DNA of 46,208 bases from Tyzzerella sp. Its GTDB lineage: Bacteria; Bacillota; Clostridia; Lachnospirales; Lachnospiraceae. The notes below the pieces were generated by a model. That model made no database searches and was not told where the DNA came from. It saw nothing but the letters and a program-made list of their open reading frames with translations. The stretch's first letter is position 1. Every line of letters starts with the position of its first letter. Below, one piece after another: positions 1 through 46,208 of the stretch. The translations under genes and the position numbers were made by a program. The stretch is taken from NCBI GenBank assembly GCA_017465565.1, contig JAFTWA010000021.1, forward strand, positions 1 through 46,208, read 5' to 3'.

Positions 1-157
1 ACTTCCAGAAGGAACAGAAATGTGTATGCCTGGTGACCACATCGAAATGACATGTGAACTTATCCATTCAGTAGCAATGGAAGAAGGTTTACGTTTCGCT
101 ATCCGTGAAGGTGGACGTACAGTAGGTTCAGGTGTTGTTAAAAACATCATCGAATAA
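1..157 (+). CDS. tuf: Elongation factor Tu, C-terminal end (partial)
   Basis: Reading from base 2, the frame encodes the last 51 residues of EF-Tu and ends in TAA at 155-157. The peptide contains [13 protein letters not shown] and ends in [12 protein letters not shown] plus a short tail, the conserved beta-barrel domain III of EF-Tu, which delivers aminoacyl-tRNA to the ribosome. The 5' part lies outside the window. A terminator follows about 35 bases downstream, so this is the end of its transcription unit. Confidence 0.97.
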
Positions 158-191
158 TTCGAAATTCATCAATTTGCAGATGTAAAATATG

Positions 192-221
192 CCCTAGAAA
201 CTTAGGTTTCTAGGGTTTTTT
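192..221 (+). terminator. Rho-independent terminator after tuf
   Basis: CCCTAGAAAC and GTTTCTAGGG form a perfect 10-bp stem with a TTAG loop, followed by six T. It separates tuf from the PadR-controlled unit. Confidence 0.93.
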
Positions 222-255
222 AATTATTATGGATTGATAAAGAGGATATTTTTTA

Positions 256-284
256 TTGACAATATCGAGTGTCGATAATATAAT
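256..284 (+). promoter_or_regulatory. Sigma-A promoter of the DUF2812-PadR unit
   Basis: TTGACA at 256-261 and TATAAT at 279-284 are consensus elements with 17-bp spacing. A palindromic operator candidate occupies the spacer (263-277), so a bound repressor would block RNA polymerase. Confidence 0.88.
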
Positions 285-311
285 AGAAATAGGAAATATC
301 GATACTCGATA
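263..311. promoter_or_regulatory. Two copies of a TATCGA-3-TCGATA palindrome (probable PadR operator)
   Basis: TATCGA-GTG-TCGATA lies at 263-277, inside the promoter spacer, and TATCGA-TAC-TCGATA lies at 297-311, just after the start-site region. Their centres are 34 bp apart, about three helical turns. The PadR-family gene two reading frames downstream is the obvious candidate to bind them. Binding is inferred, not shown. Confidence 0.75.
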
Positions 312-349
312 AGTGGGGCTTATTCATAAATAGCGAAGGAGGTAATTCT

Positions 350-1609
350 ATGAGTGCAAAGATGAAAACAGTATTAAAAAGATTTGACTATATGCATTGC
401 GATGATTTTGCAAAGTACTTAAGTGACATGGCAGCAAAGGGTTGGCATTTCAAAGAATGGGGTGCTGGCTTGAAATTTGAGCAAGGTCAACCAGAGAGTG
501 CAATGTATGCAGTAGAAGTATTTTCAAAAGCTAGCGAAAATGACATGCGTCCAGAGCCAAAAACACAAGAGTTTGCAGAATATTGTGAAGCGGCTGGATG
601 GGAATTTATCGATGCTAAACAGAAATTCTGTATTTTTAAGAAGATAGAGGAAAGCGCTGTGGAGATGTTTACGCCGAAGGAACGTGTGGTGAACGCATTT
701 AAAGGAATGACGTCTGGTTCCGCTATTTTATCATTGGTTATATATGGCGCATATGCATTGCTTCAATGGATTGATACTATAAATAATTTTGAAAGGTATA
801 TCTTTTCTAATGTTTTGCTCCTTCCTTTTTTTGCTGGGAATATTTTGTTTTTGAGTCAAGTGTGTAGATTCATTTATGCATTTTGGAAAAAGAATCGTCT
901 TATACAAGCAATAAAAAAAGGCGAGGAGGTTTACCTTGGAAACTGTAAAGATAGTAAATTGCATATTTACATGCAAGATATCTATGGTGGAATTCTAATC
1001 GTATTATTTATGGCTTATATGATGATGATTGGGAAGATAGAATTTGTATTGGTGTATGTGATTGCTATTGCGATTTTAATGATTTTTTCTATTGTTATTG
1101 CTAAGATGCGCCCAGATAGCTATACTAATTTTAAGAGTCAAATCATATTTGGCCTTGTATTTGTGGTGACTCTAATTCCAGCAACAATAATTATTTCTGA
1201 TAATGATAACGATATGTTACAAAAAGATAAGCTTCCATTACAAATCTCAGATTATAGAGAATTTAATGAAGAGATAGAAAATGTAGATATTTATCATGAT
1301 GGGAATCCACTGGGAAGCAGGGAGACTTATTATATACTCTCTAAAGAAAATTGTGTACGCTATTACATTTACCGAACTGAACACGCATGGATTTTAGATA
1401 AAATATGGGAAACAGCATTAGATGCAAGGTTTAATGAAGGTGCAGTAGATTGTACAACAGATTGGACGGCAAAAAAGGCAGTACGTAATAAACTGGGAAC
1501 CTATTATGTAAGATATAATAATAGTATTCTTGTCTTTAGCGATGATGAAGACATATATTTATCGTCAGAACAAATTGATATTATCTGTGAAAAATTAAAT
1601 GTAAAGTAG
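350..1609 (+). CDS. DUF2812 domain membrane protein
   Basis: The 419-residue protein starts at ATG 350, behind an AGGAGG site at 339-344. Its first ~110 residues match the DUF2812 pattern: FDYM, then an AAKGWHFKEW-type motif, an EYCEAAGWEF motif and CIFKK. Several hydrophobic segments follow between residues ~125 and ~290 (for example around IVLFMAYMMMIG and FVLVYVIAIAILMIF), then a soluble C-terminal domain of ~120 residues. DUF2812 proteins are regularly paired with PadR regulators in Firmicutes, and here the PadR gene follows 8 bases later in the same unit. The usual order puts PadR first; here it is second. The molecular role of DUF2812 is unknown; a membrane function controlled by the PadR protein is inferred. 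Confidence 0.85.
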   Translation: MSAKMKTVLKRFDYMHCDDFAKYLSDMAAKGWHFKEWGAGLKFEQGQPESAMYAVEVFSKASENDMRPEPKTQEFAEYCEAAGWEFIDAKQKFCIFKKIEESAVEMFTPKERVVNAFKGMTSGSAILSLVIYGAYALLQWIDTINNFERYIFSNVLLLPFFAGNILFLSQVCRFIYAFWKKNRLIQAIKKGEEVYLGNCKDSKLHIYMQDIYGGILIVLFMAYMMMIGKIEFVLVYVIAIAILMIFSIVIAKMRPDSYTNFKSQIIFGLVFVVTLIPATIIISDNDNDMLQKDKLPLQISDYREFNEEIENVDIYHDGNPLGSRETYYILSKENCVRYYIYRTEHAWILDKIWETALDARFNEGAVDCTTDWTAKKAVRNKLGTYYVRYNNSILVFSDDEDIYLSSEQIDIICEKLNVK

Positions 1610-1617
1610 GTGAGTAT

Positions 1618-1926
1618 ATGGCAAGAGAACAATTTCAAACTCTAACAGAACCTATGTACTACATTTTACTAGCGTTAACAGAAGAGTGCTGTGGTGTTGA
1701 TATCATGGAAAAGGTAAAGACTATATCGCATGGGCGAGTGTTAGTGGGACCAGGAACATTGTACGCGATGTTGGCTAAATTTGAAGAGAATGGTGTAATT
1801 CGACTGACTGCATCAGAGGGGCGAAGGAAGTCTTATGTCATAACAGAAATGGGGCGCGAGATGTTGCAGAAAGAATATGATAGACTTTTAGTTATGGTAA
1901 GAGATGGTGAACAAATAGTATTTTAA
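1618..1926 (+). CDS. PadR family transcriptional regulator
   Basis: This is a 102-residue winged-helix protein. YYILLALTEECCGVDIMEKV is the recognition-helix region, VGPGTLYAMLAKFEENGVI is the PadR signature (PGTLY), and EGRRKSYVITEMGREML is the wing. It lacks the long C-terminal Vir-like dimerisation domain of PadR subfamily 1, so it is a short, subfamily-2-like member. A ribosome site AGGTGAG precedes ATG 1618. It is cotranscribed with the DUF2812 gene and probably represses its own promoter through the two palindromes at 263-311. Confidence 0.92.
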   Translation: MAREQFQTLTEPMYYILLALTEECCGVDIMEKVKTISHGRVLVGPGTLYAMLAKFEENGVIRLTASEGRRKSYVITEMGREMLQKEYDRLLVMVRDGEQIVF

Positions 1927-2165
1927 AAAGGCTTGAATAGAAAAAAGGAGCAGTTCAGTAGCAATGACAGAGGATTGTTATTCTATTTATTTAGAAACAG
2001 CAGGAAAATAGTTGGGGTGGGATTTTAATGAATTCCGCTCCATTGTTGTGTTTGAAGGCTTTTTGACTCTGTTAAATTTCTGGCAAAGAAATAAAGAAAA
2101 ACTTGTAAATATCTGAGTGTGTGCTATAATACGAATGGTTTTTTAAAAAATAAGGAGTGAGAAAT
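1927..2165. other. Intergenic region with the mrp operon promoter
   Basis: No convincing gene is present; only a 15-codon frame from 1964 with an AAGGAG site is visible. A likely promoter for the antiporter operon has TTGTAA at 2103-2108 and TATAAT at 2125-2130 with 16-bp spacing. The first gene begins about 36 bases after the -10 box. Confidence 0.55.
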
Positions 2166-2630
2166 ATGTATCTATTATTCTTTTTAGCGTGGATTATTTT
2201 CAATGGAAAAGTAACAGTAGAGATTACGATTTTGGGAATTGTAATTGCAGCCCTTGTATTTGCGTTTGTCTGCAAGTTCATGGATTACAGTCTACAAAAA
2301 GAGAAAGATTTCTATAAGAAAATCATGTTTCTTTTGGCATATGTAGTGCTGTTGGTGAAGGAAATTATTATTGCAAATCTGGCTGTGATTCACCTTGTTT
2401 TGGCGAGAAATGAAGTTGTAGAGCCGATTATTGTAAAATTCCGCACAAATCTACGTTCAGAGACTTTGCGAGTTATATTAGCAAATTCAATTACATTAAC
2501 TCCAGGGACGATTACGGTTTCGTTGGAGGAAGATGAATTGACTGTTCATTGCTTAGATAAGAGTCTGGCAGAAGGAATGGAAGATTCAATGTTTGTAAAA
2601 ATGTTAGAAAAAATGGAAAGAAGGGGGTAA
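2166..2630 (+). CDS. mrpE: Mrp antiporter subunit MrpE (MnhE/MbhA-like)
   Basis: The 154-residue protein has two hydrophobic N-terminal segments and a third around YVVLLVKEIIIANLAVI, then a conserved soluble C-terminus with the LANSITLTPGT motif typical of MrpE. ATG 2166 is preferred over GTG 2157 because AAGGAG overlaps the GTG and sits eight bases before the ATG. MrpE is a small membrane subunit of the multisubunit cation/proton antiporter, and here it opens the operon. In ordinary mrp operons mrpE is fifth; being first matches MbhA of membrane-bound hydrogenase clusters. Confidence 0.93.
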   Translation: MYLLFFLAWIIFNGKVTVEITILGIVIAALVFAFVCKFMDYSLQKEKDFYKKIMFLLAYVVLLVKEIIIANLAVIHLVLARNEVVEPIIVKFRTNLRSETLRVILANSITLTPGTITVSLEEDELTVHCLDKSLAEGMEDSMFVKMLEKMERRG

Positions 2631-2636
2631 GTGCAA

Positions 2637-2972
2637 ATGGAATTAGTACAGCGTTTTGAGTGGATTTTTCATATTATCTTAATTATATTAGCACTTATGC
2701 TTGTGCTTTGTCTGATACGAGCTATTATCGGACCAAGAATTGCTGACCGTCTGGTATCTGTCAATATGATGGGCACTATGGTTATGGTTATTATTTCTAT
2801 TTTGGCATTGATTATGGATGAAGGCTATTTGCTGGATATCTGTTTGATTTATGCTATGATTAGTTTCCTGGCTGTTGTAGTACTGACAAGAGTATACACG
2901 GGCGTTTATCTGGAAGCAAAGCAAAAGAAAGAGAAACAGAAACGGGAGGTGCAGAAAGATGAGACTCATTGA
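2637..2972 (+). CDS. mrpF: Mrp antiporter subunit MrpF (MbhB-like)
   Basis: The 111-residue protein has three predicted membrane spans. It contains the MrpF core RAIIGPRIADRLVSVNMMGT, then DICLIYAMISFLAVVVLTRV and a charged Lys-rich tail. ATG 2637 lies nine bases after AAGGGGG, so it is preferred over GTG 2631. The end overlaps the next gene by 14 bases, indicating translational coupling. Confidence 0.93.
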   Translation: MELVQRFEWIFHIILIILALMLVLCLIRAIIGPRIADRLVSVNMMGTMVMVIISILALIMDEGYLLDICLIYAMISFLAVVVLTRVYTGVYLEAKQKKEKQKREVQKDETH

Positions 2973-3312
2973 GTGGGCGCAGTTTATTGTAGGAACAGGC
3001 CTTTTGATTACGGGTTTGGGTATTTTTTTCATACAGCTATTGGGTGTATTCAAATTTAAATATATTTTGAACCGTATGCATGCTGCCGCTATGGGCGATA
3101 CTTTGGGAATTGGCATCTCCTTAGTTGGGCTCATGATTCTTACAGGGTTTAACTTTACGACCCTGAAGATGGGACTCATTATTGTGTTCTTGTGGCTTGC
3201 ATCACCAGTATCTTCGCATTTGATTGCGCGTCTGGAAGTGACGACAAACGAGCATTTGAAAGAGTTTTGTGAATTACCAGAGGATACAAAAGAGGAGGAA
3301 GAACAATGTTAA
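2959..3312 (+). CDS. mrpG: Mrp antiporter subunit MrpG (MbhC-like)
   Basis: The 117-residue protein has three membrane segments. The conserved MrpG pattern is visible: GTGLLITGLGIFFIQLLGV, the RMHAAAMGDTLGIG motif, and LWLASPVSSHLIAR. It overlaps mrpF by 14 bases and the following mbhD-like gene by 7 bases. It is a small membrane subunit of the antiporter complex. Confidence 0.93.
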   Translation: MRLIEWAQFIVGTGLLITGLGIFFIQLLGVFKFKYILNRMHAAAMGDTLGIGISLVGLMILTGFNFTTLKMGLIIVFLWLASPVSSHLIARLEVTTNEHLKEFCELPEDTKEEEEQC

Positions 3313-3563
3313 TATTTGAATACATATTACTTGGCTTTCTAGTTGTATGCGCTATTTCAGTTAGCTTTTCAAAAAATCTATTGAACTCTATTTTGATTTT
3401 TATGTCATACAGCCTGGTTATGTCGATTATCTGGATTTTACTGGAATCGCCTGACCTTGCGATTACAGAGGCAGCAGTAGGTGCTGGGGTAACGAGTTTA
3501 CTATTCTTTGTAACGCTTAAGAAGATTCATGCTATGAGGGAAGAAGGTGAAGAAGATGAGTAA
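3306..3563 (+). CDS. MbhD-like subunit (DUF4040; MrpA C-terminal segment)
   Basis: The 85-residue protein has three hydrophobic segments. The motif SPDLAITEAAVGAGVTSLLFFV matches the DUF4040/MbhD domain, which forms part of the C-terminal extension of canonical MrpA and is a separate subunit in Mbh complexes. It overlaps mrpG by 7 bases and the next gene by 8 bases. Its separate existence shows that the MrpA C-terminus is split into its own gene here. Confidence 0.88.
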   Translation: MLIFEYILLGFLVVCAISVSFSKNLLNSILIFMSYSLVMSIIWILLESPDLAITEAAVGAGVTSLLFFVTLKKIHAMREEGEEDE

Positions 3564-4527
3564 GCCTATTTCAGAAGAGGAATACAGAAAAGGTATGGCG
3601 AACCGTCTGAAGCAGTGGATTCTTGGTGAGGAGGATCCTTTGCTTGGAAATATGGAAATTCAGCAGCAGAATGAATATGTGCCGAATCAAAAGATGCTTC
3701 GCCGCCATAAGAAAGATAGAGACCGTGTGGTAAGGGATGTTCTCGACACCGAACATAACAAGCATTATAAGAGGTTTTTCCGCTTTTATAAAATTGCAGC
3801 AGTAGTAAGCTGTGTTGCGCTGATTCTGATTCTGCTTGTGGCAGTTTCTTATTTGCCGCCAGTTGGAAGTGCAGATAAACCGGTAAACAATGAAGTTTCA
3901 GCAAAATACATTGAAGACGGTATGCAGGAAACAGGGGCTGTTAATATCGTAACAGGTATGATTCTGGATTATCGTGCGTTTGATACCTTTGGAGAGTCGA
4001 ACGTACTTTTCATTGCCACATGTACCGTTCTTATTATGCTTCGAAATGATAGAAAAAAGGGAAAACACAGTGCAGAGGCAGAAGAAAAAAGAGATAGCTA
4101 TTATGAGCCAAAGGCAGACAGTATTCTGCAGAAGATTACCTTTGTTTTGTTCCCGATTATTGTAATCTATGGAATTTACGTAATTTTAAATGGGCACTTG
4201 TCGCCAGGTGGTGGTTTCTCGGGAGGCGCCATTATTGGAGCAGGATTAATTTTGTATTTAAATGCGTTTGGTTTTGAAAAAATAGGAAGATTCTTTACAG
4301 AAAAAACGCATAAATGGATAAGCTTTGCTGCACTTACATTTTATTGTTTGGCAAAAAGCTATTCCTTCTATACAGGTGCACATCACCTGGAAAGTGGGAT
4401 TCCACTTGGAACCCCAGGAGACATTATTAGCTCAGGGCTGATTTTGCCGCTTAATATCTGTGTAGGTCTCGTGGTAGCGTGTACCATGTATTCGTTCTAT
4501 GCGCTATTCCGGAAAGGAGGATATTAG
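3556..4527 (+). CDS. MbhE-MrpB (MnhB) fusion subunit
   Basis: The 323-residue protein starts at ATG 3556, with AGAAGG eight bases upstream. Residues 1 to ~77 are hydrophilic and highly charged (RRHKKDRDRVVRDV), unusual for this family. A membrane segment follows (~79-99), then an MbhE-like part with NIVTGMILDYRAFDTFGES. From ~185 to the end is the MnhB/MrpB domain with GHLSPGGGFSGG near residues 213-224, the family signature. MbhE and MrpB are separate in Mbh complexes, while in Mrp the MbhE part is the end of MrpA; here they are fused. The N-terminal extension could contact cytoplasmic partners; that is inference. Confidence 0.87.
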   Translation: MSKPISEEEYRKGMANRLKQWILGEEDPLLGNMEIQQQNEYVPNQKMLRRHKKDRDRVVRDVLDTEHNKHYKRFFRFYKIAAVVSCVALILILLVAVSYLPPVGSADKPVNNEVSAKYIEDGMQETGAVNIVTGMILDYRAFDTFGESNVLFIATCTVLIMLRNDRKKGKHSAEAEEKRDSYYEPKADSILQKITFVLFPIIVIYGIYVILNGHLSPGGGFSGGAIIGAGLILYLNAFGFEKIGRFFTEKTHKWISFAALTFYCLAKSYSFYTGAHHLESGIPLGTPGDIISSGLILPLNICVGLVVACTMYSFYALFRKGGY

Positions 4528-4528
4528 G

Positions 4529-4906
4529 ATGTTTGGAGAAAATCTTTTTGTGAACTATGGCGAAGCAGTAGCGATGATTCTATTCGGAATCGGGTTTGCG
4601 AATCTGCTTTTCCAGAAAAACTTAATTAAGAAAATTATTGGACTAAATATTATGGATACGGCTGTTTATCTTTTCCTTGCAGAGAAAGGATATATTACAG
4701 GACGTTTGGCACCAATCGTAGTAAATGGTGTGCAGGATGTAGAAACTTATATTAATCCAATTCCAAGTGGCCTTGTTCTCACAGGTATCGTAGTATCCGT
4801 TTCTGTAACGGCTCTGATGCTGTCACTTACGGTAAGACTTTACCGCAGATATCATACGCTGGATTTGGACGAAATATCAGCAAGACTCCGAAAGGAGGGC
4901 TTATAA
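4529..4906 (+). CDS. mrpC: Mrp antiporter subunit MrpC (NuoK-like)
   Basis: The 126-residue protein starts at ATG 4529, with AAAGGAGG eight bases upstream. It has three membrane segments and resembles NuoK/MrpC: NLIKKIIGLNIMDTAVYLFL, then the INPIPSGLVLTGIVVSVSVTAL motif that is diagnostic of MrpC (the P-x-P-x-ALVLTxIVI pattern). It sits two bases after the preceding stop codon and two bases before mrpD. Confidence 0.94.
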   Translation: MFGENLFVNYGEAVAMILFGIGFANLLFQKNLIKKIIGLNIMDTAVYLFLAEKGYITGRLAPIVVNGVQDVETYINPIPSGLVLTGIVVSVSVTALMLSLTVRLYRRYHTLDLDEISARLRKEGL

Positions 4907-4907
4907 A

Positions 4908-6422
4908 ATGGCTTTTGTACAAAACGTACCATTTTTCTCGATTATGCTCGCTATGTTTTCGGGGATTATTTCTTCTGTATTACCAGGAAAAATAGCAAGA
5001 CGACTCCATGGAGTTGTAACTACGATGATAGGGTTAATGTCTGCATGGCTGCTGGTATATTTATGGCAGTCAGATATTGGAAGCTATGTCTTTATGATGG
5101 GACATTTTCCGGCACCTTGGGGAAATGAAATCCGCGCAGGTGTACTGGAGGCAGGGATGGCACTGTTTTTCTGCGTGATTATGCTGCTTTCTGTACTAGG
5201 CGGAAGAAAGAAACGTTTCGATGAAATTGAAGTGTCGAAACATAATATTTACTATATTTTGACGAATTTACTTTTGGGAGCACTTTTGGCGCTGGTTTAC
5301 ACAAACGATATGTTTACTGCATATGTATTTGTGGAAATTACCACGATTGCAGCCTGTGGCCTTATTATGATTCGCCAGAACGGCCGTACCATTGAGGCGG
5401 CTGTCCGCTATATGATTATGAGTCTGCTTGGTTCCGGACTGCTCCTGATGGGAATCTGTATGCTTTATGATTTAACAGGACATCTTTTGATGTCTAATAT
5501 GCAGGAGTCCGTAACCCAGATTATGGAGGCGGGTACATATAGTATTCCAATGCTGATTACGATTGGACTTATGACAGTCGGAATTGCGATTAAGAGTGCG
5601 CTGTTCCCATTCCATGCATGGCTGCCAGATGCATATGGCTATTCCACTGTATCGTCTGCGGCGATTTTATCAAGCTTAGTTTCGAAAGGATACATTTTCC
5701 TTTTGATTAAGATTTTCTATCGTGTGATTGGGTTTGAGTATATTGCAGGAAGTCATATTCTGAACATCCTGTTCCTATTCGGACTTGGCGGCATGATATT
5801 CGGTTCTATCAGTGCTATTTGGGAGAAGGATATCCGAAGAATGATTTCTTTCTCATCGGTTGCCCAGATTGGTTACATTTTCATGGGCTTTGGTCTCGGA
5901 ACAGAAGCGGGTATGATTGCAAGTATTTTCCATATTCTTGCCCATGCCGCAACAAAATCGCTGCTTTTTGTGGCTGGTATCGGACTTACCGATGTTTCGG
6001 CTGGAAGCAGAAGCTTTTTCGATTTGACTGGAGCCGGATACCGAAATAAGGTGGCGGGAGTTGGTTTTGCCGTAGGTTCCTTATCTATGGTAGGGATTCC
6101 AATTTTCTCTGGCTTTGTAAGTAAGCTCCTATTTGCAGAGGCGGCGGTTGTCGACCCATCGTGGAGGATGTTCCCGACACTCATTGTACTGGCAATCAGT
6201 ACGATTCTGAATGCGATTTATTTCTTGAAGACCGTACTTCGTATTTACACACCGGAATCAGCCGCTGTGGAAGAGGAGAAAGGCTTTTATCGCATTACGT
6301 GGAAGGAGCAGAAATGGTATGCATTTACCATTGTGATGTTCATTGTGGTGAATTTGATACTTGGCGTGACTTCTCAGCCGATATTAGAAATAATCAAAGA
6401 AGGATTACATAACTTTGCGTAG
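4908..6422 (+). CDS. mrpD: Mrp antiporter subunit MrpD (proton-translocating, NuoN/L-type)
   Basis: The 504-residue, ~14-span protein belongs to the proton_antipo_M family. Residues needed for ion translocation are present: Glu143 in the YVFVEITT segment, Lys229 in GIAIKSALFPFHAWLP, the Lys of AHAATKSLLF, and the Lys of GFVSKLLF. The SAAILSSLVSKGYIFLLIK stretch is typical of MrpD/MbhH. It is the fourth from the end of the operon and the counterpart of MbhH in Mbh-type order. It probably exchanges H+ for Na+ across the membrane with the other subunits. Confidence 0.93.
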   Translation: MAFVQNVPFFSIMLAMFSGIISSVLPGKIARRLHGVVTTMIGLMSAWLLVYLWQSDIGSYVFMMGHFPAPWGNEIRAGVLEAGMALFFCVIMLLSVLGGRKKRFDEIEVSKHNIYYILTNLLLGALLALVYTNDMFTAYVFVEITTIAACGLIMIRQNGRTIEAAVRYMIMSLLGSGLLLMGICMLYDLTGHLLMSNMQESVTQIMEAGTYSIPMLITIGLMTVGIAIKSALFPFHAWLPDAYGYSTVSSAAILSSLVSKGYIFLLIKIFYRVIGFEYIAGSHILNILFLFGLGGMIFGSISAIWEKDIRRMISFSSVAQIGYIFMGFGLGTEAGMIASIFHILAHAATKSLLFVAGIGLTDVSAGSRSFFDLTGAGYRNKVAGVGFAVGSLSMVGIPIFSGFVSKLLFAEAAVVDPSWRMFPTLIVLAISTILNAIYFLKTVLRIYTPESAAVEEEKGFYRITWKEQKWYAFTIVMFIVVNLILGVTSQPILEIIKEGLHNFA

Positions 6423-6437
6423 AAAGGAGGAGATACA

Positions 6438-7916
6438 TTGAGTCATTCAGTGATAATTTTATTAGCTATATTCGTTCCGATTCTCTGGGGACTTGGTCTC
6501 CTCGTGAAACCGGAATTTAAAAACCGTAAAACACTCGTTGCAGTGGCGGGTGCAGGACTTGTTGCCACGGCAGTGCTGTCTATGGCGGTCATTGTAAGTG
6601 GTAAAATGGAGCTTATGCTGTTTTCGCTGGGAGAAAATATGAACATTTTCTTCCGTGTAGACAATGTGGGAAGAATGTTTGCCCTGATTGTGACGATTGT
6701 GTGGGTTCTTGCAGGCTTCTATGCGTTTGAGTATATGAAGCATGAGAAGGAAGAAAAACGCTATTTTGGATTCTATATGATGGTATTTGGTGTTTTACTT
6801 GCCTTGACTTTTGCTGGAAGCATGGTGACATATTATCTCTTTTATGAAATGATGACCCTGCTTTCTGTGCCGCTTGTACTGCATTCTAAAACAAGAGAAG
6901 CGATTATGGGTGGCTTGAAATACCTGTTTTACTCTCTTTTTGGAGCGTACATGGTTTTATTTGGAATCTATTTCTTAAACAAATATGCTTCGACCTTAGA
7001 TTTTCAGGCTGGCGGTGCCCTGGATATGAGTGCAGTCGCTGGAAACGAAGGATTGCTCTTAATTGTAGCGTTTTCTATGATCCTTGGATTTGGTGTGAAG
7101 GCTGGTATGTTTCCATTGCATGCGTGGCTTCCAACAGCCCACCCGGTGGCACCAGCACCAGCAAGTGCTGTAATGTCCGGAATTATTGTTAAGATGGGTG
7201 TACTTGGTATGCTCCGTGTAGTCTATTTTATGTTTGGAGCAGACTTCCTTCAAGGTACATGGGTTCAGAAAGCTTGGATGGTGCTTGCGCTAATTACGGT
7301 GTTCATGGGCTCAATGCTTGCATACCGTGAAAAGGTTTTGAAGAAACGTTTGGCATATTCCACAGTCAGCCAGATTTCATATATTTTATTTGGAATGGCA
7401 CTTTTGCAGCCGGAAGCACTGACAGGGTCTCTCCTTCATGTGGTTTTCCATGCAGTAATTAAATCCACACTTTTCATGTGTGCAGGTGCAATTATTTATA
7501 AGACTGGAAAGACAAATGTTTTGGAGGTTAAGGGAATAGGAAAAGAAATGCCAGTGACTATCTGGTGTTATACATTTGCTTCCCTGGCGCTGATTGGTAT
7601 TCCGCCAGCCAGCGGATTTATTAGCAAATGGTATCTTGCAATTGGTTCCCTTGATTCAGAAATTCATGTATTTTCATGGCTTGGACCAGTTGTGTTATTA
7701 ATTAGTGCACTTTTGACAGCAGGATATCTGCTCCCAATTACAATCAAAGGATTCTTGCCAGGGGCAGATTATGATTATGACAGTTTGAAGAAAAAAGAGC
7801 CGGTTAAAATGATGGTAATACCGCTTGTGGTGTTAGCAGCGCTTGCGATCCTTTTAGGGGTATTTCCAAATCCTCTGACAGACTTTATTTCTGAAATTGT
7901 AAACAGTGTTTTATAG
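6438..7916 (+). CDS. Second MrpD/NuoL-like antiporter subunit
   Basis: The 492-residue membrane protein begins at TTG 6438, seven bases after AAAGGAGG; no ATG fits as well. It belongs to the proton_antipo_M family. Glu137 (YLFYEMMTL), Lys221 (GFGVKAGMFPLHAWLP), the AHPVAPAPASAVMSG motif, the Lys of FHAVIKSTLF and the Lys of GFISKWYL are all conserved. Sequence patterns place it close to the next gene, so the two look like a tandem duplication. Adding a second MrpD-type subunit implies an extra ion channel in the complex. Confidence 0.9.
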   Translation: MSHSVIILLAIFVPILWGLGLLVKPEFKNRKTLVAVAGAGLVATAVLSMAVIVSGKMELMLFSLGENMNIFFRVDNVGRMFALIVTIVWVLAGFYAFEYMKHEKEEKRYFGFYMMVFGVLLALTFAGSMVTYYLFYEMMTLLSVPLVLHSKTREAIMGGLKYLFYSLFGAYMVLFGIYFLNKYASTLDFQAGGALDMSAVAGNEGLLLIVAFSMILGFGVKAGMFPLHAWLPTAHPVAPAPASAVMSGIIVKMGVLGMLRVVYFMFGADFLQGTWVQKAWMVLALITVFMGSMLAYREKVLKKRLAYSTVSQISYILFGMALLQPEALTGSLLHVVFHAVIKSTLFMCAGAIIYKTGKTNVLEVKGIGKEMPVTIWCYTFASLALIGIPPASGFISKWYLAIGSLDSEIHVFSWLGPVVLLISALLTAGYLLPITIKGFLPGADYDYDSLKKKEPVKMMVIPLVVLAALAILLGVFPNPLTDFISEIVNSVL

Positions 7917-7933
7917 AGGGGATGAGGTGTGTT

Positions 7934-9409
7934 ATGAGTCAATATTGGATTTTAGTGGCAATTTTATTGCCGGTTATCGGAGGGGTTCTGGTTCCCTTAC
8001 TCCCATTTAAAAAGAGGGGACACATGTTGTTTTATCTGGAAGTGTTAACGCTTATCACGTCAGGAATTGTGTGGGGAGTGCTTTCAGGAGGAACAACGGA
8101 AGTCTTTCATGTGGTGCATTTCCTGAAGGGGTTGTCTATTTCGTTTAAAATAGATGGACTTACGATGGTGTTTGCGGGTCTTGTGTCAGTTTTATGGCCA
8201 TTAGCGACATTATATGCATTCGAATACATGGAGCATGAAGGACATGAGAAAATTTTCTTTATGTTTTATAGCATGACTTATGGTGTGACACTGGGGATTG
8301 CGTTTGCGTCAGATATGTTGTCTATGTATTTCTTCTATGAATTACTGACACTCACGACGGTGCCATTGGTTATGCATACTTTAAAAAGAGAGGCGATTCT
8401 TGCAAGCCGGAAATACTTGTATTATTCACTCGGAGGTGCAGCATTTGCGCTTATGGGACTTGTATTCCTGCTTGTGTATGGAGAGACTCTGGAATTTGAA
8501 CTCGGAGGAGTATTGTCAGTAGATGCTATAGGAGATAAGGCACCACTTCTTCTTTGGATTTATCTCTTGGCATTTATGGGATTTGGCGTAAAGGCAGCAA
8601 TCTGGCCACTCAGCTCATGGCTTCCGCAGGCAGGTGTGGCACCAACGCCAGTTACAGCCCTGCTTCATGCCGTGGCAGTTGTTAAAGCAGGTGTATTTGC
8701 GATTATCCGTTTAACATACTATAGTTTTGGCACTGAGTTCCTGCGCGGAACATGGGTGCAGTATGTGGTAATGGCATTTGCCATGTTTACAATTGTGTAT
8801 GGATGCAGCAAAGCGGCGAAGGAGACACATATTAAGAGAAGACTGGCATATTCGACGGTCAGCAACCTGTCCTATGTTATTTTTGGTGTAACAATTATGA
8901 CGCCGCTTGGATTAGTTGGGGCACTTAGCCACCTCGTTTGCCATGCGGTAATGAAGATTTGTTCCTTCCTCTGTGCAGGAGCATTTATGCATCAGACAGG
9001 AAAAAGTTATGTCTATGAGATGGACGGCATGGGAAGAAGAATGCCAATCGTTTTTGGATGCTTTACTGTGTCGGCACTTGGACTTATGGGAGTGCCGGGT
9101 CTGGCTGGATTTATTAGTAAATGGAATCTGACAGAGGCAGCAGTCTATAGCGAAAATAAGCTGGCATATGTGGGAATTGTTTGTCTGCTTATCTCTGCGC
9201 TTCTTACAGCGATTTATATGTTAAATATTGTAGTAAGAGCATTTTTCCCAAAACAAGATTTTGATTATAAAGCAATTCAAAATGTGAAGGATCCAGGCTG
9301 GAAAATGTGCTTACCACTTTTGGTTTGTGCGGCAGGCGTGATTATCTTGGGAATCTGTTCGGGACCACTGATGCAGTTTTTCGCAGATATTGCATCTGGA
9401 ATGTATTAG
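7934..9409 (+). CDS. Third MrpD/NuoL-like antiporter subunit, divergent
   Basis: The 491-residue, multi-span protein of the proton_antipo_M family starts at ATG 7934, six bases after GAGG; an in-frame ATG at 7922 lies too close to the upstream GAGGGG. Glu136 (FYELLTL), Lys220 (GFGVKAAIWPL), the Lys of CHAVMKICSF and the Lys of GFISKWNL are retained. The motif that reads PLHAWLP in the neighbouring paralogues is PLSSWLP here, and HPVAPAPASA is replaced by GVAPTPVTALLHA. It may therefore have altered proton handling while still acting as a membrane channel subunit. Confidence 0.89.
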   Translation: MSQYWILVAILLPVIGGVLVPLLPFKKRGHMLFYLEVLTLITSGIVWGVLSGGTTEVFHVVHFLKGLSISFKIDGLTMVFAGLVSVLWPLATLYAFEYMEHEGHEKIFFMFYSMTYGVTLGIAFASDMLSMYFFYELLTLTTVPLVMHTLKREAILASRKYLYYSLGGAAFALMGLVFLLVYGETLEFELGGVLSVDAIGDKAPLLLWIYLLAFMGFGVKAAIWPLSSWLPQAGVAPTPVTALLHAVAVVKAGVFAIIRLTYYSFGTEFLRGTWVQYVVMAFAMFTIVYGCSKAAKETHIKRRLAYSTVSNLSYVIFGVTIMTPLGLVGALSHLVCHAVMKICSFLCAGAFMHQTGKSYVYEMDGMGRRMPIVFGCFTVSALGLMGVPGLAGFISKWNLTEAAVYSENKLAYVGIVCLLISALLTAIYMLNIVVRAFFPKQDFDYKAIQNVKDPGWKMCLPLLVCAAGVIILGICSGPLMQFFADIASGMY

Positions 9410-9424
9410 AAAGGAGAGGTTGAC

Positions 9425-11584
9425 ATGAATATAGATAGATTAATTTATATAATGGTCTTTATGCCTATGGCAGGCGCGCTCCTCTCTTATCTGACAGGAA
9501 GAAAATCAAAGCATGGAAGAGACGTAGTCGTACGTTTGATTGCGATTCTGGAATTTGTATGCTCTGTGCTATTGATTCTGAATATGCCGGGTGCTGAAGG
9601 AAGCTTAGTGACGGTTCCGGGAGTATGTGGCATGGGACTACATTTTACGGTGGACGGCTTCCGTGCAATATACGGAGGGATCGCAGCGTTTATGTGGATG
9701 ATGACTTCTGTTTTCTCAGAAGAGTATTTTGCACATTACCGCAATCGCAATCGATATTATTTGTTCCAGCTGATTACGCTGGGGGCGACAGAAGCAATTT
9801 TCTTGTCAGCAGATTTGTATACAACCTTTGTGTTCTTCGAAGTGATGTCAATGGCTTCTTACGTGTGGGTTGCTCAGGATGAGCGCAAGGAATCGCTCCG
9901 TGCAGGGGCTACTTATCTTGCGGTGGCAGTCATCGGTGGTCTTGTGATGCTGATGGGGCTCTTCCTGTTATATCACCAGGCAGGAACCTTGCAGATTAGT
10001 GAGCTTTATGAAGCTTGTCAGGGCAAAAATGTATATGTCGCAGCAGGATGTCTGTTTGTAGGATTTGGAGCCAAAGCAGGGGCCTTCCCGCTTCATATCT
10101 GGCTTCCAAAAGCCCATCCGGTTGCACCAGCACCGGCAAGTGCTCTGCTTTCTGGTATTTTGACCAAGACAGGTATCTTTGGAATTCTGGTAATCAGCTG
10201 CCAAATCTTGCTTCATGACGCAAAATGGGGTGCATTTGTACTGGTTATTGGTGTGATTACAATGTTTGCAGGAGCATTCTTGGCAGTGTTCTCGGTTGAT
10301 TTCAAGCGAACACTGGCTTGTTCATCAGTTTCCCAGATTGGGTTCATTTTAGTGGGAATCGGGATGCAGGGATTACTTGCAGAAGAAAATGCTCTGGCAG
10401 TGCGCGGAACATTTCTTCATATGGTAAACCACTCGCTATTTAAGCTGGTTCTGTTTATGGTGGCAGGTGTCATCTTTATGAACGTGCATAAACTGAATCT
10501 GAACGAAATTCGTGGATTTGGACGAAAGAAACCACTCCTTGCATTTATTTATCTGATGGGCGCACTTGGAATTGGCGGTGTGCCACTCTGGAGCGGATAT
10601 GTGAGCAAGACACTTCTACATGAAAGTATTGTGGAATATATTCATGGATTAGAGGCAGGAACATTTGCAGCGGGTATTTTCCTTGTGGAAGATATGAAAA
10701 TATTTGAATGGATATTCCTGATTAGCGGAGGACTTACTATTGCTTATATGTGTAAGCTTTTTGTTGCAGTATTTGTGGAAAAAAATAGCGATGAAAAGGT
10801 ACAGGAAGCATATGATGCGAAGAAGAACTATATGAATCCGGCGAGCACGATTGCGCTTTCAGTAAGTGCCGTGTTATTTCCAATTATGGGAAGTCTTCCG
10901 GGTATGACAATGAATCGTCTGGCAGATATGAGTCAGAGCTTTATGGGACTTGCGTATGCTGGACATGAGGTTCATTATTTTACTTGGACGAATCTTAAGG
11001 GCAGCGTGATTTCGATTGCAATTGGAGTAGCTGTGTATTTCTTGATTGTCCGCACATGGATGATGAAGAGACAGGAAGATGGAGTCAAAGTATATGTAAA
11101 TAAATGGTCGCATTATCTGGATTTAGAAGATTATATTTATCGACCAATCTTACTCAAGCTGATTCCAGGTATCTGTGGTTTTGTATGTATGATTCTGGAC
11201 CATATTACAGATATGCTGGCGAAGCTGCTTCCAATAGCAGGAAATGTACAGGCGGGATTTTTTGATACGATTTCAGATGGGCTGATTGTCTTCCTTAGAA
11301 AGACAATATACAAGGATAGTCCGCAGGCAATGGAATTAGAAGAAGGAAACGAAGTGACCCATGCATTTGGTACCTTCCTTAACAAATTGGAAAATCTGCT
11401 GAACCAGACAATCTGGAGAAATCATCCTCATAAGAAGGATTTTGAACATTATTTTGTTTTAAAATATGATGCCTTTAAAGAAAATACAGCGATGATTACC
11501 CGAAGCTTATCTTACGGATTATTGCTGTTTAGCTTGGGACTTTGCGCAACGCTGATTTATTTGCTGGTAGCAGCGATGTCATAA
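9425..11584 (+). CDS. NuoL/MrpA-like antiporter subunit, long form
   Basis: The 719-residue protein ends the operon. Residues 1 to ~450 form the proton_antipo_M core, with Glu139 (VFFEVMSM), Lys217 (GFGAKAGAFPLHIWLPKAHPVAPAPASALLSG), the Lys of NHSLFKLVLF and the Lys of GYVSKTLL. A C-terminal part of ~250 residues follows, with further membrane spans and a long amphipathic stretch (about residues 550-690), then a last span. This resembles the NuoL/HyfB lateral-helix arrangement rather than the MrpA extension, whose MbhD and MbhE parts are encoded separately upstream. ATG 9425 follows GAAAGGAGAGG. Confidence 0.9.
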   Translation: MNIDRLIYIMVFMPMAGALLSYLTGRKSKHGRDVVVRLIAILEFVCSVLLILNMPGAEGSLVTVPGVCGMGLHFTVDGFRAIYGGIAAFMWMMTSVFSEEYFAHYRNRNRYYLFQLITLGATEAIFLSADLYTTFVFFEVMSMASYVWVAQDERKESLRAGATYLAVAVIGGLVMLMGLFLLYHQAGTLQISELYEACQGKNVYVAAGCLFVGFGAKAGAFPLHIWLPKAHPVAPAPASALLSGILTKTGIFGILVISCQILLHDAKWGAFVLVIGVITMFAGAFLAVFSVDFKRTLACSSVSQIGFILVGIGMQGLLAEENALAVRGTFLHMVNHSLFKLVLFMVAGVIFMNVHKLNLNEIRGFGRKKPLLAFIYLMGALGIGGVPLWSGYVSKTLLHESIVEYIHGLEAGTFAAGIFLVEDMKIFEWIFLISGGLTIAYMCKLFVAVFVEKNSDEKVQEAYDAKKNYMNPASTIALSVSAVLFPIMGSLPGMTMNRLADMSQSFMGLAYAGHEVHYFTWTNLKGSVISIAIGVAVYFLIVRTWMMKRQEDGVKVYVNKWSHYLDLEDYIYRPILLKLIPGICGFVCMILDHITDMLAKLLPIAGNVQAGFFDTISDGLIVFLRKTIYKDSPQAMELEEGNEVTHAFGTFLNKLENLLNQTIWRNHPHKKDFEHYFVLKYDAFKENTAMITRSLSYGLLLFSLGLCATLIYLLVAAMS

Positions 11585-11590
11585 AATGCT

Positions 11591-11667
11591 TTAGTGGAGT
11601 AAAGTTGGGGACACCACTAAACTGAATTGGGGACGTAGTAAAATTCAATTTTACTACGTCCCCAATT
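11591..11667. repeat. REP/REPIN-like inverted repeat
   Basis: A perfect 21-bp inverted repeat (11625-11645 and 11647-11667) with a one-base centre contains TTGGGGACGTAG. Just upstream, a second GGGGAC unit lies between TTAGTGG (11591) and CCACTAA (11614). Paired GGGGAC-type hairpins are typical of REP elements mobilised by RAYT transposases in Firmicutes. It follows the antiporter operon and may also stop transcription, although there is no T run. Confidence 0.72.
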
Positions 11668-11678
11668 GGTGTTATACT
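11650..11678 (+). promoter_or_regulatory. Weak promoter of the GH2 gene overlapping the REP arm
   Basis: TATACT at 11673-11678 has a TTTACT 17 bases upstream (11650-11655), inside the right arm of the inverted repeat. The -35 box is poor, so the call is tentative. Confidence 0.4.
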
Positions 11679-11699
11679 CTATATTAATGGAGGGATAAA

Positions 11700-13463
11700 A
11701 TGATGCGGATTAAAGATGCGTTAGCAAATATACATAAAGAACATTCGGAGGATAAGTTGATTCCTCTTTATACGACTTGGGGAGAAAATCTGGACAAAGA
11801 TAACATCTGGCAGGAATATCCCCGCCCGCAGATGCAGAGGCCGCACTGCCAGATGCTGCATGGCGAATGGGATTATGCAATTGTATCACAGGATGGAAAA
11901 TTTAAGTATGATGGCAAGATTTTGGTTCCATTTTCACCAGAAGCTTTGCTTTCGGGAGTGGAGAAGCAATTGCAGCCAGATGAGTATTTGTGGTATCAGA
12001 AGAAACTATCATTTTCAGAAGAGGAATGCAGTTGGAAGGCAAAGAAGCGCTGTATCCTGCATTTTGATGCGGTAGACCAGCAGGCAGTTGTCTATATGAA
12101 TGAAAAAGAGGTTGCAAGTCACTATGGTGGATATTTGCCATTTGAAATGGATATCACGGACTTTGTTTCCGAAGAACCTGTGCTTTTAAAGGTTCGTGTT
12201 CAGGACGAGAGTGATACTTCCTACCACACAAGGGGAAAGCAGACCTTGAAGCGCGGTGGTATGTTTTATACTGCACAGAGTGGAATCTGGCAGAGTGTAT
12301 GGTATGAATGGGTGCCAGAAAAATATATTGTTAATTATAAAATCACACCTGATTATGACCACGCAAGTGTGGAAATAGAACTGCATACAAATGAAAAACT
12401 AGAAAATGTAACACTGCAGGTGGAAGGGGCAGAGGTAACTTATGAAGTAGATGAGAATACAATTAAACTTCAATTTGCAGATGGAAAGTTTGAGGCGTGG
12501 AGTCCAGAGAACCCGAAGCTTTACTATTTTACGGTAAAGGCAGATGAGGACTTAGTGCGTGGATATTTTGCAATGCGCGCATTTACGGTTGAGAAAGATG
12601 AAAAAGGAGTTCCGAGGTTCTGTCTGAATCATAAACCATATTTCCTGAATGGTCTGTTAGACCAGGGTTACTGGCCAGATGGATTAATGACAGCACCGTG
12701 TGATGAGGCATTTGTTTTTGACATTGAGCTTGCTAAGAAGCTGGGATTCAATATGATTCGTAAACACATTAAAATCGAGCCGCTGCGTTGGTATTATCAC
12801 TGTGACAGGCTGGGTATGATTGTATGGCAGGACATGGTGAATGGCGGAACAACGTACAATATGATGTGGGCATGTTATCTGCCGACGGGAATTCCGGCAG
12901 TGGGACGATTAGTGAAAGACAATATGTATAAGATGTTTGCGAGAGAATCAGAAGAAGGACGAAAACTCTGGGAGCGGGAATGCATGGACACGATTGACCA
13001 TTTGTATAACGTGCCATCTCTTGCAGCATGGGTTCCATTCAATGAAGCATGGGGACAATTCGATGCAGCGCGTATTGCGCGGGAAGTAAAGGCGAAGGAC
13101 CCAACCAGAGCGGTAGACCATGCAAGTGGCTGGTTCGACCAGAAAGAAGGGGACTTTAACAGTGTACATAATTATTTCCGTAAATTGAAAGTGGAAAAGG
13201 ATGATAAACGCGCATTCGTTATTTCGGAGTATGGCGGTTTCGCATGCCATATTTCGGGACATTCCAGTGTGGAGCGCATCTTTGGATATAAGAAATACGA
13301 TACACCAGAGGATGTTTCGAAAGCATTTAAAGAATTACTGGAAAATGAAGTATATCCATTGGTGGAGGCTGGACTCAGCGGCGCAGTATACACACAGCTT
13401 TCGGACATTGAAGAGGAAGTAAATGGCCTTGTGACGTACGACCGTAAAATTGTGAAAATGTAA
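11700..13463 (+). CDS. Glycoside hydrolase family 2 protein (beta-galactosidase/beta-glucuronidase type)
   Basis: The 587-residue protein has no signal peptide and is probably cytoplasmic. The N-terminal jelly-roll sugar-binding domain (~45-200) carries LHFDAVDQQAVVYMNEKEV. An Ig-like domain (~200-300) and a TIM barrel (~310-587) follow. The catalytic acid/base is predicted as Glu449 in PFNEAWGQ and the nucleophile as Glu510 in ISEYGGF. At 587 residues it matches the short GH2 form (sugar-binding, Ig-like and catalytic domains). The substrate cannot be read from the sequence; beta-galactosides or glucuronides are possible. ATG 11700 follows GGAGGG; ATG 11703 is an alternative. Confidence 0.88.
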   Translation: MMRIKDALANIHKEHSEDKLIPLYTTWGENLDKDNIWQEYPRPQMQRPHCQMLHGEWDYAIVSQDGKFKYDGKILVPFSPEALLSGVEKQLQPDEYLWYQKKLSFSEEECSWKAKKRCILHFDAVDQQAVVYMNEKEVASHYGGYLPFEMDITDFVSEEPVLLKVRVQDESDTSYHTRGKQTLKRGGMFYTAQSGIWQSVWYEWVPEKYIVNYKITPDYDHASVEIELHTNEKLENVTLQVEGAEVTYEVDENTIKLQFADGKFEAWSPENPKLYYFTVKADEDLVRGYFAMRAFTVEKDEKGVPRFCLNHKPYFLNGLLDQGYWPDGLMTAPCDEAFVFDIELAKKLGFNMIRKHIKIEPLRWYYHCDRLGMIVWQDMVNGGTTYNMMWACYLPTGIPAVGRLVKDNMYKMFARESEEGRKLWERECMDTIDHLYNVPSLAAWVPFNEAWGQFDAARIAREVKAKDPTRAVDHASGWFDQKEGDFNSVHNYFRKLKVEKDDKRAFVISEYGGFACHISGHSSVERIFGYKKYDTPEDVSKAFKELLENEVYPLVEAGLSGAVYTQLSDIEEEVNGLVTYDRKIVKM

Positions 13464-13480
13464 ATCGTGTGAAATAGAAA

Positions 13481-13528
13481 ATGTGGCAAGAGAAGATGGA
13501 ATGATTACTTCTCACTGCCACATTTTTT
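13481..13528. terminator. Bidirectional terminator between GH2 and HAD genes
   Basis: ATGTGGCA (13481-13488) pairs with TGCCACAT (13516-13523), with further AGAAG/CTTCT pairing inside. T runs flank it on both strands, so it serves the two convergent genes. Confidence 0.82.
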
Positions 13529-14315
13529 ATTTTTGTTCTAATTCTCTTAATATCTTACGCAAAGTATCCTCCACGGAATTGATGATTTCATCAGCAGCAG
13601 CCTTTGCCTCCGGAACAGCTTCTGCCATAGCATAGCTCTTGCCGGTTAAGGTCAGCATTTCCACATCATTTTGCTGGTCCCCGAAAGAAATGCATTCTTC
13701 AGGCTTGATGTCAAGCTCAGCCAATAATTTTCGTAACGCATTTCCCTTATTTGTGTCGTAAGTCTGCAAATCAACCCATCCGTTTCCGGATGTGACAACC
13801 TGGAACTTGTCAGAAAACAGTTCTTTGAAATGTTTTGCAGATTGGATATTGTTTTCTAAATCACGAAAAGCGAATTTAATAAAAGGCTCTTCTATATCTT
13901 CGAACTTCGCGACAGTGGTAACCTTGTTGTGCAGGACATTTTCCATATGGTCAATGAAATCTTCGTATTCTGCCAGTGTATAGATACTGCTCACACAGGA
14001 AACGATAGGAGTACATCCAGGTCTTTCCTTAATCGTATTTAATACGCGAAGTACTTCCTCCCGATTCGTACTTGATATGGAAATCACTTTATTGTCATGA
14101 AGGCAAATAGAACCATTTTCGGCGATATAAGAAATTTGGTCTGCAATTGGTGCAAAAAGATGGCGCAGGCTTGCAATCTGCCGACCGCTGGCAGCTACAA
14201 AAATAATACCATGCTTCTTCAGTTCCAGTATTAAATCATATATTCCGGGATTTAGTTTCTGGGCACCATGTAATAATAATGTTCCATCTAAATCACTTGC
14301 AATTAATTTTAACAT
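13527..14315 (-). CDS. Cof-type HAD superfamily hydrolase
   Basis: The 262-residue protein begins at the ATG whose complement is 14313-14315, with AAGGGGG eight bases upstream; longer starts lack a ribosome site. Motif I is DLDGTLL near the N-terminus, motif II is AASGRQ, and motif IV is SFGDQQNDVEML, with a Cof-type (C2) cap between. Such enzymes dephosphorylate sugar phosphates or flavin and pyridoxal phosphates. The substrate is unknown. It is a single gene convergent with the GH2 gene. Confidence 0.92.
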   Translation of the reverse strand: MLKLIASDLDGTLLLHGAQKLNPGIYDLILELKKHGIIFVAASGRQIASLRHLFAPIADQISYIAENGSICLHDNKVISISSTNREEVLRVLNTIKERPGCTPIVSCVSSIYTLAEYEDFIDHMENVLHNKVTTVAKFEDIEEPFIKFAFRDLENNIQSAKHFKELFSDKFQVVTSGNGWVDLQTYDTNKGNALRKLLAELDIKPEECISFGDQQNDVEMLTLTGKSYAMAEAVPEAKAAADEIINSVEDTLRKILRELEQK

Positions 14316-14376
14316 TTTCAAATCCCCCTTTAATGCTAACATTATATAACGGGAAAAAGAGAAAAGAAACAGTTTA

Positions 14377-14405
14377 TTGACAGAAGTTTAAAGGGAAGGT
14401 ATTAT
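14377..14405 (+). promoter_or_regulatory. Promoter of the 58-residue membrane protein and esterase
   Basis: TTGACA at 14377-14382 and TATTAT at 14400-14405 are separated by 17 bases. Confidence 0.7.
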
Positions 14406-14438
14406 ATAATAATAGTTAATATCATCGGAGGAAGTATT

Positions 14439-14615
14439 ATGGATGAGAAAAAAACAATATTGCGCATTATTATGATGTCAATTATTTTTATTCTGTTGGT
14501 AGTAAGTATTTTGTTTGAAGATATGCTTGGGGCAACAGGTGTAGGTGTGATACGAATCATAGCTATTATTATAGGTATCATTTTCTTGGGATTTTATAAC
14601 AAGAAATTAAGATAG
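14439..14615 (+). CDS. Small two-span membrane protein (58 residues)
   Basis: ATG 14439 lies eight bases after GGAGG and opens a 58-codon frame ending in TAG. The protein begins MDEKKTILRIIMM and has two hydrophobic stretches (IIFILLVVSILF and IRIIAIIIGIIFLGF), with a short central loop and a basic C-terminus. It sits 18 bases before the esterase gene, behind a good promoter. I do not recognise the family. The ribosome site, promoter and coding composition make it very likely real. Confidence 0.8.
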   Translation: MDEKKTILRIIMMSIIFILLVVSILFEDMLGATGVGVIRIIAIIIGIIFLGFYNKKLR

Positions 14616-14633
14616 AAAAGAGAGGAATACGAG

Positions 14634-15398
14634 ATGGTCAAGAAATGGAATATCACCATCCCTGAACTTTCAGGGGATGAGGAACGCCGGCTTTATGTCT
14701 ATCTACCGAAGTCTTATCAAAACAATCACCGCAAACGTTATCCTGTCCTATATATGTTTGACGGTCATAACTTATTCTTCGACTCAGATGCTTCATATGG
14801 CAAATCCTGGGGATTGAAGAAATATTTGGACAGAACCCATGCTGAGCTTATTGTTGTAGCTGTAGAATGCAGCCATGATCCAGATAATGGGCGTCTTAGG
14901 GAGTATTCACCATTTACTTTTAGAATGGATGGGGACGGTGAAGTGATTCACGGACTTGGACGCACAACTATGGAATGGATGGTAAACGAACTGAAGCCAG
15001 ATATTGACAGAAGCTTTCGTACTCTGCCTGGCAGAGAGCATACATTTATAGCAGGAAGTTCTATGGGCGGGCTGATGAGTTTATATGCAGTATTAAAATA
15101 CAACCGCGTATTTTCGCGTGCAGCCGCATTGTCGCCATCTGTCTGGGTGGCACCAGATAAATTGAATAGAATGATTAAGAATGCCAGATTAAAGCCGAAT
15201 ACTGTAATTTACACAGATTATGGTTCAGAGGAATTTAAAAATCATGAGAACATGGAGGAATTATTTCATTCCACAGTATCTCGTCTTATGGAACGGCATG
15301 TTTACGTAACCTGTCGTGTCATCCCACATGGAACTCATACGGAAGCCAACTGGGAGAAACAGCTTCCGTTTGTGATAAATACATTATTATATAATTAA
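14634..15398 (+). CDS. Putative esterase, alpha/beta hydrolase (esterase D/Fes type)
   Basis: The 254-residue protein has no signal peptide. RYPVLYMFDGHNLFFD and the nucleophile elbow GSSMGG (Ser143) are typical of the PF00756 esterase family. The Asp may lie in YTDYGSEE and the His is probably in GTHTEANWE. It belongs to the same family as the esterase at 16989 (shared DGHNLF, YGKSWGL and GSSMGGLM blocks), and an ATP-grasp gene lies between them. The substrate is unknown; acyl-sugar or peptide esters are possible. Confidence 0.87.
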   Translation: MVKKWNITIPELSGDEERRLYVYLPKSYQNNHRKRYPVLYMFDGHNLFFDSDASYGKSWGLKKYLDRTHAELIVVAVECSHDPDNGRLREYSPFTFRMDGDGEVIHGLGRTTMEWMVNELKPDIDRSFRTLPGREHTFIAGSSMGGLMSLYAVLKYNRVFSRAAALSPSVWVAPDKLNRMIKNARLKPNTVIYTDYGSEEFKNHENMEELFHSTVSRLMERHVYVTCRVIPHGTHTEANWEKQLPFVINTLLYN

Positions 15399-15497
15399 AA
15401 AACAAAAAGAAAAAAGAAGAAAAACAAAAAAACAAAAAGCAAAAAAGAAAACAAAAAAACAAAAGAAAACAAAAAAACAAAAAAGAAAGAAGGCTAA
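15399..15497. other. About 100 bp of extremely A-rich sequence
   Basis: The top strand is almost wholly A, with scattered C and G, in irregular AAAAAACA and AAAAGA units. It lies in the leader of the ATP-grasp gene. There is no terminator hairpin, so read-through from the esterase gene is possible. Confidence 0.8.
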
Positions 15498-15501
15498 TCA
15501 A

Positions 15502-16695
15502 ATGAAAAATTTTATTTTTATTTCTCCTAATTTTCCAACAAATTACTGGCAGTTCTGCCACCACTTAAAAAACAATGGATTTAACGTTCTCGGCATTGGT
15601 GACCAGCCATATGACGATTTAATCCAACCATTAAAAGATAGTTTAAATGAATACTACAAGGTTAGTAGTTTAGAAAATGAGGATGAAGTATACCGTGCGG
15701 TTGCTTTCTTTATTCACAAATATGGACGCATCGACTGGTTAGAGTCAAACAATGAATATTGGTTAGAAAAAGATGCGAAGCTTCGTACAGAATTTAATAT
15801 CACAAGTGGTTTCCAGGTGGAAGACATGACACGTACTAAGTACAAATCAAAAATGAAAGAATACTACATTAAGGCTGGAGTTCCAGTAGCTCGTTACTAC
15901 TTAGTTGAAACATTAGAAGGATGTTTTGATTTTGTGAAGACAGTAGGATATCCAGTGATTGCAAAACCAGATAATGGTGTAGGGGCATCTGATACATACA
16001 AAATTACATGCGAAGAAGAAATGCATGCATTCTGGGACAAGAAACATGATGGAGTTCTTTATATTATGGAAGAATTTATCCATGGTGAAATCAACTCATA
16101 TGATGCGATTATCGACTCAAATGGGGAACCATTATTTGAGACAGGTAATGTAACACCATCTTCTCTTGTAGACGTAGTAAATAACGCAGATAACTCTATT
16201 TACTATATTGTAAAAGACCTTCCAGAGGATACACGCAAGGCTGGCCGTGCAACAGTCAAAGCATTTGGTGTTAAGAGCCGTTTTGTTCATTTCGAATTCT
16301 TCCGTCTTACACAAGACCAGGAAGGTTTCGGAAAGAAAGGCGACATTGTTGCATTAGAAGTTAATATGCGTCCTTCAGGCGGATTTACTCCTGATATGAT
16401 TAACTTCGCAAACAGCACAGACGTTTATAAGATTTGGGCTGATATGATTGCATACGACAGCACATTAATGCCACAAGGACAACATGCTTACTGTGGTTTT
16501 GTTGGTCTTCGTGATGCGAAAAATTATGTAATGTCTCATGATGATGTAATGGCAAAATATGGACACTGCATGAAGATGGTAGACCGTATTCCAGATGCAC
16601 TTTCTGGAGCAATGGGTAACCAGATGTATATGGCAAACTTTGACACGAAAGAAGAGATGGAAGAATTCTTCAAGAGTGTAACAGAAGAAAAATAA
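15502..16695 (+). CDS. ATP-grasp enzyme, carbamoyl-phosphate-synthase-like
   Basis: The 397-residue protein has an N-terminal Rossmann-like domain (FIFISPNFPTNYWQF), the ATP-grasp small domain with PVIAKPDNGVGASDTYKI (about residues 152-170), MEEFIHGEINSYDAI (~191-205) and VALEVNMRPSGGFTPD near 287, which carries the metal-binding Glu and Asn. ATP-grasp ligases join a carboxylate to an amine or thiol. The acceptor is unknown. The gene lies between two related esterases, which suggests a shared pathway. ATG 15502 follows GAAGG. Confidence 0.87.
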   Translation: MKNFIFISPNFPTNYWQFCHHLKNNGFNVLGIGDQPYDDLIQPLKDSLNEYYKVSSLENEDEVYRAVAFFIHKYGRIDWLESNNEYWLEKDAKLRTEFNITSGFQVEDMTRTKYKSKMKEYYIKAGVPVARYYLVETLEGCFDFVKTVGYPVIAKPDNGVGASDTYKITCEEEMHAFWDKKHDGVLYIMEEFIHGEINSYDAIIDSNGEPLFETGNVTPSSLVDVVNNADNSIYYIVKDLPEDTRKAGRATVKAFGVKSRFVHFEFFRLTQDQEGFGKKGDIVALEVNMRPSGGFTPDMINFANSTDVYKIWADMIAYDSTLMPQGQHAYCGFVGLRDAKNYVMSHDDVMAKYGHCMKMVDRIPDALSGAMGNQMYMANFDTKEEMEEFFKSVTEEK

Positions 16696-16712
16696 TAAGA
16701 CAGGTAGATAGA

Positions 16713-16740
16713 GCGAGAGACCAGTAGGTTTCTCGCTTTT
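16713..16740 (+). terminator. Terminator after the ATP-grasp gene
   Basis: GCGAGAGACC pairs with GGTTTCTCGC (one G-T pair) around an AGTA loop and is followed by four T. Confidence 0.75.
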
Positions 16741-16988
16741 GACATTAGTGAGGGAATTCTTTTGTTATTCAATGAAAAAGAATGACTGGAAATATTGAAC
16801 GTGTTATAATTGGAATATGCGATGTGAAACGCATATAAATAGAGGGAGACAGTAGATTTGAACCATAGATTTATTTAAAGTGTAAAAATTGGGTCATTTT
16901 CCTATTTTGCTGGGAATACCAGATTACAGAGACGTTTATCAACAATCGTGAATATTTATTAAAAAGATTATTAGAGGAGTAGGCTAGA
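16741..16988. other. Intergenic region with an extended -10 promoter
   Basis: TATAAT at 16805-16810 has TG one base upstream (extended -10) and a poor -35. A leader of about 170 bases then leads to the second esterase. No gene or recognised RNA motif is visible in it. Confidence 0.5.
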
Positions 16989-17774
16989 ATGAGAAGTATG
17001 ATTGTAAAAAAAGATTTTATATATTCGCCAAATGGAAAAAATAGACCATTGCACATTTATTTGCCCGAGAATTATAATGAAACAGATGAACGTTATCCAG
17101 TTATGTATTTCTTTGATGGACACAATCTGTTCTATGATGAAGATGCAACCTACGGGAAATCATGGGGACTTAAGACATTCATGGATAACTGGGGGAAATC
17201 CATGATTATCGTTGGCATTGAGTGTGGACACGAAGGAGAGGAGCGTCTTTCGGAATACTTGCCGTACCCAGTAAGCGGCGGATATTTTAGTAAATACGCG
17301 GTGACTGGCGATTTGACATTGGAATGGATTATTCGGGAAGTGAAACCATTTATTGACCAAAAGTACAGAACCTATCCATTTAGAGAGTGTACAGGAATTG
17401 CTGGTTCAAGCATGGGCGGACTGATGGCATTATACGCAGTAGTCCATCACAATCAGTGGTTTTCAAAAGCAGCCTGCGTTTCCAGTGCGATTGGATTTTG
17501 TATGCCGGCACTTATGAGAGATATGAAAGTAAATTATATGGACCCGAACACTAGAGTTTATTTGTCCTGGGGAACGAAGGAAGCAAGAGGACTTCGTGAT
17601 ATCTGGCGCGAAGACCGAAGCAGTGACACGTACAAGTGTAATCTGCGAGTGGCAGATTATATATGGAAAAGTGGTGCGACGGCAGAAATGTATTCACAGG
17701 TGGGTGGTGGACACTGTGAGGCTGACTGGGAAAAATTAGTGCCAAGGTTCATGGATTTTCTGTGGATGGCGTAA
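16989..17774 (+). CDS. Putative esterase, paralogue of the 14634 gene
   Basis: The 261-residue alpha/beta hydrolase carries YPVMYFFDGHNLFYDED and the elbow GSSMGG (Ser141). The His is probably in GGGHCEADWE near the end. It shares blocks such as YGKSWGLK, EWI-EVKP-ID and GSSMGGLM with the upstream esterase, so the two arose by duplication. AGAGGAG precedes ATG 16989. The DUF1847 gene follows 30 bases later, probably in one unit. Confidence 0.87.
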   Translation: MRSMIVKKDFIYSPNGKNRPLHIYLPENYNETDERYPVMYFFDGHNLFYDEDATYGKSWGLKTFMDNWGKSMIIVGIECGHEGEERLSEYLPYPVSGGYFSKYAVTGDLTLEWIIREVKPFIDQKYRTYPFRECTGIAGSSMGGLMALYAVVHHNQWFSKAACVSSAIGFCMPALMRDMKVNYMDPNTRVYLSWGTKEARGLRDIWREDRSSDTYKCNLRVADYIWKSGATAEMYSQVGGGHCEADWEKLVPRFMDFLWMA

Positions 17775-17804
17775 AAGATACGAAGAGAGGAAAAGGTAGA
17801 TTTT

Positions 17805-18440
17805 ATGGAAAAGAAAACAATGTCATGTGTTGATTGTGCAGTAACTAATTGCAATCTGCAGGATAAGAAGTATCCTGAGTTTTGCGTGACAACACATATG
17901 AATCCAGAGGTTTTAGATGATGCCATGAAGTGTTATGAAGAGGACGAGAATCGTCGTTCTATGATTGCGGCGGGAGAAGTAGAGTATGACCATTACTGCA
18001 AGTACACAAGGGTAGAAGAGATTATGGCATATGCAAAGAAAATGGGAATGAAGAAGCTTGGAATTGCAACCTGCGTAGGATTAATTCGTGAAAGTAACAT
18101 TCTTGCATCCATCCTGCGTATTCATGGGTTTGAGGTTTATGGAATAGCGTGTAAGGCCGGTGTGCAGAAGAAGGTGGATGTAGGTATTCCTGATAGATGC
18201 AATGCAATTGGGGAAAATATGTGTAACCCAATATTACAGGCAAAGCTTTTAAACGAAGCAAAGACAGAGTTGAATATTGTTGTAGGATTGTGTGTGGGGC
18301 ACGATAGCCTGTTTTATAAATACTCAGATGCACTAGTAACAACTGCAGTAACGAAGGACAGAGTGCTTGGGCATAATCCTGTTGCAGCGTTATATACAGC
18401 AGATTTTTATTATAAGAAATTGAAGAAGAGTGGAGAATAG
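17805..18440 (+). CDS. DUF1847 domain protein (Cys-rich)
   Basis: The 211-residue protein has many cysteines. CVDCAVTNC near the start matches the DUF1847 pattern, and further Cys-containing motifs follow (YCKYTR, CKAG, DRCNAIGENMCNP, GLCVGHD). Proteins of this family are thought to bind metal, but no activity is established. The Lys-Leu-Gly-Ile-Ala-Thr-Cys-Val-Gly segment looks like a nucleotide-binding loop; that is a guess. Confidence 0.85.
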   Translation: MEKKTMSCVDCAVTNCNLQDKKYPEFCVTTHMNPEVLDDAMKCYEEDENRRSMIAAGEVEYDHYCKYTRVEEIMAYAKKMGMKKLGIATCVGLIRESNILASILRIHGFEVYGIACKAGVQKKVDVGIPDRCNAIGENMCNPILQAKLLNEAKTELNIVVGLCVGHDSLFYKYSDALVTTAVTKDRVLGHNPVAALYTADFYYKKLKKSGE

Positions 18441-18451
18441 TATGAAAAAAC

Positions 18452-18486
18452 AAACGGTCTCCCTGCAAGAGCAGGAAAGACCGTTT
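18452..18486 (+). terminator. Terminator after the DUF1847 gene
   Basis: AAACGGTCT pairs with AGACCGTTT, with an inner CTGC/GCAG stem and AAGA loop, followed by T residues. Confidence 0.88.
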
Positions 18487-18524
18487 TGTCTTATCTATAT
18501 AGGGGTGAGGAATGAATTCTTTTA

Positions 18525-18836
18525 TTAGCTCCACAATTCAGCAAGCTCTTCTTTTGGCATGAATCCGACTGCCTGATTCACGATTTCGCCATTTTCGAAT
18601 ACTAGCAATGATGGAACGCTGGAAATACGGTATTTCTGTGCAAGCTCCATTTCATCTTCTACGTTAATCTTACATACTTTTATTTCATCTGCGTATTCTT
18701 CAGCCACTTCACTGAGAACTGGCGCAAGCATTTTACATGGTCCACACCAGCTGGCCCAAAAGTCAACTAAAACTTTTCCCTTTGCATTTAATACTTCCTC
18801 TTCAAAATTGTTTTTTGATACATTTATTTCTGCCAT
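18525..18836 (-). CDS. trxA: Thioredoxin
   Basis: The 103-residue protein has the canonical WCGPC active site (Cys31 and Cys34) after LVDFWAS. The cis-proline loop is SVPSLLVFENGE. The length equals typical TrxA. It reduces protein disulfides in the cytoplasm. An AGGAG site lies just upstream. It is preceded by a terminator hairpin closing the Crp/Fnr gene, so it probably has its own promoter within 18837-18868. Confidence 0.96.
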   Translation of the reverse strand: MAEINVSKNNFEEEVLNAKGKVLVDFWASWCGPCKMLAPVLSEVAEEYADEIKVCKINVEDEMELAQKYRISSVPSLLVFENGEIVNQAVGFMPKEELAELWS

Positions 18837-18868
18837 AATATTTATCTCCTTTTATACTAAAATTGAAA

Positions 18869-18912
18869 AGCCTCTGCTTTTGTTAGGTTTATCTTATCAG
18901 AAAGCAGAGGCT
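18869..18912 (-). terminator. Terminator between the Crp/Fnr gene and trxA
   Basis: A perfect 12-bp stem (AGCCTCTGCTTT at 18869 with AAAGCAGAGGCT at 18901) and a 20-base loop. On the minus strand T-rich sequence follows it. Confidence 0.8.
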
Positions 18913-18932
18913 ATGTATGTGATGATGTCACA

Positions 18933-19589
18933 TTATAAATATTTATGTAATTTTTCTTTGCTTATAACTTCAATTTTTCCCCTCGACAGGGATACAACTT
19001 CTTCTTTGGCGAGATATTTCAGAACCTTCGTTACAACCTCACGGGCACTTCCAATATGTTTGGCAATCTCATCGTGAGTGATTTGAAGCGTTTTACTATT
19101 TTTGCGGACCATCTCATCCCAAAGGAACTGTGCGATTCTCTGGTCAATTCGCATAAATAAAATCTGCTGCATAGTCCACATTACATCTGAGAAATTTTCA
19201 GTTACAGTTTTATATAAGTATAATTCGATGGCAGGATTAAGCTTTATGATTTGATTAAGAGCGCAAGTTTGAATCACTTGAACCTCAGTATCCTCTGTGG
19301 CCTCGATTAGGACATCGAATTCAATGGAATCTAACAGGCAGGAAGCGGAAAGCACACAGACTTCATTCTCATGAATACGGAACAATGTGACTTCACGTCC
19401 TTCTTCAGACAGGATGTAGATTCTGATTTGCCCAGATAATACACCGAGAATTCCTTTACAGCCAGTATCTGTCCGGTGAATCAATTCTCCTTTACCATAT
19501 TTTTCAACTCGCATGGTTTCTTCTAGTTGTTTTTTGTCTGCGTCGTCTAAATCAGACCAAAATGGGAAAAGCTTTTCTAGATTTTTCAT
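18933..19589 (-). CDS. Crp/Fnr family transcriptional regulator
   Basis: The 218-residue protein has an N-terminal cyclic-nucleotide-type effector domain (about 15-135) and a C-terminal winged helix with LQITHDEIAKHIGSAREVVTKVLKYLAKEEVV (about 165-200). The domain has few Cys and lacks the FNR-type N-terminal iron-sulfur cluster. The LLDSIEFDVLIEATEDTEV segment resembles regulators responsive to redox or fatty acid signals; the effector is unknown. The start chosen is the ATG encoding MKNLEKLFPFW; an AAGGAAA site lies about 12 bases upstream, a little far. It is divergent from the amidase gene and followed by trxA. Confidence 0.9.
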   Translation of the reverse strand: MKNLEKLFPFWSDLDDADKKQLEETMRVEKYGKGELIHRTDTGCKGILGVLSGQIRIYILSEEGREVTLFRIHENEVCVLSASCLLDSIEFDVLIEATEDTEVQVIQTCALNQIIKLNPAIELYLYKTVTENFSDVMWTMQQILFMRIDQRIAQFLWDEMVRKNSKTLQITHDEIAKHIGSAREVVTKVLKYLAKEEVVSLSRGKIEVISKEKLHKYL

Positions 19590-19668
19590 GTTAACTTCGT
19601 TTCCTTTCTGCACATAAATGCTATATCTAACATATTTTAAATTAGAGAAAATGTCAAGGAGGCGGAGC

Positions 19669-20430
19669 ATGCCTTATTCAATTATGTTAGATGCCGGCCA
19701 TGGCGGCATCAACCCAGGGGCAGTTTACAATGGACGTCAGGAAAAGGATGACGCTCTAAATCTCGTACTTGCAGTGGGAGAAATTTTACAAAATAATGGA
19801 ATTGATGTAGAATATACAAGAACAACGGATGTCTACCAGACGCCATTTGAGAAAGCACAGATTGCGAATGAAGCCGGAGTGGACTTTTTCGTGTCAATTC
19901 ACCGAAATTCATTTCCAGAAGATAATGTTGTGTCTGGTGTAGAAAGTTTGGTTTATGACTTGTCTGGTGTAAAACTTGAGATGGCAGAAAACATTAACGC
20001 ACAGCTTGAGACGGTAGGTTTTGTGAATCTGGGAGTAAAGGCAAGACCGAATTTGATTGTACTTAGGCGGACACAGATGCCTGCAGTTCTTGTAGAAGCG
20101 GGATTTATTAATTCAGATATAGACAATCAGCTGTTTGATGCCAATTTTGATGCGATTGCGCAGGCAATTGCAAATGGCATTTTGGAGACATTGGTGGAAT
20201 TCCCGGAGACACTGGAAACCCGCTATTCGGTGCAGGTAGGTGCGTTCCGGAATCAGAATTACGCACGAAATCTGCAGGAAGAATTAATGGAGATGGATTT
20301 CCCGGCGCGTATTGAAAGAGGGGAAGGCTTCTCGCGTGTGCGTGTAGGGCAATTCCGAACATTGGACGAAGCGACCAGAATGGAACAAAGATTAAAAAGG
20401 GCTGGATACCAGACTGTTATTGTGACATAA
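19669..20430 (+). CDS. N-acetylmuramoyl-L-alanine amidase with SPOR domain
   Basis: The 253-residue protein starts at ATG 19669, six bases after AAGGAGG. Residues 1 to ~180 are Amidase_3: LDAGHGGINPGAV carries a zinc-binding His, SIHRNS supplies another, and VLVEAGFINSDIDN holds the catalytic Glu. Residues ~185-253 form a SPOR repeat (YSVQVGAFRNQNYARNLQ), which binds glycan strands stripped of stem peptides. There is no obvious signal peptide, so export is unclear; it could act in the mother cell at sporulation or be secreted by another route. Confidence 0.92.
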   Translation: MPYSIMLDAGHGGINPGAVYNGRQEKDDALNLVLAVGEILQNNGIDVEYTRTTDVYQTPFEKAQIANEAGVDFFVSIHRNSFPEDNVVSGVESLVYDLSGVKLEMAENINAQLETVGFVNLGVKARPNLIVLRRTQMPAVLVEAGFINSDIDNQLFDANFDAIAQAIANGILETLVEFPETLETRYSVQVGAFRNQNYARNLQEELMEMDFPARIERGEGFSRVRVGQFRTLDEATRMEQRLKRAGYQTVIVT

Positions 20431-20462
20431 TAGAAATACAAGAGAAAAGTGTGGAGGTATAT

Positions 20463-21188
20463 ATGGAAAAGAGAACAGCGTTTCTTGGAAAACTGAGTGG
20501 ATTATTAGCATTGGCAAAAGAGCAGGGAAGCCAGATTACTATAGAAGAGGTCAAAGGATATTTTGCGGAAGATGATTTGACAGAGGAACAGATAGAATTA
20601 GTCTTCGACTATCTTTTGACACAAAAGGTAGTCGTGAAAGGCTACATAAAAATGGGCGCAGCCGGGGAAGAAAAGGTTTCATTTACCGGGGAAGAGGAAG
20701 CCTATTTGAAAGAATACATGGAAGACCTGAAAGCATTTAAGGCGGAAACTGAGGGCGAAAGAGAAATGTTGTTCGGTAAAGTGCTTGAGGGCGGGGAGGC
20801 GGCAAAGCAGCGCCTCATTGAAATTTATCTACAAGAGGTTGTGGAGATTGCCAAGGAGATGCATGATGAGAAAGTGTTCTTGGGCGATTTGGTGCAGGAA
20901 GGAAATGTAGGACTCATTCTTGGAATGGACATGCTCACGGATGCATCAAGTGCACATGATACGATTTTGAACCAGATTAAGCAAAATATGCAGATGTTAA
21001 TTGAGGAGCAGACAGAACTCAGCAGCCGCGATAAGAAGATGGTAGAAAAAGTAAGTCTTCTGGATGAGAGCATTACGACGCTGACTGAGGAACTGGGGCG
21101 AAAGGTGACCATTGACGAGCTTGCCGTATATATGGGCATGACCGAGGAAGAGATTGATGATATTCTTAAATTAGCGGGTGAGGAATAA
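20463..21188 (+). CDS. Sigma-70-related protein lacking region 4 and canonical region 2.4
   Basis: The 241-residue protein begins at ATG 20463, five bases after GGAGG. The N-terminus (FLGKLSGLLALAKEQGSQIT, then a VEEVKGYF-like stretch) resembles sigma region 1.1. Residues ~75-165 resemble regions 1.2 to 2.2, including the polymerase-binding motif DLVQEGNVGLILGMDML. Residues ~198-238 resemble region 3 (LTEELGRKVTIDELAVYMGM). The aromatic melting residues of regions 2.3 and 2.4 are replaced (ILNQIKQNMQMLIEEQ), and region 4 is absent. It might bind core RNA polymerase or be a regulator; it should not recognise a standard promoter. Very acidic overall. Confidence 0.7.
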   Translation: MEKRTAFLGKLSGLLALAKEQGSQITIEEVKGYFAEDDLTEEQIELVFDYLLTQKVVVKGYIKMGAAGEEKVSFTGEEEAYLKEYMEDLKAFKAETEGEREMLFGKVLEGGEAAKQRLIEIYLQEVVEIAKEMHDEKVFLGDLVQEGNVGLILGMDMLTDASSAHDTILNQIKQNMQMLIEEQTELSSRDKKMVEKVSLLDESITTLTEELGRKVTIDELAVYMGMTEEEIDDILKLAGEE

Positions 21189-21192
21189 AGAA

Positions 21193-21227
21193 AAGGCGCG
21201 ATTCTCAAGTGGAGTCGCGCCTTGTTG
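21193..21227. terminator. Hairpin terminator between the sigma-like and CNNM genes
   Basis: AAGGCGCGA at 21193-21201 pairs with TCGCGCCTT at 21215-21223, with TTC/GGA-type inner pairing. The T run is short (TTGTTG), so efficiency is uncertain. Confidence 0.7.
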
Positions 21228-21233
21228 CTAGGA

Positions 21234-22532
21234 TTAAGCATCCTCTTCATCGCTTTCTTCTTTTTCATCATAGAAATCTTCAGGTAAGTAAATATGAACT
21301 TTTTCTACACGGTTCTTGTCCAGAGAATCAACAACCATTCGAATCTTATCGTTTGTAATGATTTCATCATTTTCGTCTGGATGACGGTCAAGATGTTCAA
21401 TAATATATCCACCGACGGAATCGTAATCTTCAGATTCTAATTTTAAATCAATACGGTCATTTAAATCGTCAAGATTCATAGAACCTTCTACGATAAATTC
21501 AAACTTACTGATTTCTTTGAAAACTTCGTCCTCTTCATTTTCGTCATATTCATCATGGATTTCTCCAACGATTTCTTCGAGAATATCTTCTAATGTAATA
21601 AGACCTGCTGTTTCACCATATTCATCTAATACAATGGCGATATTCAATGCAGCTTGTCTCATTTCAACGAGCAATTCAGAAATGCTCTTATGTTCATAAG
21701 TGAAATATGCCTCACGCAAAATATTGCGGATATGGAATTCTTTTGTATTATCAAACAAAAGTAAATCCTTCATGTTAATTGTACCAATCACATTATCAGT
21801 TGTTTCTTCGTAAACAGGAAGACGAGTAAATTTGTCTTCGCGGAAGATATCAAGCAGTTCCTGGTAAGAGCTTTCTACATCGGCAAATGTCACGTTAACT
21901 CTTGGAACCATAACGTCCTTTGCTTTTGCTTCACCTAAATCAAACACGTTGTAAATCATTTCTTTTTCTTCTTCTTCAATAACACCATCTTCGTGGCTTA
22001 CGTCCACGATAGTACGAAGCTCGGTTTCAGTCATCGTATTTGCCTTCGCATCTGGATCTATACGAAGAATAAAGAAAATTACACGTGCTAATGCATTAAT
22101 AACAATACTGATTGGAGTCACCACAATCATAATAAAATTGATTGGATATGCATATGCTAAAGCCATCTTTTCAGAATTAATTGTAGCTACTGTCTTTGGT
22201 GTGATTTCACCAAAAATCAAAATCAGTACAGTAATGATACCAGTTGCAAGTGCAATTGTAGGACCGGCTCCCAACCCATAGGCAATGGTTGTTGTCAAAG
22301 AAGATGCTGAAAGGTTTACAATGTTATTACCAATCAGAATCGCACTGAGCATTTTTGAAGAGTTGTCAGTAACTTTAATTACCATCTTCGCTCTGTTGTC
22401 ACCTTCTTCAGCTAAAGCACGCATCTTTATTTTGTTAACAGTTGTCAAGCTGGTTTCTGCTGATGAGAAAAATGCAGATAAACCTAATAAAATAATTAAT
22501 ACAATAATTTGTATGGCGGCACTCGTGTCCAC
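21234..22532 (-). CDS. CNNM/CorC (HlyC) family transporter with CBS domains
   Basis: The 432-residue protein has a DUF21/CNNM membrane domain (~1-185) with GLSAFFSSAETSLTTVN and LIFGEITPKTVA. A CBS pair follows (~190-330: VMVPRVNVTFADVES and GLITLEDILEEIVGEI), then a CorC_HlyC C-terminal domain (~340-420) with YDSVGGYIIEHL. The family transports Mg2+ or other divalent cations; older names call it hemolysin C. GTG 22532 is preferred because the upstream GTG overlaps the AAGGAG ribosome site; spacing is about 11 bases, so the exact start is uncertain. Confidence 0.9.
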   Translation of the reverse strand: MDTSAAIQIIVLIILLGLSAFFSSAETSLTTVNKIKMRALAEEGDNRAKMVIKVTDNSSKMLSAILIGNNIVNLSASSLTTTIAYGLGAGPTIALATGIITVLILIFGEITPKTVATINSEKMALAYAYPINFIMIVVTPISIVINALARVIFFILRIDPDAKANTMTETELRTIVDVSHEDGVIEEEEKEMIYNVFDLGEAKAKDVMVPRVNVTFADVESSYQELLDIFREDKFTRLPVYEETTDNVIGTINMKDLLLFDNTKEFHIRNILREAYFTYEHKSISELLVEMRQAALNIAIVLDEYGETAGLITLEDILEEIVGEIHDEYDENEEDEVFKEISKFEFIVEGSMNLDDLNDRIDLKLESEDYDSVGGYIIEHLDRHPDENDEIITNDKIRMVVDSLDKNRVEKVHIYLPEDFYDEKEESDEEDA

Positions 22533-22615
22533 TTGTAAAATCACTCCTTTTTTATATCAAAATTTTATGTATCCAGACTAATATAACGCATTTACTGGAA
22601 ATTTGCAAGTGTCCG

Positions 22616-22644
22616 TTGAATTTAATGGAAGTTTGTTGTATGAT
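22616..22644 (+). promoter_or_regulatory. Promoter of murB
   Basis: TTGAAT at 22616-22621 and TATGAT at 22639-22644 are separated by 17 bases, in the divergent region between the CNNM gene and murB. Confidence 0.65.
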
Positions 22645-22675
22645 GAAAAAATGAAATAATATAAGGAGAGTATCA

Positions 22676-23587
22676 ATGAACTCGAATTTTTATAGCAAAT
22701 TACTTGAATTAATAGAAGAAAATCGAATATATATAGAAGAACCAATGAAAAAGCACACGACGTTCCGTGTTGGCGGCGTGGCAGATTATTTTGTGGTACC
22801 CCAGAATATCGAAGAAGTGAAAGCAATTGTTGCGTTGTGCCGCCAGGAAGAAATGCCATATTATATTTTGGGAAATGGCAGCAATCTGCTGGTTGGCGAT
22901 AAAGGATACCGCGGTGTTATGATTCAAATTTATAAGGAAATGTCTGCCATAGAGGTGTGTGGAGAATCGATTCGCGTACAAGCTGGCGCATTGCTTTCAA
23001 GAGTTGGAAGTGCGGCATTGGAAGCAGAACTGCACGGATTTGAATTTGCGGCGGGAATTCCAGGAACCATGGGCGGCGCTGTAGTCATGAATGCAGGTGC
23101 TTATGGCGGGGAAATCAAGGATGTAATCATAGATGCGACTGTACTTACTCCAGAGGGTGAGGTCCTGGTTTTACAAAAAGATGAGTTGGAGCTGGGATAC
23201 CGTACAAGCGTAATCGCGAAGAAGGATTATATCGTTTTAGAAGTCAATATTCAGCTTGAAAAAGGTGACAGGGAAGCGATTCGTGCAAGAATGGAAGAAC
23301 TGAAAGTACAGCGTGTGACAAAACAGCCGTTAGAGTATCCAAGTGCAGGAAGTACTTTTAAGAGACCGGAAGGATATTTTGCCGGGAAGCTGATACAGGA
23401 TGCAGGACTTCGTGGTTTCCAGGTGGGAGGCGCTGCAGTTTCGGAAAAGCATTGTGGTTTTGTGATAAATAGAGGTGACGCAACAGCGGCTGATATTGTG
23501 GAACTGATGAGACGCGTGAGCGGAAAAGTAATGGAAGAATTTGGGGTTCAGTTAGAACCAGAAGTGAAACGCATAGGAGAATTTTAA
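22676..23587 (+). CDS. murB: UDP-N-acetylenolpyruvoylglucosamine reductase
   Basis: The 303-residue protein matches the usual MurB length. FAD-binding motifs are visible: KHTTFRVGGVADYFVVP, YYILGNGSNLLVGDKGYRGVMI and GFEFAAGIPGTMGGAVVMNAGAYGGE. The catalytic Ser lies in YPSAGSTFKRP and the terminal LEPEVKRIGE holds the conserved Glu. It is a type II MurB lacking the extra insertion. It performs the NADPH-dependent second step of muramic acid synthesis. rapZ follows three bases later, so they form one operon. Confidence 0.97.
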   Translation: MNSNFYSKLLELIEENRIYIEEPMKKHTTFRVGGVADYFVVPQNIEEVKAIVALCRQEEMPYYILGNGSNLLVGDKGYRGVMIQIYKEMSAIEVCGESIRVQAGALLSRVGSAALEAELHGFEFAAGIPGTMGGAVVMNAGAYGGEIKDVIIDATVLTPEGEVLVLQKDELELGYRTSVIAKKDYIVLEVNIQLEKGDREAIRARMEELKVQRVTKQPLEYPSAGSTFKRPEGYFAGKLIQDAGLRGFQVGGAAVSEKHCGFVINRGDATAADIVELMRRVSGKVMEEFGVQLEPEVKRIGEF

Positions 23588-23590
23588 ATT

Positions 23591-24466
23591 ATGAGAATGA
23601 TTGTTGTGACGGGAATGTCGGGAGCTGGGAAAAGTACTGCTTTGAAAATGTTAGAGGATATCGGGTATTTTTGTGTGGATAATTTACCAGTGCCATTGGT
23701 TCCAAAATTGGCAGACATGATGTGTTCGCAACATATGGAGCTTGAAAAGGTTGCGCTTGGAATTGATATTCGAAGTGGACAAAAGTTTCAGGAATTGGAA
23801 AGTGCATTAGAAGAATTGAAGAAAAGTGGAATCATTTATGAGATTCTATTTTTAGATGCACAGGATGATGTGCTCGTAAAACGTTATAAAGAAACGAGAA
23901 GAACACATCCGCTTGCTGAAAGAAACCGCATCGACCAGGGCATTTTAAAAGAAAGAAAATCCCTTGAAAGCCTGCGGAAAAAGGCAGACTACATAATAGA
24001 TACAAGCCAGCTGCTCACGAGAGAACTGCAAGCGGAATTAAATAAAATATTTGTGAAAAATAAAGAGTACAAAAACATTTATGTAACCATACTATCATTT
24101 GGGTTCAAGTACGGAATTCCAAATGATGCGGATTTAGTATTTGACGTTCGTTTTCTGCCGAACCCATATTATATAGAAGAACTCCGTGCAAAGACAGGAA
24201 ATGACAAAGAAATCCGTGATTTTGTTATGGAGAATGAGAAGGCAGAAGAGTTTTTGATGAAGCTGGAAGATTTGGTCCGATTCCTAATTCCGAACTATGT
24301 AGCGGAAGGAAAGCATCAACTGGTGATTGCGATTGGCTGTACTGGCGGAAAGCATCGTTCGGTTACGCTGGCAAACGAACTGTTTGCGAAACTTCAGTCG
24401 GATGAAGGGTTTGGAATCAAGATTGAACACCGGGATATAGAGAAGGATGCAAAAAGAAAAAAATAA
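23591..24466 (+). CDS. rapZ: RNase adapter / nucleotide-binding protein RapZ (YvcJ)
   Basis: The 291-residue protein has a Walker A GMSGAGKS at residues 8-15, then GYFCVDNLPVPLVPKL. The family's C-terminal hallmark is the GCTGGKHRSVTLA motif near residue 245. It binds nucleotides and, in enteric bacteria, a small RNA; the Firmicutes role (YvcJ) is a GTPase with a competence-related function. It is followed by whiA and an HPr-like gene, as in the Bacillus yvc cluster but without the YvcK-type gene between. Confidence 0.95.
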   Translation: MRMIVVTGMSGAGKSTALKMLEDIGYFCVDNLPVPLVPKLADMMCSQHMELEKVALGIDIRSGQKFQELESALEELKKSGIIYEILFLDAQDDVLVKRYKETRRTHPLAERNRIDQGILKERKSLESLRKKADYIIDTSQLLTRELQAELNKIFVKNKEYKNIYVTILSFGFKYGIPNDADLVFDVRFLPNPYYIEELRAKTGNDKEIRDFVMENEKAEEFLMKLEDLVRFLIPNYVAEGKHQLVIAIGCTGGKHRSVTLANELFAKLQSDEGFGIKIEHRDIEKDAKRKK

Positions 24467-24467
24467 T

Positions 24468-25433
24468 ATGATACAAGAAATGTCATTTTCTGCAAAAACA
24501 AAGGAAGAATTATCCAGACAGTGGAATGGAGCGAGACACTGCCAGATTGCTGAAATCGCAGCCATTATTAGTATGTGCGGAAAAGTTTCCATTGATAGTA
24601 GAGAGCGTTATTCAGTAAAAGTGCGTACAGAAAATGTATCTGTGGCCAGAAAGTACTTTACATTGCTTAAAAAAACATTTAATATAGAGACTGAAACTTT
24701 TGTTTCGACAAACCGAATGAAGGATTATACGTCTTACACAATAATTATTAAGAGGCATGAGGATGCGATAAGAGTCCTGCAGGCTTCTAAGCTGATAGAT
24801 GGCAACGGAGAGATTTATGAAGAATTCTCGATGGTAAAGAATATGGTCGTGCAAAACAGTTGCTGCAAAAGAGCATTTATCAGAGGCGCCTTTTTGGCGG
24901 CAGGTTCTATTAGTAATCCTGAGAAATCTTATCACATTGAAATTGTTTGCGCTGCTAGAAGTAAGGCGGAGCAGGTTAAGCAGTTGATTAACAGCTTTGG
25001 GCTGGAATCGAAAGTAATTGAACGTAAGAAATCCTATGTTGTATATTTGAAAGAGGGTTCGCAGATTGTCGACCTGTTAAATATCATGGAGGCACCTGTG
25101 GCACTTATGGAATTGGAAAATGTGCGTATTTTGAAAGAAATGCGTAATTCCGTAAACCGTATGGTAAACTGTGAAACAGCAAATATTAATAAAACAGTAT
25201 CTGCAGCAGTGAAACAGACGGAAGACATTCAGTATATCCAGAACACGATTGGACTGAAAAAACTCCCGGAAGGATTGCAGGAAATTGCGGAGTTGAGATT
25301 AACCTATCCCAATGCGACATTGAAGGAACTGGGCGATTTATTGACCGTTCCGCTGGGAAAGTCTGGTGTAAACCATAGATTAAGAAAGCTTAGTGAGATA
25401 GCGGAAAAGCTAAAGGAGGAAAAGAAATGGTAA
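24468..25433 (+). CDS. whiA: WhiA sporulation-type regulator
   Basis: From ATG 24468 the protein is about 321 residues. SFSAKTKEELSRQW opens the LAGLIDADG homing-endonuclease-like domain (FIRGAFLAAGSISNPEKSYHIEIVC). The C-terminal HTH (~245-315) carries LRLTYPNATLKELGDLLTVPLGKSGVNHRLRK. WhiA controls division and growth genes in Firmicutes. Start codons 24447, 24468 and 24480 are possible and none has a clear ribosome site; 24468 is two bases after the rapZ stop and suits coupling. Confidence 0.93.
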   Translation: MIQEMSFSAKTKEELSRQWNGARHCQIAEIAAIISMCGKVSIDSRERYSVKVRTENVSVARKYFTLLKKTFNIETETFVSTNRMKDYTSYTIIIKRHEDAIRVLQASKLIDGNGEIYEEFSMVKNMVVQNSCCKRAFIRGAFLAAGSISNPEKSYHIEIVCAARSKAEQVKQLINSFGLESKVIERKKSYVVYLKEGSQIVDLLNIMEAPVALMELENVRILKEMRNSVNRMVNCETANINKTVSAAVKQTEDIQYIQNTIGLKKLPEGLQEIAELRLTYPNATLKELGDLLTVPLGKSGVNHRLRKLSEIAEKLKEEKKW

Positions 25434-25681
25434 AAAAAGTAGTAACAATTTGCCGTGAAGAAGGACTAGAAGCGCGTCCAATTGCGATGCTGGTACAGAA
25501 AGCAAGTCAGTTTGCAAGTACAGTGTATGTTGAAGTAGGTGCGAAATCAGTGAATGCCAAAAGTATTATGGGAATGATGTCTTTGAATGTTACTAGTGGT
25601 GACGAGATTGTAATCGTGACAAACGGAGCAGACGAAGAAGCAGCAGCAAAAGAAATCGAAGCATACTTAACTGCGCAATAG
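25427..25681 (+). CDS. HPr-like protein with Glu15 replacing His15 (Crh-like)
   Basis: The 84-residue protein is an HPr fold. The active-site motif reads GLEARP, so residue 15 is Glu instead of the phosphorylated His of HPr. Ser46 in NAKSIMGMMSL, the HPr kinase target, is conserved. B. subtilis Crh likewise lacks His15 (it has Gln) and lies beside whiA. It probably cannot relay PTS phosphate but may act with CcpA once Ser46 is phosphorylated. It overlaps the whiA stop by 7 bases. Confidence 0.9.
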   Translation: MVKKVVTICREEGLEARPIAMLVQKASQFASTVYVEVGAKSVNAKSIMGMMSLNVTSGDEIVIVTNGADEEAAAKEIEAYLTAQ

Positions 25682-25694
25682 GAATGATTTGAAG

Positions 25695-25716
25695 GAGCAT
25701 AACTATATGCTCTTTT
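25695..25716 (+). terminator. Short terminator after the HPr-like gene
   Basis: GAGCATA and TATGCTC form a 7-bp stem with an ACTA loop, followed by four T. Confidence 0.6.
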
Positions 25717-25776
25717 CAATTTGCAGGGGGACTTCATTGCATTAAAACAAAAAAGTGATGGCAGGAGGTAACTGAA

Positions 25777-26682
25777 ATGAAAAGAATGCTATTTGTGTAC
25801 AACCCGAATGCGGGAAAAGGATTATTGAAAAGTAAATTGTCAGATGTTTTGGATATTTTTGTGAAGGCGAACTATGAGGTCGTTATTTATCCAACGCAGT
25901 GCTACCGGGATGCGTATCAAAAGGTTGTTCATATGGAAGATGGATATGACATCATTGTATGCAGTGGCGGTGACGGTACTTTGGATGAAGTGGTTACAGC
26001 GATGATGAGACGGCCGAGGAAGAGAAGGATTCCGATTGGATACATTCCAACAGGAACGACAAATGATTTTGCCAGCAGCCTTCATATTTCACGAGACATT
26101 TTAGAAGCGGCTGATGCGGCGGTTCATGGCAAAGCATTTGCGTGCGACACTGGAAGCTTCAATAACGACATTTTTGTATATGTTGCGGCGTTTGGTTTGT
26201 TTACGGATGTGTCTTACCAGACGGACCAGAAACTGAAAAATATCTTAGGACATTCTGCTTATGTACTGGAAGGCGTAAAGCGTTTGTCTAATATTCCTTC
26301 TTATCATATTAAAGTAACATATGGAGAAGAAGTGATTGAGGATGAATTTATGATTGGTATGGTTACAAACTCAAAGTCGGTTGCAGGTTTCCGTAATATT
26401 AAGGGAAAAGATGTAAAGTTCGACGATGGGGAATTTGAGGTAACCTTGATTAGAAGACCAAAGAGTCTGATTGAATTGCAGGAAATTATAGCTGCGCTGT
26501 TGATTGAAAGCTTTGACACAAAGTATATGTACGCTTTTAAAGCAAGCGAGATTGTTTTTGAATCAAAAGAAGAGATTCCATGGACGCTGGACGGTGAGTT
26601 CGGAGGACAACATGACAGAGTGGAGATCTTAAACAAAAAGCAGGCACTTGAGATTATGGTGCAGGATGAAGATGAGGAATAG
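25777..26682 (+). CDS. YegS/BmrU-type diacylglycerol/lipid kinase
   Basis: The 301-residue protein starts at ATG 25777, after AGGAGG. It begins with MLFVYNPNAGKGLLKSKL, holds the ATP-binding VCSGGDGTLDEVV (about residues 66-78) and IPTGTTNDFA. The C-terminal half has SVAGFRNIKGKDVKFDDGEFEV and ends with LDGEFGG. These are hallmarks of the diacylglycerol kinase catalytic family. The likely substrate is diacylglycerol, sphingosine or phosphatidylglycerol-type lipid, recycled in the membrane. The symporter gene follows 14 bases later. Confidence 0.92.
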   Translation: MKRMLFVYNPNAGKGLLKSKLSDVLDIFVKANYEVVIYPTQCYRDAYQKVVHMEDGYDIIVCSGGDGTLDEVVTAMMRRPRKRRIPIGYIPTGTTNDFASSLHISRDILEAADAAVHGKAFACDTGSFNNDIFVYVAAFGLFTDVSYQTDQKLKNILGHSAYVLEGVKRLSNIPSYHIKVTYGEEVIEDEFMIGMVTNSKSVAGFRNIKGKDVKFDDGEFEVTLIRRPKSLIELQEIIAALLIESFDTKYMYAFKASEIVFESKEEIPWTLDGEFGGQHDRVEILNKKQALEIMVQDEDEE

Positions 26683-26696
26683 GAGAAAAGTTATCA

Positions 26697-28064
26697 ATGG
26701 AAAAGAGAGAAAAATTTTCATCTAGACTGGGATTTATTCTGATCTCAGCCGGATGTGCAATTGGTTTGGGGAACGTATGGAGATTTCCTTATATCACGGG
26801 ACAATATGGCGGTGGATTTTTTGTATTATTTTATTTGTTTTTCTTACTTGCAATGGGGCTGCCGGTTGTAATTATGGAATTTGCAATGGGACGTGCAAGC
26901 CAGAAAAGTATGGCAAGGTCGTATGAGGTGCTAGAGCCTAAGGGTTCAAAATGGCATATTCATAAGTATTTTGCAATTGCTGGAAATTATCTTTTGATGA
27001 TGTTCTATACAACGGTAGGTGGATGGATGATTGCCTACTTTGTAAAGATGCTTAAAGGGGATTTCGTTGGGGCAGATTCTAATAAAATTGCCAGTATCTT
27101 TAGTGAACTCACAAGTAACCGCAACGAAATGATTTTGTGGATGCTTATTATTTGTATCATTGGTCTTGTAGTTTGTTCATTTGGTCTGGAAAAGGGTGTA
27201 GAAAAGATTACAAAACCAATGATGGTATGTTTGTTCGGAATTATGCTTGTATTAGTTGTCCGTGCTGTAACGCTTCCAAATGCAATGGAAGGTCTGGAAT
27301 TTTATTTAAAACCAGATATCTCTAAGATTCAGGAAGCTGGACTGGGCAATGTAATTTTTGCTGCAATGGGACAATCATTTTTTACTTTAAGTATTGGTAT
27401 CGGTGCGCTTTCGATTTTTGGAAGCTACATAGGAAAAGAGAGGTCTCTTCCAGGAGAAGCGCTCAGTGTTCTGATTCTTGATACATCGGTTGCAATTATG
27501 TCAGGACTTATTATCTTCCCAGCATGTTTTGCTTTCGGAATCAATCCGGGGGAAGGGCCGGGACTTGTATTTGTGACGCTTCCAAACGTATTCAATGAAA
27601 TGGCTGGAGGACGCCTCTGGGGAACACTTTTCTTTCTGTTTATGATATTTGCGGCTTTATCAACAGTGATAGCAGTATTCCAGAATATCATTGCATGCAC
27701 AAGAGAGCTTAGCGGCTGGTCACAGAAAAAAGCAACAGTTATTAATGGGATAGCACTCATCATATTAAGCTTCCCATGTATCCTTGGCATGACAGACTGG
27801 TCAAGCTTCCGGATTGCTGGAAAGAATATTATGGATTTGGAAGACTTTATTGTAAGTAATAATCTGCTTCCATTAGGTTCTGTGGTTTATATCTTATTCT
27901 GTACAACAAGATATGGATGGGGATGGGACAATTTCCGCAAGGAGGCTAATGCAGGACAGGGATTGAAGTTCCCTGCATCAAGGGCATATAAATTCTATCT
28001 GACATTTATTTTGCCATTGGTAATTCTTTATATTACAGTACAGGCATACATAACAATGGTTTAA
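26697..28064 (+). CDS. Neurotransmitter:sodium symporter (NSS) family transporter
   Basis: The 455-residue protein has about 11-12 membrane spans. The TM1 signature GFILISAGCAIGLGNVWRFPYITGQYGGG carries the Na+ and substrate-binding unwound region, and TM2 has LFYLFFLLAMGLPVVIMEFAMG. Bacterial NSS proteins (such as LeuT and MhsT) import amino acids with Na+, so it fits a host that also has a Na+-linked antiporter complex. ATG 26697 follows AGGAGAAAAG. It is probably cotranscribed with the lipid kinase gene. Confidence 0.94.
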   Translation: MEKREKFSSRLGFILISAGCAIGLGNVWRFPYITGQYGGGFFVLFYLFFLLAMGLPVVIMEFAMGRASQKSMARSYEVLEPKGSKWHIHKYFAIAGNYLLMMFYTTVGGWMIAYFVKMLKGDFVGADSNKIASIFSELTSNRNEMILWMLIICIIGLVVCSFGLEKGVEKITKPMMVCLFGIMLVLVVRAVTLPNAMEGLEFYLKPDISKIQEAGLGNVIFAAMGQSFFTLSIGIGALSIFGSYIGKERSLPGEALSVLILDTSVAIMSGLIIFPACFAFGINPGEGPGLVFVTLPNVFNEMAGGRLWGTLFFLFMIFAALSTVIAVFQNIIACTRELSGWSQKKATVINGIALIILSFPCILGMTDWSSFRIAGKNIMDLEDFIVSNNLLPLGSVVYILFCTTRYGWGWDNFRKEANAGQGLKFPASRAYKFYLTFILPLVILYITVQAYITMV

Positions 28065-28087
28065 TTTTAAAATCATTTAAGAAAAAA

Positions 28088-28124
28088 CTTGTATATTGTG
28101 GAAAAATGTTCTACAATATACAAG
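28088..28124. promoter_or_regulatory. tRNA-Glu promoter inside an inverted repeat
   Basis: A perfect 12-bp inverted repeat (CTTGTATATTGT at 28088, ACAATATACAAG at 28113) extends inward to ~17 bp with one G-T pair. It contains TTGTAT at 28089-28094 and TACAAT at 28112-28117 with 17-bp spacing. The same hairpin may end the symporter transcript, but no T run follows. Confidence 0.6.
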
Positions 28125-28127
28125 TAA

Positions 28128-28199
28128 GGCCCGTTGGTCAAGCGGTCAAGACGCTAGCCTCTCACGCTGGAATCAGGGGTTCGATTCCCCTACGGGTCA
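28128..28199 (+). tRNA. tRNA-Glu (anticodon CUC)
   Basis: The sequence folds as a cloverleaf: GGCCCGT pairs with ACGGGTC (one G-T pair). Stem CTAGC/GCTGG bears the loop CTCTCAC, with anticodon CTC at 28161-28163. TTCGATT forms the T loop and A is the discriminator. No CCA is encoded. It decodes GAG. Confidence 0.95.
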
Positions 28200-28201
28200 T
28201 T

Positions 28202-28231
28202 AATAAGGATGGAGTAGTTATCATTCTTATT
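28202..28231 (+). terminator. Possible terminator after tRNA-Glu
   Basis: AATAAGGATG (28202-28211) pairs with CATTCTTATT (28222-28231), 10 bp with one G-T pair; only a short T stretch follows, so it may be leaky and let transcription run into the aldolase gene. Confidence 0.5.
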
Positions 28232-28273
28232 TCATGAAATTACATAATTTATTAAAATTCGGAGGTAACGAAT

Positions 28274-29137
28274 ATGTTAGTATCAGCAAAAGAAATGCTT
28301 CAAAAAGCAAAAGCAGGTCATTATGCAGTAGGTCAATTCAATATCAACAACTTAGAATGGACAAAAGCCATCTTACTTACAGCACAAGAAAATAACTCAC
28401 CAGTAATTCTTGGTGTATCAGAAGGTGCTGGAAAATATATGTGTGGTTACAAGACAATTGTAGGTATGGTTAACGGAATGTTAGAAGAACTTAACATTAC
28501 AGTTCCAGTAGCAATTCACTTAGACCACGGCAGCTACGATGGATGTATGAAATGTATCGAAGCAGGATTCTCTTCAATCATGTTCGATGGTTCACACTAC
28601 CCAATCGAAGAAAACGTTGCAAAAACAAGAGAATTAGTTGCAATCTGTGCAGAAAAAGGAATGTCTTTGGAAGCAGAAGTTGGAGCAATCGGTGGAGAAG
28701 AAGACGGTGTTGTAGGCAAAGGAGAATGTGCAGACCCTAACGAATGTAAAGCAATCGCTGACTTAGGTGTAGACATGTTAGCAGCAGGTATCGGTAACAT
28801 CCACGGAAAATACCCAGAAAACTGGGCAGGATTAAGCTTCGAAACATTAGATGCTATTCAAGCATTGACAGGAGATATGCCATTAGTTCTTCACGGTGGT
28901 TCAGGTATTCCAGAAGATATGATTAAGAAAGCTATCGATTTAGGTGTTGCTAAAATCAACGTTAACACAGAATGTCAATTAGCATTTGCAGCAGCAACTC
29001 GTGAATACATCGAAGCTGGCAAAGATTTACAGGGCAAAGGATTTGACCCACGTAAATTATTAGCTCCAGGTGTTGAAGCAATCAAAGCAACTGTAAAAGA
29101 AAAAATGGAATTATTCGGTTCTATTAATAAAGCTTAA
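28274..29137 (+). CDS. fba: Class II fructose-1,6-bisphosphate aldolase
   Basis: The 287-residue protein starts at ATG 28274, after GGAGGTAA. It has AIHLDHGSYDGCMK (catalytic Asp and zinc His), EAEVGAIGGEEDG, GNIHGKYP and LHGGSGIPEDMIKKA, then KINVNTEC. These are class II aldolase landmarks. It splits fructose-1,6-bisphosphate into triose phosphates in glycolysis. Codon choice is strongly biased, as in tuf, suggesting high expression. Confidence 0.97.
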   Translation: MLVSAKEMLQKAKAGHYAVGQFNINNLEWTKAILLTAQENNSPVILGVSEGAGKYMCGYKTIVGMVNGMLEELNITVPVAIHLDHGSYDGCMKCIEAGFSSIMFDGSHYPIEENVAKTRELVAICAEKGMSLEAEVGAIGGEEDGVVGKGECADPNECKAIADLGVDMLAAGIGNIHGKYPENWAGLSFETLDAIQALTGDMPLVLHGGSGIPEDMIKKAIDLGVAKINVNTECQLAFAAATREYIEAGKDLQGKGFDPRKLLAPGVEAIKATVKEKMELFGSINKA

Positions 29138-29160
29138 TAAGAGTAACTACTCAATACACA

Positions 29161-29192
29161 AGTGGCGGGGAATTTTTCCTGCCACTTTTTGT
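29161..29192 (+). terminator. Terminator after fba
   Basis: AGTGGC pairs with GCCACT around GGGGAA/TTCC inner pairing and is followed by five T. Confidence 0.85.
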
Positions 29193-29277
29193 ATTCTACT
29201 TGAATGCGCTTGCATTTTGGGGGAAATTAGAGTATTTTATAAGAGAATATTTACGAAAATCGTGAAAGGATGGAAGT

Positions 29278-31401
29278 ATGAGCGAAATAATGAATGTAGC
29301 AAATATTTTTGGTGAAAATGTATTCAACGATTCTGTTATGCAGGAACGTTTACCTAAAAAAGTATATAAAGAGTTAAAACGCACAATCCAAGAAGGAAAA
29401 GAATTAGAGCCTTCTATTGCAGACGTAGTGGCACATGAAATGAAGGAATGGGCAATTGAAAAAGGTGCGACACATTATTCTCACTGGTTCCAGCCTCTTA
29501 CTGGTGCAACAGCAGAAAAGCATGATGCTTTTATTTCGGCACCGAAAAGCGATGGGAAAGTTTTGATGGAATTTTCGGGAAAGGCACTTATTAAAGGAGA
29601 ATCCGATGCTTCTTCATTTCCTTCAGGCGGCCTCCGTGCAACCTTTGAAGCGAGAGGATATACTGCATGGGATTGTACTTCGCCGGCATTTATTAAAAAA
29701 GATGCAACGGGTGAGGGTGCTATTCTTTACATTCCAACAGCATTTTGTTCTTACACAGGAGAGGCTTTAGACCAAAAGACACCGCTTCTTCGTTCTATGG
29801 AGGCGATTAATAAACAGACTCTCCGTTTGATTCGTTTATTTGGAAATACAACTGCACAAAAAGTTACTCCATCTGTAGGAGCAGAGCAGGAATACTTTTT
29901 GGTAGACAGAGAAAAATACTTGAAGAGAAAAGACCTTGTATTTACAGGCCGTACTTTATTTGGTGCGATGCCTCCGAAGGGTCAGGAATTAGATGACCAT
30001 TACTTTGGCGCAATCCGTGAACGTATTGCACTCTTTATGAAAGATGTAAACGAAGAATTATGGAAGCTGGGCGTATCTGCGAAGACACAGCACAATGAGG
30101 CTGCTCCGGCACAGCACGAGTTGGCTCCAATTTATGCACAATGCAATGTTGCTGTAGACCATAACCAATTGGTGATGGAGACACTAAAGCAGGTAGCGTA
30201 TCGCCACAACTTACATTGTCTTCTTCATGAAAAGCCATTTGCAGGTGTAAATGGTTCTGGTAAGCACAATAACTGGTCGCTTACAACAGATGATGGAGTG
30301 AATCTTTTAGACCCAGGGAAGACACCGCATGAAAATATTCAATTTCTTTTGATTTTGGCATGTGTACTTCGTGCGGTAGACAGACACGCAGAGCTTCTTA
30401 GAGAGTCGGCGGCAGACGTTGGAAACGACCACAGACTTGGTGCAAATGAAGCGCCGCCTGCAATTATTTCTGTATATCTTGGAGCGCAGCTGGAGGATGT
30501 GCTTTCACAGCTCATTAGTACAGGTTCTGCAACACACAGTATCAAGAGAGAAAGGTTAGAAACGGGTGTAAATACACTTCCAGACTTTGCAAAAGATGCT
30601 ACCGACAGAAATAGAACAGCTCCACTTGCATTTACAGGAAATAAATTTGAATTCCGTATGGTTGGTTCAAGAGACTCCGTTGCGGCATCAACGATTGTAT
30701 TAAATACGATTGTTGCAGAATCATTTGCGGATGCATGTGATTATCTGGAAGCCCAGGAAGATTTCTCAATGGGTGTACATGATTTGATTAAGAAGTATGC
30801 TTCCGAACATCAAAGAATCGTATTCAGTGGAAATGGATATTCAAAAGAATGGGTAAAAGAAGCAGAAAGAAGAGGCTTGCCAAACATTGCAACGATGGTA
30901 GAAGCTATTCCATATCTGGTGACAGACAAGACGGTAGAGCTTTTCGAAAGATTTGGCGTATTTACAAGAGCGGAATTAGAATCCCGTGCGGAAATCCAGT
31001 ATGAGACATATGCAAAGGTAATCAATATTGAATCACGTTCTATGATTGATATTGCAAGTAAGCATATTATTCCAGCAGTAATCAAGTATATCACTTCCCT
31101 TGCTACATCGATTAATCAGGTGAAAGAAGCTTGTGACGTGGTGGATGTGAGTGTACAGACAGAATTATTACAAGAATCATCAAACTTATTGGCAGATACA
31201 AGAAAGGCGCTTAAGGAATTAATCGAACTTACCGAGCAGGCTTCTTCCATGAAACGCGGAAAAGAGCAGGCAGAATTCTACCAGAAAGAGGTAGTTCCAG
31301 TAATGCAGGCTCTCAGAACGGCAGTTGATAAACTGGAGATGATTGTTAATAAGGAAATGTGGCCAATGCCATCTTATGGTGATTTGCTATTCGAGGTGTA
31401 A
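29278..31401 (+). CDS. glnN: Glutamine synthetase type III
   Basis: The 707-residue protein is much longer than GlnA and matches the GSIII family: [29 protein letters not shown] near the start, [13 protein letters not shown], and [18 protein letters not shown] (ATP and metal sites). [13 protein letters not shown] and [16 protein letters not shown] follow. It forms glutamine from glutamate, ammonia and ATP in nitrogen assimilation. ATG 29278 follows AAAGGATGG. A possible promoter is TTGCAT (29210) and TATTTT (29233). Confidence 0.96.
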
Positions 31402-31404
31402 GGA

Positions 31405-31839
31405 ATGAATCGTAGAGAATTTTTATCACAATTAAAAAGTGCACTGGAAAATAAATTGAGTGCGGAACAGATAAAAAAGAATGTGGATTATTATGACGCA
31501 TATATTGATGATGAAGTGGGAAAAGGTCAATCGGAAGAGGATGTGATTGCATCGCTTGGAGACCCATGGGCAATTGCGAAGACGATTCTTATCTCATCAG
31601 AGATGGGCGGTAAGGAATATTATTCCTATTCGGAAGAGGCAGTAAAGGATGTCAGCAGTCATAATGCAAAGAAAATAACACAGAATAATGAGTGGAATAA
31701 AATACTTGCGATTATCGTGATAGTGGCAATTGCACTTGTCGTGTTATCGGTAATATTTGGGCTGCTCGCCTTTGTAATTCGATTTGCAGTTCCAATTTTG
31801 GTGATTGTATTGGTCATTCGATTCTTACGTAAAAAATAA
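31405..31839 (+). CDS. DUF1700 family membrane protein
   Basis: The 144-residue protein begins with MNRREFLSQLKSALENKL, a HAAS-type signalling helix, then YYDAYIDDEVGKGQSEEDVIASLGDPW, the DUF1700 motif. Two hydrophobic segments follow (LAIIVIVAIALVVLSVIFGLL and FVIRFAVPILVIVLVIRFL). ATG 31405 lies three bases after the glnN stop. DUF1700 proteins usually pair with PadR-type regulators; no such partner is next to it here. Function unknown. Confidence 0.85.
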   Translation: MNRREFLSQLKSALENKLSAEQIKKNVDYYDAYIDDEVGKGQSEEDVIASLGDPWAIAKTILISSEMGGKEYYSYSEEAVKDVSSHNAKKITQNNEWNKILAIIVIVAIALVVLSVIFGLLAFVIRFAVPILVIVLVIRFLRKK

Positions 31840-31866
31840 CGATTGGAAAAATCTTTATTTAGATTA

Positions 31867-31896
31867 TTGACAAATCTATTCTGCAAATGCTATTAT
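31867..31896 (+). promoter_or_regulatory. Promoter of the PTS operon
   Basis: TTGACA at 31867-31872 and TATTAT at 31891-31896 with 18-bp spacing, followed by the RNA antiterminator target. Confidence 0.75.
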
Positions 31897-31910
31897 TTAT
31901 AGCGGATATA

Positions 31911-31950
31911 GTATGTTACTTATTAAGAAATGATGAGGCATTAACTATAC
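31911..31950 (+). ncRNA. GlcT/LicT-type ribonucleic antiterminator (RAT)
   Basis: The stem uses GTAT-GTTA on the 5' side and TTAACTATAC on the 3' side, with TGTTACT and AGGCAT flanking the loop, the pattern of PtsG-type RATs. It would be stabilised by the antiterminator encoded at 34224. Its 3' end overlaps the terminator stem. Confidence 0.75.
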
Positions 31951-31997
31951 ATAAATATTTTGGGATGTTTATGTGTATTAGTGTCTCTTTTTTTACT
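31944..31997 (+). terminator. Leader terminator overlapping the RAT
   Basis: ACTA-TACA-TAAA pairs with TTTA-TGTA-TAGT segments (with small bulges), followed by a T run at 31987-31994. The first strand (ACTATAC, 31944-31950) is shared with the RAT, so the two folds exclude each other. Confidence 0.75.
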
Positions 31998-32062
31998 TTA
32001 TTACACCTTTAACGATGCACGTACATCCTGCAATAACATATATAGAAAAGGAGAAAAAAGAA

Positions 32063-34204
32063 ATGAAAGACAAAATTTTTGGTGTACTTCAACGTGTGGG
32101 AAGATCTTTTATGCTTCCTATCGCAATCCTCCCAGTAGCAGGACTTTTGCTTGGAATCGGAGGATCATTTTCAAATGCGACAATGCTTGAGACTTATGGT
32201 CTCCTCGGTATTGCAGGGCCTGGAACGATACTCAATGCTATTTTTCAGGTTATGAGCCAAGCAGGTGACATTGTGTTTGCAAACCTTCCTATTATCTTCG
32301 CAATGGGCGTTGCAATTGGTATGGCTAAAAAGGAAAAAGAAGTTGCAGCCCTTTCGGCAGCAATTGCATTTTTTATTATGCATGCTTCTATTGGTGCGTT
32401 GATTACAATCAATGGCGGTGCTGAAACTATGTTAAGCGGTGCTACTGCTTCTGTATGTGGAATCACATCTCTTCAAATGGGTGTGTTTGGCGGTATCGTA
32501 GTAGGTCTCGGTGTTGCGGCGCTTCACAACAAATTCTACAAAATCCAACTTCCACAAGTATTATCATTCTTTGGCGGAACGAGATTTGTGCCGATTGTTT
32601 GTTCGGTTGTTTACGTAGGTGTAGGTATTTTAATGTACTTTATCTGGCCTGTAATCCAGACTGGAATCTATGCAGTGGGTGATGTTGTTTTAAACTCGGG
32701 ATATTTTGGAACATGGGTATATGGCCTTATGGAACGTCTTTTGATTCCATTTGGTTTACATCATGTATTCTACTTACCATTTTGGCAAACAGGTTTAGGT
32801 GGAACATTAGAGGTTGGCGGTGTAATCGTAGAAGGTGCACAGAACATTTTCTTCGCACAGCTTGCTGAACCTACAACAAGCCAATTTGCTGTATCTGCAA
32901 CAAGATTTATGTCGGGCAAGTTTCCACTTATGATTTTCGGGCTTCCTGGAGCGGCACTGGCTATGTATAAGGTTGCAAAACCAGAAAAGCAAAAAGAAGT
33001 TGGTGGTCTTTTACTTTCGGCAGCATTAACATCAATGCTCACAGGTATTACAGAGCCTCTTGAATTTACATTCTTATTTGTAGCACCATTACTTTATGGT
33101 ATTCACTGTGTGTTTGCAGGTCTTGCTTACATGTTGATGCATGCATTTGAAGTGGGTGTAGGTATGACATTCTCGGGTGGACTAATCGACTTATCATTAT
33201 TCGGTATCCTGCAGGGAAATGCGAAAACAAACTGGATTTGGGTTGTAATAGTAGGTATTGCTTACTTTGTCGTATACTATTTATTATTTAAGTTTTTAAT
33301 CGTTAAAATGGATTTAAAAACACCTGGACGAGATGATAATGAAGAAGTAAAATTATATAGAAGAAGTGATGTGGATGCCCGCAAAAATGCTGGAAACGAT
33401 AATGAGGTTGATGCAGCTGTGGACTCACTCTCGCAGGCTATTTGTAATGGACTTGGCGGAAAGAAAAATATCTCTGATGTAGATTGTTGTGCAACAAGAC
33501 TTCGCTGTACTGTTTTTAAGGCAGAATTGGTAAATGATGAGTTGCTTAAAGCGACTGGTGCGTCTGGTGTCGTGCACAAAGGAAATGGTGTTCAGATTAT
33601 TTATGGCCCACGAGTAACTGTAATAAAATCTAATTTGGAAGATTACCTGGAGGCTGCTCCAAATGAAGAATATGTTTCACAAGCTAATGAGTGTGAAAGC
33701 GTAGTTGAAAAGGGAACAGAGGAAAAAGAAGCGAAACTTGTAAAAACGGTGATTATTTCAAGTCCAATCACAGGCGAGGCGGCAGACATTTCTACCGCAC
33801 CAGACGAGGCATTTGCAGGGCGAATGATGGGAGACGGTGCTGTGGTTACTCCAACAGATAACGTTGTAAGAGCACCCGAAGATGGAGAGGTATGTTTCGT
33901 ATTCGAAACAAAACATGCAATTGGTTTCTTGACAGAATCAGGAATCAGTCTTTTAATTCATGTTGGCATTGATACTGTAAAATTGAATGGACAAGGATTC
34001 AAAGTATTTGTTGAAAATGGTCAGAAAGTGAAAAAGGGAGAACCTATGCTTGAACTTGACCTCGATTACTTAAAAGCAAATGCTCCTTCACTTGCAACAC
34101 CAATACTTTGTACAGAATTAGCGGACAATCAAAAAGTTAGACTTCTTAGCGAAGGAACTCTCTCAGCAGGCACTGCGCTTTTTGCGGTAGATTTCTTTGA
34201 ATAA
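32063..34204 (+). CDS. PTS glucose-family EIICBA permease
   Basis: The 713-residue protein starts at ATG 32063 (AAAAGGAG nine bases upstream). EIIC, with about ten spans, occupies ~1-420. EIIB (~455-530) has active-site Cys476 in the DVDCCATRLRC motif. EIIA (~570-710) has active-site His633 in LLIHVGIDTVKL. The order C-B-A and the motifs match the glucose/N-acetylglucosamine branch. It imports and phosphorylates a hexose, with the following antiterminator gene regulating it. It is likely the glucose permease (PtsG) but GlcNAc is possible. Confidence 0.92.
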   Translation: MKDKIFGVLQRVGRSFMLPIAILPVAGLLLGIGGSFSNATMLETYGLLGIAGPGTILNAIFQVMSQAGDIVFANLPIIFAMGVAIGMAKKEKEVAALSAAIAFFIMHASIGALITINGGAETMLSGATASVCGITSLQMGVFGGIVVGLGVAALHNKFYKIQLPQVLSFFGGTRFVPIVCSVVYVGVGILMYFIWPVIQTGIYAVGDVVLNSGYFGTWVYGLMERLLIPFGLHHVFYLPFWQTGLGGTLEVGGVIVEGAQNIFFAQLAEPTTSQFAVSATRFMSGKFPLMIFGLPGAALAMYKVAKPEKQKEVGGLLLSAALTSMLTGITEPLEFTFLFVAPLLYGIHCVFAGLAYMLMHAFEVGVGMTFSGGLIDLSLFGILQGNAKTNWIWVVIVGIAYFVVYYLLFKFLIVKMDLKTPGRDDNEEVKLYRRSDVDARKNAGNDNEVDAAVDSLSQAICNGLGGKKNISDVDCCATRLRCTVFKAELVNDELLKATGASGVVHKGNGVQIIYGPRVTVIKSNLEDYLEAAPNEEYVSQANECESVVEKGTEEKEAKLVKTVIISSPITGEAADISTAPDEAFAGRMMGDGAVVTPTDNVVRAPEDGEVCFVFETKHAIGFLTESGISLLIHVGIDTVKLNGQGFKVFVENGQKVKKGEPMLELDLDYLKANAPSLATPILCTELADNQKVRLLSEGTLSAGTALFAVDFFE

Positions 34205-34223
34205 ATAAAGATGGGGAAAAGTT

Positions 34224-35078
34224 ATGTACAGAATTACTAAAGTGTTAAATCACAATACGGTGTTAGGTATTCATACGGATGACAATCAGGAATACCTTAT
34301 TATGGGAAAAGGAATTGGTTTTGGCAGAAAAATCACGGAGAGAATTGAAACCAGACCAACCGATAAAATTTATTCTCTACGGGAATCTACGGAACGTGGA
34401 AATGCCAAAGAACTTGTCAGTGCTATTCAGCCGATTTATTTGGAAATTGCAAATGAAATACTTACTAACGCAGAGAGGACATTTAATACTTTAGATAAAA
34501 ATGTACTTTTTCCTATGGCGGATCACTTGGAATTTGCTGTAAAACGAATTCGGAATCATGAACAGATTAGTAATCCGCTTACAGATGATATTCGAGTATT
34601 GTTTCATATGGAATTTAAGGCTGCTGAATGCGTACGCTCTATTTTGCAAGAAAAACTGGGTGTGACAATTACGGATGATGAAATTGGATATGTTGCGCTT
34701 CACATTCATTCGTCTATCCAAGATGAAAATGTTTCACAAGCAATGCAAATGGCACAGGCTGTGCGAGAATGTATTTCGCTAATTGAAGAGATGACTGAAA
34801 AAACAATCGATGTTCAGTCATTATCTTACAACCGTTTAATGAATCACATCAGATATATGGTTGCAAGAACACTTAATGGGGAACAACTGAAGATTAGTAT
34901 GAATGAATACATGAGTATTAAGTTTCCTCGTTCGTTTGAAACAGCAAGTAATATTTGCAATAAAATCGCAAGAAATATGAAAAGAGATGTCGATGAGATG
35001 GAAATCGGCTATCTCGCCATACATATTGAAAGAGTGTTGTATGACGAACTCGATTCTCAGAGAAGAGAAACTATATAA
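34224..35078 (+). CDS. BglG-family antiterminator (GlcT/LicT type)
   Basis: The 284-residue protein has an N-terminal RNA-binding CAT domain (~1-60), with MYRITKVLNHNTVLGI and GKGIGFGRK. Two PRD domains follow, with regulatory His in MADHLEFAVKR, GYVALHIHSSIQ, LMNHIRYMVAR and GYLAIHIERV. The protein is phosphorylated by EIIB when sugar is absent and stabilises the RAT at 31911-31950 when it is present. Its place after the permease gene gives an autoregulatory loop. Confidence 0.93.
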   Translation: MYRITKVLNHNTVLGIHTDDNQEYLIMGKGIGFGRKITERIETRPTDKIYSLRESTERGNAKELVSAIQPIYLEIANEILTNAERTFNTLDKNVLFPMADHLEFAVKRIRNHEQISNPLTDDIRVLFHMEFKAAECVRSILQEKLGVTITDDEIGYVALHIHSSIQDENVSQAMQMAQAVRECISLIEEMTEKTIDVQSLSYNRLMNHIRYMVARTLNGEQLKISMNEYMSIKFPRSFETASNICNKIARNMKRDVDEMEIGYLAIHIERVLYDELDSQRRETI

Positions 35079-35081
35079 TAT

Positions 35082-35116
35082 AAAAAGGAATAAACGACCA
35101 GGTTTATTCCTTTTTT
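35082..35116 (+). terminator. Terminator after the antiterminator gene
   Basis: AAAAAGGAATAAAC (35082-35095) pairs with GTTTATTCCTTTTT (35102-35115), then more T. Confidence 0.9.
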
Positions 35117-35142
35117 ATTTGTGTAAACTATGCATAAATGGT

Positions 35143-35175
35143 AAAAAGACCAATGGGGGAGCCACTGGTCTTTTT
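35143..35175 (+). terminator. Second terminator 30 bases further on
   Basis: AAAAAGACCA pairs with TGGTCTTTTT (35166-35175), with ATGG/CCAC inner pairing. Its sequence differs from the first, so it is a back-up or ends a separate short transcript. Confidence 0.85.
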
Positions 35176-35371
35176 GAGGGGAGTATAAATAATTAATAAG
35201 GGGTTGTAGAAAATCAATTTCTACACCGTTCAGTATAATATAATAAAGTGCAAAAAGCAAGCAAAAAATTAAAATTTTCTTAAAATATAAAGAATTTTGT
35301 GTGAATGCATAAAAAAAGACTCTTGAGAGATAATAAAAGTGTACCAAATAAATCTTAGGAGGAACAAAAAA
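35176..35371. other. Intergenic region before the Asn-rich gene
   Basis: It holds a hairpin (TGTAGAAA 35205 with TTTCTACA 35218), two overlapping TATAAT boxes near 35234-35244, and a GCATA (35307) with GATAATA (35329), 17 bases apart, resembling a forespore sigma promoter. No gene is seen. Confidence 0.5.
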
Positions 35372-35527
35372 ATGGAAAATCAAAACAACAGAAACAATAA
35401 CTCAAACAATAATAACAACAAGAATTCAAACAACAATTCAAATAAGAATTCAAACAACAACTCAAATAACAACAATAAGAATTCTTCTTCAAACGCTCAA
35501 AAGAACAAATCAAACTGCTACAACTAA
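35372..35527 (+). CDS. Asn-rich low-complexity small protein
   Basis: The 51-residue protein starts at ATG 35372, nine bases after TTAGGAGG. More than half the residues are Asn, mixed with Ser, Lys and a few Gln; it begins MENQNNRNNN and ends with KSNCYN. No fold is expected. Codons are AAC/AAT/AAG in runs. Asn/Gln-rich small proteins include gamma-type small acid-soluble spore proteins in other Firmicutes, but similarity cannot be established. A GCATA/GATAATA pair upstream hints at a forespore promoter. A terminator follows. Confidence 0.8.
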   Translation: MENQNNRNNNSNNNNNKNSNNNSNKNSNNNSNNNNKNSSSNAQKNKSNCYN

Positions 35528-35545
35528 TACTGAGAAGAAAAAGGG

Positions 35546-35573
35546 GCCTCTTTATATAAGAGGCTTCTTTTTT
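35546..35573 (+). terminator. Terminator after the Asn-rich gene
   Basis: GCCTCTT pairs with AAGAGGC across a TATAT loop, followed by a T run. Confidence 0.9.
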
Positions 35574-35574
35574 G

Positions 35575-35604
35575 TTGACATGAAGGCTGCCTTACAAGTA
35601 ATAT
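35575..35604 (+). promoter_or_regulatory. Promoter of the methyltransferase operon
   Basis: TTGACA at 35575-35580 and TAATAT at 35599-35604 with 18-bp spacing. Confidence 0.75.
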
Positions 35605-35628
35605 AAAGAGGAATACAGGAGGGAAAAG

Positions 35629-36777
35629 ATGGATAAATTTGAATTGATAGCACCTTGCCACTTCGGTTTGGAAGCTGTATTAAAAAGAGAGATACAAGAT
35701 TTGGGATATGAGATTTCAAGTGTGGAAGACGGCCGCGTATCCTTCTGGGGAGATGCGGAAGCAATTTGCCGTGCAAATATTTTCCTCAGAACAGCAGAGC
35801 GTGTACTATTAAAGGCAGGCAGCTTTAAGGCTGTTACATTTGATGAATTATTTGAAAATACAAAGAAGATCCCTTGGGAAAGATACATTCCAAAGGACGG
35901 AAAATTCTGGGTGGCGAAAGCGGCATCTGTAAAGAGTAAGCTTTTTAGTCCATCGGATATTCAGTCGATTATGAAAAAGGCCATGGTAAACCGTATGAAA
36001 GAACATTATCATATCGACTGGTTTGAAGAAAATGGGGCTTCCTATCCGATTCGTGTGTTCTTGATGAAAGATATTGTGACTGTGGGGATAGATACTTCTG
36101 GTGTTTCTCTACATAAAAGAGGATACCGGCAATTATCAAGTAAAGCGCCTATTACCGAGACTCTGGCAGCAGCACTTATCATGCTGACCCCTTGGAAAAA
36201 GGACCGCATTCTGGTTGACCCATTCTGTGGATGTGGAACATTTCCAATTGAAGCGGCTATGATTGCAGCCAACATTGCACCTGGCATGAACCGTTCTTTC
36301 CTTGCTGAAGAGTGGACAAACCTGATTCCAAAGAAAGAGTGGTATGATGCAATTAATGAAGCAAATGACATGATTGACGATGATATTGATGTGGATATTC
36401 AAGGGTATGATATTGATGGCGATGTAATAAAGGCGGCGCGCGAAAATGCAAAAGAGGCTGGAGTTGACCATTTGATACATTTCCAGGAACGTGCAGTGAA
36501 AGATTTACGTCATCCTAAAAAATATGGATTCATTATTACCAATCCGCCATACGGCGAGCGTTTGGAAGAAAAGAAGGATCTTCCGCCGTTGTACCGGGAG
36601 TTTGGGGATAGTTTTAAAAATTTAGATGACTGGTCAGCATATGTGATTACCAGTTATGAAGATACAGAGAAGTATTTTGGAAGAAAGGCAGATAAAAATA
36701 GAAAGATTTATAACGGAATGCTGAAGACCTATTTTTATCAGTTTCTTGGTCCAAAGCCACCAAAACCAAAGAAATAG
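35629..36777 (+). CDS. RlmL/YpsC-type 23S rRNA methyltransferase with THUMP domain
   Basis: The 382-residue protein has an N-terminal THUMP/ferredoxin-like part (about 1-155) with FELIAPCHFGLEAVLKREIQDLGY and KRGYRQLSSKAPITETLAAALI, and a methyltransferase domain (~170-380). SAM-binding DPFCGCGTFPIEAAMIA and catalytic TNPPYGERL are clear. RlmL methylates a guanine N2 in 23S rRNA. ATG 35629 follows AGGAGGG. The next two genes follow closely in the same unit. Confidence 0.93.
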   Translation: MDKFELIAPCHFGLEAVLKREIQDLGYEISSVEDGRVSFWGDAEAICRANIFLRTAERVLLKAGSFKAVTFDELFENTKKIPWERYIPKDGKFWVAKAASVKSKLFSPSDIQSIMKKAMVNRMKEHYHIDWFEENGASYPIRVFLMKDIVTVGIDTSGVSLHKRGYRQLSSKAPITETLAAALIMLTPWKKDRILVDPFCGCGTFPIEAAMIAANIAPGMNRSFLAEEWTNLIPKKEWYDAINEANDMIDDDIDVDIQGYDIDGDVIKAARENAKEAGVDHLIHFQERAVKDLRHPKKYGFIITNPPYGERLEEKKDLPPLYREFGDSFKNLDDWSAYVITSYEDTEKYFGRKADKNRKIYNGMLKTYFYQFLGPKPPKPKK

Positions 36778-36791
36778 AAAGAGGAATTTTC

Positions 36792-37391
36792 ATGGAACAA
36801 AAAATAATTTTTGCTACAGGCAATGAAAATAAAATGAAAGAAATACGTATGATTCTTGCAGATTTGGGCATGCCTATATTATCAATGAAGGAGGAAGGAA
36901 TCAATGTGGATGTCGTGGAAGATGGCACTACATTTGAAGAAAATGCGCTTATTAAAGCAACGGAGATAGCGAAGCTGACAGAGAACTGTATTGTGCTTGC
37001 AGATGATTCGGGGCTTGAAATTGATTATTTAAATAAAGAACCAGGAATCTATTCTGCACGCTATTTGGGAGTAGACACGTCTTATGATGTGAAAAACAGC
37101 ATTATTTTAGATAGACTGGCAGGGGTTCCGGATGAGAAACGTACCGCCCGCTTCGTATGTGCAGTTGCAGCTGCATTTCCAGATGGAACTTCAGAAGTAG
37201 TTCGCGGCACCATTGAGGGGATTATTGGACACGGAATTGCAGGAGAAAATGGTTTTGGCTATGATCCTATTTTCTATTTACCGGAATATGGCTGTACAAC
37301 CGCGGAGTTAGAGCCTGAAAAGAAAAATGAATTGAGTCATCGTGGCAATGCACTTCGCGCAATGCGTGCAATTATGGAGAAAAGAGCATGA
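36792..37391 (+). CDS. rdgB: Non-canonical purine NTP pyrophosphatase (RdgB/HAM1)
   Basis: The 199-residue protein begins with IIFATGNENKMKEIRMIL, has TFEENALIKATEIA, then VLADDSGLEIDYLNKEPGIYSARY and GENGFGYDPIFYLPEYG. These are the diagnostic HAM1 motifs. It hydrolyses ITP, dITP and XTP to monophosphates, cleansing the nucleotide pool. Its stop codon overlaps the next start (ATGA). Confidence 0.96.
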   Translation: MEQKIIFATGNENKMKEIRMILADLGMPILSMKEEGINVDVVEDGTTFEENALIKATEIAKLTENCIVLADDSGLEIDYLNKEPGIYSARYLGVDTSYDVKNSIILDRLAGVPDEKRTARFVCAVAAAFPDGTSEVVRGTIEGIIGHGIAGENGFGYDPIFYLPEYGCTTAELEPEKKNELSHRGNALRAMRAIMEKRA

Positions 37392-37867
37392 GAATACTAA
37401 TCATTAGTGATACGCATGGAAGCCACCGTAACCTGGATAAGGTGCTGGACCGAATCGGTAAAATTGATATGCTGCTTCATATGGGTGACGTGGAGGGCGG
37501 AGAATATTATATCGAACAGACTGCAGGCTGCCCGGTTCATATTGTCTCTGGAAATAATGATTTCTTTGCAGATTTACCAGATGAGCAGGAACTGCGCATA
37601 GGCAAATATAGAATCTTTATGACGCATGGACACTATTATTATGTATCGATGGACACGAGGAGACTAAAGAAGGAAGCACGTAAACGTAAGGCTCAGATTG
37701 TAATGTATGGACATACGCACAGACCAGATATTGATTTGGAGGATGATGTGATTGCAATCAATCCTGGAAGTCTTTCTTATCCAAGACAGCCAGGACGCCA
37801 AGGGACATATATCATTATGGATATAAATGAAGACGGAGTGGCAGAATTTACTCTAAATTACGTTTGA
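37388..37867 (+). CDS. Metallophosphoesterase (YfcE/MJ0936 type)
   Basis: The 159-residue protein shows the metallophosphoesterase motifs: ISDTHG near the start, LHMGDVEGGEY, SGNND, FMTHGHYYYV and YGHTHRPDI. It matches small YfcE-type phosphodiesterases. The substrate is unknown. It is translationally coupled to rdgB through an ATGA overlap. Confidence 0.93.
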   Translation: MRILIISDTHGSHRNLDKVLDRIGKIDMLLHMGDVEGGEYYIEQTAGCPVHIVSGNNDFFADLPDEQELRIGKYRIFMTHGHYYYVSMDTRRLKKEARKRKAQIVMYGHTHRPDIDLEDDVIAINPGSLSYPRQPGRQGTYIIMDINEDGVAEFTLNYV

Positions 37868-37897
37868 AAAAAATTTTAAAAAAAATAAAAAAAGTTG

Positions 37898-37926
37898 TTG
37901 ACATTTCTGTGACCAGACTATATAAT
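37898..37926 (+). promoter_or_regulatory. Strong promoter of the tRNA array
   Basis: TTGACA at 37898-37903 and TATAAT at 37921-37926 are consensus boxes with 17-bp spacing, preceded by an A-rich UP-like tract with TAAAAAAAG. It drives tRNA-Pro, -Gly and -Arg and, before insertion, the rest of the array. Confidence 0.92.
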
Positions 37927-37966
37927 AACGATTGTGTCACGGAAATGGCATCAAAAATATGAATAT

Positions 37967-38041
37967 CGGGGTGTGGCTCAGCTTGGCTAGAGCGCCTGGT
38001 TTGGGACCAGGAGGTCGCAGGTTCGAATCCTGTCACCCCGA
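37967..38041 (+). tRNA. tRNA-Pro (anticodon UGG)
   Basis: CGGGGTG pairs with CACCCCG, the anticodon stem CCTGG/CCAGG carries TTTGGGA with anticodon TGG, and A is the discriminator. Confidence 0.96.
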
Positions 38042-38048
38042 TTGAGAT

Positions 38049-38119
38049 GCGGGTGTAGTTCAATGGTAGAACACCAGCCTTCCAAGCTGGATACGTGGGT
38101 TCGATTCCCATCACCCGCT
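38049..38119 (+). tRNA. tRNA-Gly (anticodon UCC)
   Basis: GCGGGTG pairs with CACCCGC. The anticodon stem CCAGC/GCTGG carries CTTCCAA with anticodon TCC. Length 71 bases is usual for tRNA-Gly. Confidence 0.96.
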
Positions 38120-38144
38120 TTTTAAGACGAAAAGTCTTAAAAAT

Positions 38145-38218
38145 GAGTCCGTAGCTCAGCTGGATAGAGCAACGGCCTTCTAAGCCGTAGGTCGAGGGTT
38201 CGAATCCCCCCGGGCTCG
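38145..38218 (+). tRNA. tRNA-Arg (anticodon UCU)
   Basis: GAGTCCG pairs with CGGGCTC (one G-T pair). The anticodon stem ACGGC/GCCGT carries CTTCTAA with anticodon TCT; G is the discriminator. Confidence 0.95.
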
Positions 38219-38247
38219 TTTCAGTAGTTTTATAAAGCGCTGAAGAA

Positions 38248-38291
38248 TATGGTGGGTATGGTGCAGTTGGTTAGCGCGCCAGATTGTGGTT
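38248..38291 (+). repeat. attL: left copy of the 44-bp direct repeat
   Basis: Identical to 45946-45989 over 44 bases. After the last shared T the left copy continues AGTTG, while the right copy continues CTGG into the anticodon stem. Strand exchange therefore occurred within the tRNA-His 5' half. Confidence 0.92.
38251..38291 (+). pseudogene. Truncated tRNA-His 5' half
   Basis: The first 41 bases of tRNA-His, including the extra G at -1, the D arm and the anticodon loop with GTG, are present. The 3' half is replaced by the element, so no tRNA can form. It remains at the end of the native tRNA operon transcript. Confidence 0.9.
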
Positions 38292-38292
38292 A

Positions 38293-38313
38293 GTTGATTG
38301 CTTCGCAATCAAC
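38293..38313 (+). repeat. Perfect hairpin next to attL
   Basis: GTTGATTGC and GCAATCAAC form a 9-bp stem with a TTC loop, two bases inside the att repeat. There is no T run. It may slow or end the tRNA transcript, or bind integrase. Confidence 0.7.
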
Positions 38314-38373
38314 GGAAAATCCCCAAAAACCGCCATTTTTAAACGAAATTCATAACGCTGAAATAACTCTTTT

Positions 38374-38417
38374 CGCGTAAGAATTTCTAGGTAAACAAAT
38401 CTAGAAATTTTTATACG
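38374..38417. promoter_or_regulatory. Left arm-type integrase sites
   Basis: CGCGTAAGAATTTCTAGGT (38374-38392) is followed by an inverted, weaker copy (38401-38417). Near-identical copies occur in inverted orientation at the right end (45897-45915), as expected for arm-type binding sites of a tyrosine integrase. They also overlap the leader of the int gene, so they may be an operator too. Confidence 0.7.
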
Positions 38418-38434
38418 AAAGGAGTTATTTTTTT

Positions 38435-39397
38435 ATGTCAAGAGGAAGAAAAATAACAAAGACTATTGAAATCGAAGTCTGCACTTTAAGACAATCGGCG
38501 GAAGAATTTTACCGCCACAACAGAGTAAAAGGATTGTCAAAAGCCACACAACAAGGGTATAGGGAGTATGTAGAGAATTTTATCAAATGGTGTGGAGAGG
38601 ACACAGGAACTGATGAAGTTACCACAAAGAAACTAGACAAGTATATGCAATCTATAGAAGAAAAGGGAACAAACAAACCAATCTCAATTAAAACAAATAT
38701 GGTTCATATACGCCGTTTTTTGAACTTCTGCGCTAGTCGTGATTATATGGAGAAAGTCGAGGTTACTATTCCAAAGGTTGAAAAGACTATTAAAGAACCA
38801 TACACAGAGGAAGAAATGCGGAAGTTGTTAGCAAGACCGAAAAGCAAAGAATGGGTTGATTGGCGTAATTGGGCTATGGTAAATTATTTCTTTTCCACAG
38901 GGCAACGATTAAGCACAGTTTTGAACATTAAGTTGGAACATTTGGATTTGAAAAATGCAAGAGTGAAATTGGAATGGAACAAAGACAAGATACAGAAATA
39001 TATGCCTTTATCCTCTGCCATTATTAAAGTATTAAGAGAATACATTGATTTAAGCGGATTGGAAGAACAGGACTATTTATTCCCCGAATGTATGGGAAAA
39101 CAATTTACAAGCAGAGGGGCGGAGGACGCGATTGCAGAATACAACAGAAACAGAGGGGTAAAGAAAACGTCAATCCACTTATTCCGCCACACGTTCGCAA
39201 AGAACTATATAATGAATGGCGGAAACCCTGTTAAACTTCAAAAATTACTTAGTCACAAGACGTTAGAAATGACAATGAAATATGTAAATTTGTATGCTTC
39301 TGATGTATCAAATGATTTGGATTTATTCAATCCACTTGATAATTTTAAAAGAGCAAATTATACACCTACTCAAAGAAAATATGTGATTGGAGCGTGA
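38435..39397 (+). CDS. int: Tyrosine recombinase/integrase of the element
   Basis: The 320-residue protein starts at ATG 38435 after AAAGGAG. A SAM-like core-binding domain (about 15-115) has LSKATQQGYREYVENFIKW. The catalytic domain has Arg158 in STGQRLS, HLFRH with His248 and Arg251, His274 in LLSHKTLEMT and nucleophile Tyr283. All key residues are present, so it should be active. There is no obvious arm-binding domain at the N-terminus beyond ~15 residues. Next to attL, transcribed into the element. Confidence 0.95.
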   Translation: MSRGRKITKTIEIEVCTLRQSAEEFYRHNRVKGLSKATQQGYREYVENFIKWCGEDTGTDEVTTKKLDKYMQSIEEKGTNKPISIKTNMVHIRRFLNFCASRDYMEKVEVTIPKVEKTIKEPYTEEEMRKLLARPKSKEWVDWRNWAMVNYFFSTGQRLSTVLNIKLEHLDLKNARVKLEWNKDKIQKYMPLSSAIIKVLREYIDLSGLEEQDYLFPECMGKQFTSRGAEDAIAEYNRNRGVKKTSIHLFRHTFAKNYIMNGGNPVKLQKLLSHKTLEMTMKYVNLYASDVSNDLDLFNPLDNFKRANYTPTQRKYVIGA

Positions 39398-39403
39398 TTA
39401 AGT

Positions 39404-39643
39404 ATGAAAGAAAGATTATATAATTTAATGTCAGAATTTAACGTTATTATACAAGACATTGATTGCCTTGCAGACGCGATAGAAGTACACTTTGACGGAA
39501 TTGTTGAGAACTATGAATGTGAGAAAGCAAGAAGTCTTTTAAGAGTGTATTTGAGCGTTATAAAGGGCATTCACGAAGATTGTGAAGAACTTTACAACAA
39601 GATAGACCAAGCGGTTTTAGACATCAAATACAAGCGCGTATAA
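39404..39643 (+). CDS. Hypothetical small protein after the integrase
   Basis: The 79-residue, mostly helical protein begins MKERLYNLMSEFNVII and has many Glu and Asp residues. No known motif or HTH is seen, so it does not look like a typical excisionase. It starts six bases after the int stop with a weak ribosome site and is followed by a strong terminator, so it is probably read with int. Confidence 0.7.
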   Translation: MKERLYNLMSEFNVIIQDIDCLADAIEVHFDGIVENYECEKARSLLRVYLSVIKGIHEDCEELYNKIDQAVLDIKYKRV

Positions 39644-39649
39644 GCACAA

Positions 39650-39698
39650 AAAAGCGGAAGTAATTACATTTAATATTACTTCCGCTTTTATTTTTTTG
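39650..39698. terminator. Bidirectional terminator between int operon and XRE gene
   Basis: AAAAGCGGAAGTAAT (39650) and ATTACTTCCGCTTTT (39675) are perfect 15-bp complements, with a T run after each arm on its strand. Confidence 0.93.
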
Positions 39699-39912
39699 GA
39701 AACTCTCTTTTTTCATCACTCACGCCAATTATAAAATCCATATTCACATCATAAAATCTAGCCAATTCAACAATACATTCAATAGGCATTCTTAATTTGC
39801 CTTTTTCATAATCTGAATAGGTTGTCTGCGCAACGTGTATTGCCTTTGCGACATAGGTTTGATTGTAGTCTTTATCTTCCCTTAATTCGCGTATTCTTTC
39901 CGCATATCTCAT
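39688..39912 (-). CDS. XRE-family repressor
   Basis: The 74-residue protein starts at the ATG encoding MRYAERIREL, with AGAGGTGG six bases upstream. The HTH is about residues 16-55: YNQTYVAKAIHVAQTTYSDYEKGKLRMP, the XRE_3 pattern. It has no peptidase or sensor domain, so it resembles a Cro/CI-type or single-domain repressor. It is divergent from the 40027 gene, and the palindrome at 39964-39984 lies between them. Confidence 0.9.
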   Translation of the reverse strand: MRYAERIRELREDKDYNQTYVAKAIHVAQTTYSDYEKGKLRMPIECIVELARFYDVNMDFIIGVSDEKREFPKK

Positions 39913-39957
39913 ATAAAACCACCTCTGCCATAATTTTACAGAATATGACAAGGAATA

Positions 39958-39986
39958 TTGAAATTTAACGGAATATCCGTTAAAAT
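39958..39986 (+). promoter_or_regulatory. Promoter of the 40027 gene with operator in the spacer
   Basis: TTGAAA at 39958-39963 and TAAAAT at 39981-39986 with 17-bp spacing. A perfect palindrome TTTAACGGA-ATA-TCCGTTAAA (39964-39984) occupies the spacer, so XRE binding would repress it. Confidence 0.75.
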
Positions 39987-40026
39987 ATGAACAATAGGAA
40001 TAAATAAGTGCGGAAAGGAGAAGAAA

Positions 40027-40434
40027 ATGTCAATAGGTATAGAATACTTTTCAGATTGTTGCAAACAGTTGGGAATTAACTTCGAAGATGTGTTTTGTTA
40101 TGGCAGAGGCGGAACATATTATACAAAAGGGAAAAATATCCAACAATACGTCTTTAAACCGAGCGATAAACAGTTGCGTAAATCACATAAATATGTATTG
40201 AAATATTTTGCTGATGATAAGATTTTTTTGTGTTGGGATTTGAAATACAATCAAAAAACAAAACGAAGAATATTTAATGCAGATAGAAAAGATGTGTTGA
40301 GTGCATTGGGAAGCAAAAAACAGATGTTTTTTGGTAAAGGAATAATAAACAAAAATGCAGACCAAGAAAGAGTATATGTATTAACTGCTGATGATGTTAT
40401 GGCATTTTTACAAAATCTTAAAGCTGACATTTAG
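40027..40434 (+). CDS. Hypothetical protein under XRE control
   Basis: The 135-residue soluble protein begins MSIGIEYFSDCCKQLGI and contains KYFADDKIFLCWDLKYNQKTKRRIFNA. No motif is recognised. The mix of hydrophobic and Lys/Asp-rich parts suggests a small globular or nucleic-acid-binding protein. Because its promoter carries the repressor operator, it is probably an early or regulated gene of the element. Confidence 0.72.
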   Translation: MSIGIEYFSDCCKQLGINFEDVFCYGRGGTYYTKGKNIQQYVFKPSDKQLRKSHKYVLKYFADDKIFLCWDLKYNQKTKRRIFNADRKDVLSALGSKKQMFFGKGIINKNADQERVYVLTADDVMAFLQNLKADI

Positions 40435-40505
40435 GCGTTTTTACGCACTTAATTAACGTGTTTTAAGAATATCTCAATTATAAAAATTAAACGAGGAGAA
40501 AAATT

Positions 40506-41093
40506 ATGAACAAGAAAAGAATAGTAAATATTTTAGAAATTATAATACAAGCCATTACAGTGCTATTGTTGTTTTGTAAGGGGATGTATGTTGGGTATGA
40601 TGGTAGTAAATATTATTCCCTTAGTTTTTCAGATGTCAAAATTGGAATGGCAAAACTTTTTTTAATTGTTTTAATTTCATTATTTGTAATTAATATTGTC
40701 ATTTGTCTAGGTTCTATTAAGCGGAACAATGTTGACAAGGATGGAGTTTTGCACGTTATAATTCCTATTGTAAATGTTATTATAATGTTTGCTATGGGAC
40801 CTTTGTTTTTTTCGTATCATATCGAGAATAGTCAATATATGAATGTATACATTAAACGTGTAGATTGGTTATTCTATACTAACATTTTACTTTTATTTGC
40901 GATTGTTGTCATATCTTTGATTAAGCGTTCTAATACTGTTGTTCCCAAAATTAAGGAGCAACCGCAGATAATAAATAATATACAACAAACAAGTAATGCT
41001 GATGAATTAAAGAAGTTCAAAGACCTACTTGATAGCGGTATTATCACACAAGAGGAATTTGACGCAAAGAAAAAACAATTACTTGGCTTGTAG
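40506..41093 (+). CDS. Membrane protein with C-terminal SHOCT domain
   Basis: The 195-residue protein has about four membrane spans (IVNILEIIIQAITVLLLF, LFLIVLISLFVINIVICL, VIIPIVNVIIMFAMG and TNILLLFAIVVISLI), then a linker and the SHOCT motif LKKFKDLLDSGIITQEEFDAKKKQLLGL at the end. SHOCT (short C-terminal) domains are helical hairpins linked to oligomerisation or interaction. Cargo protein of unknown function. Confidence 0.82.
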   Translation: MNKKRIVNILEIIIQAITVLLLFCKGMYVGYDGSKYYSLSFSDVKIGMAKLFLIVLISLFVINIVICLGSIKRNNVDKDGVLHVIIPIVNVIIMFAMGPLFFSYHIENSQYMNVYIKRVDWLFYTNILLLFAIVVISLIKRSNTVVPKIKEQPQIINNIQQTSNADELKKFKDLLDSGIITQEEFDAKKKQLLGL

Positions 41094-41160
41094 GCGTTTT
41101 TACGCACATTGCTAACGTATATATATTTATATATTATCTGTTAGCACTTTGCGGAAATTG
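41094..41160. repeat. Intergenic hairpin repeat, copy B
   Basis: TTTTTACGCACATT, then TGCTAAC and GTTAGCA as a stem (41110-41116 and 41140-41146) with an AT-rich inner stem, then GTTAGCACTTTGCGGAAAT. Copies of parts occur at 40434-40450, 42011-42031 and 44196-44243. Confidence 0.7.
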
Positions 41161-41184
41161 GAATTAAAGCAAGAGGAGAAGAAA

Positions 41185-41694
41185 ATGAAGTTAAATAAAA
41201 TCATAAAAAGTCCCATACATTTGCTTGGGATAGCAGGCATTATAGTTGGTATTATGATGGTGGTACTTTTAATAGTTTATAAACATAATGAAAAAGATAT
41301 AAATTTTGCGGAAGGATATATTGAATCGTTATATGATAGAATTCCCGAAGTACCTGTATATCCATCTCCGCCAGTTGAAGTAGATGACCTTTTTTACAAG
41401 TGGTCTTATGATGGAAAGATGTATTTTTCTTCGCAAGAAGATGATGTATTTGCATATTATGAACGAGATAAATCCAATTATGAATATTTTCAAGAGGAAC
41501 GAGATAAAGCAATAGAACGTTATGAAAAAGCGGAAAGAGAGTATCAACCAAAGATAAATGCTTGGAATGGTGGAAAAAAGGAAACAAGTTTGAAAGTTAT
41601 TAGAATGGTTATTGTTATAGAAGTGCTAATAGTTATTGCGTTTATTGTAATGATATATAAACAAAAGAGTAGGGGTAGTTATAATGAAGAATGA
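41185..41694 (+). CDS. Hypothetical two-span membrane protein
   Basis: The 169-residue protein starts at ATG 41185, six bases after AGAGGAG. Span 1 is LLGIAGIIVGIMMVVLLIVY (~10-30) and span 2 is VIRMVIVIEVLIVIAFIVMIY near the C-terminus. The middle ~100 residues form a charged extracellular or cytoplasmic part that starts with a Pro-rich segment (YDRIPEVPVYPSPPVEVDD) and ends in a coiled-coil-like, Glu-rich stretch. No family is recognised. The next gene overlaps its end by 11 bases. Confidence 0.72.
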   Translation: MKLNKIIKSPIHLLGIAGIIVGIMMVVLLIVYKHNEKDINFAEGYIESLYDRIPEVPVYPSPPVEVDDLFYKWSYDGKMYFSSQEDDVFAYYERDKSNYEYFQEERDKAIERYEKAEREYQPKINAWNGGKKETSLKVIRMVIVIEVLIVIAFIVMIYKQKSRGSYNEE

Positions 41695-42004
41695 AGAATC
41701 TGAAAATTTTGATGATATGGATTTGAGTGACGATACAGGTGGAAGAATCTGTTCGTTTGCAAAAATATGGCTTGTTATATCTATTGTTGTTTCGATAATC
41801 GTAGGAATTATAGGTGTAATCTCATTTATTGGAAATGGTGCTTTTACCCTTTTACTTATAGCAATCAGTTTAGGTATTGGAAGTTATTTGATATATCTTT
41901 TGTTGTTGGGATTTGGCGAAATGGTTCAAAACACGTGGGATATATACGAAACTAATCAAGCCATTCTTGAACATCTAAAATCTCAAAAGACAGAAGAAAA
42001 GTAA
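41684..42004 (+). CDS. Hypothetical two-span membrane protein
   Basis: The 106-residue protein has an acidic N-terminus (EESENFDDMDLSDDTGG), two hydrophobic segments (IWLVISIVVSIIVGIIGVISFIG and AFTLLLIAISLGIGSYLIYLLLLG) and a charged tail. It overlaps the preceding gene. Family not recognised. Confidence 0.72.
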   Translation: MKNEESENFDDMDLSDDTGGRICSFAKIWLVISIVVSIIVGIIGVISFIGNGAFTLLLIAISLGIGSYLIYLLLLGFGEMVQNTWDIYETNQAILEHLKSQKTEEK

Positions 42005-42010
42005 TACATA

Positions 42011-42031
42011 TTGTTAGCACTTTGCGGAAAT
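42011..42031. repeat. Intergenic repeat, copy C (partial)
   Basis: TTGTTAGCACTTTGCGGAAA matches the 3' half of copy B without the left stem strand. Confidence 0.6.
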
Positions 42032-42052
42032 CAGAATAAGACCAAGAGAAAA

Positions 42053-42080
42053 GCAACAGGAACACCGCCTGTTGCTTTTA
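42053..42080. terminator. Bidirectional terminator
   Basis: GCAACAGG (42053-42060) pairs with CCTGTTGC (42068-42075), flanked by A and T runs, between the convergent genes. Confidence 0.85.
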
Positions 42081-42090
42081 GTATACTGTT

Positions 42091-42294
42091 TTATTGAGTT
42101 TGTATTGGCAAACGTATGATTTGTTCTGCCTGTAAAATTTTAACCCATTTACTAACAGAATCCGCACATCTGCCTGTTATATCTGCAACCGCCTTATAAG
42201 AGCCTAGTTGATTGTATAACTCAACAAATCGTTCTGCTTCTAATCGTGAGATTCTACTACCCTTTTTTGGTAGTTTGTTTTTACGCGTAGCCAT
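42091..42294 (-). CDS. Small HTH protein
   Basis: The 67-residue basic protein begins MATRKNKLPKKGSRISRLEAERF and has a likely helix-turn-helix in SYKAVADITGRCADSVSKWV. It could be a regulator or excisionase-like factor. It starts within the stop of the upstream gene (TAATG overlap), so both are one unit. Confidence 0.72.
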   Translation of the reverse strand: MATRKNKLPKKGSRISRLEAERFVELYNQLGSYKAVADITGRCADSVSKWVKILQAEQIIRLPIQTQ

Positions 42295-42521
42295 TATTTC
42301 GCCATCTGATTTTCTAAATCAGGATTCCATTCTTTCGCTTGTTCTTGTGTTAAGATTGGGCGTGTGAATGCGTCATTGATTGCTTCTTGAATAAACTGTT
42401 TTGTTGTGATTTCTTTGTCAACTCCTGCCTTTTTCAAGATTTCATTCTGTTTAGCAAGGTTGCTATGGAATGTGTTAGGTACGATAAAAATACCTTTGTC
42501 TGTGTCAATAGTGATTCTCAT
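42294..42521 (-). CDS. Hypothetical 75-residue protein
   Basis: It begins MRITIDTDKGIFIVPNTFHSN and is preceded by AAAGGAG. The beta-strand-like start and helical C-terminus resemble small antitoxin or DNA-binding proteins, but no family is certain. Together with the HTH gene it forms a two-gene unit, whose promoter region carries the TAACGGA palindrome at 42582-42602. Confidence 0.7.
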   Translation of the reverse strand: MRITIDTDKGIFIVPNTFHSNLAKQNEILKKAGVDKEITTKQFIQEAINDAFTRPILTQEQAKEWNPDLENQMAK

Positions 42522-42581
42522 AATAGATTCTCCTTTGTGTTTTTTCTTGATTCTACTACAATTCAATAGAATACGTTAAAA

Positions 42582-42602
42582 TATAACGGAACGTCCGTTA
42601 TA
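42582..42602. promoter_or_regulatory. Second XRE operator palindrome
   Basis: TATAACGGA-ACG-TCCGTTATA is a perfect 21-bp palindrome with the same TAACGGA half-site and 3-bp centre as the operator at 39964-39984. It lies upstream of the 42294-42521 gene and beside the iteron array. Confidence 0.78.
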
Positions 42603-42620
42603 TTCTTTGAAATTAGCGAA

Positions 42621-42700
42621 ATTCTAACAGATTCTAGGATATTTTCCTGTATTCTGTTAGATTCTGTTAAATTCTGTTAAATTCTACGATATTCTATGAT
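42621..42700 (+). repeat. Eight 10-bp iteron-like direct repeats
   Basis: Contiguous 10-bp units begin ATTCT (one begins ATTTT): for example ATTCTGTTAG, ATTCTGTTAA and ATTCTGTTAA. The exact 10-bp step places each copy on nearly the same face of the helix. This fits iterons of a plasmid-type origin or a cooperative operator. The adjacent inverted repeat supports an origin. Confidence 0.75.
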
Positions 42701-42706
42701 AATTAG

Positions 42707-42767
42707 GCGGAAGTCGGTGTAATTTCCCTTTTTGGCTAGGTTGATGTGGAATTACGCGGACTTCCGC
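42707..42767. repeat. Large imperfect inverted repeat next to the iterons
   Basis: GCGGAAGTC (42707-42715) and GACTTCCGC (42759-42767) match perfectly; an inner GTAATTTCC with GGAATTAC adds pairing with a one-base bulge. It could form a long hairpin, as in single-strand origins. Confidence 0.72.
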
Positions 42768-42850
42768 GTATTTAAAGAGCGTTCATAAAAGTATACATTT
42801 CCGAACGCGTAAAAACATATCTTTTTTGCGTTTGTAAAAGTATTAAAAAC

Positions 42851-42905
42851 AATTTACGAACGTTCGCAATAAAGTGTTGACATTTACGAACGTTTGCGAT
42901 ATAAT
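42851..42905 (+). promoter_or_regulatory. Serine recombinase promoter with repeated operator/res-like units
   Basis: TTGACA (42877-42882) and TATAAT (42900-42905) have 17-bp spacing. TTTACGAACGTTTGCGAT fills the spacer (42883-42900), and its copy TTTACGAACGTTCGCAAT lies 30 bp upstream (42853-42870) with a CGAACGTTCG palindrome. Likely autoregulatory operators. Confidence 0.78.
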
Positions 42906-42945
42906 AGACTTATCAAGAGAACAGACGAACAAAGGAGAAAAGAAT

Positions 42946-43563
42946 ATGTTTTACGGATACCACAGAACAAGCACAACAGACCAACATTTAGACAGAGGGA
43001 TTGCAGAACTCGAAGCATTTTGCAAAGCAAACAACATTGAACTTGAAAAGATATATACAGACCAACAGACAGGAAAGAATTTCAACCGCCCACGTTATCA
43101 AGTATTAAAAGAGGACATATTGAGAAGCGGAGATACATTGATTGTAACGGAACTTGATAGACTTGGAAGAAACAAGCAAGACACCTTAAAAGAGTTGCGC
43201 TACTTCCAAGATAAAGGAATACGCGTTATGATTTTGGAAATCCCAACTACAACACAGGACTTATCAAAACTTGATAACTCAATGGCTCAAATGATTATGG
43301 AAACAATCAACAATATGCTTATCGAATTATACGCGACAATGGCACAGGCGGAAATCGAGAAGAAAGAGAAAAGACAACGTGAGGGAATTGAAACAAAGAA
43401 AGCGCGCGGAGAATGGGAAGATTATGGCAGACCAAAAGCACAGAAACCGAGTAATTGGGATGAAGTAATCGCACAATGGAACAACGGAGAAATAACCGCC
43501 GTCAAAGCAATGGAACTCACAGGAACAAAGAAAACAACATTCTATAAGTTACTGAAACAATAA
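42946..43563 (+). CDS. Small serine recombinase (resolvase/invertase family)
   Basis: The 205-residue protein starts at ATG 42946 with AAAGGAG eight bases upstream. Catalytic Ser9 is in YHRTSTTDQ, and VTELDRLGRNKQD carries the conserved Arg residues. The catalytic domain spans ~1-140, a helix E-like region follows, and the C-terminal HTH has AVKAMELTGTKKTTFYKLL (~185-203), a Hin-type pattern. It could resolve or invert DNA in the element or act as a transcriptional regulator. It is unusual in an element that already has a tyrosine integrase. Confidence 0.92.
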   Translation: MFYGYHRTSTTDQHLDRGIAELEAFCKANNIELEKIYTDQQTGKNFNRPRYQVLKEDILRSGDTLIVTELDRLGRNKQDTLKELRYFQDKGIRVMILEIPTTTQDLSKLDNSMAQMIMETINNMLIELYATMAQAEIEKKEKRQREGIETKKARGEWEDYGRPKAQKPSNWDEVIAQWNNGEITAVKAMELTGTKKTTFYKLLKQ

Positions 43564-43566
43564 AAA

Positions 43567-43604
43567 TTTGCTTGGGGCTTCGCCCCAAAGCAAAATTTTT
43601 TTGT
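43567..43604 (+). terminator. Terminator after the serine recombinase
   Basis: TTTGCTTGGGGC pairs with GCCCCAAAGCAAA (small bulge) around TTC, followed by a run of seven T. Confidence 0.92.
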
Positions 43605-43647
43605 TAAAACAACGCTTCATCACACCTCTATTAGATACCCCCTCATT

Positions 43648-43676
43648 TTGAAAAATCATAAAATTTTTGTTATAAT
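43648..43676 (+). promoter_or_regulatory. Strong promoter with extended -10
   Basis: TTGAAA at 43648-43653 and TATAAT at 43671-43676 have 17-bp spacing and a TG one base before the -10. It begins a leader of about 300 bases. Confidence 0.82.
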
Positions 43677-43682
43677 ATTTAT

Positions 43683-43869
43683 ATAAGAAATACAGAAATT
43701 CATATAAATAAATGACTATATAGATAACGAGCGTGTCTAGGATTTTGAGTTGCACTCTTGGATTTTTTAGACCACCTCTATGGCACTTTTCATATTTGTA
43801 TTTTGGAAAATCCCGAAATGTACCCCCTCTTATTAACCAAGTTTATACAATCTTCTTATGAAGATTTTT
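43683..43869 (+). ncRNA. Candidate small RNA or attenuated leader
   Basis: Transcription from the 43671 box would pass repeated CACCTCTA and CCCCCTC segments and reach a terminator AATCTTC-TTAT-GAAGATT followed by T residues (43849-43869). The length is about 185 bases. No known RNA family is recognised. Confidence 0.5.
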
Positions 43870-43900
43870 ATATATAATAACGTATCCAACATCTATGAAA

Positions 43901-43944
43901 AGCCATTACATTTTAGTTATGCGGTGTAGTGGCTTTTTCTTTTT
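43901..43944 (+). terminator. Attenuator-like terminator before the 43988 gene
   Basis: AGCCATTACA (43901) pairs with TGTAGTGGCT (43925-43934) with one G-T pair and is followed by TTTTCTTTTT. It lies between the promoter and the gene, so it could attenuate transcription. Confidence 0.75.
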
Positions 43945-43987
43945 GCCTAGATACGTGACAAATTCAAGTGAACAGGAGAAAAAAAGA

Positions 43988-44188
43988 ATGTTACCACAAC
44001 AGGAAATTATAAAGAGATTAAAAATATTAAAGGTTACATCAGACATCAATAATCAATTTATTGCTGACTATTTAGGAATGAAGAACGCGCGAAGCGTTGC
44101 CAACTTCCTACACAATGATTATAACTTATCAGACGAGAAAAGGAGAAAGGCGGAGGAACTTATATCTGATTTATGGAACGAGATATAA
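43988..44188 (+). CDS. Small HTH-like protein
   Basis: The 66-residue protein starts at ATG 43988, behind AGGAG. It begins MLPQQEIIKRLKILKV, and NNQFIADYLGMKNARSVANFLHNDY resembles a helix-turn-helix. An earlier in-frame ATG (43895) lies in the terminator region and lacks a ribosome site. It may regulate the downstream genes. Confidence 0.75.
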   Translation: MLPQQEIIKRLKILKVTSDINNQFIADYLGMKNARSVANFLHNDYNLSDEKRRKAEELISDLWNEI

Positions 44189-44195
44189 GGGAGAA

Positions 44196-44243
44196 TTTAC
44201 GCAACTTGCTAACTATATATATATAATATATTATCTGTTAGCA
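44196..44243. repeat. Intergenic hairpin repeat, copy D
   Basis: TTTACGCAACTTGCTAAC, an AT-rich inner stem, then ATCTGTTAGCA; stem TGCTAAC 44207-44213 with GTTAGCA 44237-44243. The 37-base hairpin is the same length as copy B. Confidence 0.7.
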
Positions 44244-44271
44244 AAGCGTGTAAAACCGCGTGTGAGTGAAG

Positions 44272-44919
44272 ATGTTGGAGAAAAAAACATACACAAGACA
44301 AGCGTTGGTTGAACTCTTTAAAACAAACCGCCTAGACAGTATCAAAGCAAAGATAACAAGGCGCGGATATACATATACAACAAGTGGGCGCGGAAAGGAT
44401 TTTGCATTGACAATAACAAGCGTTCCGCCACGTTTCCGCGAGTTTTGTATTGAGAGATTAGGATTTGCACCTAATACAGATTTTGAACGCTTGAAAGTGT
44501 TTTTATATTGCTTCTTCTTTGTTGATGATTTCCGTCAACTTCCTTTTGTAACAATGAAAGAATGTATGATTAACAATGTGGAAATCACAAGACAAACAAT
44601 TAGTCGGTGGGTTGGAAAACTCTATCATAGTAATTGGATTTGTGACGGAGATTTGATTTACTATTGCATTGATACAAAAGAAAAAACATACAGAAGAATT
44701 GAAAAGGAACAGTACAACAAGGCGTGGAGCATTTATTGGGAAAACAGAACTGATGAAGATGGTTGCGAGTTGCAATATTTTATTGCATACAATCAAATGT
44801 GGATTTATCTTGGCGGACACCCATATAAGAAAAACGATATTATTTTCAATGGCTTTTATACCAAAGACATTGAAGAACTAAAAGAAATTCTAATAAAGGA
44901 GATTGGCGTAAATGAATAA
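44272..44919 (+). CDS. Unrecognised 215-residue protein, possible DNA-binding initiator
   Basis: The protein begins MLEKKTYTRQALVELFKTNRLD. A basic N-terminal part (AKITRRGYTYTTSGRGKD) is followed by a winged-helix-like central region (ECMINNVEITRQTISRWVGKLYHSNWI). The C-terminal part is aromatic and acidic. No family is recognised with certainty. The gene layout and iterons make a replication or regulatory role possible, but it is only inference. The start (44272 or GTG 44266) is uncertain because no ribosome site is clear. Confidence 0.7.
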   Translation: MLEKKTYTRQALVELFKTNRLDSIKAKITRRGYTYTTSGRGKDFALTITSVPPRFREFCIERLGFAPNTDFERLKVFLYCFFFVDDFRQLPFVTMKECMINNVEITRQTISRWVGKLYHSNWICDGDLIYYCIDTKEKTYRRIEKEQYNKAWSIYWENRTDEDGCELQYFIAYNQMWIYLGGHPYKKNDIIFNGFYTKDIEELKEILIKEIGVNE

Positions 44920-45082
44920 GATTTATGACGCGCATATGCGCTATATGGAGAGCAAGGGGCTAGATAAAGAAACCGCGCTTTCAATATTGGTATTCGCAAA
45001 AGCAAACAACTTAATAGAGAATGATGATAATAACGCGAAACAATTCATAGAAGAAATGGTTAAAATCGCGGAAACAATATAA
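44912..45082 (+). CDS. Small protein, 56 residues
   Basis: ATG 44912 overlaps the stop of the preceding gene by eight bases and lies after AAGGAG. The protein begins MNKIYDAHMRYMESKGL and is acidic and helical (FIEEMVKIAETI at the end). Family not recognised. The coupling and ribosome site support it as a real gene. Confidence 0.72.
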   Translation: MNKIYDAHMRYMESKGLDKETALSILVFAKANNLIENDDNNAKQFIEEMVKIAETI

Positions 45083-45103
45083 AAAACAAAGGAGAAAAAA
45101 GGA

Positions 45104-45376
45104 ATGTTAAAAGATTTAACTAATGGCATTACTATTGTAATGGAAGCACCACCAAAAACATATTTTCAAGATTCAATGGAGTTATACAATCCAAATGATG
45201 ACGCAATGACAAATTTCAAGCGATACCAAGAAGCAGAATCACAAAGAATTATGTATGACTACTATGTTCAGAAATTTATGAAAGACGTTAAAGACCAAAT
45301 TGTAAAATCTGCTTCAAAGGAAATCACAGAAGAAGTTTATAAATCCATTGATGATGTTTTAAAAGAAATCAAATAA
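45104..45376 (+). CDS. Hypothetical protein, first of a paralogous pair
   Basis: The 90-residue protein starts at ATG 45104 after AAAGGAG. It has GITIVMEAPPKTYF then LYNPND, and a helical charged C-terminus ending SIDDVLKEIK. The next gene shares EMKAPPKYY, FLYSPY and the helical tail, so they are paralogues. No domain is recognised. Confidence 0.72.
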   Translation: MLKDLTNGITIVMEAPPKTYFQDSMELYNPNDDAMTNFKRYQEAESQRIMYDYYVQKFMKDVKDQIVKSASKEITEEVYKSIDDVLKEIK

Positions 45377-45399
45377 TGTAGTATACAGGAGCAAGAGAA

Positions 45400-45687
45400 A
45401 TGGTTAGACAAGATGGATATAATATTATAATTGAAATGAAAGCACCACCAAAATATTATGGAAAATCGCCAAGATTTTTATATAGCCCATATAAAAGCGA
45501 AGAAGAAAATAACAGAATAATAAATCAAGCATATAGAGATAAATGGGAGTATCAACGTGAATTAAGACGTGTAAAAAAAGAGATTACAGACTTTGCGAAA
45601 AATGTATTCACAAAGGATATTGCAAAGGACATTACAAGAGAAGCAGTTAAATGTGTTGATGAAGTTGTAAGAGAAACTTTAAAATAA
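45400..45687 (+). CDS. Hypothetical protein, second of a paralogous pair
   Basis: The 95-residue protein starts at ATG 45400. Its pattern NIIIEMKAPPKYYGKSPRFLY and the Lys/Glu-rich C-terminus with KDIAKDITREAVKCVDEVV parallel the preceding gene. Function unknown. It lies before the right-end control region of the element. Confidence 0.72.
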   Translation: MVRQDGYNIIIEMKAPPKYYGKSPRFLYSPYKSEEENNRIINQAYRDKWEYQRELRRVKKEITDFAKNVFTKDIAKDITREAVKCVDEVVRETLK

Positions 45688-45703
45688 TCAACGCCTGCTG
45701 CCA

Positions 45704-45730
45704 CTCCGCACTAAAAAGGTGCGGAGGTTT
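45704..45730 (+). terminator. Hairpin ending the last element operon
   Basis: CTCCGCAC (45704) pairs with GTGCGGAG (45719) around TAAAAAG and is followed by GTTTTGG. A TGCCCCC repeat follows at 45739-45751. Confidence 0.7.
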
Positions 45731-45811
45731 TGGCGGTTGCCCCCTGCCCCCTGCATTATTCAAACAAAAAAATAAGATTTAAAAAACCTTGCAAAAAAAA
45801 TAAAAAAGTGG

Positions 45812-45840
45812 TTGACAATATGGCTTTTAAATGATAATAT
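45812..45840 (+). promoter_or_regulatory. Element-borne promoter driving the downstream tRNAs
   Basis: TTGACA at 45812-45817 and TAATAT at 45835-45840 with 17-bp spacing, preceded by an A-rich tract very like that before the native tRNA promoter at 37898. It points to tRNA-His, -Gln and -Lys. Confidence 0.82.
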
Positions 45841-45856
45841 AAGCAAAGTCAGTTGA

Positions 45857-45934
45857 CGCGCAAGATTCGATAAAAAGCCGAATCTTACGCGGACAAACCT
45901 AGAAAATCTTACGCGTCGGTTAAAAAACCGCGTG
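45857..45934. promoter_or_regulatory. Right arm-type integrase sites
   Basis: CGCGCAAGATTCG (45857), its inverted copy CGAATCTTACGCG (45879) and ACCTAGAAAATCTTACGCG (45897-45915) repeat the CGCGTAAGATT core found inverted at the left end. A further hairpin ends at 45934. Confidence 0.75.
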
Positions 45935-45945
45935 AAATAAAGGTT

Positions 45946-45989
45946 TATGGTGGGTATGGTGCAGTTGGTTAGCGCGCCAGATTGTGGTT
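45946..45989 (+). repeat. attR: right copy of the 44-bp direct repeat
   Basis: Identical to 38248-38291. Together with the native 3' part it rebuilds an intact tRNA-His. Confidence 0.92.
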
Positions 45990-46023
45990 CTGGATGTCGT
46001 GGGTTCGAGTCCCACTACCCACC
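45949..46023 (+). tRNA. tRNA-His (anticodon GUG), 5' half supplied by the element
   Basis: Extra G at -1 pairs with the discriminator C. Acceptor GTGGGTA/TACCCAC, anticodon stem CCAGA/TCTGG and loop TTGTGGT with GTG at 45984-45986. The 3' half is the native one. Confidence 0.95.
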
Positions 46024-46067
46024 CTTTTATTTTGCCAAAAAAGCAGAATAAAATAATTAAATACTAT

Positions 46068-46139
46068 TGGGCTATCGCCAAGCGGTAAGGCACAGGACTT
46101 TGACTCCTGCAGTCGCTGGTTCGAATCCAGCTAGCCCAG
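46068..46139 (+). tRNA. tRNA-Gln (anticodon UUG)
   Basis: TGGGCTA pairs with TAGCCCA. The anticodon loop CTTTGAC carries TTG; G is the discriminator. Confidence 0.95.
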
Positions 46140-46142
46140 TAT

Positions 46143-46208
46143 GGAGCATTAGCTCAGTCGGTAGAGCACTTGACTTTTAATCAAGTTGTCCGGGGTTCGA
46201 ATCCCCGA
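46143..46208 (+). tRNA. tRNA-Lys (anticodon UUU), partial
   Basis: The sequence from GGAGCAT through the D arm, anticodon stem CTTGA/TCAAG with loop CTTTTAA (anticodon TTT) and T arm is present; the 3' acceptor strand lies beyond the window. Confidence 0.9.

Follow-up and report, generated by a model that had tools for sequence, protein, structure and literature searches.

A compact integrative element in tRNA-His of Tyzzerella sp. carries both a tyrosine integrase and a small serine recombinase

Gene content of the element

We analyzed a window of 46,208 nucleotides from Tyzzerella sp. (assembly GCA_017465565.1, contig JAFTWA010000021.1), in which two direct repeats, identical at 44/44 bp and 7698 bp apart (38248-38291 and 45946-45989), enclose the genes listed below. 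L004 designates a sister element from a collection of viral contigs, used here for comparison.

38435..39397, plus strand: XerA-like tyrosine integrase, 320 aa (open frame; Pfam Phage_integrase, 1.7e-28)
39404..39643, plus strand: 79-aa protein following the integrase gene; L004 has an 82-aa protein at the equal position
39688..39912, minus strand: XRE/Cro-type repressor, 74 aa (HTH_3, 4.6e-11; L004 homologue 54 percent identical)
40027..40434, plus strand: 135-aa protein, cargo, no credible family
40506..41093, plus strand: membrane protein with a C-terminal SHOCT domain, cargo (SHOCT, 9.4e-11)
41185..41694, plus strand: predicted membrane protein, 169 aa, cargo (hydrophobic stretches by eye; scanned from 41188)
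41684..42004, plus strand: predicted membrane protein, 106 aa, cargo (hydrophobic stretches by eye)
42091..42294, minus strand: 67-aa helix-turn-helix protein, core gene (HTH_23, 0.0012, under the cut-off)
42294..42521, minus strand: 75-aa protein, core gene, paired with the helix-turn-helix protein (homologues in L004, L019 and L029)
42651..42685, no strand: 10-mer array, 3.5 units of ATTCTGTTAA (repeat count)
42946..43563, plus strand: small serine recombinase (resolvase), 205 aa (open frame; Pfam Resolvase, 5.8e-27)
43648..43676, plus strand: promoter-like site (11/12), preceding a stretch with no called gene
43988..44188, plus strand: 66-aa protein (Pfam scan)
44266..44919, plus strand: 217-aa orphan protein (poor AF2 model, pLDDT 43.8)
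44912..45082, plus strand: 56-aa protein (open frame)
45104..45687, plus strand: tandem pair of proteins (90 and 95 aa), whose DNA stretches are related

The initial annotation had proposed a 7.7-kb element with exact 44-bp att repeats, in which an intact tyrosine integrase and an intact serine recombinase occur together with an XRE repressor and membrane-type cargo, and all of these were confirmed, the cargo consisting of the SHOCT-domain protein and the two proteins with hydrophobic stretches. The origin-like array that it described is real but small, and the role as an origin found no support. In the integrase, the R, H-x-x-R, H and Y positions, which we take to be the catalytic residues, align with solved XerA.

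We also looked at the smaller proteins. The 79-aa protein agrees with its L004 counterpart in position alone, as no sequence match was found between the two. The 67-aa helix-turn-helix protein, with homologues in L004, L019 and L029, is a candidate excision or regulation factor. PDB profile searches gave nothing under E 0.036 for this protein and nothing under E 0.2 for the 75-aa protein (model pLDDT 62.1). The 217-aa orphan is a candidate replication or DNA-binding protein, and among 200 family and 344 order genomes (overlapping samples) only its own copy was found; its PDB matches, mostly antibody chains with a best E of 0.02, were taken as chance. By eye it had been likened to a winged-helix-like protein of L019, with nothing in support, and searches of plasmids, Pfam and NCBIfam returned nothing for that L019 protein either. 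PADLOC returned no match among 9 proteins (7 from the window, 2 from L004). A non-coding RNA at 43682-43876 was considered and rejected: the folding z-score was -1.0 there and +1.0 for the L004 counterpart, with no Rfam match in this stretch, and 43648-43676 was therefore kept as a promoter-like site only. A similar site was seen by eye near the end of L004.

The element interrupts a tRNA operon and restores tRNA-His

The two ends of the element contain the following features.

38248..38291, plus strand: attL, 44-bp repeat corresponding to the broken 5' part of tRNA-His and stopping just past the anticodon loop
38293..38313, plus strand: 9-bp hairpin adjoining the core; L004 has one at the equal position
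38374..38392, plus strand: left end accessory site, an inverted copy of 45897-45915 (18/19; maximum 16 in 60 shuffles)
45812..45840, plus strand: predicted promoter carried by the element (10/12 plus TG), preceding tRNA-His and the downstream tRNAs
45897..45915, plus strand: right end accessory site, an inverted copy of 38374-38392
45946..45989, plus strand: attR, exact 44-bp repeat within the restored tRNA-His
45950..46024, plus strand: intact tRNA-His (GTG), its 5' part supplied by the element

Judged from its DNA, the 7.7-kb region is a compact element that has integrated into tRNA-His. The assembly shows no tRNA-His other than the intact gene, and no tRNA gene was called at attL. On one and the same strand, the 5' fragment precedes the intact tDNA, and the integrase stands between them on the correct side and in the correct orientation, which corresponds to the Islander definition of a tRNA genomic island. 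For the attL hairpin, 18/18 cells were paired with one two-sided change; considering that the comparison comprises two sequences only and that 238/500 shuffles scored equally high, this covariation was rejected as evidence.

The empty tRNA-His site, which the initial annotation had proposed to look for, is contiguous in 6/9 other genomes of the genus, each from another species; the remaining three hold one partial site at a contig end and two fragments only. The region is therefore an insertion. The same 6 genomes have an intact seven-tRNA operon (Pro-Gly-Arg-His-Gln-Lys-Leu), and the element has thus severed His-Gln-Lys-Leu from its promoter. A neighbouring contig (C41), overlapping the window end by 133 bp, bears tRNA-Lys and tRNA-Leu.

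The site at 45812-45840 is a predicted replacement promoter for the severed His-Gln-Lys-Leu. Promoter-type matches are common in the window (48 versus 33.5 +/- 6.8 in shuffles) and this site is one of them; the A-rich stretch upstream of it resembles the native promoter of the operon at 38/50 positions (30 shuffles, maximum 33). Restoration of tRNA-His from the 5' side, together with a predicted new promoter, is the unusual feature of this element, one that the initial annotation did not mention, and according to excerpts of the Islander catalogue only 159/3919 islands leave a 5' fragment (PMC4383910).

We asked whether the region could be a fixed relic, that is, an old integration whose mobility was lost. 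A single copy is known, and at E 1e-30 the integrase was absent from the 9 other genus genomes, the only match among the 10 being its own genome, as such a relic might predict. This explanation is nevertheless very improbable: the intact recombinase genes, the 44/44 att identity, the res spacings kept in L004 and the empty sites in 6/9 genomes all argue against an old insertion, but give no date for it.

The serine recombinase resembles a multimer resolvase

Upstream of the serine recombinase gene we found three dyads.

42780..42807, no strand: res site I, 28-bp dyad
42829..42862, no strand: res site II, 34-bp dyad
42861..42892, no strand: res site III, 32-bp dyad, containing the -35 of the resolvase promoter

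This promoter (42877-42905) is a 12/12 match, and the three dyads (28, 34 and 32 bp) have identical spacings in L004. We find the three-dyad pattern at a single place in the window, and none of 100 shuffles contains it; arm-like 10-mers (<=2 mismatches) exist at 32 further places in the window, the special part being the paired spacing of the arms. Searches of the PDB placed the Sin and gamma-delta resolvases closest, and relatives are present in 10 plasmid records at 42-54 percent identity (at 1e-40). A small serine recombinase, a multi-dyad res adjoining the gene and a site I of 28 bp together correspond to a Tn3/Sin-type anatomy.

The best PHROGs family of this protein is named DNA invertase (1.5e-46), and in NCBIfam it comes closest to the Mpi invertase, far below the cut-off of that family (48.1 vs 272 bits), as if the protein were an invertase, or else another integrase, serving phase variation of the cargo. 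We regard this as very improbable, because a recombinase of 205 aa does not have the long C-terminal region typical of serine integrases, and the three res-type dyads occur once in the window with no inverted pair. The serine recombinase is thus best read as a multimer resolvase, and the two recombinases most likely do separate jobs, one in integration and the other in multimer resolution. A three-dyad res with its resolvase would therefore point to a circular stage in which multimers can arise, as they do in SGI1, and the resolution system would imply self-replication. In SGI1, an integrase is combined with resolvase/res, and restoring resolution clears multimers, as reported in excerpts of PMC12217951.

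Transfer and packaging genes

Among the 15 proteins, searches against Pfam and PHROGs gave no credible relaxase, terminase, capsid or conjugation family, in agreement with the earlier claims that no such gene is present and that mobilisation is not obvious. The match of the 79-aa protein to a baseplate hub (0.007) and that of the serine recombinase to head morphogenesis (0.014) were taken as chance; a 168-aa protein matched a holin at 0.076, under the cut-off. The relaxase that an IME would own has no Pfam family among the 15 proteins, and the NCBIfam MobP relaxase matched the serine recombinase at 0.02, its 13.8 bits falling far short of the cut-off (250). No replication initiator was recognised in the element.

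Relaxase-less mobile genomic islands that move through an oriT are described in excerpts of PMC5704250, and the same assembly has two PF03432 relaxase genes, one of which adjoins genes resembling, by eye, a Tn1549-type conjugation region. The element could accordingly be such an island, with a resident ICE acting on its oriT, a circle that does not replicate by itself and a resolvase handling only multimers made by transfer. A borrowed oriT was searched for and not found: in its own genome, the whole element matched nothing beyond itself and an internal inverted copy (39650-39689), a short-word blastn covering 14 and 17 kb next to the two relaxases had no match below E 0.1, and the stretch 43564-43990 had no match among plasmids. 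We consider this explanation unlikely.

Another possibility is a minimal phage satellite, which would excise and replicate upon phage infection and be packaged by the helper phage, like PICMIs. An integrase, an XRE regulator and small proteins without packaging genes fit the minimalist satellites described in excerpts of PMC10803314. The origin of L004 in a viral contig collection and the matches of the integrase to phage integrase families (PHROGs) agree with it as well. On the contrary, no credible terminase, capsid-remodelling, AlpA or primase family was found among the 15 proteins, although minimal satellites may do without packaging or hijacking genes, and PF03354 (TerL) had no match in the assembly, which is 88.6 percent complete (3/14 control genomes matched). 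The 217-aa protein has no relative in viral contigs, plasmids or phages (50,697 phage records), and resolvase/res systems are typical of plasmids and transposons. A satellite is quite unlikely, and we ranked it below the best explanation because the element has no credible phage-hijacking gene and the assembly no TerL.

A sister element and looser relatives

The initial annotation had suggested searching for the same arrangement of integrase, XRE and serine recombinase, and L004 has homologues of all three. By sequence, five genes make up the common backbone (integrase 65, resolvase 87, helix-turn-helix protein 67, 75-aa protein 65 and XRE 54 percent identical), while the cargo differs. L004 stands behind a tRNA-Leu half (by eye; ARAGORN calls no tRNA there), and its right end is truncated, which leaves its full structure and a restored tRNA-Leu outside the sequence at hand.

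Patterns based on the integrase, the 75-aa protein, res, attL and intergenic stretches recovered L004 as the only sister in viral contigs, and L023 as a more distant integrase, among the matches listed. A scan of the genome contigs collection with two peptide patterns only gave 4 integrase loci from 222 stretches, one of which (L022) is a distant gammaproteobacterial integrase. In loci other than the window and L004, integrases of this type are paired less tightly with a serine recombinase (L024 and L029, with weaker or distant cases in L045, L050 and L051), and 0/12 other resolvase loci (10 genomes) had an integrase relative within the stretches fetched. The integrase tree was built without L020 and L031 (partial), L022, L023, L042 (stops break the frame) and L056 (its place is that of L028).

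Proposed mechanism and comparison with known systems

We favor, with moderate confidence, a relaxase-less integrative genomic island that repairs its target tRNA, supplies a promoter and splits its circles with a resolvase. The XerA-like integrase would recombine in the tRNA-His anticodon loop, at a crossover point that we infer. As the far end of the element brings the tRNA-His 5' part and a predicted promoter, insertion rebuilds tRNA-His and, if that promoter is active, would re-drive the severed His-Gln-Lys-Leu, leaving behind a dead 5' tRNA-His fragment. Excised, the element would be a circle, presumably replicating, able to multimerise, and the serine resolvase, acting on the one three-part res before its own gene, may split multimers into monomers prior to re-insertion. 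The XRE repressor probably holds the element silent, and spread from cell to cell would most likely require a helper, perhaps the conjugative element seemingly present, by eye, in the same genome.

The initial annotation had called the type unrecognised. No mobilisation gene is indeed recognisable, but both relaxase-less islands with a tyrosine integrase (MGIs; PMC5704250, excerpts) and the combination of integrase with resolvase/res in SGI1 are already described, and the element looks like a rare variant among known islands rather than a separate kind; no paper describing this element came up in searches of open-licence literature. SGI1 likewise resides in the chromosome and bears a tyrosine integrase together with a Tn3-type resolvase/res on the element (PMC12217951, excerpts). 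It differs by its 42 kb, its TraN/TraG/TraH relatives and its target trmE (PMC5704250, excerpts), whereas the present element, compared by description only, has 7.7 kb, a tRNA-His target, no recognised transfer gene and no tra family among the 15 proteins. Regulation through AcaCD is a further trait of the SGI1 family. With the 5'-fragment class of Islander it shares a tyrosine integrase, a crossover in the anticodon loop, a restored tRNA and a fragment at the opposite end (PMC4383910, excerpts); a possible difference is its position inside a tRNA operon, with a predicted promoter before four downstream tRNAs.

The pTN3-like integrative plasmids also have attB in a tRNA 5' half and a restored tRNA driven by the element, an arrangement that excerpts of PMC8371274 describe as seldom met in bacteria; they are archaeal, have a split integrase gene and are a separate element. 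In the tRNA-dependent lysogeny of actinobacteriophages, an integrating element compensates for a damaged host tRNA and supplies a promoter, but there a whole phage tRNA gene located elsewhere substitutes, whereas here a partial tRNA lies at att (PMC10865867, excerpts). Relaxase-less MGIs and PICMI satellites similarly bear int and have no transfer genes, and they depend on a helper, as the present element probably does (PMC5704250 and PMC10803314, excerpts); compared with them, no oriT relation and no AlpA or primase family was found here.

More speculatively, the window element and L004 may belong to a family of small integrative plasmids that has no name yet and probably resides in Clostridia, as we infer from the named relatives L019 and L021. 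Such a family, a possibility that we put forward only tentatively, would once have exchanged the 3' half of its target tRNA for the 5' half as the part that it carries, would replicate as circles that its own resolvase keeps monomeric and would swap cargo cassettes between short intergenic repeats. It would also have acquired a tRNA-operon-like promoter, therefore bringing several host tRNAs, including the only tRNA-His seen in this assembly, under the control of the element.

The reason for keeping multimer resolution is termed unclear for SGI1 in excerpts of PMC12217951, and the 28- and 34-bp res dyads on a 7.7-kb chromosomal island would offer a simple system to understand why integrated elements retain it. 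Moreover, if the proposed mechanism is true, a tiny island repairs a broken tRNA and also captures transcription of the distal part of its operon; the strength of the element promoter would therefore be a test of how mobile DNA may tune host translation.

Boundaries and gene content of the element

The initial annotation of the element (38248-45989) as bounded by exact 44-bp att repeats proved accurate:

38248-38291 and 45946-45989: direct repeat copies, 44 bp, identical, 7698 bp between starts
45950-46024: tRNA-His, intact (ARAGORN)
38374-38392 and 45897-45915: inverted repeat of the ends, 18/19 (60-shuffle maximum 16)

No tRNA was called by ARAGORN at the left repeat copy, which represents a broken 5' part of tRNA-His, since it ends directly past the anticodon loop. 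As had been proposed, the region inside the two repeats encodes a tyrosine integrase (int), a small serine recombinase (the predicted resolvase, 42946-43563) and an XRE regulator, and all of these genes are intact. In Pfam the integrase has core-binding and catalytic domains and no others; because of this, the inverted repeats of the ends may be bound by an excision factor or by a host protein instead of serving the integrase as arm sites.

We scanned the 15 called proteins against Pfam and PHROGs, and nine of them also against NCBIfam. Relaxase, coupling protein, terminase and capsid families gave no match at credible score among the 15 proteins in Pfam and PHROGs, in agreement with the absence of relaxase, packaging and capsid genes first noted. 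Weak matches linked the 79-aa protein encoded after int to baseplate hub (0.007) and the serine recombinase to head morphogenesis (0.014) and to the NCBIfam MobP relaxase model (0.02, 13.8 of 250 bits); a holin match (0.076) was below cut-off. The array previously described as origin-like is present, though small, with 3.5 tandem copies of a 10-mer. G+C is mostly lower in the element (0.29-0.35 over 39000-45999) than in most of the preceding 9 kb (0.34-0.43). The 217-aa orphan (44266-44919, + strand), a candidate replication or DNA-binding protein, had no relatives in the family, viral-contig, plasmid, phage and related-genome searches made, and its structure model reached pLDDT 43.8; that of the 75-aa protein (42294-42521, - strand), neighbor of an HTH protein (42091-42294, - strand), reached 62.1, too weak for naming a fold.

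Smaller features were also observed inside the element:

41099-41146/44196-44243, 41139-41175/42012-42048 and 40432-40459/41091-41118: intergenic repeats at cargo-gene edges, 86-90 percent
43648-43876: strong promoter-like site, no called gene, hairpin with T-rich tail by eye
45104-45687: pair of small proteins in tandem (MEAPPKTY / MKAPPKYY), right end of the element, on related DNA stretches

The intergenic repeats are possible cassette boundaries, and one of them has an AT stretch flanked by facing GCTAAC/GTTAGC arms. The 43648-43876 stretch is a possible small RNA candidate, although its RNA folding was no better than chance. The tandem small proteins matched no family.

Related elements and possible helpers

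A sister element, L004, was found on a viral-collection contig of 7331 bases that is cut off at the right end. Its order is a 5' tRNA-Leu half, a 9-bp hairpin as in the window, int, an 82-aa protein, an HSDR_N protein (type I restriction), XRE, the HTH/75-aa pair, res (the three-dyad site ahead of the resolvase gene), resolvase and two small membrane-like proteins. The tRNA-Leu half (anticodon CAG) was read by eye, ARAGORN calling no tRNA at that place. Five genes are alike by sequence in L004 and the window (54-87 percent), and the cargo is different. Near its end, L004 also has a start resembling that of 43648-43876.

Two further loci, L029 and L019, resemble the window in integrase type and in having the HTH/75-aa pair (the 75-aa match of L019 is weak, E 0.003), and L029 has a distant serine recombinase as well. 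In a related genome, a 10.9-kb tRNA-Thr element (L024, 1714-12681 in int-forward orientation) carries a related integrase with a distant serine recombinase close by, together with an ATPase of the TraG/TrwB type and a Replic_Relax match below threshold.

Among possible helpers, the source assembly has two PF03432 relaxases, one adjoining a large serine recombinase and the other in a region that by eye looks like a Tn1549-like ICE. PF03354 TerL had no match in the assembly, and comparison of the element with the two relaxase regions gave no significant match (best E 0.11). On another contig of this assembly (L103 3020-6773, from G000:C43) we noticed by eye a CBASS-like defence operon with nucleotidyltransferase, E1/E2-like and JAB-like genes, adjoining relaxase and conjugation-like genes.

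A predicted resolution system

Upstream of the serine recombinase, the arm TTTACGAACG (10 bases, up to 2 mismatches) is repeated as facing pairs:

42780/42798, 42829/42853 and 42861/42883: res arm pairs of the window, dyads of 28, 34 and 32 bp
5737/5755, 5786/5810 and 5818/5840: res arm pairs of L004, spacings identical to the window's

The rest of the window has 32 single arms at up to 2 mismatches, while the joint pattern of sites I and II, which was derived from these same sequences, occurs once and in 0/100 shuffles. A 12/12 promoter has its -35 inside site III. The nearest solved proteins to the serine recombinase are Sin and gamma-delta resolvase, and at 1e-40 it has relatives in 10 plasmid records (42-54 percent identity), one being a plasmid of 5.2 kb from an uncultured bacterium. 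Judged from sequence, the resolution system is textbook-like; because res is found once, it would work on two copies meeting in a multimer. The combination of integrase and resolution system resembles that of Salmonella genomic island 1 (SGI1), in which multimers are eliminated by resolution and the res site has a boxI of 28 bp, like site I here, and a boxII of 30 bp, compared with 34 in Tn3-type sites (PMC12217951).

Insertion within a tRNA operon

We searched ten genus genomes, the source included, with both flanks joined as an empty-site query of 280 bases. Results showed an uninterrupted site in six of the nine other genomes, matching at 72-88 percent over the full query or up to its penultimate base; in G201 the match covered bases 1-173 of the query and lay at a contig end, and G205 and G206 gave fragmentary matches and nothing more. 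The operon of the six empty-site genomes (L058-L063) reads Pro-Gly-Arg-His-Gln-Lys-Leu, and contig C41 of the source assembly shares 133 identical bases with the window end, followed by tRNA-Lys and tRNA-Leu. Therefore, the element interrupts a seven-tRNA operon midway, parting His-Gln-Lys-Leu from the native promoter. A tRNA-His search of the assembly (88.6 percent complete) gave 11 matches, comprising one intact copy, the only one seen, one left fragment and one window tRNA-Gly; the remaining eight loci had no tRNA-His.

37898-37926: native tRNA operon promoter, 12/12 match
45812-45840: predicted promoter, TTGACA-17-TAATAT with TG, 109 nt upstream of tRNA-His

By itself the second match is weak proof, because promoter matches are frequent in this A+T-rich DNA (48 against 33.5 +/- 6.8 in shuffles). 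The A-rich part upstream of it agrees with the native operon promoter at 38/50 positions (30-shuffle maximum 33). Searched without a low-complexity filter, this part also gave short matches near the operon start in five of seven relatives (E 8e-6 to 4e-4) and a weaker match or none in the other two (L060 and L061). It may have been taken from a host or may have arisen by convergence.

The tRNA half carried by the element

The integrase family was found in 9/397 genomes of a family sample at 1e-40 and in 13/392 of an order sample at 1e-55, the samples overlapping so that the source genome and G096 are counted in both. In a midpoint-rooted integrase tree of 22 rows, 12 have an intact tRNA 87-264 nt upstream of int, as expected when the 3' half is carried by the element. 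Three of these (L024, L025 and L051) have, at the far end, an exact copy of the tRNA's 3' part over 50-80 bp; for the remaining nine, an exact repeat of at least 16 bases was absent from the stretch examined, which was often incomplete. Four rows (L029, L030, L052 and L053) form one integrase clade inserted directly behind a conserved protein gene, presumably of the GGGtGRT family, and four have no assigned target type; in one of these, L026, a tRNA lies at a distance of 470 nt.

A 5' tRNA half ahead of int was observed in the window and L004 only, by eye in the latter, and the two make up a single clade (100/100) with L019 and L021 next to it (99/98). A single change is enough to explain the tRNA-half label, a value equally low in 12/500 shuffles. 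As the tree is midpoint-rooted, we infer the direction of this switch, from 3' to 5', from the 3' majority. Such halves are also in the minority in Islander, the catalogue of tRNA genomic islands, which gives a 5' fragment in 159 islands versus a 3' fragment in 3760 (PMC4383910), and a review states that, with very few exceptions, a restored bacterial tRNA is still served by its own promoter (PMC8371274).

In conclusion, the element is not of a wholly unrecognised type, as initially annotated, but a tRNA genomic island of an already known general kind, whose configuration, a 5' half plus a predicted promoter within a tRNA operon, is rare.
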